Part shown: positions 1 to 64,000 of the stretch, one piece after another
Position numbering within the stretch: position 1 is the stretch's first letter
Layout: each line of letters opens with the position of its first letter
NCBI GenBank assembly: GCA_963930775.1
Contig: OZ005695.1
Location: 4,960,001-5,024,000, forward strand
Length of the DNA stretch: 64,000 nt
Direction: 5' to 3'
Origin: Cliona cf. orientalis
Taxonomy: Eukaryota; Porifera; Demospongiae; Clionaida; Clionaidae
The notes under the pieces: generated by a model
The model's database searches: none
What the model was told of the DNA's origin: nothing
What the model saw: the letters and a program-made list of their open reading frames with translations, nothing else
Made by a program: the position numbers and the translations under genes

Positions 1-77
1 CTGTTGACATCATCCCAAATGTACAAGTTTATTTAATGGTAAAGTAGCTTATAATTAGATTCTTACCTATCCTACAG

Positions 78-3000
78 TATTATGATGACATGCATGTGCC
101 ATTGATTGTTACAGATGACCGTCCTGTACTAACACAGCTCCTGCAGTTCCAAACTAGAGATAGAAAACCTATCAGATTACTTCAGGACATTGTGCCACAC
201 TATGCTACATTTGGTACTTGTCTATTAGATGATGAAAATGGAGTGAAGGTGCACATAATTGAAAGTAATCATAGATCTGTGGAGGAGAAAACAACAGCAA
301 TATTCACAAAGTTTATAGAAGGTGAAATTGTATACATGTAGTTACCTTTGCATGATTTACAGACTCAATCAAAGTCTTTCTAATTCAGGTGGTGGGAAGA
401 AACCAATATCGTGGGCTACTGTTGTAGAATGCCTGAGAACTGTTGAATTGAACTACCTGGCAGATTCTATTGAAGAGCTTTTTGAACATGACCTTCCACA
501 ACCTTCTTCAACTCCACAACCCAACGGTGCAGGTCGGTCTATGGAATTTTTGTGCATAGTAACTGAGATGGAAGAGGTGGTTGCAACTTGCCGGCTCTGT
601 ACAGTTATATTTGGTTGAGCATATTGCAATAATTGCCCATAGCATAGGTGGCGGAACAGCTAGGGGGCAGGAGGGGCAAGTGCCCCCACTTCCTTTTAGA
701 AATGGGGCCTGGGACATTGCTTCCCAGAATCCAAGCATAGTGACATCACAAACTAGCTAATTTCATGGTAACTATATCAAGATACCTACAAAAGTTGCCT
801 AGTACAGCTTCAAGAATCGATCACAGTGAACATTTCCTACCATTTCTTTATAGCAGCACCGCCAATCACCACAAGTGATCAATTAAAATGGGTGTGCCCT
901 TAACTGTCGTGCACACACTTTGCATGTGATTGTTACCCCCCCCCCCCCCCCCCCAAAACAAAGCTTCCTTCTGCTACCTACGCATATAGAATTGAAACAG
1001 TAGGATCTATGCATACCTAAAGTTTCTATGAATGATAATTATACATAAAAATTAATATAAGGTTGTTTTGTGATGCCATTATCATACCAGAGCCGTGTGT
1101 ATACTGCAGTATGAGGTCTTGGGGAGGAAAATTGGTGCATTTGTGCCTGGGGTTAGTATTAGTGGAGGTGTCAGATTTCCCTGCCTACATGTGTAGCAAC
1201 CAAGTTCATTGTCTGCTCTTTGATTACAGTGGAACCCTTCTATTGGACAATGTTGGGGAATGAATTTTTGGCCACTATAGAGGGATGGGCTTATCTCAGG
1301 ATGTTTTCCTATACCAAATTTTCATGGCATCCAATTTTCGCAGAAGGCCAGTCTTCAAAGTTTAATTTTGTGAATGTATGCGCTCATGGCCATTACATTA
1401 CCGTATTCGCTCGATCAGACACCGTGGCTACTATTTATTTCATTTTCTGAGTTTGTGCAGCATTTATTCAAGAGCGGTGTTTATTAATACCAGTAGCCGC
1501 CAGAGACTCTGAGGTAATCCGTAGAGAAACGAGTCGATTAATGCCACTGAACTAGGAGATTTTCGCCCCTTTACTGGAGGTTGCTAAGTATTTATCACTA
1601 CTTTTGTTGTACCTGCCATTGATCATCGAGAATGTGTCATGAGGCATGTTCACGTGCTAATGTGCTTCTTGAATAGTAGACATGGCACAGCGACTATTTC
1701 ATTCAGCACTTCCGGAGGTGCGGCGACTAATCGAGAGTGGCATCTGATCGATCGAGCGAATAAATTTTGTTGTTAAAATATTTTTGGGTATATAGCCTGG
1801 CTTATAAACACACGAAAATGTACATGTATGTGCAGTATTAATGATGATGCAGTACAAGGTGTTTGTCCGAAAATTATTTAACGTGAAAAATTTTTCTCCA
1901 CAAATTCCTACTAAACTACGAAGTTTTCTCCCTCAAATGTTTCCTGCTATAATGGTACATGGAAATTTTCGCCAATTTCACCACCTGCTCTCGTCAGCGA
2001 AAATTTTATCATACTAAATTTTGTTGTGTGTTAGTGATTGCATAGAGGATACGGTGACCTTGGTAAAAATTTATTCCACCAAAAGTTCATACAATGCAAA
2101 GGTAGCTGGGCTTGGCGAACTTTATTTTTATCTAGCGAAAATTTCCACGTACACGATATGATTAGGTGTGTGCATGTGCATTAGTTTACCAATGCCTAGC
2201 AACCAAAATTTTGATGACTACAGTGAGACAGAGTGATGAAAATGACCATAGGCAATGCATTGTATGCACCCAAATGATGCCATGTAATTATAATGCATGT
2301 GTACGTAAAGTGGTGTGTGTGTGTGTATGTGTGTGTGTGTGTGGGAGAGGGTGAGGTGTGAGTGGATGGGTACATGGTATTGTAAGGTGAATAATATTAT
2401 GTGCTACATGATAGTTAGATGTTGCTTTTGCATATTCTACAAAATAGCGAAGCCGCGAGTAGAATTGCAAAACTATTTTGGTAGCAGTCACTACTGACCC
2501 GTTAACATACTAATGACCCTCTATCATCTCTAACCACCCCCAAATTTGGGATTGAAAATACGTTGCTATGGTAACTGCTACCAAATTATAACAGTAGATT
2601 CTGAGTTCATTCATAGAGTGTATTAGGGAGAATACGAAAGAACATACAGTAGTATGACAGATACATATGACTGAATGACATCATAGTGGTTGTTTGTACC
2701 ACGTATAAGGTTGCCATGCTAATAGTATTCATGCCCAAGATCTTGCACTCTTAGTGCAACCACTGTGATGTCATTCAGACTGCCGTACTATAATATTATA
2801 CTGTATTCTTGTGTAGTCTCCCTAACACACTCTTGTTGACAATAGTTATATATTATGATACTTTCATAGATCCAGTTAATGATGATTGGTTGGTAAAGAT
2901 ATTGACTGCACTTGACAAAGCTCAGTCAGGGCAGAAAGGAGAAATTGTTGTATTTGGACGAACAATTCGCTTCAAAGCAAAGTGGCGTGTCCATTCAATT

Positions 3001-3168
3001 CGTGAACCGATGGTCTGGGATGCTACAGCTCTGGATGTGGAGACTGGTATTGAAGTTAAAGTGAAACACAAAGATACTGATAAATATGCTAATCAATTAG
3101 CTGTTCAAAAACTTTGCAAAGAACTGAAATCAAGAGGCATTCTACAAGATGTGCATGATGAACTATGA
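78..3168 (+). CDS. Death-domain protein, C-terminal part (5' end outside window)
   Basis: Three coding exons are joined in phase: 78-321, 389-532 and 2870-3168 (228 residues, then TGA). Exon 1 opens after a CCTACAG acceptor in phase 0, so earlier exons lie off the left edge. Exons 1-2 encode the end of a region rich in TFGTCLLDD-type sequence followed by a helix-rich ISWATVVECLRTVELNYLA segment, which is the usual C-terminal helix pattern of a Death domain (homotypic protein-protein interaction, as in apoptosis and innate-immune adaptors). Exon 3 (99 residues) holds a basic and acidic region, GEIVVFGRTIRFKAKWRVHS onward, that I do not recognise. The 2.3-kb intron 532-2870 carries repeats. The Death-domain call rests on pattern recognition; the function of the whole protein cannot be stated from this fragment. 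Confidence 0.72.
648..985. repeat. Possible small inverted-repeat element in intron
   Basis: The left side reads CATAGGTGGCGGAACAG and is followed by a GGGGCA/GTGCCCCC palindrome. The right side, read on the other strand, is CATATGCGTAGGTAGCAGAAG. The ends are only partly complementary, and a poly-C run (937-954) sits between them. It resembles the better preserved element at 22026-22331 (CATAGGCGTAGGAACC ends). No clear target duplication was found, so the limits are approximate. Confidence 0.4.
1226..1302 (+). repeat. 77-bp repeat, near-identical to 3357-3433
   Basis: The segment starting CAGTGGAACCCTTCTATTGG and ending TTATCTCAGGATG occurs here inside the Death-domain gene's intron. It occurs again at the junction of the downstream exon duplication, differing at only one or two positions. 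Confidence 0.85.
1403..1765. mobile_element. Small inverted-repeat element (TTCGCTCGATCAGA ends)
   Basis: The left end CCGTATTCGCTCGATCAGAC and the right end, read in reverse complement as TATTCGCTCGATCGATCAGA, are imperfect inverted repeats about 360 bp apart. No ORF with a recognisable domain lies between them. A solo relative of one end (GCGGCATCTGATTGAGCGAA) occurs near 25218-25245. It is probably a MITE in the intron of the Death-domain gene. Confidence 0.6.
2314..2345. repeat. (GT)n microsatellite
   Basis: A run of GT dinucleotides with one TAT interruption, in the Death-domain gene intron. The Cys-Val or Thr-His open frames through it are artefacts of the repeat. Confidence 0.95.
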
Positions 3169-3433
3169 TTATTGAATTTGTATCCTTATTCCTTAGTATG
3201 ATATATAATCCATCTCTTGTCTAGTTTTTGGATCAGTTTGTATGTTGACACAGATATACTAGACATTTATTCGCAGACCAGTGGATAATTTATGAACTTA
3301 GACACTTGTTAATTAATTTAGAGGTTGACCAGATCTCCATACAATAATATATAATTACAGTGGAACCCTTCTATTGGACAATGTTGGGGAATGAATTTTT
3401 GGCCACTATAGAGGGGTGGGCTTATCTCAGGAT

Positions 3434-3848
3434 GAAATTGTTGTATTTGGACGAACAATTCGCTTCAAAGCAAAGTGGCGTGTCCATTCAATTCGTGAAC
3501 CGATGGTCTGGGATGCTACAGCTCTGGATGTGGAGACTGGTATTGAAGTTAAAGTGAAACACAAAGATACTGATAAATATGCTAATCAATTAGCTGTTTG
3601 CAAAGAACTGAAATCAAGAGGCATTCTACAAGATGTGCATGATGAACTATGATTATTGAATTTGTATCCTTATTCCTTAGTATGATAATCCATCTCTTGT
3701 CTAGTTTTTGGATCAGTTTGTATGTTGACACAGATATACTGGACATTTATTCGCAGACCAGGGACATATTTGGATAATTTATGAACTTAGACACTTGTTA
3801 ATTAATTTAGAGGTTAACCAGATCTCCGTACAATAATATATATAATTA
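3434..3848 (+). pseudogene. Partial direct duplication of the last exon and 3' flank of the Death-domain gene
   Basis: Bases 3434-3848 repeat 2941-3356 almost exactly, covering the last 76 codons of the preceding gene, its TGA stop and about 190 bp of 3' flank. The copy carries an in-frame 9-base deletion (QKL missing after QLAV) and small 3' indels. The 5' part of the exon is absent, and the copy is joined directly to the 77-bp repeat of 1226-1302. The joint creates a CTTATCTCAG acceptor-like sequence, but splicing there from phase 1 of the upstream exon would give GGA-TGA, an immediate stop. It is therefore probably a non-functional duplicate, although it could serve as an alternative 3' UTR. 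The high identity implies a recent event. Confidence 0.82.
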
Positions 3849-4094
3849 TGACTCATTTTTGTTGCAAGAAAATGATCACCTTACCACAGTTGCCCATGCA
3901 GAGTATGTGGCAGCCTATAGAAAATCAAAAAATTGATTGATCATTCTATTATCCTGGCATAATTACTGCATAGCAGTGAGGTTTTTGACTTGATGATTTG
4001 GTGAATTCGGTATGGACCGCTAAAAGCATTCAGATTGCCAAATTTAACTTCCAATGGCCATTTCAATAGCATTAATATTATGTGTACTACTGTA

Positions 4095-4520
4095 TGGCAT
4101 TCCAACACTGACAAAATTGGCAAGCTCAAATACATGGTCAAACTTGAGTCAGATAATTAAATATGATCAAACTCAAATATGTGGTCAAAATTGTTGCCGA
4201 TATATGTTCAAAGCCAAATATATGGTCAAATTTTATATGATCAAACTCTCAAATATATGGTCAAACGTAAGTTATGGTCAAATGTATATATAAGTTTTGA
4301 ATTTGCATTTCACCACGTATTTGAGCTACTGAACGCCCCTATAGTCAAATATGCAGCAAATATATGGTGAAAATTCAAGAAGATTCCCTTACATAATAGT
4401 CACGGATATGACGTATCTATTAGTTAATTGGACCGACGTGACGTCAACAGAATCTGCGTTCGCGAATAAAATTCGCAATCACGCGCACGATCGAACGTAC
4501 ATCCACGATCACTACCTTAT
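4095..4520 (+). repeat. Left terminal inverted repeat of the 8.9-kb element
   Basis: It contains subrepeats of the type ATATGGTCAAA (many copies from 4130 to 4285) and then a conserved block around 4410-4480 (GACGTATCTATTAGTTAATT, then a GACGTCA palindrome and TTCGCGAATAAAATTCGC). All parts occur in reverse order and orientation at 12600-13004. Confidence 0.85.
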
Positions 4521-4521
4521 G

Positions 4522-4616
4522 TAGTCTCCTTCACGGACCCGCCCCCTTTAGGGCGGAGTCTGGGGACTTGACCATCTCGCTCCGCTCCTACGTGGGAGGG
4601 CTGGTGCGCAAGACTA
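4522..4616. mobile_element. Short TAGTCTC-ended element (inverted copy at 11515-11625)
   Basis: It begins TAGTCTCC and ends AAGACTA. Between them are the words GGACCCGCCCCC, GGGCGGAGTCTGGGGACTTG and CTCGCTCCGCTCC. The same words occur on the opposite strand at 11515-11625, flanked by TAGTCTCGCG and CGAGACTA. Confidence 0.65.
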
Positions 4617-4639
4617 GGTAAAATCGGATATTGTATTGT

Positions 4640-6432
4640 ATGGTATTAAGGTACCATTTAATTGCGTGGGCGTGAGCGTCAGGAATGGCTAATTCAATTA
4701 GCGAATCGTGAAGGGGCGTGGCCGAAGAGGCCATACGAGTGCTTTTGGTCGAAGGTGGGCGTGTCCAGAATCGGCCAGGGATGATTATGCGCGTGTAATT
4801 AGCGACCGGAAGTGGCCCCTGAAGAAAAGGCCGGTAATTGCCCACATCAAAGCAAGATCAAAGCATTCTTTCTTAACTATTAACCGCAACGACAAAAAAA
4901 AAAAAAGCTTATTAGGCCTAATTAAGCATGTGGGCGTGTTCCTGGCACTGTGTGGAGTGTGCGCGTGTGCATTAATGCAGGTTTTATTGCTTCCGATTGG
5001 GCGTGGCTTCACGGGCCAGTGCTTGGACATCGGCGCCTGGGACTTGGCCTCGGCGATAGGTGGGCGTGTCCCGGAAGCGGTGGTGACCTTTGAACCCCGA
5101 GAGGAGGCTTTGGGGGCGTGGCAGGAGGTCAAAGGTGAGGCCATGTCTGTTAATGAGGCACTGTACGGCGGTGCGATCGAGGGGCCTGTACGGCTGGACG
5201 GAAGCTGACGATGGTTTGAAGCGGATGTGGTTGCGATGACGTGTTGTTACTCCGCCCACACAGGAAATGAGGTGAGCTCTTGCGTGGGCGGTGTGGCAGA
5301 ACGGCCTCCAAGTGTTTGTGTGTGTTTTGGCCTTGAGGAAGCTGTGTGTTTTAATTGGGATTGATTGTGGGCTTCCGGTGGACATCCGGTGGTTAGTAGG
5401 CACTTGATTGAGAATGGTGGTCCTTGGGGAACAGGGTGGGGCTGTTTTGGGCGTGGCCTGGCCCCTCCCTTCCGGCTCGGCTTCCGGTCCATGGAGGATA
5501 TTAAATTAACACTTCCGGCTCTAGCAGCCACACCCCTGAGACCTGTGCAATTAAAAGGGCGTGGTTACACAACATGCACCTCACTAATGACTTTGATGTG
5601 GTTTAGGTGTCATATCCCCCACCTCACGCCCACGCAATTTAATGGTACCTTAATGGTACATTCTCAATCAAGTGCCTACTAACCACCGGATGTCCACCGG
5701 AAGCCCACAATCAATCCCAATTAAAACACACAGCTTCCTCAAGGCCAAAACACACACAAACACTTGGAGGCCGTTCTGCCACACCGCCCACGCAAGAGCT
5801 CACGTCATTTCCTGTGTGGGCGGAGTAACAACACGTCATCGCAACCACATCCGCTTCAAACCATCGTCAGCTTCCGTCCAGCCGTACAGGCCCCTCGATC
5901 GCACCGGCGTACAGTGCCTCATTAACTGACATGGCCTCACCTTTGACCTCCTGCCACGCCCCCAAAGCCTCCTCGCGGGGTTCAAAGGTCACCACCGCTT
6001 CCGGGACACGCCCACCTATCGCCGAGGCCAAGTCCCAGGCGCCGATGTCCAAGCACTGGCCCGTGAAGCCACGCCCAATCGGAAGCAATAAAACCTGCAT
6101 TAACGCACACGCACACACTCCACACAGTGCCAGGAACACGCCCACATGCTTAATTAGGCCTAATAAGGCTTTTTTTTGTCGTTGCGGTTAATAGTTAAGA
6201 AAGAATGCTTTGATCTTGCTTTGATGTGGGCAATTACCGGCCTTTTCTTCAGGGGCCACTTCCGGTCGCTAATTACACGCGCATAATCATCCCTGGCCGA
6301 TTCTGGACACGCCCACCTTCGACCAAAAGCACTCGTATGGCCTCTTCGGCCACGCCCCTTCACGATTCGCTAATTGAATTAGCCATTCCTGATGCTCACG
6401 CCCACGCAATTAAATGGTACCTTAAGGTACCA
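4640..6432. repeat. Large palindrome: about 775-bp inverted arms around a 243-bp spacer
   Basis: Arm 4640-5416 and arm 5660-6432 are reverse complements with only scattered substitutions and a poly-A/poly-T length difference near 4890 and 6170. The spacer is 5417-5659. The region is much richer in GC than its surroundings and crowded with GGGCGTG/CACGCCC words. A transcript across it would fold into a long hairpin. The open frame 4708-5208 (166 codons) reappears in the other arm and, truncated, at 9865-10080, but it matches no family I know and is frameshifted in the second arm by the poly-A difference. I treat it as non-coding. Confidence 0.9.
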
Positions 6433-7157
6433 TCAAAGTGCTTGGGCGTGAGGTGGGGAATATGACACCTAAACCACATCAAATTCTTAAGGGAGGGGCA
6501 TGTTGTGTGACCACGCCCTTTTAATTTCCCAAGTCTCAGGGGTGTGGCTACTAGAGCCGTAAGTGTTCAATTAAAATCCTCAATGGTCCGGAAGCCAAGC
6601 CGGAAGGGAGGGGCCAGACCACACCCAAAACAGCACCACCCTGTGCCTCAAGGACCACCATTCTCAATCAAGTGCCGACTGGCCACTGGATGTCCACCGG
6701 AAGCCCACAATCAATCCCAATTAAAACACACAGCTTCCTCAAGGCCGTTCGGCCACACCGCCCACACAAGAGCGCACCTCATTTCCTGTGTGGGCGGGGT
6801 AGCAACACGTCATCGCAACCACATCCGCTTCAAACCATCGTCAGCTTCCGTCCAGCCATACGGTCCCCTCGATTGCACCGGTGTACAGTGCCTCATTAAC
6901 TGACATGGCCTCACCTTTGACCTCCTGCCACGCCCCCAAAGCCTCCTGTCGGAGTTCAAAGGTCACCACCGCATCCGGCACACGCCCACCTACGTAGCTA
7001 CCGCCGCGGCCAAGTCCTAGGCCCCGATGTCCAAGCACTGGCCCGTGGAGCCACGCCCAATCGGAAGCAACAAAACCTGCATTAACGCACACGCACACAC
7101 TGCACACAGTGCCTGGAACACGCCCATATGCTTAATTAGGCCTAATTAGCTTTTTTC
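6433..7157 (-). repeat. Second inverted copy of the palindrome unit (spacer plus arm), split by an insertion
   Basis: 6436-6665 is a diverged inverted copy of the spacer (5417-5640). 6666-7157 is a diverged copy of arm 5660-6175, ending at the GCCTAATTAGCTTTTTT site. The missing remainder of the arm, from GTCGTTGCGGTTAATAG on, resumes at 9893-10139. The 2.7 kb between the two halves is the tandem array. The copy differs from the palindrome arms far more than they differ from each other, so it is older or was not homogenised. Confidence 0.85.
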
Positions 7158-9892
7158 AAGGAGACCACACACAAGCAGAAAAAAAAATTGTTTGAAAACG
7201 GCCACATAGTTGAGCTGGATGCATAGTAGAGCCATATAATGCAAGTAGGCAGCCAACACAGCAATTTTGATCAAAGTGGGTAATGATCGTCACGTTAATG
7301 TGCACGCGTGGCCCCGCCCCTCACGTAGCGCGTGGGCGGAAAACATTGCAAATGCATGGCTTCCTATACAAACATATGGGAGAACTTCAAAGGGCCGTAA
7401 CTTTAATTCTAAGGCGTGAATCAAAATTCCCCAAAGTCAAATCTCTAGTTTCGACCCATTCTGTGTGTGTCATGTAAAAATTATCTCCCCAAGTGCTCCC
7501 AACCCCCCCAACATTAATTAATTATTTAAAAACTTTTTTCTACTTAGTGTATAACAGGCTAAGCAGAAAAAAACTTGTCCAGAAACCACATAATACACCT
7601 AGGATGCACAGTAGAGCCATACAAAGCAAGCGAATAACCTATACTCCAATTTTGAGAAATTTCTAAATAACGCACACCACGAGTATCCCCCGTTTTTCAC
7701 GTAGCGCGTGGGCGGAAAACATTGCAAACGCATGGCTTCCAATTCCCTATACAAACATATGGGAAAACTAAAGGGCCGTAACTAATTCTAAGGTGTGGAT
7801 CAAAATTCCGCTTCCAAGAAATTTCCAGGTGCGATCCATTCTGCGTGCTCATATGAATAGTTCGTCGTGAAGGGCTTCCCAAAATCTCAAACATTATTTA
7901 CATTAAATCTTTTTCAAGCTAGTGTGCACACTAAGCAGAAAAAAATAAATTGTCCAGAAAACCACATAATACACCTAGGATGCACAGTAGAGCTATACAA
8001 AGCAAGCAAACAACCTATACTCCAATTTTGAGAAAGTTTCTAAATAACGCACACCACGGGTATTCCCCGTTTTTCACGTAGCGCGTGGGCGGAAAACATT
8101 GCAAACGTATGGCTTCCCTATACAAACATACTTTAAAGGGCTGTAACTTTAATTCTAAGGTGTGAATCAAAATTTTGCTTCCAACAGGTACGATCCATTC
8201 TGCGTGCTCATATGAATAGTTTGTCGTGAATAGCTTCCCAGAGTCTCAAACATTATTTACATTAAATCTTTTTTTTTTCTACTTAGTGTGTAATTTTTCA
8301 AGTTATGGACACACTAAGTAGAAAAAACAGTCCAGAGACCACCACATAATTGAGCTGGACGCATAATAGACCCATGCAATGCAAGCAAGCAGCCTAAACT
8401 TCAATTTTGACCAAAGTGGGTAAAGGTCGTCACGTTACTGTGCGCGCGTAGCCACCGCGTGGGCGGAAATCTTGCACATGTATGGCTTCCCTATACAAAC
8501 ATATGGGAAAACTTTAAAGTGCCATAACTTTAATTTTAAGGCATGAATCAAAATTCTGTTCCATCAAATTTCCAGGGGCAATCCATTCTGCGTGCTCACG
8601 TAAACCATTTGTCATGAATAGCTTCCCAGAGTCTCAAACATTAATTAATTATTTAATAGTTTAAATTTTTCTACTTAGTGTGTAACAAGGGGACCACACA
8701 CTAAGCAGAAAAAAAATTGTCCAGAAACCACCATATAATCGAGCTGGATGCATAGTAGAACCATACAATGCAACCAGGCAGCCTAAACTTCAATTTTGTC
8801 AAAAAGTTGGTGAAGGTCGTCACGTTTCTGTGCGCGCGAAGCCCCACCCCTCACGTAGCGCGTGGGCGGAAAACATTGCAAATGCATGGCTTCTCTATAC
8901 AAACATGGGAATACTTTAAAGTGCCATAACTTTAATTCTAAGGTGTGAATCAAAATTCCGCGCCATCAAATTTCATATTTTGACCCATTCTGCGTGCCCG
9001 TATAAAAATTACGTCCCCAAGTGCTCCCAATTCCTCCACGAATTATTTCTTTTTTCTTCTACTTAGTGTGAAATTTCTACTTAGTGTGTAACAAGCTAGC
9101 GTGCACACTAAGCAGAAAAAAATTGTCCAGAAAACCACGTAATACACCGAGGATGCACAGTACAGCCATACAAAGCAAGCAAACAACCTATATAATATAC
9201 TCCAAATTTGAGAAAGATTCTAAATAACGCACACCACGGGTATTCCCCGTTTTTCACGTAGCGCGTGGGCGGAAAACATTGCTAACGCATGGCTTCCCTA
9301 TACAGACATATGGGAAAACTTTAAAGGGCCGTAATTTTAATTATAAGGTGTGAATCAAAATTCTATTCCATCAAATTTCCAGGTGCCATCCATTCTGCGT
9401 GCTCATGTGAACAGTTTGTCATGAGAGTCTCGAACATTAATTAATTGTTTAATAGTTTATTTTCAAGGGGACCACACACTAAGCAGAAAAAATGGTCTGA
9501 AAACCACCACACAATCAAGCTGGATTCATAGTAGAGCCATAAAATGCAAGCAGGCACCCAAACAGCAATACACACAATGTTCGGTAAAGGGTCGTCAACG
9601 TACCCCGCGCGCCCGTAAAATTTATCCCATTTGCCCGCAAAAATTTTTTGGCAAATATTGCAAGTGAATGGCTTCCTATACAAACTTCAAAGAGCCATAA
9701 CTTTAATTCTAGGGCATGAATCAAAAAAGTCTCTCGATCAAAGTTCGTAATTTGAGCCATTCTGCGTGCCCATATAAAAATTATAGTCCCAACCGCTCCC
9801 CAGAGTCCCAATAATTAACATCTTTTTTTTTCTACTTAGTGTGTAATTTCTATTTAGCGTGTAACTACTTAGTGATCTGCTTAGTGTGTAAT
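7158..9892. repeat. Head-to-tail array of seven about 370-420-bp inverted-repeat units
   Basis: Units begin near 7169, 7558, 7926, 8310, 8696, 9105 and 9473 with CACACTAAGCAGAAAAAA (first unit degenerate) and end with TTTTTTCTACTTAGTGTG, its imperfect reverse complement. Each unit is therefore itself MITE-like. Conserved internal blocks in every unit include CACGTAGCGCGTGGGCGGAA, GGCTTCCCTATACAAACATA and AGGGCCGTAACTTTAATTCT, and then CCATTCTGCGTGC. Spacing is about 368-419 bp. The array interrupts a copy of the palindrome arm (left half ends 7157, right half starts 9893). No open frame runs through the units. Confidence 0.88.
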
Positions 9893-10139
9893 AAGTCGTT
9901 GCGGTTAATAGTTAAGAAAGAATGCTTTGATCTTGCTTTGATGGGGGCAATTACCGGTCTTTTCTTCAGGGACCACTTCCGGTCGCTAATTACACGCGCA
10001 TAATCATCCCTGGCTCTTTCTGGACACGCCCACCTTCGACCAAAAGCACTCGTATGGCCTCTTTGGTCACGCCCCCTCACGATTCGCTAATTGAATTAGC
10101 CAATCCTCACGCTCACGCCCACGCACTTTAATGGTACCT
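9893..10139 (-). repeat. Right half of the split palindrome-arm copy
   Basis: Matches 6179-6425 in order and orientation, from GTCGTTGCGGTTAATAG to ATGGTACCTT, with scattered substitutions. Together with 6666-7157 it reconstitutes one arm around the array insertion. Confidence 0.85.
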
Positions 10140-10258
10140 TGGTAAGCATGAATGAAACTACTAGCTATATTAATAATATATCCTACTGCACCTGGTGTGT
10201 CCCTAGTCTCGCGAGCCAGCCCCTCCTACGCAAAGAGAGAGTCTGGTGAATGAACCTA

Positions 10259-10799
10259 CCGTATAGCCAGAAATATTGGCGAGCATTAAATTTGGCGGTT
10301 GAGCCCAAAATCGCTATTGCAAGAATATTGGCGGATTTAAATTTGGCGGTTCGTTACGGCATCGCCATACGTATATATGCGAGTAGGAAATTTTGGCGGT
10401 TGTAATATAGTCTCGCGCATCCAGACTCTTACACCTCGGGAGAGAGAGTCTGGTAAAGTGCTATACATCGAGTTGTCCCAGCGCCTCGTACGAGGCGCGA
10501 CCAATCAGATTGCATCTTTAGTTTTCGGTGGCATATCCGATTGTGAACGGAAAATAAACACGCGTGCGCAAGAGTATCTCGTCCGTTCACAGTCGGATAC
10601 GCCACCGCAAACTATGTAATGCCATGAAGATGCAATCTGATTGGTCGCGCCTCTTAAGTTACCAGGCGCTGGGACAACTCGATGTGTAGTACTTTACCAG
10701 ACTCTCTCCCTCCCCCTCCCGAGGTGTAAGAGTCTGGCTGCGCGAGACTAGTTGTAATATAGACCCGGCGCCAAACCGCCAAATTTTCCGGCTATACGG
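10259..10799. mobile_element. CCGTATAGCC-ended MITE carrying an insertion
   Basis: TA-flanked ends CCGTATAGCCAGAAATATTG and, on the right, CCGGCTATACGG. Removing the inner element and one duplication copy leaves about 189 bp, close to the uninterrupted relative at 44326-44522 (197 bp) with the same ATTTGGCGG internal words. Confidence 0.85.
10408..10750. mobile_element. 343-bp TAGTCTCGCG-ended palindromic element with an exact 9-bp target duplication
   Basis: The ends TAGTCTCGCGCATCCAGACT and its complement (…GCGCGAGACTA) enclose long inverted arms (CGAGTTGTCCCAGCGCCT and AGGCGCTGGGACAACTCG, then GCGCGACCAATCAGATTGCA and its complement). GTTGTAATA precedes it at 10399-10407 and follows it at 10751-10759. 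It sits inside the MITE 10259-10799, which allows the order of insertion to be read. Confidence 0.9.
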
Positions 10800-11514
10800 T
10801 ACTTCTGTTTGTTCCTTGGCAGAGGCTATAGGTACGATATAGGAACTACCAATGAGATTGCAGACTCGTGTCATGTGACCAGTTAATGTATGCGCAAGGA
10901 GTATAATTCTCGCGCACATAAGACTATTCTATGCCGTCCACAGGCCGCTGAGCCAGTTATCGAGCGCTAGCATGCCTACTGCGTCTGCTGACTAGGGTAC
11001 GCCGACCATAGATGCGCCAACTAAGGAGAAGGTGATCTTAAATTTGTACAGTGACCAACAGTGTTTGTGCCTACCTGGTGTTCTCGAGTCTGCTCATACC
11101 AAGGCTATCTTTTCAAATATCATCGTTTATCGTTTTTTTTTTTTTTTTTTTGGCCATCGCTGCTTGTCCTCAGTGTCCTCCATTGCAGGAATTCTGAATT
11201 TCTTCTGCTGATCGAGATCGCACAGAAAATAGCAAGCAAGCGCACTCATTATTATCATCGCGAAGCGCATTGCGGTTAGGTATACGTGATATAATGTACA
11301 TTCCAATGGAACAAACGGAAGTAGGTTCATTCACCAGACCCTCTCTCTCTTTGCGTAGGAGGGGCTGGCTCGCGAGACTATGTCTTACCTGGGCTAGCCT
11401 TACCCCAGGCCCTCTCGATCTCCAAGCATTTATTATGGAAGATAGAGAGAGGGCCTGGGGACACGGGTAGCTCAGCTAATTTCATTCGTACTTGTTACAA
11501 TGTCCGATTGTACC

Positions 11515-11625
11515 TAGTCTCGCGCGCCAGCCCTACGAAGGAGGGATCGTAGCGGAGCGCGCGAGATGGCCAAGTCTCCAGACTCCGCCCCAGAGGAGGA
11601 GGGGGCGGGTCCGTGAACGAGACTA
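11515..11625. mobile_element. Short TAGTCTCGCG-ended element (inverted relative of 4522-4616)
   Basis: Begins TAGTCTCGCGCGCCAGCCC and ends CGAGACTA. The interior is the reverse complement of the element near the left end of the 8.9-kb transposon, so it may belong to the extended inverted structure of that transposon. Confidence 0.6.
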
Positions 11626-11800
11626 CATAGCGGCAGAGGAGGTTGGTCACAGATTCTAATTAGAATACGTTTGCCATAGGCTGCAGTGTACGCCCACGCA
11701 ACCCAGATCAACCCGCTGAGTCAGCAAAAACAATTCATTGTATATGATGCGCGATAATAAAATGCACATTCCGCGAAAATTGTGACCAACCTCCTCTGAC

Positions 11801-12575
11801 CAGGGACTATACAGATGGACTGGAAACGCTACATTATTACGCTCGCGAAAATTCTACAATCATCGTTACGCCCGGAAGTGTACCCGGAAATGTCTGACAG
11901 TATTGCTACTATACTGGACTAGGGTGCCATGACAAGTCAATATGGCCGTCTAGTACTTCTATGAAGGCTTGTAGGAAACTCTTAGATAATGTTTAGCACA
12001 CCAAATGTTGTTTACCCAGTGAAGCAACGGGTAAACTTACTTTTTACGTTTGAATAATGCTCATGTCTGTTTTAGTTCGTGAGATTATCCAGCACAAAAG
12101 GTGTCCATCTTTGTCAAGTAAATTTTTAAACTTAGGGGGTCTTGTGCTCCTACCAGCTCAAAAGAATACTGTGCACCCAGTAAAGCAAGATTGGGGCTTA
12201 CTACTCGCGCTGTGTAGAATCCTATGAGAGCTTCACTTTCTGAGCTAATCCAGCACAAAGTATTGCCAGGACATGAAAAGTAGCCATACTGAACTTTTTC
12301 ACTCATAGAGAGCGCACTCAGAAGCACACTCACCACAAAAATAATGGCTTTCAGCACATTGTATCGACTATGGTCTACTGTAGACGCCCTCACAGACGCT
12401 GACTCCGTTCACGGTCAGGTCGACCACCGTTGATGTTTCCAAGCAGCCTTTGTAGCTTCTTACCGCTCGCGATATTTTTTACCCGTAACGATGATTGCAG
12501 AAACGGAAATGTGTACTTTGTAATAGGGCGGCGCGCGCGTTTCCAGTCCATCTGAAAGATAATGTATAGTCCCTG
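11801..12575. mobile_element. 775-bp CAGGGACTATACAG-ended element (hAT-like ends)
   Basis: The left end CAGGGACTATACAGATGGAC and the right end …ATAGTCCCTG are inverted repeats. CTCTGAC directly precedes and directly follows it (7 bp, or 8 with one mismatch). CAGGG termini with an 8-bp duplication are typical of hAT elements. A second, inverted copy lies at 36570-37955. There is no transposase; open frames within it are short. Confidence 0.72.
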
Positions 12576-12599
12576 CTCTGACATAATTATGCATAGCGG

Positions 12600-13004
12600 G
12601 TAAAGGATAGTGGGTGGACGTTTGTGCGCGCGATCGCGAATTTTATTCGCGAACTCGGATTCTGGCCGGCCCGCGCCTGGCTGTGATTCTGTTGACGTCA
12701 TGTCGGTCCAATTAACTAATAAATACGTCATATCCGTGACTATTATATAAGGGGATCTTCTTGAATTTTGACCATATATTTGCTGCATATATGGGCATTC
12801 AGTAGCTCAAATACATGGTGAAATGCAAAATTTATATAGTTAACCATAACTTACGTTTGACCATGTATTTGAGTTTGATCATATAAAGTTTGACAATATA
12901 TTTGGCTTTGAACATAATAATATTATATCAGCAACAATTTTGACCACATATTGGAGTTTGACCATGTATTTGAGCTTGCCAATTTGTCAGTGTTGGAATG
13001 CCAC
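12600..13004 (-). repeat. Right terminal inverted repeat of the 8.9-kb element
   Basis: Reverse complement of 4095-4520, including the TTTGACCATATA subrepeats, the GACGTCA block and the terminal TGTCAGTGTTGGAATGCCA. Confidence 0.85.
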
Positions 13005-13230
13005 ACTACTGTATGTAATTCCACTCCCCGGCATCATCTATAATATTAAAAACTTGGATTGTTAGGCAATGACCAACAGTTGACAATGTATACTCTGTAC
13101 ATGGCTACAAACTAGCTAAATAAGCTGTACACATGTCATGGCTTATTAGTCATGAACATACACAAAATAAACATCAGTAGCCTGGTAATTAATCCTTGTA
13201 ATTACTGAAATATGATAAATTAGTTAAAAG

Positions 13231-16200
13231 TTAGTTTGTTATAGGAGGTACACTGCTGATAAATTTATTCCGTTGAGGTGGTGCCATTCTGTTCTGAATC
13301 CTCTTGTATTGAGCATGACCTGCTGGTGACTATTATGGGAATAGTGTAAACTGCTTCATATTCTGCATTAACTCTCCTCTACTTACGTATTGATTTGTAG
13401 CTACTCTCGACAGGAGCAATCATTTGCATTGATATACTTAATTGTCGATCTCTTCGTTTGAAACGGGTGACTTTCTGCAATATTGTAGTTAAAATGATAA
13501 ATACTATTTTTGTGCTCTGATGATTACCTAGCGTTGTACCCTATATAGCACCAAACCCAATCATTCTTCCCCTCTATTATCAATGGGCACACAAACAACC
13601 CAGGAGCCCAGAACGAGAAGATTGAAAGTTCTTTATCAGCCCTTCTGGATATGAAGCTAGAATCTGATGATGCACCATAATTAATGGCTACTGAAGGACA
13701 ATAGTCATGTAATAATTATGTATACTTATAGTTTGGTTGCTTAATATTACTGCATGTATGCAAAATTAATGTAGAAAGACAGCATTCACTTGCCTCATAT
13801 TTGCTCAATCGAGTTTCCAATTCTGTGCAATGCTTCTCCAATTCCATATCATTCACAGCCACTGTTGTCTCAAACCCATTATTGCTGGTATCAAAGATCT
13901 TCTTTCCATCAGGATCCTTATAGAGAATCACCATCTACAGAATAGCACAATAAGTCATGTCACTGGATAAGGCACAGTCGAGATACTAGCATAAACACTT
14001 GCTACAACTAATCAATTTGTTTGTAAACAGAATAAGCAGAGTCTGGATTTTGATAACACTACAGGAGGTCTACTCGATCAAGCTTGCAAATTTATGCTCT
14101 AGAAATTTGTTTACAGTAGGCATTATGGTCATCATCCAACTCAATCATAATGTTGAATACTCCATCGCCGAGTCCCATCTTGGGAGTGTAGCCAAGCACT
14201 GGTAGGGGTCCGGGAGATGCAGTGACCCCCCCTCCCATTTAGACTGAAATAATTGGTACACAAGCTGGTATTTTCTACAGTCACAGATGTATAATATCAG
14301 GGCCACTAACCAGACAATACAACGCAAAACTTAGGATGCATAATATTCTTCGTGTGCGCTAGGCATACCAAGACTACTGCCCCATATGTTTTGTTAATCA
14401 ATGAGCCTACTTTAGGTATGAACAGAAGGGTGAGGATGATGGTGGCAAAAATGTATATCAAGCAGCCAAAAACCGCTCCATCAGCATTGAGGAATTCATC
14501 CAGAGTAACAGTGAAGACAATCATCATGGTGATAATCACAGTAGAGAGATAGATGATCATTGCAACGTATTTTGAGTCATTGAGGGCTTTAATCACAACC
14601 TTTCTCGTTTGGAAAGCCAGGAACACGGAAAAGAGTTGGGCAAGAATTATGTAAATGAAGATGACACTGATCCAATATAGATCATTAGGTCCTTCACAGA
14701 TAAGATTCTGCTTGTCGAAAAGAACGTTACTGCTTTCCTGTTATTGGTTCCATGGTTAACAATGCTGTATTAATTTGGCATAATAACATACATTTCTTGA
14801 TATTGGTCTTTCTTTGTCCTTTGCCATTACAGCTTTGTAATCGCCAAATATTGCCACAAATATGAGAATGATGATGTCTACTGAACATAAACCAACCACA
14901 ATCATCACCAGATGCCAATCTTGAAGGGGCTATTATTATGGATAATAAACAATCAATGTACCTAAAAAATTAAGCATAATACCATATTCTTTTTCATCCG
15001 TTGCAATGGTTGACGGAATATGAAATAAACTCGTAGCATTTTACCAACAATAGTACCATAGCACAGAAAGTAGCCGAGTGTCTGAGTCCACAAGCGCAAC
15101 TGTTAGAATATTATGTTAGTGACATAAACTCATATTATTGATTCATGTAATAAGTATTATCCAAGAACTAGTCTCACCTGGCAAAATAATGTAACAAGGA
15201 ACTCATCAGTTGAGGGGAAGATGAAAAGAAAAACAGATGCATAAAGCAGCAGGGCACCAGCAATGATGATGTAGTTGAGATTTGGACTAGTCAGGCGGAT
15301 GATTCTATAATAATATAATAGTATTATTGTGATGGTGCATGTGATGATAGTGTACAGTATAGGTGCTTGAGTATACTGTTAAACCATGTGGGAAATCTAC
15401 TCACTTTCTGTTTCTGAAGATGCAATTAAAAAGTAAACAGACCATTGCAAAACTAACTCCAATAGCTACAGCCACGAAATAGACAATGGAAAGAGGGAGG
15501 AAAACTGTTGTGACTATGATAACTGGAGTGCCATCAGGAGGAATACCACCTATGCATGGAGAATATATAGGAACGCACATTATTTGTATACTAGTCAGAT
15601 ACTATGGTTTCATTCAAATTAGGAAGTATACTCATTCAGTAAGAACTTATGTATCGATCATGTGTAGCACTATCACTGTTAATATAAAACACCTTGTAGC
15701 TATATACGTACCTGGCCACACAGTGCTGTTACTTTCACACTTAATGAAAGAAAGATCTGAGTTGTTAACAGTGGCAACCAGTTGTCGGATGATACTGGAG
15801 GTCCTGGGACCTATTGCACAACTTAACTTAGGTACTTGCCCATCTTAGCGACCAGCAATGAGAAATGGGACCACTTGGGATTATTAATTTTGTTTGTAGT
15901 ATATGTAGCTTGTTGTATGGAATACTATGCTTGCGCCTATACACTAATACCTATATAATATACGTATACTCAGTACTGCATTGACTTTGTAGAAAGCAAG
16001 TTGGATATTATCATGATTACAATTGATCATACTAGCTACCATCTTTCCTATGGGGTCGACGTCTCTTTTCTCATAGCATACGGTCACATATAATAATTAT
16101 AATTATAATATTATAGTAGTCAACTGGATGGCTTACCTTTATGTCTGCAAGCATAAAATTTAATGGTAGACGAATTTCTGTATTTGAATACTTTTGCTGT

Positions 16201-19200
16201 CGCTGGTTCACGACTTCCTTGATTGTTGAAATAAATTTCACCCTTTGTACATTCCATATAATATTTTATCATAATATGTGTGATAATGGGTGCTCACGAT
16301 ATTGTATTATGAATTATACGGGCTTACTGAGACACCATTAAAATGAAATTGGTTCAGCCTACTGGTGACATCTTTTGTAAATCTATTTCCATTTTCTCTG
16401 TAATCAAATGGAGCATTCAAGAGCCCTTCTGCTTCAAGTATAGGAAGAGACCTTAGGGAAGAATGCTGATGGTAATCAAGTTATTATTTTAGTTCAAATG
16501 TAGCATACATATTAATTCCTAGTGCAAGAGTCCAGACAGCATCGTATGCCAGATAGGTTATCTCACTAGGTGGACCCTCCATGATTTTATACTGGTACCC
16601 AGATATTTCAGCTTTCCTGAAATATTCGTCTTCAAATTCAGCCGTGGTCTTATAATGCAAAAATTGCATGTAGATAAAATTAATACATGTTTGTCTGTCT
16701 TACCAGATTTACGTCAGTTGGTGATGATGGATCTTTTACGCCATTACTGATTTGTATAGATAAAGTGTTTAAGATGAATTCCTCTAAGTCCAGATTGGAA
16801 CAAGGAATTTCAGAGTCCTCTGCCACCTCTTCTCTCCACCAGTTGTCTCGATACCACCCAGGAATAATCCACACATAGCCAGGGTAGTGGTATTCAGGTT
16901 TAGGATCATCTAATAGACTACTTGCAGCCTGCAAGTACAGGACATGTACAACTAAACTAAAGTGAGAAGATACTAATTGGCTACAGTATACACTCACTAG
17001 CCCAGCTCACCCTGCACATAATCCTCCTAGCATGACGAGGATACATGTTAAGAAAATATATCCTGACTTCTGGTATAAAGAGTTCAGCCATGTGGTAGAC
17101 ATTATCACTGCTCTGAAACAGTGTGATACCCTCTGTTACAACTGTAATGTTGGTTAGTCCAGAATCATTAGAGTGCCATATCTTGGTTGCTGTTAAATTG
17201 TGTTTAAGGACTTCAGTTGTCTGAAAGAATGGCATACCATGGATATTGAAAATAATAGAGTTGGGAGATTCTATGATGGGGAATTGCTACGTAATAATAA
17301 TACTATCGTAATGCACTATTAATTTGCATGGCCTTTTTAGAATCTCAGATTGGGTAAACATTGTTTTCAGGTAGTCTATCTACAGAGATACCACTGATCT
17401 GGGGTGTAAGATCATACATACTTGTTGAAAGAAGTTTTCATCTTGGGTAATTATTTTAAGTTGGGTCCACTTGAACTGCTTCATAATGGCAATCAGTGGC
17501 GAAGTCAGATGTGATTCTAGAGGATAGATTTGCCAGAGGTTGGGGAAGATTTCACGATTACTCAGATGTAGAGCAGATGGAGTATAAGTCACCTGGAAAT
17601 GAAGGAAAGAGATTATAATCCTAATAAGATGACTTATATATTATACAGCAACATGTGCTTCAAAACTCGTATATAAATAGCTACTACATACAGACTGTCC
17701 CAGATCTAGCTAATGAGCTCTTAGGCTAATCCAATGAGATAAACAGAGCCCAGCCATGAACACGAAGTGGGCCTATAAGATTTTATACATGGAGGAATGA
17801 TTGGTAGCCATGAAGTTTAAGATGTGCAAAGAGGAAATTGCAATAATCTTAATAGTTGGCCATGTGTTGAAGCAGAATTGGTAGTATAGCTGCATTAATG
17901 AGGTGGTGAATTTGCAAGATCTGCATGGGATGGCCTGCAGAAAGTGGCTAAAAAGACTTGGACTCTTAACTGGAAAATCATGACCTGTATGTCCCTTAAT
18001 GCACCTATAAAAAAATCTCAAGACAAGGTCCAATGAGATAAATAGAGCCCAGCCATGAACACAAAGTGGCCTATAAGATTTTACATGGAGGAATGATTGG
18101 TAGCCATGAAGTTTAAGATGTGCAAAGAGGAAATTGCATAGTTGGCCATGTATTGAAGCAGAATTGGTAGTATAGCTGCATTAATGAGGTGGTGAATTTG
18201 CAAAATCTGCATGGGATGGCCTGCAGAAAGTGGCTAAAAGACTTGGACTCTTAACCGGAAAATCATGACCTGCTTGTCCCAGAACGCACCTATAAAAAAA
18301 TCTCGAGACAAGGTTTAGAAGAGAGTGTGGTAAACTCAGTAGGGCAACTAAACCAAAAAGGTAATATATATTTGCAAGAGAATCATCACCCTCAGTGACT
18401 CATGGCTACCAGTTGATCGTCCACATAGTGATGTTGCCATGAGCCTCCAATTACTTATCATGCACGTAAGCTATCTCATTGTATTGGGAGCATACCGGTA
18501 CCCATGTATGTGCATGTTAAACTCTCTGTACATACTTGAGTGATATTCCAAAATCTGCTGATCTGAGCTACTGACTCAGTTGCCAAAGAACAACCACATC
18601 CAATCACGGCAACTTTGTCTTCTCCAGTCATCACTTGCTGCAGAAACATCCTTTGTGACTCAATTCTGCTGCACTGAGGTATAAGTACTATCGTAAAGAG
18701 GAAATGGATTGCATGATGGTAGATGCATTGAATTATCACTATTATTATCCTGCATGCCGAGTCAACTGTTCGTCAGCACTGTATAGCTAGCTAGGTAGCT
18801 AGACTGGCAAGTCTCGAGTATTCATAAACAAAGTTATCATGATGGATTATCCATACTCTAGTATACCAGATGGGAATTCATGTTATTTATAATAATTATG
18901 ACCACTGACTGAGAAATAGGGAAAACATGTTTACAATGGTCAATGACAGCGTAAGTTTCATATTAATTTGTGTGTACAAAAAGTAGCTACACGGATATAA
19001 TTAAATTTTATTAATTTAATATTATGTAGTGATATGATATCCAACCTCCAATTTTCACCATAATATTATTTCTACAGGATATTAAAATACGGTACTGAGC
19101 ACAAGAAGGTATAGCTTTAAATAAACGCTGTCCATTGGTGCTTAAAGCAATAATACCACAGTGGAGCCTAGACTTGCATATTAGCGTGATTCACACATCA

Positions 19201-19630
19201 AAAGATGACCCATTCACTGGGCCGTGGGCTATCTTTAATTTTGTGCTCATGAACGTACTCCTGGCCAGAGCCGAGATCAGTAATGATTCTGTTCAATCAT
19301 GGTTCAATTTTAATACTGCATGGAGATTGGACTTCGCTATTTACAGCTTACATTGGAATTTATGAATTTCTTGAACCTTGGTAGTTGATCAGACTCTATC
19401 ACGTCAATGACTAGTTTGTGTCGAGGGAGGATGGCTTCATCTGCGTTGATGATATCTGCTGCTAGCTTCACAGCAGGGATACTCTCAGAGGTAACAAACT
19501 CGCCCCCAAACGACGTTATGAATGCGACATGCAGCTCAGACCTCGTAGTCGTATCAATTAGTGATTCGCACAAGCTGATGAATGGAGAGATTAAAGTTAG
19601 GAAGACAAACAGAAATCTTCTTGCCTTCAT
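13231..19630 (-). CDS. Metabotropic GABA-B-like receptor (class C GPCR)
   Basis: Seventeen exons join in phase (880 aa): 19352-19630, 18536-18673, 17422-17592, 17011-17220, 16704-16928, 16509-16648, 16328-16451, 16137-16242, 15712-15810, 15405-15549, 15178-15304, 14983-15099, 14792-14929, 14411-14737, 13790-13934, 13387-13449, 13231-13319. A hydrophobic signal peptide (RRFLFVFLTLISPFISL) precedes a Venus-flytrap domain with the GABA-B hallmarks CSRIESQRMF, VIGCGCSLATESVAQISRFW and TYLAYDAVWTLALGI. The 7TM part begins after WPGGIPPDGTP and includes LTSPNLNYIIIAGALLLY, LFCQLRLWTQTLGYF and LLFIPK. The tail after 7TM is short, with a possible coiled coil (NDMELEKHCTELETRLSKYE). Family role: G-protein signalling from an extracellular small ligand. 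The ligand cannot be inferred from this sequence. The last two exons (13387-13449, 13231-13319) fit splice rules but are not supported by homology I can recall. Confidence 0.88.
17730..18314. repeat. Tandem duplication, two about 290-bp units, in a receptor intron
   Basis: Unit 1 (17730-18028) and unit 2 (18029-18314) both start TCCAATGAGATAAA and end with a TCTC(A/G)AGACAAGG word. They differ by a few substitutions and small deletions. They lie in the intron between exons 18536-18673 and 17422-17592. Confidence 0.9.
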
Positions 19631-19849
19631 CTTTATCCGAGTTTTATCTTTGTGCGCATGCGCATTAATTTAATTATGCGATCGGCCAAAATTAATTTTG
19701 GGGATAATTTAATTTTTGTTCATGTTGAGTGAGAGTATATACGAGTGTGTCTGTCATTGTCAGACATCAGCTAGCAGCGGCATGATTGTCTCAACAAGGG
19801 GGTGCCTGATTAGTTGGGCTTTGAAAGAGTTAGCTACTAAGCTGCATAA

Positions 19850-20560
19850 ACCCCCAGGCTCCCCATTTCAATCATTTCAATTCAAACAATGAACTGGATC
19901 TGTGACTACCTGACTAATAGAGAGCAAAGAGTTGTCCTAGATGGAACTACCTCTGATCCTTCTCCAGTTACATCAGGAGTACCTATGCTGATGACGTACT
20001 CCTGTTTCGACCTGTAAACAGTGCCACTGATGCCAAACTCCTTCAAAAGGACGTTAACCTGGTACTTTCCTGAATGAAATCCAATGGCCTCACTCCCAAT
20101 TACTCCCGCGTTACCATCACAGCCAACCTGTCCTGGTCACAGCACATTGCACTGACCTGTCGGAAAGCCAAACAACAACTTGGCATGATTCACCGGAAGT
20201 TCCACCAGTCCCCTGACCTGATCCGCCACCAGAAATTTATCGCACAGTGCACAGCTGTCCTGCTCAAACTTGAATACTGCGCAGTCTGGGACCCGCACCA
20301 TCTGAAGGACACCCTGAAGGACACCAATGCCATCGAGAATGTGCTGCCAGAGTGATAACTCATGAGTGGAAGTCAGATCGACTACCCCTCCTTGTGCTCA
20401 AAACTGAATTGGCAAACCCTGAACACCCGGAGAAAGATACAAAAACTCAAAATATATTATGTTATAATAATTTATCAATCATCCCCGCTACAACCTTTAC
20501 CCCCCACCCGCATATGCATCCTTTTGTTGCATCAAACTTAAATAGAGAAAAACATTGGCT
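19850..20560 (+). pseudogene. Non-LTR retrotransposon reverse transcriptase remnant
   Basis: Broken frames read like the reverse transcriptase of CR1/L2/RTE-type LINEs: NWICDYLTNREQRVVLDGTT, then after a deletion and frame change YADDVLLFRPVNSATDAKLL, a TGA in place of the expected Trp codon, then SWSQHIALTCRKAKQQLGMI, LEYCAVWDPHH, ITHEWKSDRLPLL and NNLSIIPATTFTPHPHMHP. The YADD catalytic motif survives, but internal deletions and at least two frame changes make it dead. It lies just upstream of the receptor's first exon, on the opposite strand. Confidence 0.85.
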
Positions 20561-20639
20561 GTGGATGTTTGATGGTAAACTGCTCAAGCAAGTCAGTGGG
20601 GAGGGATATACGGGGATGCCTAGGAATATGGATAATCTA

Positions 20640-21488
20640 CGGTGGCCCAGAAGGGCCATGCATGTCCATTATCCAATACAATATTTCCCATTAATTCGTT
20701 TCCGATTTTGAGTTTTCTCATTACCAACTTCCAATTTGGGTATTTCTCATTTCTACCAGTCTAGTTTACTATTGTAGGCGCCAGTTGTGTGCATACGCCA
20801 ATGTCCTCTGATCCATATTTGTGCGACATGTAGGCTACATGTTAGTCTTGTGCCCAGCCCCCTTTGTGCATGAAATGAAGGGGGCTGGGCATGAGATTAG
20901 CTACATGTATAGCTATACCTCTGGTAGACCTTTTTCATCCTATGACTATTTTAGGGGCACTTCCAAACTAATTAATAATGTCATCATTATGACGTTAACA
21001 GGGGAAGGGGTTGATAGTCAGGGCCTGTCAGGTATGATAATAGCCTGACCTTTGGAGCCACACCCCTCTAATGCTTTTTGCATTACAGGGGTGTGGCTCT
21101 ATGACTGCCATGACACTAAGAGAGGGGTGAGGAGTCCAAGACTTAACGTCATACTGGTAATAATTGCCCGCTTAAGCCATAAGGTACACAGTATGTTGCA
21201 CAGTTAATGACCAGTCACTGCCTTCAACGTATGCCTGTCCACCCTCTCTTACTTTCCATGCATGTGTGCATGCCTATCAATACTATAATAGTTCACTACC
21301 TACCCAAGTTGAAATAGTTAATTAATGAGAAAATTTGAAATTGGAAATAAGGAAGTTGATAATGAGAAAACTCAAAATCGGAAACGAGAAATAGACAAAT
21401 TGGAAGCTGGTAATGAGAAAAGTCGAAATTGGTAATGGGAAATAATATTATTGTATTGGGTAATCGACATGACCCTTCTGGGCCACCG
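20640..21488. mobile_element. 849-bp TA-flanked inverted-repeat element (CGGTGGCCCAGAAGG ends)
   Basis: CGGTGGCCCAGAAGGGCCAT at the left is mirrored by CCTTCTGGGCCACCG at the right, each flanked by TA. The arms continue with repeated words such as GAGAAAACTCAAAATCGGAA and its complement. Two hairpins lie inside: 20828-20915, with stems CTACATGT and CCAGCCCCCTT, and 21055-21100, with GAGCCACACCCCT. No ORF with a domain. Confidence 0.8.
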
Positions 21489-21545
21489 TACTAATCTGTG
21501 GAATGAGACATAGTTTCAAGTATGAACTTAGAATTTGAAATAATA

Positions 21546-21732
21546 CCGTAAATCTGGAAATTTTCGTGTACAGAAACTTTCGTATGATAAATTTTCGTGT
21601 AAAAATATTTTCGTAGGAACGACCCCTTACCGCATTAGCGTTAATAGTGCATACTAATTTTCGTAAGATTAATTTTCGTAGCCGCCACTGACTACGAAAA
21701 TATTTTTACAACGAAAATTTCCAGATTTACGG
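21546..21732. mobile_element. CCGTAAATCTGGAAATTTTCG MITE
   Basis: TA-flanked, 187 bp, nearly perfect inverted repeat (CCGTAAATCTGGAAATTTTC and its complement), with the internal words AATTTTCGTAGCCGCCA and CGTTAATAGTGCATACTAAT. A relative lies at 33806-33996. Confidence 0.9.
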
Positions 21733-22025
21733 TATTATATTATGTACGTTGGATTGATTTTTCATTGAGTTCAAGTTTCTGTAGCACATGGATTCAAATC
21801 CTGAGACATGGAGCTGATTATGAGACCCTTATCCCCCTCTCCAGTTTTGATTTTACTGTAAGCTAGTCTAGCTGGCCAGATGAGTCAGGTGACTGATGGC
21901 CTTTGGCCTTGTGGAACAATTGAGTCCAACTTACGGTCAGCAACATAATAATTGTTATTATTTGTGTCTACATGACAGTGTAACTCCATTAATTTAGCTA
22001 CTCAGCTGTGATTAGAAATCGTACA

Positions 22026-22331
22026 CATAGGCGTAGGAACCAGGGGGGCACCGGGGGCACGTGCCCCCCCAACCAGCAAGGAAGGGGGCCAGTGCCCCAA
22101 CAGCCACAGCAATGCCTGTACATGCCGTTATAGGCCTGACTATGAAATATCATATTGAATTTCGAGAATAAGTACTAAAGTAGCTACAACATCTGTTCTG
22201 ATCGATTTAATATTCGTTTCAAAAGGGCGTAGTTTATACCCAAAGTGGGTATGGTCGCAAAAATTTTGCACGCGCTTCGCGCGCAAATATTACAATGCCC
22301 CCTCAACCATTACCATCTTCCTACGCCTATG
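22026..22331. mobile_element. 306-bp CATAGGCGTAGGAA-ended element, 5-bp target duplication
   Basis: CATAGGCGTAGGAACCAGG at the left and TTCCTACGCCTATG at the right. GTACA precedes (22021-22025) and follows (22332-22336). The interior has a GGGGGCAC/GTGCCCCCC palindrome and GCGCGAAGCGCG symmetry. Confidence 0.88.
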
Positions 22332-23019
22332 GTACAATAACAATAATAGCATTAGCAACTGTTATGAGTAAATGACATCCCATTATCAAATTTGTGTCAC
22401 TTTGAATATTGTCATTCAGGAGTTCAGGCATGTACCGGTGTTTAATCACGGATGCCCATGAATGATACTGTCATGTATTCAGAATGACACAAACATGTTA
22501 CTGACATTAAGTTGGACTCGACTATCGTGTACCTGGACAGGATACCGTTATTATGGGGACTATTAATTATCTCAGAAGAATCTAATTGCACCATAGTGTC
22601 TTAATTATCAGATTCTATGATTGCAACAGCATGATCGAACGAATGCATGCGTACCTGCTCTTTTCATTGATCAGCAAGAGATCTGGAGTAGTATAATAGA
22701 GTATTGGAAGTGCTGAATGGGGTGGGGCAGCAAACCATTAATTGGTGGGTGTGGTCGTACTTCCGACATGAAGCGGGCGCGGGGTGAAAAGAGTAAATCC
22801 CCAAAGTTTGGGCCATAATTATGTCGACCTTGTACCATATTGTGCACCATGTCCGCATACAAATCCCACTCTGCATACAGTAACATCGTTTGGTCGTATA
22901 TACCATGAGGCATTGAATCATAGCAACAACAGTACCCTGTTACTACATCACTTGTGGAAAATGCTGTCCATATAATATTATTATGAAGGTTACACACCCT
23001 TGTTATTGTACAGTGGCTT

Positions 23020-23255
23020 ATTACCCCACGCGCATGTGCAAGGGTCTGGTACGAGATCTAGGAATTTACGCGTGCTGTAAGCTTAAGCATAACGAACGGT
23101 AGATAATCGGTGAAAAACTGATTAACGTTTCTACACGCTTTGAATGGCAGAAAATGGCTTACTAGCGCTACATGTGCAAATCGTGCATTTTCTGCTCAGC
23201 ATATACATGCGCATATGCCTGTGATTCATCGAACACACCCACTCGACTGCACGTG
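23020..23255 (+). repeat. Dispersed repeat shared with 47245-47497 (inverted) and partly 28600-28690
   Basis: Shared words in order are TTACCCC(A/G)CGCGCATG, GGTGAAAAACTG, GCTTACTAG(T/C)GCTACA, CATTTTCTG(C/T)TCAGCAT and GAACACACCCACTC. Limits are approximate. It lies between the GTPBP1 3' end and the receptor 5' end. In 22332-23412, apart from this repeat, I see no gene. Confidence 0.65.
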
Positions 23256-23412
23256 CGATGCGACTGCGCATGCTCGAGCTCAGTGATATTATAATAATAT
23301 TATTATCATTGTGCTCTAGAGAGCTCTAATTAGTTTCTAAGAAAAGACAGAACAGCTGGGATAAGGATAGTGACTATATTATATCAGTAAAGTAAATCCT
23401 GCAAATCTAATC

Positions 23413-26400
23413 CTATTTGATGCTATTTGACTCAGATGATGTAGTTGGTGTGCTAACTGAAGTAGAGCTACCACCTGGAGCTGCTGTGGTTCTGTACTTC
23501 CCTTTCCCTCTCCTTCCCTTGCCCTTGCCATGCCCTGGAGGGTGGTGGGGTGGATGATGATGATGGACTCCACTGGACTTGTACTTTTGAGTCTGAAGAG
23601 GAGTGCCTGGGACATGTGGTATAGTCTTAGTGATACTTCCTACTGCTTTAGTCCTGCCTTCTCGGAACACCATGCGGGTACTGGGATGGATAAACTCAGG
23701 ATTTTTGATGAATCGAAAGCGACATGTGGCCTTGTCCCCGGTACGAAGGTGGTCTTTGTCCATGGAAATGATTGAAGCAGTCTGCCTAGTGCTACCACAG
23801 TGGACTGCCAAAACATAACAATAATAAAGCACCAACATCCATCAAGAAATGTTAGTCCTCACCCATAGCTTGGTACTTTGTGCTAATGGTGGTTGGGTGA
23901 TGAAGGACTAGTATGTCTCCCTCAAACTCCCAGCATGCAGTTGGGTTGAGACTGGGATCTACCATCACCATGCCCTTACGGATCTGATTCCTCTTGATCT
24001 GCGAATAAAGCATTTGCATAAGCACAGGTATACCGTAGGAATAATTATTATGCTCTTTACCTTTTTGAGAGCAAAAGAAGCTGTTTGACCTCCCCTGACT
24101 TCACTCACTGGTAGCCTTTTCCTCTGAATGCCACGGATAACAATAGGTAGGAACTCGCCTAGCCCGGTGGGTCCCAGCAGCAGGGTGTCATTGAGGTGGA
24201 TCACTCCCTGCATGCATGTACCAGACACCACTGTACCAACTCCCTGAAGGAAAAAAGCATATATACAATGTACATGTGTATGTAGATAATTTAGATATCA
24301 AATACAATCATCCCCACTACATGATTGGCCAATGGCAATAATGCAAGTAGCACAATTATTTATCGTAATTCACATTAATTTCGTTCGCAAAATTTTTGTG
24401 CTAAAAGTGTAACAATATTTTCATCAATATCAAATGCACACCATATATTCGCTGTAAAAGTTTGTACAGGTAAATTATCTTTGCGCAAAACGAAAATTTT
24501 TAATTCACGAATTCAGGAGCACATGACGAATTACAGTACTTGCACTTAGAAATTTGTGCTTAGTTACAAGTCTTGTACACTGTGGGCTTACCACAGGCTC
24601 TGGTAGCTATTAACTTACAGGGACAGAGTAGGTTTCATCGATCTGGAACTCAGCAGGTTTGTCCTCGTTGCCATGCATCCTGCCAGAGAGGAGGCTGAGA
24701 AAGGTCCTTAGAAGATCAAGGTTCTCACCAGTCACATTTGATACTTGGAAGATGGGACAAATCCTACAACAAAATTTAATGGAATTTGTACAGTAGTACA
24801 AGACAAAGATAAACCTACTTCAAGGATCCAGCTAGAAAAGTAAAGAGGCTCAATAACTGTGAGGTAATACCGTATAGCGGGAAACTTTCGAGGGAGAAAA
24901 CTTTCACAAATTTCGCGATTTTTCCGCCATCCGCGAAAGTTTTCTCCACGAAATTCTAGGCATGCCACACCCATTATGTGACCAATTTTAGCATTCCGCG
25001 AAAGTGCTATACGGTAATGAGTACCCCAGTACTAGTGGTACATTAAGGTCCGGGGATTCCTAGCACAGCTAGGGCATAGGGATACACATGCGGAATTTGG
25101 CTGTGTGACAATGGGAAATTCCCTAGCAGTTCACATTGCACTATCAGTACAGAAAATAGTTGCTAGCCACTATTGAATAAATGCCACATAAACTTGGGCG
25201 ATGAAATAAAATAGTAGCTGCGGCATCTGATTGAGCGAATACAGTATGTTGGCTGCCACAGTGAATGAAGTTCCATCGTTAGCTCCACAGATGGGGTGAG
25301 CTTTCATCACAAAGAATCACAGTAGCTAGCTACTGGATCCTTTGCTTACACTAGTAACAATATCCACTAGCTTGCAAAGAAGCCGTGCACAATCGATTGA
25401 GTTGAGTATAGACATTAATTCACTCACAACTGCTACACAAGCAAGAACCACATAAGGTACCTTTCTGAAGTGAAGTTTGCAGCAGAAGTGATAACATCAT
25501 CATTGTTCTGCACCAGAACAGGTATCTTTCGGCAGCCTGGAGATTTGAGGACACGCAGCAGTAACTTCATTGTATCCTGAAGCACATTAGCAGGGCACAT
25601 GTCAATCTTTGTGACTACAACAAACACTGGGACACTCAGAGCCAGAGCCAAACCAAGATGTTCTGCAAGTAAAACAAAGTACATGTGTACATGTATATTC
25701 ATTCCTGTATCTCACTATACACATCTAACCGTATAAATTTGCCCTTACCTTTTGTCATACCAATAATACCAGCATTGGATCCAATCATGAGCATACAGAA
25801 GTCAGGGGCGTGGCCAGTCATTCCAAATATGGTTGTCTTGAGGTATTTTTCGTGACCAGCCAAGTCAATAAAGGTGATGACCTTGGTTGAGGTTCGGCAG
25901 ATATGCACCCAGTCAAGCCCACCATGGCCATCCGTCTTGTTGACCACCCTCCCCTCACTGTCAAAGCCCAGGATGTCATTGCCCACACTCGATGTCCTCC
26001 CAGTCTCCATCTCATGCTTATGACGAAACAGCCTCTGTCGAGCAGTGCCACGCCCATTGTCCAGCTCACCGTGAGTCAGTACACCTAGCAGAGTACTCTT
26101 GCCAGCATCAACATTTCCTACCACTGCAACCCTGTATTATCCAATACAAAACAGCATACAACATTGTTCTTCCGTCTGGGCTCCTGCTAGTGTCCTGATA
26201 AACAACCATGCCCACCCCCTCCCCCCCCCCCAACACATCATTTTGGAAATAGGTAGATGGATGAGAATCAAGTAAGTGGCCTCACACGTGTGTCTAAAGC
26301 TTAGTGTAGCAGCTAAGGTCGTCAATACTTGCTTACCTGACTTCAAGAAAGTCATTCTCCTCTACCCTCCTCCTGACCAAGCACTCCACAGTGTCTCCCA

Positions 26401-26990
26401 GCTCGGCTGGACGCTGCCTCAGCACCTTCATGTCCGCTCCACACGCCACAGCAAGGCTGTGCACAGTAGCAAGAGAGGCAGACAGCTCCTCAGCAGACAG
26501 CCCATTTGAAGAACATCCACCTGAACACATACAGAGCCAGTTAGCTGGCTCAAAATCATTCCACAGTACCCCCTACCTCCTATTCCAATTTCATAGATAG
26601 TCTCCCCCTGTCCATCACTGATGCGGCTTTTCATCTGGCTCTGCAGGCTTTCAAACTCTTCGCCAGATGGGGACACAAACTGAAGCTAAAAATTGAACAA
26701 GTGTACATGTATATAAAATTATAAACAAACTTCATGTGCACAACTATAGGCAATCTCCTGACCTTGGGATCATTGAGTGGTCCATCAGTATTGTCTCCAC
26801 CCATTCCTGGACTGCCTTTCAGCCCAAACACCCCCACCCCCTTCCCCTGGGGGGAAACAGACACTACTGCGGGCTCCATTGTGGTGGCCATCTTTTGAGG
26901 ACTCCCAGTAGCCTCCAGCTTGCTCTGGGTGTCCGTGGGAAGGTGTGGTTGGCCATCACAAGCCAGCTGAAGAACAGTGATTCCAGCCAT
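23413..26990 (-). CDS. GTPBP1: GTP-binding protein 1 (GTPBP1), translational-type GTPase
   Basis: Nine exons join in phase to 653 aa (human about 669): 26763-26990, 26577-26685, 26337-26520, 25749-26131, 25461-25662, 24619-24763, 24061-24243, 23863-23998, 23413-23804. Visible motifs are G1 [20 protein letters not shown] (about residues 177-196), G3 [11 protein letters not shown]4 [10 protein letters not shown], then the beta-barrel domains with GVGTVVSGT and [20 protein letters not shown], and HHPTTIS / YQAMVHCGS. Similarity to vertebrate GTPBP1 is very high through the GTPase core. The family is cytosolic, EF1A-like, and linked to ribosome quality control and mRNA turnover. The N-terminal 75 residues are unlike vertebrates, and the C-terminus is His/Pro- and basic-rich ([20 protein letters not shown]). 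An intron carries a CCGTA MITE. GTPBP2 is an alternative, but core wording favours GTPBP1. Confidence 0.96.
24870..25014. mobile_element. CCGTATAGCGGGAAACTTTCG MITE in a GTPBP1 intron
   Basis: TA-flanked, 145 bp; begins CCGTATAGCGGGAAACTTTC, ends with CGAAAGTGCTATACGG. Shares internal text (TTTCGCG, GCATGCCACACCCATTATG) with the longer copy at 43483-43685. Confidence 0.88.
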
Positions 26991-27811
26991 TAGTGATCTT
27001 CCTCACAGTTACACACTCCTCAGGAGTGTAAGTGAATATTGGTAGGCACAATATATCGTACTCTTGTCCCTCTGTGTCGATATAATGTTTTTTATTAGCA
27101 ATGTAATCGTAACGACTGTAATCGTAAGCCTATTGAAAATTTCCCTGCAACACCTCCTGTGGGAGAAAGGTTGGTATCTATCAATACATTGTAGATCTAC
27201 ACCCACTTTTGTACCTTGAGCACATACACGTACATTTACATCTAGTCATTAGCCTCACCTGAGGTTTGTAGTAGCTAGGATAACAACCAATCATCAAGTA
27301 TAAACTCGTAAACGACAGCCATATTGGCTGCTAGAAGTGAAACTAGTTCATTACTTCATTTTTGAATGCTTGACAAATTCTATTTAATGCACACTCAACA
27401 ATGCTGGTGACTAGACTAGCGACTCGATAATTTGGGGAAACAACACTGTTACCTTAATCACTATAGCATCATACCGATAGCTTCCTAGATTTCACTACTG
27501 TACTAGTGAGGTATGAAGCTACTCGGTTCTTATATCCTTTGCGTGCGTATTGCACAATGGTTAGGTAATGCTACCAAATCACAATTATTTTGTGAATGGC
27601 ACACAACTTCCTTTTGAGTACAGACTCTTATTCATACCAGAACTATGAGAATAACATACCCGTAGATTTCATCATCCCCCAGATGGCAAACCAGGCTATT
27701 GCACCACCACGTTCAAATTTTGCGCAGTCAGTCTTTCAAGGTCAAAGGTTGTGGCTATGCTACGCTACGTAAGGGGAAATACCCTGGGCTGAGCGGCAAA
27801 GTGCTATAGCC
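26991..27811. promoter_or_regulatory. Head-to-head intergenic region of GTPBP1 and GID4
   Basis: The two start codons diverge across 821 bp, so this stretch must hold both 5' UTRs and promoters, possibly a shared bidirectional promoter. I see no clear TATA box or repeat; the sequence is AT-rich without open frames of note. GID4 may also have upstream 5' exons here that I could not recognise. Confidence 0.5.
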
Positions 27812-30800
27812 ATGCCAGGCCTTCTTGGGGGCAGATCAGACGTCGAGTCGAGGGGTGCAGAGTGTCAACCAGGCTACCCTACCACTCCTCTCCACAGTGG
27901 CAGTCGGTTTGTTGGGCACCAGCAAAGCAAGGGAAACAAGTACCAGGTGGAGGTTGTCTTCAAGGTGAGCTATAGCCAGGCTCTTACCCATGGGTAGGTG
28001 AGATACTGCACGTACACTGTACATGTACTGGCTCAAGATAAGAATAGACCATACCAAATTAACTGAGTAAAGTTACGTTACAATGTAGGTAAACCATCTA
28101 GATACACCACACCCCCCAATTCAAGGGACAGGGGTGACAATACAGTGGATACAACAAGTTGAACAGGATTTGGTCACATCCAATCTGATTCAAGATTTGC
28201 TTAGCAACAATTTGCTAGCGGCGTGTGCGCACATAGTCAGCCCCATATTGTTTGTGGTTACCTGTGACGTTCCGCTGGAACAACTAGCTGTACACATGAT
28301 TGCAGACTCACCAGACCCTCTTTCTCTTGAGATTGAATGGTATGGCTAGTAAGGCTAAACTAGAGATACACTAATGTGCAGGGGCTTCCCTGCTCCGCTC
28401 CAGAGAGCATGTGCAATAGCGAACATGTGCTCACGGGGAACTCCTTTGGATTACCAAGTGCCTATGCTGCAGTACCGTACCAGGACCCATGGGCGCTGCA
28501 CCTTACATTAGGCCAAGACTGGGGGATGGGCTGATATTCGAGGTATCAGTGTCACATTTAGACATGAAAAAGAGTGCCCGGGTAAGTTACCCATGCTATC
28601 TTCATAATTACCCCGCGTGCGCACATGCGCAACAGGGGTAAAGCAATCGGTTTGTCTGTCGTCTGTTGTCTGTCAGCATAAAATCGGCAAATCTCAACAT
28701 TAATTTTAAGTAAAAATAGGGTCAATAAATGGGATAAAATGGTGTAAGATAGCGAAAAGCACCTCCTGTCTCATTCTTAACCCTATGTGCTCTATGAGCT
28801 CTGTAGCCACTGCTACTATTGATTTCAGCCTTATTCAAGTGCAGTTACCAATCAAGAACTAGGACTTAATTAAGCCTTAAAACTAACAAAGCAGGTTTGT
28901 TTCGGCTGAGAAATTTGTTTGATTTGAACTAAAACCTTGTTGTACATGTATCTTTCCATTTCAAGCCTATACCAAGTACAATGTGCTATTACATGTATAA
29001 TTTCCGTTAGTTCTGTCATTTTGGGCTTGGAAATCTTTCTTCCTTTCCCTCACTTAGCCAATGATTTGTGCCATACCATCTATGGACACAGTTTCCAGGC
29101 TCTCTTTCCCCTTTGGTAAGGGGGATAAGTGAGTCTGACCAAGTAGCGCCTTATGCTCAGCGAGTGGGTGTGGTTGTGATCACCCCCAGTGAGATAGTGA
29201 GTCTAGAATCCTGTGCATATATGGTCAGTGGCGGATCCAGAGGGGGATCCAGGGGTGCACAGGAACCCCCCTTTTGGCTACACCTAGCACTAAGACATAT
29301 ATTGATGTTAGGTAAATGGAACCCCCCTTTCTGCCTACAGAACTAAGAAAACTGCTGCTATGGCTCACCTTAGAATGCTTTAGAAGAAATTCGTTCGAAA
29401 ACAGATCGATTGGACTGATAGAGCTGGTAGTTTGTCTCAAAAACGATCGAAAGAGGGCGTGATTTTGCCCGAAAGTGGGCGTGGCTTCTAAAAATTCGCG
29501 CGCAACAGCATATCAGAACCCCCCTTCCAGAAATCCTGGATCCGCCACTGATGGTGTGTAATCAATTCTGCGTATCAACCTCTTGATATTCATCATTGAG
29601 TGATATTCATGACAGCTATATGTAGTTCTTATATATATGCAGCCAGAAATTCGGGGTTCTTATATGATAATTATCTTCACTAATGTTGTATTCTTCATGT
29701 TTGTTGTTTTTTGCAGCATGTGGACTACGAGAATTCAACAATTTGTGGTTATCTCAAGATCCAAGGACTGACTGATGTAGGTTATTTGTTATAGATTATG
29801 AAGATTATTGTGGCGAGAGTTAGTTCATTGTGTCTACAGGAGTATCCGACATTGACAACATTCTTTGAGGGTGAGATCATCAGTGAGCGGTACCCCTTCC
29901 TCACTCGCAAGTGGGATGCATCAGAGGAGGTGGATCGCAAGCATTGGGGCAAGTTCCCCACATTTGAACCTTACCTCAAGACTTTCAACGCTGATGACTT
30001 CTCCTATGATAAACTCAAACAGTCAGATGAAGTCTTCATGAGATGGAAGGTATTCATGCGTCTGTGCCTCTTCTCAATGCCTAGCTGTTTCTATTGACTA
30101 CACACTTCTCATTGGGCACAAGATACATGTCACGTGTCCATAGCTACATGTACATGTAAATGAAATTAAGCATCATCTACAGATTAGGACTCTGTTGTAG
30201 TTTAGTCATGATGTGTTACTACATGCAGGAATTGTTTCTGGTCCCAAACCATAAAATCACTGACATCAATGGAGCATCTTTTGCTGGCTTTTACTACATT
30301 TGCTTTCAAAACACAAAGGGGACTATTGATGGATACTACTACCACAAAATGTCTGAATGGTAAGCTATCATGCAAACTTTGCATGCACCCTGTGACCAAC
30401 CACGAGCTTTCAAAGTTTCACATAAATGCCGTATAGCTCCAAATTTTCGTGGTTCAAAATTTTCGTGAAATTGCTAAAAATCCCATGAATAAAATTTTTT
30501 ATGATAAAAATTTCTTGATCACCTCTTTTATTGTGAATACTGCCACGCTGCGGCCCCCGTGCGGACAATTTATGCTGTCACCCCGCCCACAATTGCACAT
30601 GGCTCGGCGTTGGGCTAGCATGCTACATGTAGAAAGAGATGAGACTTGTACAGGCTTTCTTTTTGCCTTTAGCACCTTCTGCTGTCATCTGTTTGGCCAT
30701 GTCTTCAACGTAGTTGTTCGATACAAGAAGGAAGTTGTTTGGACAAAGGTCTTTGCGGCTTTGGTGGGCAACTTTTGCTCATTTTCTAAAGTAAGTGTAC

Positions 30801-33800
30801 AGAGTCTGTACATTGTTAGCAGCGATTTAACACTTCGTTTCAGACAGTTCATACGTTCACTAGTATCACATGCGTACACGTAGGCTATGCACGATTGCAC
30901 TCGTGCTGCAATCGCGATGTGTACGTCACACAGAACATAGCCACGCCCACACTAATACTACATTTTTGTGAGGAAAGTTTTCATGATCATAAGTCAAATC
31001 ATGAAATTCACGAAAATAATTATTTTGCTACGAAAATTTGGAGCTGTATGGTACATGACATACTTTCTGCACTTGAATTGTTCCTGCACTGATTATATGA
31101 ACAGTACATTTCGTGCATCTGAAATTTGTGGAAATCACCTACATAATAATAATACTAGGGTGATGTAAATCATTGAGGGGGCGAGCCTTCGCTCATAATA
31201 TTATAAACTTTATTAAATAATAGAGGGGGAGGATTGGGATGCCCCTCTAGTACAAGCAGCTATTTGTTGCTCAGCTGACTCAGTCTATATTGTCACTATG
31301 AAGACCAAGGGATGAGGAGCATGCATGATTCATCCCCAGTACGTCGGGAGTTTTGCCACTGAGCGGCTGCTCTGACTACTACATTATACATGTATGTGGC
31401 TACAGAATTATACAGCTGAAATTAGTAGTCCTTGTACCCAGACTATAGGCCTAGCCTTCAATTTTGCTGTAGATACTTGTACTGATGCCTTACCTTTACT
31501 TGTTTTCTAGCCGTCTACTCGAATGAGTGCGAGCTGCATTTAGAATTAGCGCGGCCAACATTGACAATCTTTACCGTAATGATTATGAGCTAGCAAGCAC
31601 GTGTTGGACGTATCGCTACATGCATACAAACACACACACATACATACATACATACATGCATACATACATAAGTACAGCGATTTTCTCGTAGTACTGATTA
31701 GTGTGGGGCTCGCCTACGATTGTACATGTACATAATATTATAATATGTACACAATTAAGTGCGAACTTCTTATTTGTTCTGGCTAGAGTGCATAATAAAT
31801 GCAGGAGTGCTGTGATACCTGCCCTTGTTTTGTTCCTTCCCAAATTATACCCACATTCTGGCACACTGGGAGGTATTGAAGGAAATGCGATAATTATAGA
31901 AAGGAGCAGGTCAAGGAGTTCCAATTCAGGGCTACACCCGATCTACCAACCCCAATGTTCTGTGGTCGTGTTAATTCAAATACCGTAGTATCTTGGGCAA
32001 GCGCCCACTCCTGGCTATCACTTCAAGGGGTCAATGTAGAAGCTTCTATATAGATGTATACATGTAGTTTATGTCTTTGATAAGCACCCATGCAGACCAA
32101 AATCGCTAGTTATGTTTAAGCACCCATGGGTGCTTACCCGGGACACTACATTAATATAATATTTTGTCATTTGAACAATATGAATTAGACGGAAAATATT
32201 CTCTCATTGGTTGCACGAGCAAATATGCATTGGTTGCAGGCTGTTGCTTGTTGTGTTGTCACATTGCGCATGCCTTGCATGTGGATGGTTCTGATTGGAC
32301 AGAATGCTGTAGGCTATGCAGGATTTAAAGTGATTGGCGCTGACAGTTGGGCACTCTCGGCAACAACTGGCAAGTACAGTTAATCTTAGCGTGTTCACTT
32401 CAGTCCATTTGCGAGATCCTTACTCCTATCAGTGTGTCTGCTATGGCCACCGGCAATCGCCATGGTGCTCTAAGCGCTGATCAGCTTTCAGCTGTTATGC
32501 AAGCAGTCAAGGAGGGGATGCGGGACGAGATATCCTCGCTGAAGCGGGAGCTTTACTCTATTGCTGCCAATACCCAATGAAAATATTGAGTGAAATATGT
32601 TAGGGTCAATATTAACTATGCATGCATGCGGGGTAACTATGTCTATTGGACATGCACACGCATGTACATGTACATGATCACCTTTTATCAGTAAGTTGTA
32701 CAAAGGCTCCTGAGCTGAAGAGTTTTGTGTGTGTCTTGTATTCTTGGTACATAATAGTTCATACCAATGAGCCTGTACAGAATTACTGGATGTACATGTA
32801 GCAATGACTATCACCTCGTCAGTCTCAAGAGTGGTTGCAAGCAATTCTTTGGCCAGCTGATGGATTAGGCTATGCACTCAAAGTGGGTGTGCATACAGCA
32901 CAATAACTAATAATACTGATTGCCGAGCACCCTAGTGCGAGGTATCTAATTCTATTGTGTTTAATTTGTATGTATGTATATCCGTCATGTTTTAATTGTT
33001 GTGTAGGCAATATATGTATATGTTTTAGGGAGTGCAATCTCAATTTCACATTGTGCATGCTCGCAAACTCACCACGTCGTCTGATCTCCATTGGCCTCGT
33101 GCCTAGGTTCCTTGTGCTATGTACATGTAGTCTATGCTCAAAAGAAAGCCACTGATCCATAGACTCACTCCTATTATGGAAGCTGTCCCACTTCATGGGC
33201 TATCCTACTCTGGTATCCGTGCTAAAGCCGCTGGCCAGAAGCCATTGCTCTTGTTATATAGATAGGTTTATATCGTGACTCTGATAAAATCGGCTATCTT
33301 TCATCGCAATAATGTATACCTGCATTTAATGTTCGATCATTAACTTGCTCTATAGCTCCACAATTAAGTATTGTATGTATGCCATCAGGATTCATTGAAC
33401 AGTTTAGTGGGAGGTCCTCTGCCAGCTGCCCCATCCAGAAGTTGCACATTTATAACATGCATGCAAATATAACCACGCTTTACATACCTGCACTTGCATA
33501 CATAATAATATAATATCGTTTGCTTGCTACCTGGAATCTTTGGGGGAATTGTAGAGCCAGACTTGGGGTCTACCGACTGTGGACCAGATCACGTGCCTAA
33601 TAGGAACTAGATAGAGAAATGGAAAGACAAAGCATCGAACCAATCAGTAGGCCTACGAATGTAATTGAATTCAGGGAGAGGCCAGATGGGGAAAAACATG
33701 ATGAGCAAAAATTTTCGAGACAAATGATCGGAAAACATTGTCAACAGCTGACTAGCTCTGTCAATGGCAGCCCTGCGCATGCGTGAACCTGTACATGTGG

Positions 33801-34630
33801 CATCTGTCCGTAAATCTGGAAATTTTTGTTGTAAAAATATTTTCGTAGTCGATGGCGGCTACGAAAATTAATCTTACGAAAATTAGCATGCACTATTAAC
33901 GTTAATGCAGTAAGGGGTTGTTCCTACTAAAAAATTTTTTTACACGAAAATTTATCATATGAAAGTTTCTTTACACCAAAATTTCCAGATCTATGGTATA
34001 TTATTCATATGGTTTACATTGTAGCACTGCCTTGCTAGGACCTCCCAATTAAACTTCAGGTCTATTTAGGAGATTTGTTTATTAAAAAACTGAAGGACTC
34101 AAGGATTTTGAGCAGAAGCGAGGATTCTATATATCAGATGAACATTGTTTTATAGCATGTGTGCAGGTACATGTACATGTTTTATGTTGGAAGATAATTG
34201 AATTGAGGTTATGAGCAAAGCAAGCCTTCATGCTAAGGCCATACAAAGTACATTCATAGTTCAGCATCAGCTCCTGCATGCTGCTCAGCCTCCCCGCTTC
34301 AGGCTAATTTGGTTTGAATTCAAGGGTGTGGCACCAATTTGGGGGAGGAGTGAGGCATCAAGGCTATATCCTGTGTGGGGTACGTATGTTGTACTATACT
34401 GACCTCAAGAATGTTATAGCACCACCCACCCGCATGTGTGTACTTCAAGGATATGGCTGATGCTAAACTATGAATGTAGTTTGCCTGGCGTAATGATATT
34501 GAGTTTTGGTGGTAGACCATCACACACTAATTTTGTGCTTCTTTATTAACTATTACTCTACTATAGGTATCAAAGTATCAGTCTTCAACATGTACCTGAA
34601 GAAACTGTGTCTGTATTTCAATTCCACTAA
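27812..34630 (+). CDS. GID4: GID4 (Vid24-type substrate receptor of the GID/CTLH E3 ligase)
   Basis: Five exons join in phase to 205 aa: 27812-27964, 29717-29776, 29840-30049, 30229-30359, 34567-34630. The order of hallmarks matches vertebrate GID4: [107 protein letters not shown] and a last exon [23 protein letters not shown]4 binds N-terminal proline degrons in a beta-barrel and brings them to the CTLH ubiquitin ligase. The protein is shorter than human GID4 (about 300 aa) because the divergent N-terminal extension is missing or lies in unseen exons; the ATG at 27812 is the first in-frame one. The last intron is 4.2 kb and full of repeats, unlike the 63-bp intron between exons 2 and 3. Confidence 0.95.
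28600..28690 (+). repeat. Partial copy of the TTACCCCGCG dispersed repeat in GID4 intron 1
   Basis: Shares AATTACCCCGCG, GGGGTAAAG, AATCGGTTTGTC and CTGTTGT in order with the complement of 47420-47497. Confidence 0.6.
29226..29550. mobile_element. 325-bp CAGTGGCGGATCC-ended element with 5-bp target duplication (GID4 intron 1)
   Basis: CAGTGGCGGATCCAGAGGG at the left and CCTGGATCCGCCACTG at the right; ATGGT on both sides (29221-29225, 29551-29555). A related copy in opposite orientation lies at 58330-58680, also with a 5-bp duplication. The termini resemble hAT-type ends. Confidence 0.9.
30429..31051. mobile_element. CCGTATAGCTCCAAATTTTCG element in GID4 intron 4
   Basis: CCGTATAGCTCCAAATTTTC at the left and its complement GAAAATTTGGAGCTGTATGG at the right, 623 bp apart, with TA at the right edge. 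The arms share TTCGTGAAAT-type words. The middle (about 30545-30950) has no arm symmetry and looks like an unrelated insert. A 144-codon open frame there (30449-30883) shows no domain. Confidence 0.78.
31622..31671. repeat. ACAC / (ATAC)n microsatellite
   Basis: CACACACACA followed by ATAC tetranucleotides in the last GID4 intron. The rest of this intron from 31052 to 34566 holds the short ORF at 32443, the MITE at 33806 and otherwise nothing I can assign. Confidence 0.9.
32443..32580 (+). CDS. Short ORF of unknown origin inside a GID4 intron
   Basis: 45 codons, [20 protein letters not shown] then a charged amphipathic stretch ([18 protein letters not shown]), ending TGA. It looks like the first exon or leader of a repetitive coding element, because the start sits in a Kozak-like context (GCTATGGCC) and the composition is protein-like. 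No partner exon was found nearby. It could be a relic of a mobile element. Confidence 0.3.
   Translation: MATGNRHGALSADQLSAVMQAVKEGMRDEISSLKRELYSIAANTQ
33806..33996. mobile_element. CCGTAAATCTGGAAATTTTTG MITE
   Basis: 191 bp, relative of 21546-21732 in opposite internal orientation; TA at the right edge, GT at the left, so one end has mutated. Confidence 0.85.
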
Positions 34631-35133
34631 TAATATCTGTTTAGTACAATGTAGTCCATCCATAATTATTATTAAGATATTGTTTATGTGTTCTATACTA
34701 CTCATTCATAATAATATTATTTCTCATCATCATAATTGTTATTGCACAACAGCTGCAATACCAGTATAATAGACAGCGACCGGTCATGATTGTGGCCCTA
34801 GTGTGATTATTGTTCATAAATAAGACTTAGTGTTTTTACCACAGTGTGATTATTGGTAAGTGTTTTATGACATTAATTGTTCTATACTACTCATTCATGA
34901 TAATAATATTATTATTTCTCATCATAATAGGACCGGTGATGACATTCTGGACCCATTGTAATGTTTGAGCATGCACATGAAGTCATTTTCGCGTTTGTTG
35001 ATAGTGCCGGATCCGGATATGACACAAACTCGGATATTCCGTTTCCGATTTCTCGTAATTCGGGGTTCACACCTAATTAAAGTACGCATGCGCATAACGG
35101 CACCAAGCATTAGCTATTACTATACTGAACATC

Positions 35134-38100
35134 ATGGCCTTGGCTGCTCGTGAAGTGCATGTTGCCGCTGGAGATGATCATGCCGTCGCTGTTGAGAGAA
35201 ATATCGTAGTGGATCCTGAATTAGGAGTGGCTGCCCAAGTGGAAAATGTCGCTGTTGCTGTGGACTTGGGGGATGGAAATATTGGAGTAGCCAGGCAACA
35301 GAAAGTCGTAGGGGTTGCCGTGGCACCTGGTGCAGAGGTAAGTCGGAAAATTGCTGATTTTATACTAATTTGCACCGTTTTAATGTTGCACTGAATAGCT
35401 AAAATTAATGCATGCTATATAAATCAAATGCGTGCAGACTCCCTAATGAATGTAAAATGCTTAGTGCTTTCCTGTGAAGCGAAATTAAAATCTTCCAGAC
35501 TCACTATTGAGAACTGTTAAAAATGGAACTTGCTTAGAAGGAAGAACAATGGATAGCCACGATATACATATTAATCTACTGAAATGTATAATATTATTAT
35601 GTGAAGAGCCAGTCCTCGTGTCTTGCTATTATTAATTATTCCAAAATTAGTATCTGGCCACGGATGATAATATCATCAAACATGGGATTATTGTCCCATC
35701 CAACCTTTCGTGATCTATTGGTTCTATAATAGCTGTTTACTCCCTTTTTGTTCTTCTTTTGTTTTTATCACATAAGTTTAGGCTAAATCCTGGCCAGATG
35801 CATTATTTATATCTATTTATGTATCTATCCATTATTATTATGGTATAGTCTCAGTTGACATGCAGGATAATTATTAATGTACATATACATACACATTAAT
35901 TTTTAGAATACGCAAGCCCCACCAGCTGCAGGACAGTACCATCACCAAGGAGGTATTGCCACTTTCATGAGTAGAATCTAATATAATAATTATTATTATT
36001 ATTATACTGTTGGTTCAGGCTATCCACCCCAGTACCCTCAACCAGCAGGTTATCCACCCCAGCAGCCACAGTATCCACAACAGCCAGCCGCAGGCTATCC
36101 TCCTGCAGCATATCCACCACAACACCAATATGGATACCCACCTGCAGGTACAGGTATAGGCTTCAATAGTTATTGTTTAGGTCCAGGTGTGTACTGTGCA
36201 AGACACATACCATGGAGTTGTAGGTGCTCACTGAAACTGATAAGATTATAGTAGAAACTCTCCCCATTAACCACAAACATCTGCTTCATGAAGTATCTGT
36301 TTGTGGATCAGGGGAGACACCTGCTGGCTATGTCACTATACAATTGCAAACTGAAAGCCTTTGTGATACATAACTTAGAGCCATTGCCTATAGCCATTTA
36401 CCTGACCACTGGCCACCAGGCTCAGTATACTTTAGGTCTCTACAGCACAGTGCAGCTATAATAAATCATTTTTTGGATAGGGGATAATTATTATTAATGC
36501 AGAATCATGATCAGAATGAGAGTATTTCCAAACTATAATAGTTATAGCTAATATAGGTACATGTGCAATCAGGGACTATACTTAGATGGTCCACTGGACT
36601 GGAAACACACACGCCGCCCTATTACAAAGTACACATTTCCGTTTCTGCAATCATTATTAAAAAAAATACCACAAGCGCACAGTAAAACAAATATTATGTC
36701 TCATTAACATGGTAGTTTTGTTGTCTCTGCTGCACGTACCGTAGATCGGGAAATTTTACCGTTAAAAATTTTTCGCCAGTTGCTTAGGTGGCGAAAATTA
36801 AACGCGCGAAATATTTGAGTAATGTATGACGACCTATACCAAATTCAGCCTGGCGGCGAAAATTAGACTACACGAAAAATTTACAAGTGAAATATTTTAC
36901 TGGCGAAAATATCCCGATCTACGGTATATGAATTCATTCTAGCTACCACTGTAGTAGACTTATTAATGTCTTCCTGGTTGGATCATTCCTAATCCTCCCC
37001 TTTTTTGACATACCCCACCTCCTGTTGGATATTGATCTTTAGTTGACTCTCTGACCCACCCCTTTTTGACATACCCCACCTACTGTTGGATATTATTCAT
37101 CTTTTGTTGACTTTCTGACCCACCCCTTCTTCAATGTAGTTGTTGCTCATAGGTTGGAGGTAGGTACACGTCTCAACCTTAAGCCTATACTAGAAAACAT
37201 GCATGTACATCACACAATGCTTGCACTATGCATCTGATATGACATTAAATTGTTTGTGTTAAAGTAGCAATTTTATTTTTACAGTGCGCGGTAAGAAGCT
37301 ACAAAGGCTGCTTGGAAACACCAACAGTGGTCGACCTGACAATGTAGTAGCCTCTGTGAGGGTGTCTACAGTAGACCATAGTCGTAGTACAATGTGCTGA
37401 AAGCCATTTTATGTGCGAGTGCGCTTCTGAGTGCGCTTGTGAGTGCGCTCTATGAGTGACAAAGTTCAGTGTAGTTACATTTTCATGTCCTGGCAATACT
37501 TTGTCACAGTGCTGGATTAGCTCAGAAAGTGAAGCTCTCACAGGGTTCTACACAGCACGAGTATATAGTAAGCCCCAATCTTGCTTTACTGGGTGCACAG
37601 TATTCTTTTGAGCTGAAAGGTACTCTAGGAGCACAAGACTACTAAGTGTAAAAATTTACTTGACAAGTTTTTGTGCTGTATAATCTCACAAAATAAACAG
37701 ACATGAACAATATTATTCAAAGTAAGTTTACCCGTTGCTTCACTGGGTAAACAATATTAATTTTGGAGTGCTAAACATTATCTAAGAGTTTCCTACAAGC
37801 CTTAATTTTATAGTATTAGACGGCCATATTGAATGTCATGGCACCCTAGTACAGTACTAGCAGTACTATCAGACATTTCCAAGTACACTTCCGGTCGTAA
37901 CAATGATTGTAGAATTTTCACGAGTGTAATAATGTAGCGTTTCCAGTCCATCTGCAAGATAATTAAATTGATTGGTCAGGAGCAGGTAAGCTATATATAC
38001 TTTTAGATCCTACTTGTAACAAATACAGTGATCTGATTGGTTGAACTGCAGTATATCTATCCTTCATGTAAAAAGCTCATAAAAAATTCTTGCCTATGGG

Positions 38101-38915
38101 TAGGATTGTTGCTTAGGCAGCAGTTTATATATGTCAAGTCTATGGGCATTGTTAGACACTGTTTAGTCGGTTTCTACATGATTTATGAAGACCTCAGGGC
38201 TCAGTAGAACCCTTGCTTCACTCGGGATTCTACACAGAGCCCTTCGGTCTTCTAAATCATGTAGAAACTTCCTAAACAGTGTCTATTATATATAGTCCCT
38301 AGCACAACCACAAGTATAATACTAATTCTTTTCTTTCCAGATAAACCTCCACTATACCATCAACAATATAGCCAACAAGCTCAACAGCCTGCAGCTCAAG
38401 TTTCCACAGTGAGTCGTACATTTCTATGCATGTACGCATAATAATGAATGTTATGAAGTTCACATTCCATAATAATATTTTTAGCAAAATGTGGTGGTGA
38501 TACAGCAACCACAGCAAGTTGTACAGACAGTGCGTCCAACTGGGTCAAGTGACTATGGTTCGGGAGCCATGATCATTGCTATAGGAGTCACTATCTTCAT
38601 AGTGTTGTTTGGTTGCTGGTGGAGCCTCATTTGCTCTATTGCTGGAATTGTACTGGCTTCAAATGTAAGTTGCATGTTTACGCTCTATTTCAAGCAATGT
38701 AGTAATTATTATACTAGTATGGATATTGATCTTGATCTCACTACATAATCTGTTTTTGTGCACATTGTTTTCAGGCTAGTTCCGCTGGTGCTCGTGGGGA
38801 TTATGACACTGCTAAGTCCAACAACCATGCCTCTATTGGCTGCTCCATTACAGGTGGTGTGTCAACACTTGTTGGCATAGCCATTTTAATTGGTATTGCA
38901 GTCAGTGGATCTTAA
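35134..38915 (+). CDS. CD225/dispanin-family membrane protein with Pro/Gln-rich N-terminus
   Basis: Six exons join in phase to 257 aa: 35134-35337, 35907-35952, 36019-36153, 38341-38408, 38485-38664, 38775-38915. The first 68 residues are Val/Ala-rich and acidic. Next come YPPQYPQPAGYPPQQPQ-type repeats and QQYSQQAQQP. The C-terminal part has two hydrophobic segments, MIIAIGVTIFIVLFGCWWSL (reaching IVLAS) and VSTLVGIAILIGIAV, joined by the loop SSAGARGDYDTAKSNNHASI, the A..RGDY..A signature of CD225 proteins (the family of IFITM and other dispanins). It probably sits in endomembranes. Exon 3 has two in-frame GT donors 6 nt apart (after 36147 and 36153), allowing a two-residue length variant. 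It starts 504 bp after the GID4 stop. The exact orthologue is unclear. Confidence 0.85.
36570..37955. mobile_element. Interrupted copy of the CAGGGACTATAC element in a dispanin intron
   Basis: 36570-36677 and about 37285-37955 together match 11801-12575 in opposite orientation (CAGGGACTATAC, then AAAGTACACATTTCCGTTTC; later GGTAAGAAGCTACAAAGGCT and TTTCCAGTCCATCTG). About 600 bp is inserted between the two parts, including the MITE 36739-36924. The right terminus is lost. Confidence 0.82.
36739..36924. mobile_element. CCGTAGATCGGGAAATTTTACC MITE
   Basis: TA-flanked, 186 bp, inverted repeat ends CCGTAGATCGGGAAATTTT and AAATATCCCGATCTACGG. It is nested in the insert that splits the CAGGG element. 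Confidence 0.9.
38008..38290. repeat. Hairpin-containing dispersed repeat, copy 1 (dispanin intron)
   Basis: Shares GATCCTA(C/G)TTGTAA, GCCTATGG, TTGTTGCT(T/A)AGG and GTTAGACACTGTTTAGTCGG with copy 2 at 39097-39415. The distal part is a hairpin: GACACTGTTTAGTCGGTTTC against GAAACTTCCTAAACAGTGTC. Confidence 0.85.
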
Positions 38916-39078
38916 TACCTGAACTAACCTTGATGGTTACTTTGACACTTTAAGTTTTGGAAACAATTTATTATATTAACCACTGTACCTCTTGTTTATG
39001 ATGTATGTAGTGCATCAATGTGTGTTCCCTTAGTACCATAATGCATAATGTCATACGTATGCTATGGTATACACACAT

Positions 39079-39084
39079 AATAAA
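39079..39084 (+). terminator. Candidate polyadenylation signal of the dispanin gene
   Basis: AATAAA 164 bp after the stop codon, the first canonical hexamer downstream. Confidence 0.45.
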
Positions 39085-39096
39085 TAATAATTGTTA

Positions 39097-39415
39097 TTAG
39101 ATCCTAGTTGTAATGAATTCTGAAATCTGGACCAAGCTTGTGGTATATATCTCATATAATTCACTCTCATGATACTTGCAAATTTTCATAAAAATAGTTG
39201 CCTATGGTTATGGTTGTTGCTAGGTAGCAGTTTTTATTATGTCAAGCTTATAAGCATTGTTACTAGAATCGAAAGTTGTTAGACACTGTTTAGTCGGTTT
39301 CTATGTGATTTAGAAGACCTCAGGGCTCAGTAAAACCCTCACTTCACTCAGGGATTCTACATACAGCCTTTAGGTCTTCGAAATCACATAGAAACCTCGT
39401 AAACAGTGTCTTATA
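39097..39415. repeat. Hairpin-containing dispersed repeat, copy 2
   Basis: Same order of words as 38008-38290 with an additional about 35 bp before the hairpin. Both flank the last exons of the dispanin gene in direct orientation. Confidence 0.85.
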
Positions 39416-39446
39416 AAAATTTAATAACTTTATGATTATAACTATA

Positions 39447-40340
39447 ATGAACCCTTGACCACATCCCCAGTGGCTGCATAGTTCTAATGGTGCATGTGGT
39501 AAAGGTCGTCAATACACATATCGATGCCGGGGCCTCAATCGCAGAGATGGAGTCTAAGATCAACTTTCGACTTCGAGTTTCGATGCTTCAATCAAAGGAG
39601 ATGAACTCGACAGCACAGTACAGCTTCCGAACTTCAGATCGGTCGTGGCATGACGCGTGCTATAAATAGCGCAAGGCTAGCTTTATTTATCCACAGGATT
39701 ACGTCAGCCAAGAGAACGCGTGAAGTTCGGCTGGCATTACTTGTCGGAGAAAGTAGCACTCAGCTTTTAATGTATTCGCTGGATATGTATGTAAGTTAAT
39801 ATACGATTCTGTGGATTTTCAGGTCTCAGAAGTGTTCTGTAAAGGCTCTGAATTTTAGCGCTATGACGACATAGGTTACATCATAATTACAACATAATTA
39901 CCTAATAACCGCAAAAAAGTAAATTTATACTGGGGATGTAATGAACAACTTAGAGACTACGTCCAGAGTCCCTCACGAATACGCTGCCACAAATTCGAAC
40001 TAGGACACATTGACAAACTGCGCATGCTCCGTATACGCGTACAATATTGGGGCGCGCGGCTTGAGCCGGTTGACCCGGACGTGACCTCCACCTGCCATGT
40101 GCTAGACTGAATAGGGAAATCTCCCCGAGTGCGAGCTCGCCAAAGAGAGCGAACTGAGAGAATCGCCATATCTCATCGATAGTCCACAATCTCTTCTACG
40201 ATAGCTTCGAATTCTGGGTTTCAACAACCTTTCATACGCGCTAAACATTTTGAAACAGTTTCACAGCAATTACATCATAGGTTTCATCATAATTTCATCA
40301 TAGCGAGAGCCGAATTCTTTTTTTCTAATTGGGACTCTGG
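39447..40340 (+). mobile_element. About 0.9-kb repeat, copy 1 (near-identical to 60621-61529)
   Basis: Starts ATGAACCCTTGACCACATCC and ends AATTGGGACTCTGG. It matches the copy in the last FBXW7 intron over its full length with few differences. The right half (about 39961-40340) is bounded by CCAGAGTCCC and GGGACTCTGG, a short inverted repeat, and is itself repeated several times in 40366-42150. A 60-codon frame (39487-39669) is preserved in both copies but has no known domain. Confidence 0.85.
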
Positions 40341-40501
40341 ATGTAATGAACAACTTAGAGACTATGTCCAGAGTCCCTCACGAATATATACGCCGCCATA
40401 AATTCGAACTAGGACACATCGACAAACTGCGCATGCTCCGTATACGCGAATATTGGGGCGCGCGGCTTGAGCCGGTTGACCCGGACGTGACCTCCACCTG
40501 C

Positions 40502-41302
40502 TAGGCCTGCGCTAATTATTCAGGAATAATTAAATTTTTGGAAGCTTTTTGCAGAAGTTGAATAATGGGCTCTTCAACGAAGTACTGCGCATGCGCAGAT
40601 GGTGCTATCAACACGTGATTCATAGACTTTGTACTTCTGCTAGTCTCTATGGCCAGTCCTCGATCGTTCTCAAAGCTCCCCAAGCATCTGACCTAACAAG
40701 AAAGAAGAAGATTGACTCGAATCCGCCCGTTGGCCAAAAGAGGTCCAGAGGTCAAGGTTCTAGTGAGCCAAAGTCCGTCAGTGCAAAAGATCGAGTGAAT
40801 GAATTTCCTGACGAGTGCTCGACTTTTAGTAGAGGTGGAAAATTATTTGTAGTGCCTGTAGGGAAGACTGAGCTAAGTCCGAGAAAGAACATTATCACCA
40901 ATTATGTCGCCTGCAAGAAGCACTGGACAAGCAAGGAGAATGTCAGGACAAGTAAAGCTAAAAGACCAAACTATCATTGACAGTCTGAGGATCTATGATG
41001 CTGAGCACCACCCTGTATTAGCCTCGTACCCAGGCCCTTTGTACGAGGCTACACCCTGTATGTGCCGGTGAAACTCTGCCAATGAGTCAGTATGTGTAAA
41101 GGCTCAAAGTTTTGAAGACTTTTGCGTGCTGCCATCCCTCTTACAAAACTAGACGCTTTCCGTGATCTACTTGAGGAAAATGCCGTACGGTCCCTATTAT
41201 TTTTGAATAATAGGGACATGTTGTCGAATAATAGGGAGCAAATTTGTGAATAAAATATTTGAAAAATAGACAAATTTAAGTGAATAATTAGCTCAGGCCT
41301 AC
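40502..41302. mobile_element. 801-bp hAT-like element with an exact 8-bp target duplication
   Basis: The ends TAGGCCTGCGCTAATTATTC and GAATAATTAGCTCAGGCCTA are inverted repeats. CCACCTGC is duplicated at 40494-40501 and 41303-41310, and the uninterrupted target (CCACCTGCCATGTGCTAG) is visible in sister units at 40100 and 41875. It carries one ORF (40549-40980) and a hairpin of AGCCTCGTAC and GTACGAGGCT at 41021-41050. It is non-autonomous: too short for a full hAT transposase. Confidence 0.93.
40549..40980 (+). CDS. 143-aa BED/CGGBP1-like ORF inside the hAT-like element
   Basis: The segment from VSAKDRVNEFPDECSTFSRG through KLFVVPVGKTELSPRKNIIT to NYVACKKHWTSKENV resembles the N-terminal DNA-binding zinc-finger region of CGGBP1/hAT transposase-like proteins (pattern KLFC..C...LS.KK..I.NH...KH). 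The two Cys positions expected in the finger read as Val here (FVVPVGK) and the first His as Tyr, so metal binding is probably lost. The ORF occupies over half the element and has no stop for 144 codons. Either a decayed transposase start or a small DNA-binding protein. Confidence 0.55.
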   Translation: MQKLNNGLFNEVLRMRRWCYQHVIHRLCTSASLYGQSSIVLKAPQASDLTRKKKIDSNPPVGQKRSRGQGSSEPKSVSAKDRVNEFPDECSTFSRGGKLFVVPVGKTELSPRKNIITNYVACKKHWTSKENVRTSKAKRPNYH

Positions 41303-42716
41303 CACCTGCCATGTGCTAGAGTGAATAGGGAAATCCCCCCTAGAGCGAGCTCGCCAAAGAAAGCGAACTGAGAGAATCGCCATATGTCATCGATAGTCCA
41401 CGATCTCTTCTATGCTAGGTTCGAATTCTGGGTCCCAACAACCTTTCATGCACGCTAAACATTTTGAAACAGTTTCACAGCAATTACATCATAGGTTTCA
41501 TCATCAATTACTCATCATTACTCATCAATTACTCATCACGAGGCCGAATTTTTTTTTGGAATTGGGACTCTGGACGATGCACGCTAAACATTTTGAAACA
41601 GTTTCACAGCAATTACATCATAGGTTTCATCATCAATTACTCATCATTACTCATCAATTACTCATCGCGAGGCCGAATTTTTTTTTTGGAATTGGGACTC
41701 TGGACGTAATGAACAACTTAGAGACTACATCCCGAATCCCTCATAAGTATTGCACCGCGCTTACTGTACACCGCCATAATTCGAACTAGGACACATCGAC
41801 AAACTGCGCATGCTCCGTATACGCGTATATTGGGGCGCGCGGCTTTAGCCAGTTGACCCGGACGTGACCTCCACCTGCCATGTGCTAGACTGAACAGGGA
41901 AATCCCCCCGAGTGCGAGCTCGCCAAAGAAAGCGAACTGAGAAAATCGCCATATCTCATCGATAGTCCATGATGTCTTCTACGCTAGGTTCGAATTCTGG
42001 GTCCCAACAACCTTTCATGCGCGCTAAACATCTTGAAACAGTTTCACAGCAATTACATCATAGGTTTCATCATCAATTACTCATCATTACTCATCAATTA
42101 CTCATCGCGCGGCCGAATTGTTTTTTGCGAATTGGGACTCGGGATGTAATTATGGACGATGGTATAGCTAACCCATGTGCACCTATGATTGGCCATACTT
42201 GGCTTATGAGTATATTCAAGGAAGAAAAATAATCAAGTTCTGCTCAAATTTCCCTGGTTTAGCTTCAAATCACACCTTGTAATTGAAATATAATAATATT
42301 ATATTGTCACAGTGGGAGAAGAAATTTTGTGACCATGAATTCCCTTAACATTTATGAAGTTTAGGCATGTGCAATAATACTATTATTATGGTAATGTTGG
42401 TACACCAGTGGTTTCCCTAAGGTAAAATTTGATTATTGTTTAACAGTTTCTATTTTCAGAAAAGGTCGTCAAATGTATATGCTGTTATTAGGCTACATAT
42501 TTCCTAACCACCATGTCATGCAGTGTGTACAATATCAGTATCCCAAACACACATCTGCATAATAATAATTTTTATATATACACAAATGTATGCGCTTAAA
42601 ATTAAGTGGGCTTGTATTCAGCCTCTGCATGGATAGTAATACTATATAGCATAAATAGTACAAAATGACAACAATTATATGACACTGTCATAACATTCTA
42701 ACGAAAGTGTACAGGC

Positions 42717-45700
42717 TTATCTTTGTGAGTCTTCAATTGAATTTTCAGAGCGTGATGGTGAAGTTTGAGCTAAGTGGTGCGTATCCATCCACCCAGCCTG
42801 TTGCTCGACTACTAACTGGTGTTGTTGAACGGCTGCAGCAATGGCGTCCGTGCCAGCCACTATCTCTTCCTCCTCCAACCTCTTCCACTCACTCTCCTAA
42901 TTGCATAGATTAAACTGAGGGTGATCATTAGTGGACCAGTCTCACCTGATCAGTCTTATGCCGTTGGAGAGTTGTTGCTCTGAGCCCAGTCTCAAGCGCA
43001 GATGATGACGAGGCAGGCTCAACATGATGGAGAACAAAAAGAAATTCTTTGTGTTTTCTTTGCATCTGAAATTGTATAGTGACAATGTCTAGTACTACTA
43101 ACAAGATTGATGCATTCGTACCTCAGCAATTTTCTGTTTCAGCTTCTTATTTTCCAGACCTGAAGCTTTCCTATCATGCACCATAGGCAAAAGAGATACA
43201 CAATAATTAAGACACAAATCATGCACACTGGTTAATTTACATTGTCACATTTGAGCCTTCTGCTCTACAATCAACACAATTCATTACTGACTTACATTAG
43301 AGCTTCCTTCTCTGTCTGCATCTTTTCCACTTTAGCCCTCAATACTTCCATAGACTGCTGCAGCTCCTGAATCTGCTTCCGATAGTGCTTCTGTATCTAT
43401 GATGATACCAATGTATATAATTAGGCAAATTAGTTATGAAAATACATGCACATGTAGTCATAATAGAGTGGCCATACAAATACCGTATAGCGGAAAATTT
43501 TCGAGGGAGAAAACTTTCGCAGATCGATAGGAAAGGAGCATTTCGCAGAGATTTCGCGGAATATTAAAACTGGTCGCATAATGGGTGTGGCATGTCTAGA
43601 ATTTCGTGGAGAAAACTTTCGCGGATGGCTGAAAAATCGTGAAATTCGTGAAAGTTTTCTCCTTCGAAAGTTTCCCGCTATACGGTAATATGAAATCTAC
43701 CACAAATGCATTGCTTGGTATATGTGTACTTTTAGCTCAAGTTTTGTTATAATCAGTAACATAAACCCCCCCTGACAGAAAAAGGTAGATATTAGAGTCC
43801 AATAGCCAATAAAACAGAAGCTACAGCTAGCACGCGAGCCATTTGTGTTATATTATGCCTTTCTTTGTCGAGTTTTGCTCTTCAAACAGCCAGAGGATCG
43901 CATGCCCAAGTTGGCATTCATCAGTTGGTAATGCAAATGGTCATCAAGTGGAAATGTCATGATCCCACATAAGCCCCCGCCCTCGTTTTGCCTAATGCTA
44001 GCATGCAGAAAGGGTGGGGGAAGGATTCTACGGTATATACCACATTAACATTAATAGATTACATAACAGCAAATACTTATGGTACATACATGTCATTCTC
44101 CTCACTTGGATATACAACTACAGGCATAGATAATTACTTTCAAAGTGGGATGGGGCTCCATAATAATAGCATGCAAAGCGTGTGAAAATTATGGTTGTTC
44201 CTAACATTAAATAATATTATTATTATTATAACAATAATACGCTTCACAGGAGAAAGTTATTTCTTGCAAATCATAGCTGCCCTCAAGTACATGTAGTAAC
44301 CTCATTAGTGTGACTACATGACATACCGTATAGCCGGAAATAAGGCGGAAATTAAAATTGGCAGTTGAGCCCAAAATTGCTAACGCAAGAATATTTATTC
44401 TAGCGGATTTAAATTTGGAGGTTCGGTACGGGATCACCATGCATATATATGCGAGTAGGAAATTTTGGCAGATTTTAATTTGGCGATTGTAATATAGACC
44501 GCCAAATTTTCCAGCTATACGGTAATTAAAACTCATCCTTTCCAAATGGGGGTGTGGAGATCAATTGAAAGGCATGCTCTAGGCCTCATAAATACACCAG
44601 TGTTGTAAGATTCCTCAGTTGAACCACACGCGTCCAATTTTACAACATTTTGTTTTTTCACTGGAAGTAACTTGTAAGCGTTAAAATGATGCCAGTGCGA
44701 AGACAGAGTGTGCCTGAAAACGCTATTTTCTCTACAATCCAGAAGGTGGGATAGGTTTGGAGGTGCCAGAAGGATAAAAAGGAACGTGCCCAACGATATC
44801 TACACCGATGAAGGAAAGCTACTCGGTCCCTGCAGTGTTCTCGCTGTCAATAAACCACACAGTTAAAAAATGGCTACCTGGATATTTCGAATTGGTAAGC
44901 CATAACTTGTGTACTCTTCATTGGACACTTCTTGATTTTTGTAACAAATTTTGCATAATATTTGTTACTCTTGTAAAAATAATAGTGTGAATGCACGTGC
45001 GTTACGGATTTGTTCCATCGTTGAATAGATGTCGGTATACGTACAAAAGAAATTTAATACTGAGAATCAGGAAATCGCCAAAAACTGGCTTTCAAAGCAG
45101 AGCCTAGGTATCAGAACCAAAAGTGTGACTGGAGTGGCCTTGCATGTGTGCACACTCGAGACGTGTTGGGGTGCTTTAATTGGGGATCCAAGCTTAATGT
45201 AGTACATGTATAAGCTTAAATCAGTTTCTGGGGTGCCACATGAGCATGTTTCTGTGTTTCATAAAAGCATTTTTGTAATCCTTGCCTTCTAGATTTGGCA
45301 GGAGAATATTCGATCGTGCTCTACAGTACGTGTGCAGGGAGAGTATACTAAATCTAAATCACATAGAAACCAACTAATGTGTGCACTCTCTCTGTGTGTG
45401 ATAAATATGCAGATGAAGTAGCTCTACACGAAATCTTATGATTAAATTTTATGTGGGGCTCGCTTTGCCTTGCCCCAGTAATAGAATCGAGTGAGTGCAG
45501 TCTAGATTGCACGTGTTATGGTCTATAGCTATTTGTAGCATTCATGACGTACAATTGGAAGCAAAGAAGTCTTTCCCGATATATTTGCTATACACGCATG
45601 TACAAGTCACTTACTGTTATAAATTTCGAGCGTGTAGCAGATAATTACTTAGCTGATTACAGTATCCTTTGCACATTGTGCAAAAGGTCGATTATTGTGA

Positions 45701-48682
45701 TAGTATCTGAAGGTACATGAGAGGTGATTAGAATGACAATAATAATGACTACAGCAACGTAAGATAACATACATGTAGCTACCTTGTGTCTCGTGATAAG
45801 CATGGTATATTACAGTAATACTGAGACCTCTCCATGCATATAATTATTATCAGTGATTAGTTCAGTGCTGTATCTTTCTTCGTCAGAGCTGGTTGTTACA
45901 GAACTATCTGAGTCACTGCTCAATTCAGAATCTTCAGCTTGCTGATGCTCTGCCACTCCATGTTCATAGGCTTCAGGGACTCTGATTTCCACATTAGTAC
46001 AGCCTTGACATTGACATCCTGGGCCACACTCACAACCATTTTTCCGGCAGCTACACAGATTATTTTTGCACCCTTTTTTACAGGAATAACCCTTGGTGAG
46101 AAAATTGATTGTCTGTTGCACTTCCGTTTGGTGCTGTGATGAGTCCCAGTCGACCCGATAGCATCCATCGTCACCCTTAGTCCATCCACTGTCATCTGGA
46201 TTTGGAAGGTTAGCATACACATCCACCATTAGTGAATTTTGCCACATTTTCACGATTCAACATGACCTCAGCCAATGTCGCCACATGGATGAATATGAGG
46301 GCACACGCTCATCTTCTGTACATACACGGTCACTAATAATATTATTATTCCACATATTTCATTGTACCACTTCTGGTGCCTGTGTCTACAGTTTTGCCAC
46401 TTGTAGAGTTAAACAGCTGAACAGGTGTCTGCACATTCCTCACACCACGAAAGCTGACAAGAGAGAGGGAATGAACTGGCGGCTCCCTGGGACTGAGAGT
46501 GTGCGAGTGAACTGCTGGCTCCCTGGGACTGAGAGAGAAGGAGTGAACTGCCGGCTCCCTGGGACTGAGAGAGAGTGAGTGAACTGCCGGCTCCCTGGGA
46601 CTGAGAGTGTGCGAGTGAACTGCCGGCTCCCTGGGACTGAGAGAGAGAGAGTGAACTGCCGGCTCCCTGGGACTGAGAGTGTGCGAGTGAACTGCTGAGT
46701 GACTGGCTGGAGAGAGGTGGAGGAGAGGACTGTTTGCTTCCTGTATGGGAATGACTGGCATTTGATTGTTCTAGCACTAGCTGAGGCATTGGCTGTACAA
46801 TCTGGACCATTGTACCATGATAGCTTCTATGCTGATCCCCACAGTAAACTGCTGCATGACTCTGCACCATGTCAAAGTTGTCTGCACTATATATAGTAAA
46901 CACTTTTCTAGGGATCTCATCCCATACTGACTTGTTTTGTTATAGTTCTGCTATTGCAGTTACAAATCTGTCGTGTGTATCTAAAGATGATACGATACCA
47001 AACTGGTTTAGTAGCTTGATCAATATATATACCCCATGCATCTCTATAGCATCTGCTAACAAGATGTGTAGTGGTGTTGGCTTATTAAAACCAGAGCTCT
47101 GTAGAGCACATACCCCGCGCGCTCTGTAGCCACTATAGCGTAGTATTGCAACACTCGGAGGCACATATGTAGCTGTTTCACGACGTGACAACCCTTTCCA
47201 ACATCGTGCTTGAGCATGCGCAATCGCATCCGCATACTATTATGCTAAAAGAGTGGGTGTGGTCGATAAACCACAGGCATGCTGAACAGAAAATGTACAA
47301 TTTGTAGCACTAGTAAGCCTCTTTGAGAAATTCGAAGCGCGTACAAACCAGTTTTTCACCGATATCTACGGATTGGTTGTGCTTATAGCATGCACAGACG
47401 CCTAGAACTCAAGATCTGGCGATTTTCGTGCCGACAACAACGACAACAACAGACGGACAAACCGATTACTTTACCCCTTGCGCATGCGCGCGGGGTAATT
47501 AGTACAGTACATCAGTAGGCAACAGGATGTAGTATTGCCTATCTTGTTTTCTGTGGTCAATTGTAGACTTGTGATCGTTACCACTTGTAGCTAGTTTTAG
47601 GAAATGCCATAATTGTGGGTCAGTTTGGTTGATCATGCTGCTGATGTTAAATGCAGTTGAATTATCGGCTAATTTGTGGTCAGATAGTGCAAAAAGAGAT
47701 TAAGAAACTAAGTATATTTCCTGCCTCACCTAGAATCTGCTCAGTGCTTGAGATGCTGTGGGATCTTTTCTCTAGTATGGCTTCATCATGGATACCTTTC
47801 CCATCGCCCATGAAAGGCTAACTCTAACTAGAGTATCCCTCCTTTACGGAAGATAAGTGTACCAACCTTTTTGTGAGCACACTTGAAACTCATATATCTA
47901 CATAGATATACAACTAGTTGGTTTAATAGCCACTGTGCTGTGAACTTGATTGTGTCCTCCCCAACTTCCAGGAGAAGGTCCCTCTGAAGGTGACGTTTCT
48001 GAACACTGATATACCTCCCGGAATATGATTGATACATGAGGAAGAAGCAAAGCATGCTGGGGAAGGAGTTTCTTTGCCACATAAACAACAGTGCTTAGAG
48101 TTGCTCTGGTAAGTTGAGACATATCACTTAATACTTGCATTAGTTCATGCTCCCATGTGGAGACATCCTTTTCCAACAATTCATTCTGTTTTAGAACCTC
48201 TCCCAATGATTTGAGGGTTGCTACATGACTCTTGTAGCAGTCTAAGCAGATTTTGTCATTGCCTGCTAACTTACGAAAGGAGTGGCGCTTAGCTTTTATA
48301 TGGTGAACCTTGCATATACAGCTGCTACGGGCATGCATGAACAGTGCAGTGTAGTACTTTTTATGTACCATTAATTTGATGAATCTTATGTTTTACATTA
48401 TGCAGGAGAAAAGATGTCACATCTATATTGGTTTTTTATGATTATCTTTATGGGTACTTGTATCATAGAGTCGGTAGACTCTATAAGTAGGGATGGCACG
48501 GATACTCCATATATGTAATACATTACAAAAATCCAAATATCTCAAAACAGGTAACCTTGTCAAATTTCTAAGTGTCAAAATCAGAATCTACAGCAAATAA
48601 CCTATCTAATAAGACCAAGATCATCCATCAACTCAATTGTATATGCCAGAACCAGATGTTCAAAAAAATAGCCATTTGTCAT

Positions 48683-48714
<32 letters not shown>

Positions 48715-51700
48715 TTTCATTATCAGGGCTAACTCATGACTGTCTGGACCTCTCACCTTAGATATCATATAAATCCACTCTATTTTGTAGCGCGCAGTGC
48801 AGTGGCAAGTTAGTTTGGCGTTATCTCGACAGTTACGTAATAGTGGGTGTGTGCGGCGCATTAACGATTAACGATTGGGTGTGTCTGATACGCCATTTTA
48901 TGATATAATGCGCATGCTTGGACTGTGTTGCCATGGTGAAGTCACGTGACAGCGCCTGGCCCAAGGCGAGGCCAAGCCAATGTATACGTAGCCAGCTACT
49001 CGCTATCGCTAGCGCGTGCAACGGCGCGCTGGATCGATCATGGATATGAATAATATGAAGGTGCAAAGCTCGAGGAACGGTAAGGCGCTAGGCATAGGCA
49101 GGCTACTCGCTAGCGCATATAGCGCTAGTGCTCCGCTGGATCCGACGATCATAGCGGATATCATACCATCATACGAAGGCGCAAGACTCGAGGAGCGGTA
49201 AAGTACAGATCATAAAACTATGCCTGGTAGATAGCTGCTGCCAACAATAAAACTTAGAACTTGGTTTTCTCCCTAAGCGGAAGAGTCTCATCGCGACTTG
49301 GGCCACCTAAAGTAGCCTTCTTTGCGGCCTGCTTCATCGTAATACAAGGCATAGGAATGAGTTTATGAGGGGCGTGGCTACGAATTTTGCAAACTTCGGC
49401 ACCTCCCATCTTCTCTACACAGGATAGAAATTGTGAGCGAACCATGTAAGATGGCATTGATAAATTACACTAAGTGCATTAAAAAAAAACAGAAACAAGT
49501 ATAAAAACAATTGAATAAAATTGAAGAATGAAGTAGGGATGGCAGGATCAAAAAGTACACAAACAAGAGATATTAAATCGCATCTACTATACATCCCTAC
49601 GCTTGCTTTTTGAGGGGTGTAAAAATAACCAATAATAATGAATCAAAATTGATGAACCCAAACCATTGTGACAACGTAACTAGGGAACAACCTGAGCTGA
49701 ATGTCTCCCATACCATCGTGACCACACTCAATAAACACGGTAACATTAATAGGTGCAGAATAGTCGAGAAAAGCAAGCGTAGGGATGTATAGTAGATGCG
49801 ATTTAATATCTCTTGTTTGTGTACTTTTTGATCCTGCCATCCCTACTTCATTCTTCAATTTTATTCAATTGTTTTTATACTTGTAATACTATAGCATTGG
49901 ATAATAATTATATTATTGTACAATTCACTTACTTTTGAGCATGTCACTTTGCTCAGGGTTAAGACCAGAGGGCAGAATGGAATGATATATTTTTCCCCCA
50001 GTGGAGTGGGACACAAAATTTGTTACTTCAATCTGTTGATTTAACCTATCTGTCGTGGTTTTGAGCGATACTTACTTGAGTTACGCTATTGTTCTAAGCT
50101 TCATCAAGGAGACCGCAAATACTCAGCAGCAGCTGCCATTTTGTCTAGTATGGTTTCTATGGGCTACACTTCCGTGTTTGTCCGTGCATTAAGTTTGTGC
50201 ATGCTATGTGCATCCACATTCCTGGTCTGGGCATGCATAAGTGAAGCACGCGTGCGTACTACTACAAAACAGCCACCCGCCTCTTTTAGCTAAATTGGTA
50301 AATTTTGTCTCGATACAATTCACATGAAAAATTATATCTCGAGATAGGAACATTTATCGAGTCACGTGCAGTTCGACTGTCCTTTGGAAAATCATAAATG
50401 TTGGCCACTTGATTATGTACATCATAGTAACATGCAGCATACAAACATTAAAGGAGGGAAGACGGCCATGAAGGGGGATTCCCCCTCTTGGCCCTACATA
50501 GAAAATATCCTGTAGTCTATTACCAGGAGCTGCAAACCTTTTTATTTGTCTTGTTTGTATCTGTGAGTTGGCCACTAAGAGCCTGTTGCTCAGCTTGACG
50601 CTCTTCCAGCCTGCTGGATAGCACTTGCTTTTCCTCACAACACAATTGCCTATATAGAATAATGGCAACATAATTAACCTCAACACACTGGGTATCTAAC
50701 GTCATTTGAACAGTAGTTTATAAAATATATGTCGGTACCCACCCTCCACCCTCCCCCCCCCCCCCCCCCCCCCCCAAATTTTTATCCAGTATCCACCCAT
50801 TTGTTGAACGATGCATATTGCTATCATAACAACACTGTATGGCGCATGGCATGCTCCACTGCTTTTACAAGTTAATATTTTAATTCATATCCGCTATCAC
50901 TGCTTTGGTATATTATGTTACTATGGTAATAACATCTAATGTCACTAAGACCATTCTCCAGTAAAACATCCATAATCAAGTCATGTTCAAAAACTAACAA
51001 AACAGAGCGCTACCCTAGCCCACAATAATTTAATCAGTGTACAGTGCCTGTTTGGTGGAGCACTGCTATACCATGGTAACAATACCAAGTACCTTAGATG
51101 ATTTCCACCCGCTCTAACTGTGCCACAGGCGCAGTTAGAGCTTGTTGGAAATCACCTAAGGTATACTTGGTGCATGCAGACTAATAAATGCTAGCTATAG
51201 ACTATGTAATCATGGTTGTGTCATTCAATGTTTCAATGTATCTTTTGCAGAAATAATCTTCACTAAGGCCAGGATAAAATGAATGGGTCTGACCACTGGG
51301 CCAAGTATACCTGTACATTATATGCCCAGTAACAATTATTTACTTTTCTGTGGTTATGAGGTAATTATAGTGTAATGTATGATGAAACCTATGGTGTGAT
51401 CTACGAGGTAATTGCCAGAAATTCTAGGGCCTTCATGGAGCCTTTCTGAGACTTGAAAATCGGTAGAGTATCTGACGCATGTATCCAGCAAATACATTAC
51501 AAGCTGAGTGCTACTTTCTCTGACAAGTACCGCTGGCCAAACTTCACGCATTCTCTTGGCTCTCTTAGCACGCACACTAGTCTCATACCCAGACTACACG
51601 CACTCAGCGTGCCATACCGCGACATTCAGAAGCTGTATGGCGCTGTCAAGTTCATCTCCTGTGATTGAAAATTGTCTAGTGTCGAGGTCGAGAGTTGGTC

Positions 51701-54700
51701 TCGGACGCCATCTCTGCAATGGAGGTGCCAACATCGATGTGGCTTAGACTGTGTATGCACTATATTGACGACCTTTTACTATACGAACCACTCAGATGCA
51801 GCTACTGGGCATGTGGTCAAGTTTTCATTATAATAGTATAATCAGCTGTATACCACAGGGCAATATCCAGTATAATAAATATTGCTCTGCATGGCGGTCG
51901 CTTTGATCTATGTCATGCAAAAGCCCTTGCTAATAACAAATAATAGGTAATTGGGATGCATGAGAGGCATGGTCGAGTGCACCCCAATTACCTATTATGT
52001 TGGTAGTTGACCTCTGTTCATCATTGGCCTATTATTTTTATGATGACCCAACCCCTTCCCATAGCCGGCAAATTGCCTATAAAAACTTTGGTTGCTTGGC
52101 AACTATCAACAAAATTTAATAATTATAATAGGGATACATGCTGTCACCAGTATCCATAGATACCTATCAAGTACCTGAAATGTTCACCAAACAATACCAT
52201 ACACTCAATAAAAAGCTTTGAATGATCTCTGAAATAAGTATTTCTATATACATGGGTGTGTATCTACACTGCCTGCTGTCCTATGGCAGCTACATAGAGA
52301 ACAATCTAATACAACCCCTCTTTAGTCGGACACTTCATGTGGTCCCAGTGGAGTCTGCATTGGACACTGTGTCAGGTACATACCACTCTATCTGGTAATA
52401 AATGTCCCTGCTGAAACTTAAACTGATAGTCACCTTTCTCTTTCAAGCTCTTGCTTGTACTGCTCCTGCATCCTTTGGATGTCCTCATGAGCTTTATTCA
52501 GGTGCTCTTCAAGAAGATGAACAGTAGCTTCAAGCTTTCTCTGCACCTCCAACAATTCCCGTTCACTTTGCTGGAGGCTGGGTACATGCCATACAGGTGC
52601 ACATAGTCCATAGAAATAAATTAAACATACCTGCCATGTTCTGTAAGTAGTGCTTGGAATTTTTTGCTTGTTCTTGATAGCTGTTCAATCTCCTATAGAT
52701 TATGCAACAGACAACCATATAAGCTTGTAAGCTTAGGAGCAGTAGTGTGATAGCCTACAGTTGATAGAGATTGAAGCTGTTGAGCTTTTTCCTGGTACTG
52801 AACCTTTGCTATTTCAATCTCAGATTCAAGTTCAGACTATACAGAGGTGGTATATGTATGAAAATCTGTCCTCATGTTGGTATACATGACACCAACCTTG
52901 GATGATTGCAGCTGATGTACATAACCCTCAAGCTTCTGCACTTTTAGCTTACAGTCTTCTTCATTCTGCATCTGACATCTTACAATTAAATAAAGTGATA
53001 AAGTACTGAATCTTAAACTAGTTTCTTAGATCCCCAAACCTTTGGACCTTGGTAATCTTCTCCTCCAATTCTACTTTTTCTCTCTCAAGGTTCACAATTT
53101 TCTCCCATTCCTTCTCCCTGGCAGCTTGGACACGCTGCTCCGCCTCATGCTCCTATGATGGATAATCAAAACAAAACAGCACTCTATCTTGTAATGTGGT
53201 AGCTATGCAACAGTGTTAATGGATACAGTATGTGTGTCAGTTTCCTGATAACTGTAATTCTTCTAAATAAAAAAGCTCAAGCTTTGCCCAACTTTTGGAG
53301 GCAAATAGTCAACATTCAACTTGTTCTATTGCCAATTACAGCATAGTATGTGATCATTAACTTTGCAGTCCCCTGGAATCCAGGGTGCAAAAGAATACTG
53401 CTCAAATATAACTGCAAGGTACATGTAGCTAACTCAGACACTGTGAGTACGAAAATTTGACTTAGGAAAAATGGATTGTCAGTTAAAATACAGCAGATCA
53501 TTGACCATCAATTAACTCCAATAGTGATTTTAGCACCTTGTCAGCTAGCAGTAGCTGGTGTTCCTCAAGAGCTTTCTGTAAGGCATGGAGCTGAGTCTGC
53601 CCAGCCTGCCACTCCGCTGCATACTGCTCTCTCTCTTGCTCCAGCTTGTGGCACTGCTCAGCATGCCTTATTGCAATCGACATCATCACCACAGTGTAAG
53701 AATCAAATTCAATCAGAGGGTTAATAACTCACTTCATCTTTAGGTTACTGGCTTTCATATTGTTTTGGTGTTCCAATTCCTCTAATTTCCTATAGCACAT
53801 GGCAGCATTAACGTTACCTCGCATATCGAATATGGGGCCAAGATAATATTAGGGGAACTCTGCATGAAATTGGACTGTCAATCTCCTGTGTAATTTAAAG
53901 CTACAGAGTTTGCTGCTGTTGATCGCAGCAATAATACACAATGTATCTCTAGTGAGATCACAGTTCACCAATCTGTGTTGGCCATTTTTGTATCCCACTG
54001 GCTAAGATTTGTACAATAGTTTGGAATCTGCGCGAGTTTTATTTATGCGAATTATGCGAGTCAAGCGGTGGTTGCATAAATTTGTATCCGCATAAATATT
54101 ATCGCGCCATACCGTAGGTCAGGTTTTAATTGCGAGTATCTATTAATTGCGAATTGCGAGTTTTTCTACATTTCGCAATTAATAGATTCGCAAACATAAA
54201 CGTGCACGTATACTACAGTACGGTACGGGGTTGTCCTTCGCAATTATTGGATTCGCAATTTGGCCTGACTTGACTAGAACGCAATTATTAAACTACGAAA
54301 TTAAAATCCGTCCTATGGTATGTTTGTAATGCATGCAACGTTTAAACGCATAAATAAAAATCGCGTAAATTTTTCAAGAGGCCCATTTTGACCGATTCGC
54401 ATAATTTTTCACGTGCAGAAAAATGTACCTTTACAGTACCCATTGCATATTGGTTAATTATCACATTTAGTTGCTCATCTGTGAAAATTACGGAACATTT
54501 AACCCCTCAAAAATTCCCACTACATGGTACATATATATTATGGGAATGTCTGGGTCTTCCCTATAATAATGCTAACCTTTTGTAGTTTGACACTTCCCTA
54601 TGGGATTGTGTCAACTGGTCATTGAGGGTTAGGCTATGATGATGAGCCTTATTTAATTCCAACTGCAGTGATTGTAACTGTGTATCCTGAGACGAACACT

Positions 54701-57700
54701 CCAACTACAACAATACAAAAAATTATTGTCAAACGTGCATTACAACTTGGGCATTTCTAACCTCCTTAGTTTTTAGTTGTGCTTGCAGCTCAGCCAGTTG
54801 CCTACTCTGCTCTTGATGGTTCTGAGGATGTAAAATAGTTCTACAGTAACTATAAACACGTAAATTTCTACTCACCTGCCCACTCTGAGTCTCTGAATAC
54901 TCCTTTTGAGCCACTAGCTCCTCATTTTCACATGTCAAGGCAGCAACCTTCTGTTGCAACTGCATAGAGAAGTAGAGGGACCATAAAAGTTTAGGAGAAG
55001 GCAACCATGAAGGAAAACGGTTGTTTGGCCAGGAGAATGCAATGAACCAGCTATATATAAATCACAATCCAAGTTATTTCACAGCAATGCACACATACTT
55101 TATGGTACAAAAGTTCAAATAGGCCAAGGTGCTTGTAGATTGGCACCCAAGCTGAGAATTGCACCCTAAAATCTTTACACCTAATTTGCGCATACCGGTA
55201 CTAATCCCGGCAGGCATTATGCTGTGGGGGGGGGGGGGGTGGTGTTGGAGGCTAGCTCACCAGATTATACTGGACCATGGTTTCATCAGGGCCTCTAATC
55301 CTACAGTTCTAAGCATTACTCACCAGCCCACTTGCTATTGTTTTTCTCAACCTAGAAATCCATGTGAGTATACACTAGGATGGTGCATATTAATTTGTAG
55401 GGTAACTCCCTGGGGTAACATGACTAAGGCCACTGGTCTGTGACCAGATTTAAGTGTTGGTGGAAGTCCCTGAGCAGTGAGCTGTCTGCAGGACCTCCAC
55501 CCTGCTGCTCAGCCACCAGGTGGGGGATGAGAGGAGTCCTCCAGTCCCCATGATCCCGGTGCGGCAGGGGGCACCTCCCAATGCTAAAGACTTGGGGTCC
55601 ATAACACTAGCCACTTCCCCCGCATCCAGCACCACTGCAAAGGGCTAATCACGACGAGCAAGTCGGCAGAGAGAACAACCAAACAAATAAACAAACAAAT
55701 AAAACAAACCAACAAACACACAGCAGACACCAATATATAAACAATCATTACATATATATGAGCAGCAGGAGGGTGGGGCAATAAGCTCCTACAGCTCCGC
55801 AGCTCTTTTTGTAGCATAACACAGTCAGCTGTCTCACTCAACATAACACACATGCTGGTTATGCACAGAGCACCTGCACACGCAGGGTGGGAACTTTCTG
55901 TGCACTTGAAATGTGTTAAACTGGGAGTGGGTGCAAAATTAATGTACATGTATGGCACCAGGAGTGGATCTACTCCTGATGGCACACATGCAAATGTTCA
56001 TTGATGATCTAACCTCGCTATTATCTCGCTGCAACTGTCTTATCCTCTGAAGATCAGTTGGAACATCCCTCTCTTGACGAGCTAACAGTGCCTTTTTCTC
56101 TTGAATTAGAGCAGAAAGCTAGTACATTAAAGAGTACTAACATCATACGAGTGTGTACTACATGTATAAGAGAATTACCTGTGTGTCATGCTTAACACTA
56201 AGTTCTTGAATAACTGACTGATGAGTCACCTGCAGAAATATGTGCATCACACCAACAGAGTCCTAATCATACACAAGAAAATTTTTGCATAGTGCAAAAA
56301 TCTCCTGATTTGTTCTGATACAACAGCTACAGGAAGAGTATTGCCATGAGATCTTTGACTGGGAGCTCCTTGAACTAATCACAACAATTCATGAGTCTTT
56401 GAATATTGCAAATACTTTTACATTTCTAGGTTGATAACCCAGTGAGCTCCCAAGAATTTATGGGAACAGAATTTAAGTATCATTGTGGTTGAAAAATATT
56501 TCTATCTAGTGCTCAGTATAATAATGACGTGTGAAAGACTGTGTAATCATTAAACTTAACAGCATGAGCACCAGGCAATCTATACAGCTACGTACAAGTG
56601 TACCTACTATCTGAGTGTAATGGTCTGAACAATCCACTGGAATGCAGTGGAATCCCTCTATTGTTATTATTCAGGATACCCTTGGGACAGCTTGAAGCAT
56701 CCTGATTAGGTTTCCACATTTCAGGGGTAATTCATATACTAGCTCTATGCATAATAATTCCCACTTTTCTTATAAATCTTTTCACACGTATGGATACTAC
56801 GCAACAGCATGCATAATCATAGAGTACCACTCTGATTGGCTAGTGCTAAACCAATACATCATACACTGTTGCTGAGCTTGTAAGAACCAAGAAAGTACTT
56901 AAATACCGTAGGTCGGGTTTTAATTGCGAGTATCTATTAACTGCGAATTGCGAGTTTTTGTACGTTTTGCAATTAATAGATTCGCAAACGTAAACGTGCA
57001 CGTATACTACAGTATGGTATGGAATCGTCTATCACAATTATTGGATTCGCAATTTGGCCTGACTTGACTACAACGCAATTATTAAACTACACAATTAAAA
57101 CCCGTCCTACGGTACATGTTTATTACCAAACCCTTTCCAGTGGCGTCAGGGAAGGAGATTAAGGGTTAAAAGGCAACTCCATGATTTGTTGCACCAGTGA
57201 AAAGTGTCCACTTGCAACTGTACACTACTAGAGGCATACAGCAAGTGTACATGTATATGTACTCTTGCCAATTATCTTAACTTCGTCCCCAGGCCACTTG
57301 TACTTTTTCAATATTACGTGCAGAAATGTATAACATTGAAAACGTAGGAGTGGCCTGGGGATGAGGCTACACTGTATATAGATTACCTAAGCTATCAGGC
57401 CCACTCCACATTTCAGTGTCTAACACTGAGCCTAGGGATGGGACCCATACACAGGATACCAGGTACATGTATCTAGTGAAAACAAACTATCGTAGTTAAT
57501 CAAATATAACATAATAATAATATTATGATCAAGGGCTTATAAGCCATTGCTATGATCCAATTTAATCTAAGAAGTTAGCAAATTCTCATAATGTGTATCT
57601 ATGGAGCGATTGACGACCTTTACAAGAAAAGTGCGTATTTTTCAAAATTGAAATTCATTTCTTCCATACAGTGGTATAATAATAATATTATTATTATGTC

Positions 57701-59922
57701 TTAGGCAAACAAATTTTCTGCATACAGTAGTGCTAGTAATAAACATACTCACCAGTGTAGCTTGATGTTCTGATTTGAGAAAGGCATAGTCATACTTGAG
57801 CTTGCTGTGCTCACTAAAAATGGTATCATATTAACAGTAAGCTATAGTAGAATGTTTTCTTGAATGAAATTCCCTTGCTGGCTGAGTACAGTGCTAAAAC
57901 TGAGCAAGGTCACCCTGTACCATTACCCTACGTGTACATGCAGCATTCAAACCACCAAACGGGGATGCTGTTGGTAATTATCACGCCGATCCTAAGACCT
58001 TGTAGAATTTGCATCAAGAGGAGTGAATTGCATACCTTTTCAGTGTTTCCAACTCACTTTCTAGTAGGGTCAGTTGCTGAAAAGAATATTAAATAATATT
58101 ATTATTTACTACAGCAACACTGCATAGATTAAAGAGCTACTTATACCCACTGCATGTGATGTCACAGAGTGCATGCGGTGGGCCGGCCAGCCTGGAGGAC
58201 AACTGGAGCCGTTTTCTATGGTGAAAATATACAAAGGCTGCCTTTGCTGTTTGTTTGCAAAGAAGGCAAGCATCAGTTTTGTCATGGTTGCAGTATGTTA
58301 GACTACTGTATACATGTATGCCATAACTACAGTGGCGGATCCAGGATTTGTAGAAGGGGGTTCTGATTTACATTTGTGCATGGAGCGCGTGCACGCGCGC
58401 AAATTTTTAGAAGCCACGCCCATTTTCGAGCTAAAACCACGCCCATTTCGATTGTTTTTGAGACCAACTACCAGCCCTACCAGTCCAATCGATCTATTCT
58501 CGAACGAATTTCTTCTAAAGGCTAGTAAAGCATTCTAAGGTGAGCCATAGCAGCAGTTTTCTTAGTTCTGTAGCCAAAAAGGGGGGTTCCACTTAGCCTA
58601 ACCAGTATACTTCTTAGTGCTAGGTGCAGCCCAAAGGGGGTTCCTGTGCACCCCTGGATCCCCCTCTGGATCCGCCACTGAACTAAGATGCCACTTCTTG
58701 TTTTCGGAATTTATTTCGCCCTAAATATGGCACCAACCAGTGTCTCGAATATGGTAACCACAGCGTGCTTCGAGATATCACTTAATAACTGGCTGGCCTC
58801 CATGCACAATGATTGAGTAATAGCACCATTTAGCACTCGCTAGTACAAGTTTATATAGAAGCTTGTACTTCAACATGGCGGCCATAAGTTATGGAGTTTA
58901 TACGGGTTTTTTGTACGTGCAATGGGTTTATAATGTACAGTTGCAGTAGTCTGACCTCTCATAATGCACTATCGCAGGAGCTACATTGTATGTCATTACC
59001 TTTCGACAGGGTTCCTCCAATTCATCTGCTAGCTGTCTTCTTAACTGCTCTAGCTTAAGAGAAGTGAGAATCTGAATGTGTGTTGATATAGTACAAAGGA
59101 CAGTCTATGATATTACGCTATCCCCAAAGTTAGTCATGTTTGGTCACTAAATAAGCTATATTAAAAACAATAGTAGTTTTATATCTGTACTGCAGCAGTC
59201 CACACCTGTACATAGGCTGGGTTGCAGTCACAACTGACAAAGGGACACATAATATAAATAATACAGATACCTGCGGTTTAAGTTCTTCACACTCTATGAT
59301 TTTATCATCTCTTTCTTTTTGTAGAGTGCGAATGATATCTTGAGATTTGTGGTGCAGCCGGTCATAGCTCTCTGAGAGACTCTCAAACTCAAGCTTCAAA
59401 TTACTATGAGCCTAGAATAAAAGTACGTTTATTATAAGGCCACTATTGGTTGAAGATTAGTTTCTCATCCCCCGCCCGCATGGAATTTTGCCCCCGCTTC
59501 AATCTCGTCATTATGCCATTATATTCTACTACGCATGCGCAGATCTGCCTCGCGAGCTATCTGACCACGCTAGTACTGCTTCTTTGTGTGTACATTTTGT
59601 TATTTTAAGGATCAAGAAGTGTAATTACATAGCACATTTCCTGGAGTGCACTAATGTAATTAAATAATGGCATAATGGTAATGTACCGCCCGCCCGCATA
59701 CAATTCTGGGAATGTCCCTGATGAGAAACTATTATTCAACAAATAGTGGCCTAATAATTAGAAAGGCCACTAAACTAAAATTAACTTCACCTCCTGAAGT
59801 GTAAGGTGTTGTGCTTTGAGTGATTCAAAGTTGGCTCTGTGTCGGTCTGCTCTCATCCTCTGATCTATCAGTGCCGACTCCAGCACGCTTCCCGTCTCCC
59901 GATCTCCAGTATCCATCTCCAT
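42717..59922 (-). CDS. CEP83: CEP83 (CCDC41), centriolar distal-appendage coiled-coil protein
   Basis: Twenty-two exons, all in phase, give 694 aa (human about 701): 59791-59922, 59271-59411, 59000-59053, 58036-58076, 57753-57813, 56179-56229, 56014-56118, 54876-54959, 54762-54821, 54577-54704, 53733-53789, 53537-53666, 53040-53152, 52897-52978, 52759-52836, 52631-52692, 52434-52577, 50538-50649, 43296-43396, 43122-43170, 42946-43065, 42717-42896. It is coiled coil almost throughout. Landmarks that align with vertebrate CEP83 are ALIDQRMRADRHRANFESLK at the N-terminus, KLKYDYAFLKSEHQ, RQLAELQAQL, RVQAAREKEWEKIVNLEREK and, near the C-terminus, MEVLRAKVEKMQTE and MQRKHKEFLFVL. CEP83 is the proximal distal-appendage component needed to dock the mother centriole at the membrane before ciliogenesis. 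The start ATG at 59922 is chosen by homology. One intron (43397-50537) is 7.1 kb and hosts another gene remnant. Confidence 0.93.
43483..43685. mobile_element. CCGTATAGCGG MITE in a CEP83 intron
   Basis: TA-flanked, 203 bp; CCGTATAGCGGAAAATTTTC and GAAAGTTTCCCGCTATACGG ends. Relative of 24870-25014. Confidence 0.9.
44326..44522. mobile_element. CCGTATAGCCGGAAA MITE, uninterrupted
   Basis: TA-flanked, 197 bp; matches the two outer parts of 10259-10799 and so gives the empty-site structure for the insertion there. Confidence 0.9.
46466..46690. repeat. 36-bp minisatellite (six units)
   Basis: Units of 36 bp built on GTGAACTGCCGGCTCCCTGG-GACTGAGAG. On the minus strand they encode 12-residue SQSQGAGSSLAH-type repeats in the remnant gene. 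Being a multiple of three, the repeat kept that frame open. Confidence 0.92.
47245..47497 (-). repeat. Dispersed TTACCCCGCGCGCATG repeat, inverted copy
   Basis: Reverse-complement relative of 23020-23255, ending in AATTACCCCGCGCGCATGCG on the minus strand. It lies just upstream of the MSRRETA segment of the remnant gene. Confidence 0.65.
48683..48715. repeat. (CTTT)n microsatellite
   Basis: About eight CTTT units. The Lys/Glu-rich frame through it on the minus strand is an artefact. Confidence 0.95.
49023..49201. repeat. Diverged tandem duplication, about 110-bp offset
   Basis: GCGCGCTGGATCGATCATGG … GGTGCAAAGCTCGAGGAACGGTAA at 49023-49083 is repeated in diverged form at 49131-49201 (CCGCTGGATCCGACGATCAT … GGCGCAAGACTCGAGGAGCGGTAA). 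Confidence 0.7.
49498..49886. repeat. Inverted repeat with about 115-bp arms
   Basis: AAGTATAAAAACAATTGAAT at 49498 is complementary to the text ending at 49886, and the arms agree nearly base for base inward to GCTTGCTTTT (about 49610) and its complement (about 49760). The spacer is about 150 bp. It could be a young MITE or the footprint of an inverted duplication; no target duplication was established. Confidence 0.9.
50753..50776. repeat. Poly-C tract
   Basis: A long run of C with one flanking CCCT; similar runs occur at 937-954, 26219-26231 and 62019-62046, and poly-G at 55225-55239. Their length may be unreliable in the assembly. Confidence 0.9.
51083..51171. repeat. Short hairpin element
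   Basis: TACCTTAGATGATTTCCACC and GCTCTAACTG pair with CAGTTAGAGC and GGAAATCACCTAAGGTA, giving a stem of about 35 bp around GTGCCACAGG. Confidence 0.85.
51350..51835 (-). mobile_element. Diverged inverted copy of the 39447/60621 repeat
   Basis: Read on the minus strand it recapitulates CTTGACCACATGCCCAGTAG, AAAAGGTCGTCAATATA, GATGAACTTGACAGCGCCAT, CTTGTCAGAGAAAGTAGCAC and TCTCAGAAAGGCTCCATGAA, in the same order as 39447-39850. It is more diverged than the other two copies and lies in a CEP83 intron. Confidence 0.8.
54112..54318. mobile_element. CCGTAGGTCAGGTTTTAATTGCG MITE, copy 1
   Basis: TA-flanked, 207 bp; ends CCGTAGGTCAGGTTTTAATT and ATTAAAATCCGTCCTATGG; contains GCGAATTGCGAGTTTTT. 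It lies in a CEP83 intron and is nearly identical to copy 2. Confidence 0.9.
55159..56013. other. CEP83 intron segment, no gene recognised
   Basis: Contains a poly-G run, GC-richer text at 55440-55640 and an A/C-rich run (CAAACAAATAAA) at 55676-55725. Open frames of 61-133 codons overlap on both strands without domains; I consider none coding. Confidence 0.5.
56906..57112. mobile_element. CCGTAGGTCGGGTTTTAATTGCG MITE, copy 2
   Basis: TA-flanked, 207 bp, in another CEP83 intron, same orientation as copy 1, differing at a small number of positions. Confidence 0.92.
58330..58680. mobile_element. CAGTGGCGGATCC-ended element, copy 2, 5-bp target duplication
   Basis: AACTA flanks both ends (58325-58329 and 58681-58685). 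The inside is the reverse complement of 29226-29550 with moderate divergence (CGATCGATTC/GATCTATTCTCGAACG region, GGTGAGCCATAGCAGCAGTT). In a CEP83 intron. Confidence 0.9.
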
Positions 59923-60379
59923 CGATCAGCTATGATGCGCTTTATTTGGACTTCACGCGGCACTTTGTTACCATAGAAACCACACAGCCCGATGCGCATG
60001 CGCATAATTATGCTTGCCTGTGTTGACGATCTTTACCCTCTGATATTATACTTCCCATTCCCGGTATATATGCCTATTTGAATTGTAGCAGTTATATGCA
60101 ATGAGTGAAGTGAACAAGAAGTGAGAACAATAGCCAAACAGAACTGCAGTGATGTGAGACATATAAAATAAATTATACACACAAACATCCATGTATGAGC
60201 CCTGGGTATATCAGGTGCATAAAGTTACAGTGCACCAAGTGGAATGAAAAGGGCCTTTAAAAAACTTTCTCTCTGTATACTGTGCTAGATAGGTCCAGGA
60301 CATAAATGAAAGAATGGTGTTGACATTAGTTAAAATAGTTAAATCTGGTGCCCTTGGTGTGAGGTGAGTGACATTGTTA
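59923..60379 (-). promoter_or_regulatory. Intergenic region between FBXW7 (3' end) and CEP83 (5' end)
   Basis: Only 457 bp separate the CEP83 start codon from the FBXW7 stop on the same strand, so the FBXW7 3' UTR and the CEP83 promoter share this space. Visible words near the CEP83 start are CATGCGCATAATTATG and GTTGACGATCTTTAC. No gene is seen. Confidence 0.5.
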
Positions 60380-62015
60380 TTAGTATACATCGAAGTCCAA
60401 TACAAGAAGCTTGGTGTCTTCAATACCATTTCTGCTACCAACAGCACACACCAGTTTTCTGTCTGAACACTTAACTCTCCAAACAACTCCACCTGCAATA
60501 TACATGAACCAAAACAGGTACCAGTACTTTCTTGAGTCACAGTGATAATCACGATTATTATTAGAATTGACCAAGTTATAGCTAAAGTCAATAAAAATAC
60601 TGTTACCATATTTTCCTGCTATGAACCCTTGACCACATCCCCAGTGGCTGCATAGTTCTAATGGTGCATGTGGTAAAGGTCGTCAATACACACATTGATG
60701 CCGGGGCCTCAATCGCAGAGATGGAGTCTAAGATCAATTTTCGACTTCGAGTTTCGATGCTTCAATCAAAGGAGATGAACTCGACAGCACAGTACAGCTT
60801 CCGAACTTCAGATCGGTCGTGGCATGACGCGTGCTATAAATAGCGCAAGGCTAGCTTTATTTATCCACAGGATTACGTCAGCCAAGAGAACGCGTGAAGT
60901 TCGGCCGGCATTACTTGTCGGAGAAAGTAGCACTCAGCTTTTAATGTATTCGCTGGATATGTATGTAAGTTAATATTATGATTCTGTGGATTTTCAGGTC
61001 TCAGAAGTGTTCTGTAAAGGCTCTGAATTTTAGCGCTATGACGACATAGGTTACATCATAATTACAACATAATTACCTAATAACCGCAAAAAAGTAAATT
61101 TATACTGGGGATGTAATGAACAACTTGGAGACTACGTCCAGAGTCCCTCATGAATACGCCGCCACAAATTCGAACTAGGACACATCGACAAAACTGCGCA
61201 TGCTCCGTATACGCGTACAATATCGGGGCGCGCGGCTTGAGCCGGTTGACCTTCACCTGCCACGTGTTCGACTGAATAGGGAAATCCCCCCGAGTGCGAG
61301 CTCGCCAAAGAAAGCGAACCGAGAAAATCGCCATATCTCATCGATAGTCCACGATGTCTTCTACGCTAGGTTCGAATTCTGGGTCCCAACGACATTTCAT
61401 GCGCGCTAAACATTTTGAAACAGTTTCACAGGAATTACATCATAAGTTTCATCATAGGTTTCATCATCATTTCATCATAATTTCATCATAGCGAGAGCCG
61501 AATTCTTTGTTTCTAATTGGGACTCTGGACGTAATTAAGTGCATGCGCTTATATCTCCACAGAAAGAAAACCTGCACTTAATAGCAAGGTGCGCCTAACA
61601 GCGAGACATGCGTTAACAAAAATACCTACATCCAAGTATACGCATGCAACCATGCACGCTGGCGGGCATATTTAAGGGGCGTGGCCAGTCGCTCGACCGA
61701 TCACACGATCGTTCATGCTGCATGTTACTACACTCCGACATGCTCGAAACAGAACTAGCACTTTAAAAAGTTTGAGAATCGACTGTAGCCATCGTAATTT
61801 CGATGATTTTCTAAACACCAATGGTTTTCTGCAAAGAGCCCAGCAGGGTGTCTCTCTTCATTTATAGTTGTTGCTTAGATGGTTTTTAGGATCATTAATA
61901 TCTTTAGCTTCACGCCCTTTGTGTGGAAGGGGGCATTTCCCTGTCCCCCTCACCCACCACTTGGGCCACTAAGTCAGCCCATCAGTCCAGCTACATAATG
62001 TACACCACCCTCGTC

Positions 62016-62048
<33 letters not shown>

Positions 62049-64000
62049 ATTTTCAGGCCAGATAAAATCCTGCATACCTATCACAAAGCACTCACCATTT
62101 CCTCCACTATCTAACTGAACTAAATTTCTGACAAATGCTCCAGTTTGTAAGTCCCATAGCTTCACTGTTCCATCATCACTACTAGTAACAACAAAGTTAT
62201 CAGTGAACTGCAAGCTGGTAACAGCACTTTGATGCTTGTCAGGGCCTTGGAGTGTATGCAAGCACTGTCCTGATGTGATGTCCCACACCTACAGGAGTAG
62301 AAATGGTATAAGAGCAAAATACCATACTTGCTCGCATAAAAGAAACACCAAATTTATTTAAAATCTGTCAATATTCTTCGTGCACTATTACATATGGAGG
62401 AAGTGCTCACAGTCACTAAATTTAAAATCAAACAATGCATTCCAGTGGCTGGTTCGCCAAATATAATGTATATGTAGAAGTATTCATAAAAATGATATAT
62501 TATACAAAGTTAGTAGTAGTTTTTTTTTTGTTAGCACTGCACTGCATATTGTGTATGGTATTTTCTATAGTGTAAGTTCACCTACGTACTTTTACTGTTG
62601 AGTCAGCATTGCCTGATACTAATGTGTTGCTCTTAAGTTCCATACCACTAGTTAAAGACTGGTGACCTGTAGCATAATGCACTCGATTAAAATATTGAAA
62701 ATAAAATTTTCCAACAATCAAACCTTTAAGAGTGTGCAAACACTGGCCAGAATCAGCCTTCCATACTCTGATATGTGTGTCCAAAGAACCACTTACTATG
62801 TGCACACCATCAAACTGTAAGAAAACACATGATAAAATTAATAGTCTTGATTTACTGCTGCAAGGGTGACAGGTAGACAGCAATTACCTGCAAGGAGTAG
62901 ACTCTGTTTGTGTGGCCTGAAAGTGTGTGCAAGCAGGTTCCCTCGAGTGGATCCCACACCTTCACCAGGTAGTCATAAGCTCCACTCACCACAAGTTTAC
63001 CATCAAACTGCACACTGCAAATAAATGAGGGTGTCCAAGTGTGAAAAACGAAATCAAGACACAAAAAGGCAACACATAATTATTCAGTCAGTAGCCAGCA
63101 AGTTGCTACTCTGAGTGGGAATTCTTTCGTGACAACACCGTATGTTTTTGATATTACTGACAAGTATAGTAGTCCCAGCTCTAATATTAGCTCAAAGCAG
63201 GGATAATAATCAGGACACTCTAACTTGTCTGTGTCCAAGTTGCCAACCACTCTTATGCTATTGGGGGGAGGGGGGGGGTGCCATTATACTCTATAATATT
63301 TCAGCATACCAGTAAGTGGACTTACCATCTAACAGCAGCAACATGTCCCTGCAGTGTCTTCATGCATTCCCCATTCTCAATATCCCACACCCTCAGTGTA
63401 GAATCTCGTGAACCACTCACAACTGCAGAGAAAGTGTCAATAATTGTTTGCAATCACAGAATCCTGAAAATTCTATAAGTAGGGATATCCATGGCAAAGA
63501 CACACCTATACCATGTAAAGGGCTAAACAGTTATAGCTCAATCTACAATGGACTTTTAGCCTCCTACACCATATTATAAGTGATCTCTGTGCTTCATGCA
63601 TATTATTATCCCATGCTATTATGCTACAATATTATTATAATTATACTTACCAATACTTCCATGCATTGCGATACAGCGAACTGTGGATGTGTGGCCATGT
63701 AGAACATGTCTGCATTCCCCAGAATCACTGTCCCATACCTACAGTGTTCATGCACCATTTCAAATGCACGCAGTATCATGTGTAGACCTTAATGGGGGGG
63801 GGGGGGTCTTGCAACTATTTTGTTGACCTATGATCCTGCTTAACAATTACTGCCCTATACAAAATTTGGCTGCTAGGCGATGGCCAACAAGTGTACAAGT
63901 AGATCCATGACTTACCCTGAGAGTGCGGTCAGTAGAGCCACTGACTATAGTATTTCCATCAAACTGGGAGCACCACACCCCACCAGTGTGCCCTGTCAGC
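60380..64000 (-). CDS. FBXW7: FBXW7 (Cdc4), WD40 substrate-recognition part (5' end outside window)
   Basis: Eight exons in phase give the last 289 residues: 63916-64000 (continues off the edge), 63651-63738, 63326-63422, 62888-63014, 62724-62814, 62590-62666, 62096-62288, 60380-60492. The WD40 blades follow vertebrate FBXW7 closely: [94 protein letters not shown] and KLLVLDFDV at the end. The three phosphodegron-binding arginines (human R465, R479, R505) fall in STVRC, SGSRD and AAVRC and are all kept. FBXW7 is the SCF ubiquitin-ligase receptor for phosphorylated cyclin E, MYC, NOTCH and similar targets. The last intron (60493-62095) carries the 60621-61529 repeat and a poly-C run. Confidence 0.96.
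60621..61529 (+). mobile_element. About 0.9-kb repeat, copy 2, in the last FBXW7 intron
   Basis: Matches 39447-40340 from ATGAACCCTTGACCACATCC to GGGACTCTGGA with few changes, including the preserved 60-codon frame (60661-60843). Opposite in orientation to FBXW7. Confidence 0.88.
62019..62046. repeat. Poly-C tract in FBXW7 intron
   Basis: At least 25 consecutive C starting 50 bp from the donor of exon 62096-62288. Confidence 0.9.

Follow-up and report, generated by a model that had tools for sequence, protein, structure and literature searches.

IS3EU/GingerRoot transposases are DDD/E enzymes that are related to IS3/IS481 and are without HHCC. Mutator/MULE elements leave target site duplications of 8–11 bp, mostly 9 bp, Dada elements insert in a target-specific manner, and Polintons have AG..CT ends. 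In complete IS3EU families, the termini are always TA..TA and the target site duplication (TSD) is usually 6 bp (excerpt of PMC10045372). IS3EU elements of rust fungi have a 6-bp TSD, terminal inverted repeats (TIRs) of >30 bp, and TAYGG..CCRTA ends (excerpt of PMC12730594). In Repbase, non-autonomous elements are classified mainly on the basis of their terminal sequences and the features of their duplications (excerpt of PMC4455052).

An 8.9-kb element, with limits at 4093–13005 and ends TATGGCATTCC..GGAATGCCACA, is described here from a 64-kb window, which is the whole stretch of DNA that was analyzed. Judged by its ends and duplication length, which are the entire basis of the superfamily assignment, the element probably belongs to a non-autonomous cut-and-paste DNA transposon family of IS3EU (IS3EU/GingerRoot) type, of which it is a copy that became bloated at this locus. 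The family is most likely a further member of the known IS3EU-type transposons and ordinary in kind. The original prediction was right to see a mobile element here, one whose ends are paired and inverted, whose target is duplicated, and which lacks a transposase.

Inverted ends and anatomy of the window copy

The long inverted ends were confirmed by blastn of the window, which pairs 4163–4454 in inverted orientation with 12965–12685 (85%) and the outermost ~50 bp, 4095–4144, with 13003–12955 (98%). Alignment of arm against arm has 295 identical positions in 310 ungapped columns, plus 59 gap columns, and scores 190 compared with ≤13 in 50 shuffles. The whole 64-kb window lacks closed stop-to-stop frames of ≥180 aa, and none of the 17 listed frames of ≥90 aa inside the element, all of which were scanned, matched Pfam at E ≤0.1, which upholds the predicted lack of a transposase.

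The interior was also correctly predicted to be packed with other repeats. The window copy consists of a 1,277-bp core in four blocks, separated by three blocks of other repeats that total 7.6 kb (Table 1). With slightly wider block limits, the four core blocks match sister copies in order. Identity of the core to 37 full-size copies is 0.865–0.950 (median 0.939) over aligned columns, under permissive scoring by which a shuffled core reaches 0.77–0.79. With a stricter local scoring scheme, scores are 497–709 for the four copies that were tried, versus ≤14 in shuffles (20 each).

Table 1. Coordinates of features of the window copy and its flanks
Feature	Position	Strand	Remark
Left copy of the 6-bp TSD, CTACTG	4087..4092	.	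Position as in family duplications
Core block 1: left inverted end (TATGGCATTCCAACACTG...) and subterminal region	4093..4647	+	
Ten same-oriented TATGGTCAAA-like motifs (≤1 mismatch)	4133..4372	+	Candidate transposase-binding sites
Insert A: foreign block of GGTACC-ended repeats	4648..10140	.	TTAA (4646–4649) at left junction
Insert A1: long inverted-repeat element with GGTACC ends	4650..6421	.	TTAA on both sides
Insert A2: second GGTACC-ended element	6426..10138	.	TTAA in common with A1
Core block 2	10141..10203	+	Match to sister copies
Insert B: TAGTCTCGCGAG..CTCGCGAGACTA-ended repeat	10204..11380	.	Absent from sisters L003 and L025
Core block 3	11381..11633	+	Match to sister copies
Insert C	11634..12591	.	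Between 8-bp direct repeats CATAGCGG (11626–11633 and 12592–12599)
Core block 4: right inverted end	12600..13005	-	Final bases CA, family TA
Right copy of the TSD, CTACTG	13006..13011	.	

The arms of insert A1 are 100% complementary over the outer 256 bp and 98% over the inner 519 bp. Insert A2 contains a tandem array of ~385-bp units at about 7142–9870. The right junction of insert A is without ~10 bp that are present in sister copies, so the insertion was not clean. Insert B is TAGTCTCG-ended, has TGTC near both ends with two extra bases on the left, and contains an inverted repeat at 10408–10750. Insert C holds a CAGGGACTATACA..TGTATAGTCCCTG repeat (11801–12575) flanked by CTCTGAC, and the length of its 8-bp direct repeats together with a CAGAGG end suggests that it is hAT-like.

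None of the three inserts of the window copy is present in the same form in five aligned sister copies, of which L010, L013, and L016 have a different, shorter repeat with similar ends at the insert B site. A genome search with the left junction of insert A gave no other match at 0–1 mismatch. The junction pattern was found at two further loci, at 2 and 3 mismatches, which are presumably unrelated sites. Since the left junction occurs nowhere else at 0–1 mismatch, the 8.9-kb unit has probably never moved as such. A composite that is itself the mobile unit and transposed with its cargo would fit the 6-bp duplication that flanks the whole composite. However, the left junction of insert A (only here at 0–1 mismatch), the inserts' own flanking repeats (present for C and less clean for A and B), and the five sister copies without the inserts make this extremely unlikely. 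The 8.9-kb size and the idea of a loaded cargo in the original prediction were misleading; the other repeats lie inside a 1.28-kb element, and nothing indicates transposition of the loaded form.

Copy family, target duplications, and unoccupied sites

A search of the 217-Mb genome with a 29-base terminus at ≤3 mismatches gave 88 forward and 85 reverse matches, and its reversed-pattern control gave 0. Exact 14-mer ends number 153 genome-wide. Halving the 153 14-mer ends and the 173 29-mer ends gives a family of roughly 75–87 copies. Ends from two genome searches, including the first 100 places of the 29-mer search, were merged into 123 listed ends, of which 27 are unpaired and the others make up 48 inverted pairs. 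At least 7 of the 27 have a mate outside the listed matches. Thirty-seven of the 48 listed pairs span 1.0–1.35 kb, and the window copy is the longest. An end pair of 2.3 kb is present at C9:6773342–6775682. The genome search with the end sequence that the original prediction had suggested as a check thus returned paired inverted copies with differing duplications.

All 46 scored sister copies have TATGG..CCATA ends, one of them reading TATGGGC at the left; the copies were retrieved by these ends, and the terminal TAs lay outside the first genome query. When aligned to its reverse complement, the family unit matches over most of its length, with a median identity of 0.93 under permissive scoring. 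The 300-bp arms carry a mean of 8.07 TATGGTCAAA-like motifs in one orientation (82 arms), over a background per arm of 0.02 in shuffled sequence and 0.29 in the opposite direction. These motif arrays are candidate transposase-binding sites.

Target duplications were scored in 47 copies (48 end pairs were taken, and L115 was not scorable). An exact 6-bp direct repeat is found outside TATGGC..GCCATA in 40 of the 47, including the window copy, and 9-bp duplications are found in none. All 40 duplications are distinct, and their outer positions mildly favor C or G. The seven copies without an exact 6-bp duplication include two with one mismatch each (L072 and L106), one with an exact 7-bp repeat at its flanks (L093), and four in which a good flanking repeat is absent (L090, L107, L109, and L114).

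The 9-bp duplication of the original prediction was a misreading of a real repeat whose true length is 6 bp. The 9-mer ACTACTGTA is found at 4086 and 13005 and occurs twice more in the same window, at 27494 and 58302. The termini of the window copy are TA..CA, and because its right end is CA where the family has TA, the shared 9-mer reads A + CTACTG + TA. The extra letters are partly the element's own TA and partly chance.

For 45 sister copies, the two flanks were joined and matched against the fetched loci and the window. Matches spanned the junction at 5 of the 45 joined sites, and four were counted as unoccupied. A fifth candidate, L082, was not counted, as its target is altered. The unoccupied counterparts of L076, L084, L088, and L097 contain no element and a single copy of the 6 bp, so the TA belongs to the element. 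The counterpart of L088 is in the window at 20900–20801 (88%), and that of L076 is in L058 (88%), with one of the six target bases changed. The counterpart of L084 (98%) sits in the flank of L084 itself and is thus a neighboring repeat unit. The counterpart of L097 is in L120 (86%), in a match that extends only 11 bp beyond the junction. For the window copy itself, the assembly yielded no empty site; both of its flanks are single-copy in the search and matched only themselves.

Transposase searches and alternative readings

No transposase was found inside the element or linked to the family. A profile search of the genome for MULE (PF10551) gave 58 matches among the best 150 of 153 candidates. 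The rve_3 profile gave 67 matches among the best 150 of 433 candidates, all ≥15.8 kb away from 132 family ends on shared contigs. The rve profile gave many matches in long frames among the best 150 of 713 candidates; the size of these frames suggests LTR retroelements, and the rve matches probably say little about the family. Five long frames chosen inward of unpaired ends (L054, L070, L116, L117, and L118) had no Pfam match at E 0.01.

Two single matches were recorded in these searches. On C4, one rve match within a frame of 900 aa is found ~4 kb outside a complete family copy of 1.2 kb. One rve_3 match, in a 380-aa frame at C3:7196604–7196777, looks unlike the other rve_3 matches.

The original prediction assigned the element to Mutator/MULE and took its interior as captured foreign DNA. 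Long inverted ends, the 9-mer repeated at the flanks, and the 58 listed MULE transposase-like matches in the genome speak for this assignment. Duplications of 4–10 bp are given for IS256 and MuDR together (excerpt of PMC10045372), so a length of 6 bp is by itself compatible with MuDR. Against it, the family duplications are 6 bp in 40 of 47 copies and never the claimed 9, in agreement with the four unoccupied sites, and the TATGG..CCATA ends are as in IS3EU (excerpt of PMC12730594). On shared contigs, the 58 listed MULE matches are all ≥51 kb away from the 123 listed family ends, and no associated MULE transposase was seen among them. The Mutator/MULE assignment is not supported by these results and is very unlikely.

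A family with 6-bp duplications might also be mobilized by neither an IS3EU nor a MULE transposase but by another type, such as hAT6, Dada, or an undescribed superfamily. The MULE and rve_3 searches linked no transposase to the family, and hAT6 elements with 6-bp duplications exist (excerpt of PMC12730594). However, the terminal motif and the duplication length jointly fit IS3EU, and the 40 distinct duplications speak against Dada-type target specificity, so that another transposase type is considered unlikely. It is quite unlikely that autonomous copies of this family with IS3EU-like ends are absent from the genome and that mobilization is by an undescribed transposase type that recognizes oriented TATGGTCAAA arrays. 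A non-autonomous family of the IS3EU kind is the preferred reading.

Proposed mechanism and comparison with known systems

The family unit has a length of ~1.1–1.3 kb, codes for nothing recognized, and consists for the most part of a single long inverted repeat with TATGGCATTCC ends. In the proposed mechanism, a DDE transposase from a relative, acting in trans, would bind the TATGGTCAAA-like motifs (some eight per arm), cut at the TA..TA termini, and join the ends to the target with a 6-bp stagger. Gap repair would then produce the 6-bp duplications. The window copy would have landed at CTACTG first and would later have received the TTAA-flanked repeats, the TAGTCTCG-ended repeat, and the hAT-like repeat.

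These results correct a plausible misreading, in which a Mutator-looking 9-bp repeat is a 6-bp duplication plus the element's TA and chance. The results do not support a Mutator-like pack element, which would have been of note in an animal. A well-bounded family with clean duplications and unoccupied sites can help to annotate a superfamily that has received little study and to track down the transposase of the family.

The family is similar to Polintons in its long inverted ends and differs in that it has no AG..CT ends and the element has no recognized coding capacity. A 6-bp duplication is a further likeness to Polintons (excerpt of PMC10045372). The family differs from described IS3EU elements in that no transposase was seen and an inverted repeat with subterminal motifs in one orientation takes up much of the unit. 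Its inverted arms, at >300 bp, agree with the TIRs of >30 bp in rust-fungus IS3EU (excerpt of PMC12730594). Like IS3EU, the family has TA..TA ends, its TATGG..CCATA termini fit TAYGG..CCRTA, and its duplications are 6 bp, exact in 40 of 47 copies and seen as a single copy at four unoccupied sites.

Repeats within the window element

Insert A1 of the window element is a long, near-perfect inverted repeat with TTAA at either side. Its outer arms are 100% identical over 256 bp, and by appearance it looks like a recent insertion. Insert A2, a GGTACC-ended TTAA repeat, contains a diverged tandem array. Several window repeats, among them insert B, carry TAGTCTCG-like termini. Repeats with such ends were also found within the family core of sister copies.

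Coordinates of repeats, family copies, and frames
Feature	Location	Position	Size
Inverted repeat (insert A1)	window	4650-6421	
Tandem array in insert A2	window	7142-9870	unit ~385 bp
TAGTCTCG-like termini (insert B)	window	10204-11380	
TAGTCTCG-like termini	window	10408-10750	
TAGTCTCG-like termini	window	4518-4616	
TAGTCTCG-like termini	window	11515-11629	
Unoccupied site	window	20801-20900	
Copy L091	C4	4452608-4452828	101 bp
Copy L107	C9	7680363-7681005	523 bp
Inverted end pair	C9	6773342-6775682	2.3 kb
Open frame	L070	392-1141	250 aa
rve_3 match	C3	7196604-7196777	frame 380 aa

Atypical copies and an unoccupied site

The family copy L091 extends scarcely beyond its two ends and is flanked by an exact 6-bp duplication (ACTTAG). 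At L107, the 12-bp flank repeats are inverted rather than direct, and another family end lies 2 kb away. Elsewhere in the genome, 14-base ends form an inverted pair whose spacing exceeds the usual unit length. For sister copy L088, the insertion site has an unoccupied counterpart in the window, in the form of a repeat copy.

Open frames and transposase-like matches

The 2.1-kb family copy L070 contains an open frame with no Pfam match at E 0.01; judged by eye only, it resembles a reverse-transcriptase fragment. The MULE transposase-like matches listed in the genome number 58, and the longest frame that holds one measures 1,308 aa; none of them is near a listed family end. Many rve_3 matches lie in long frames; one, within a shorter frame on C3, is a possible IS3EU transposase.
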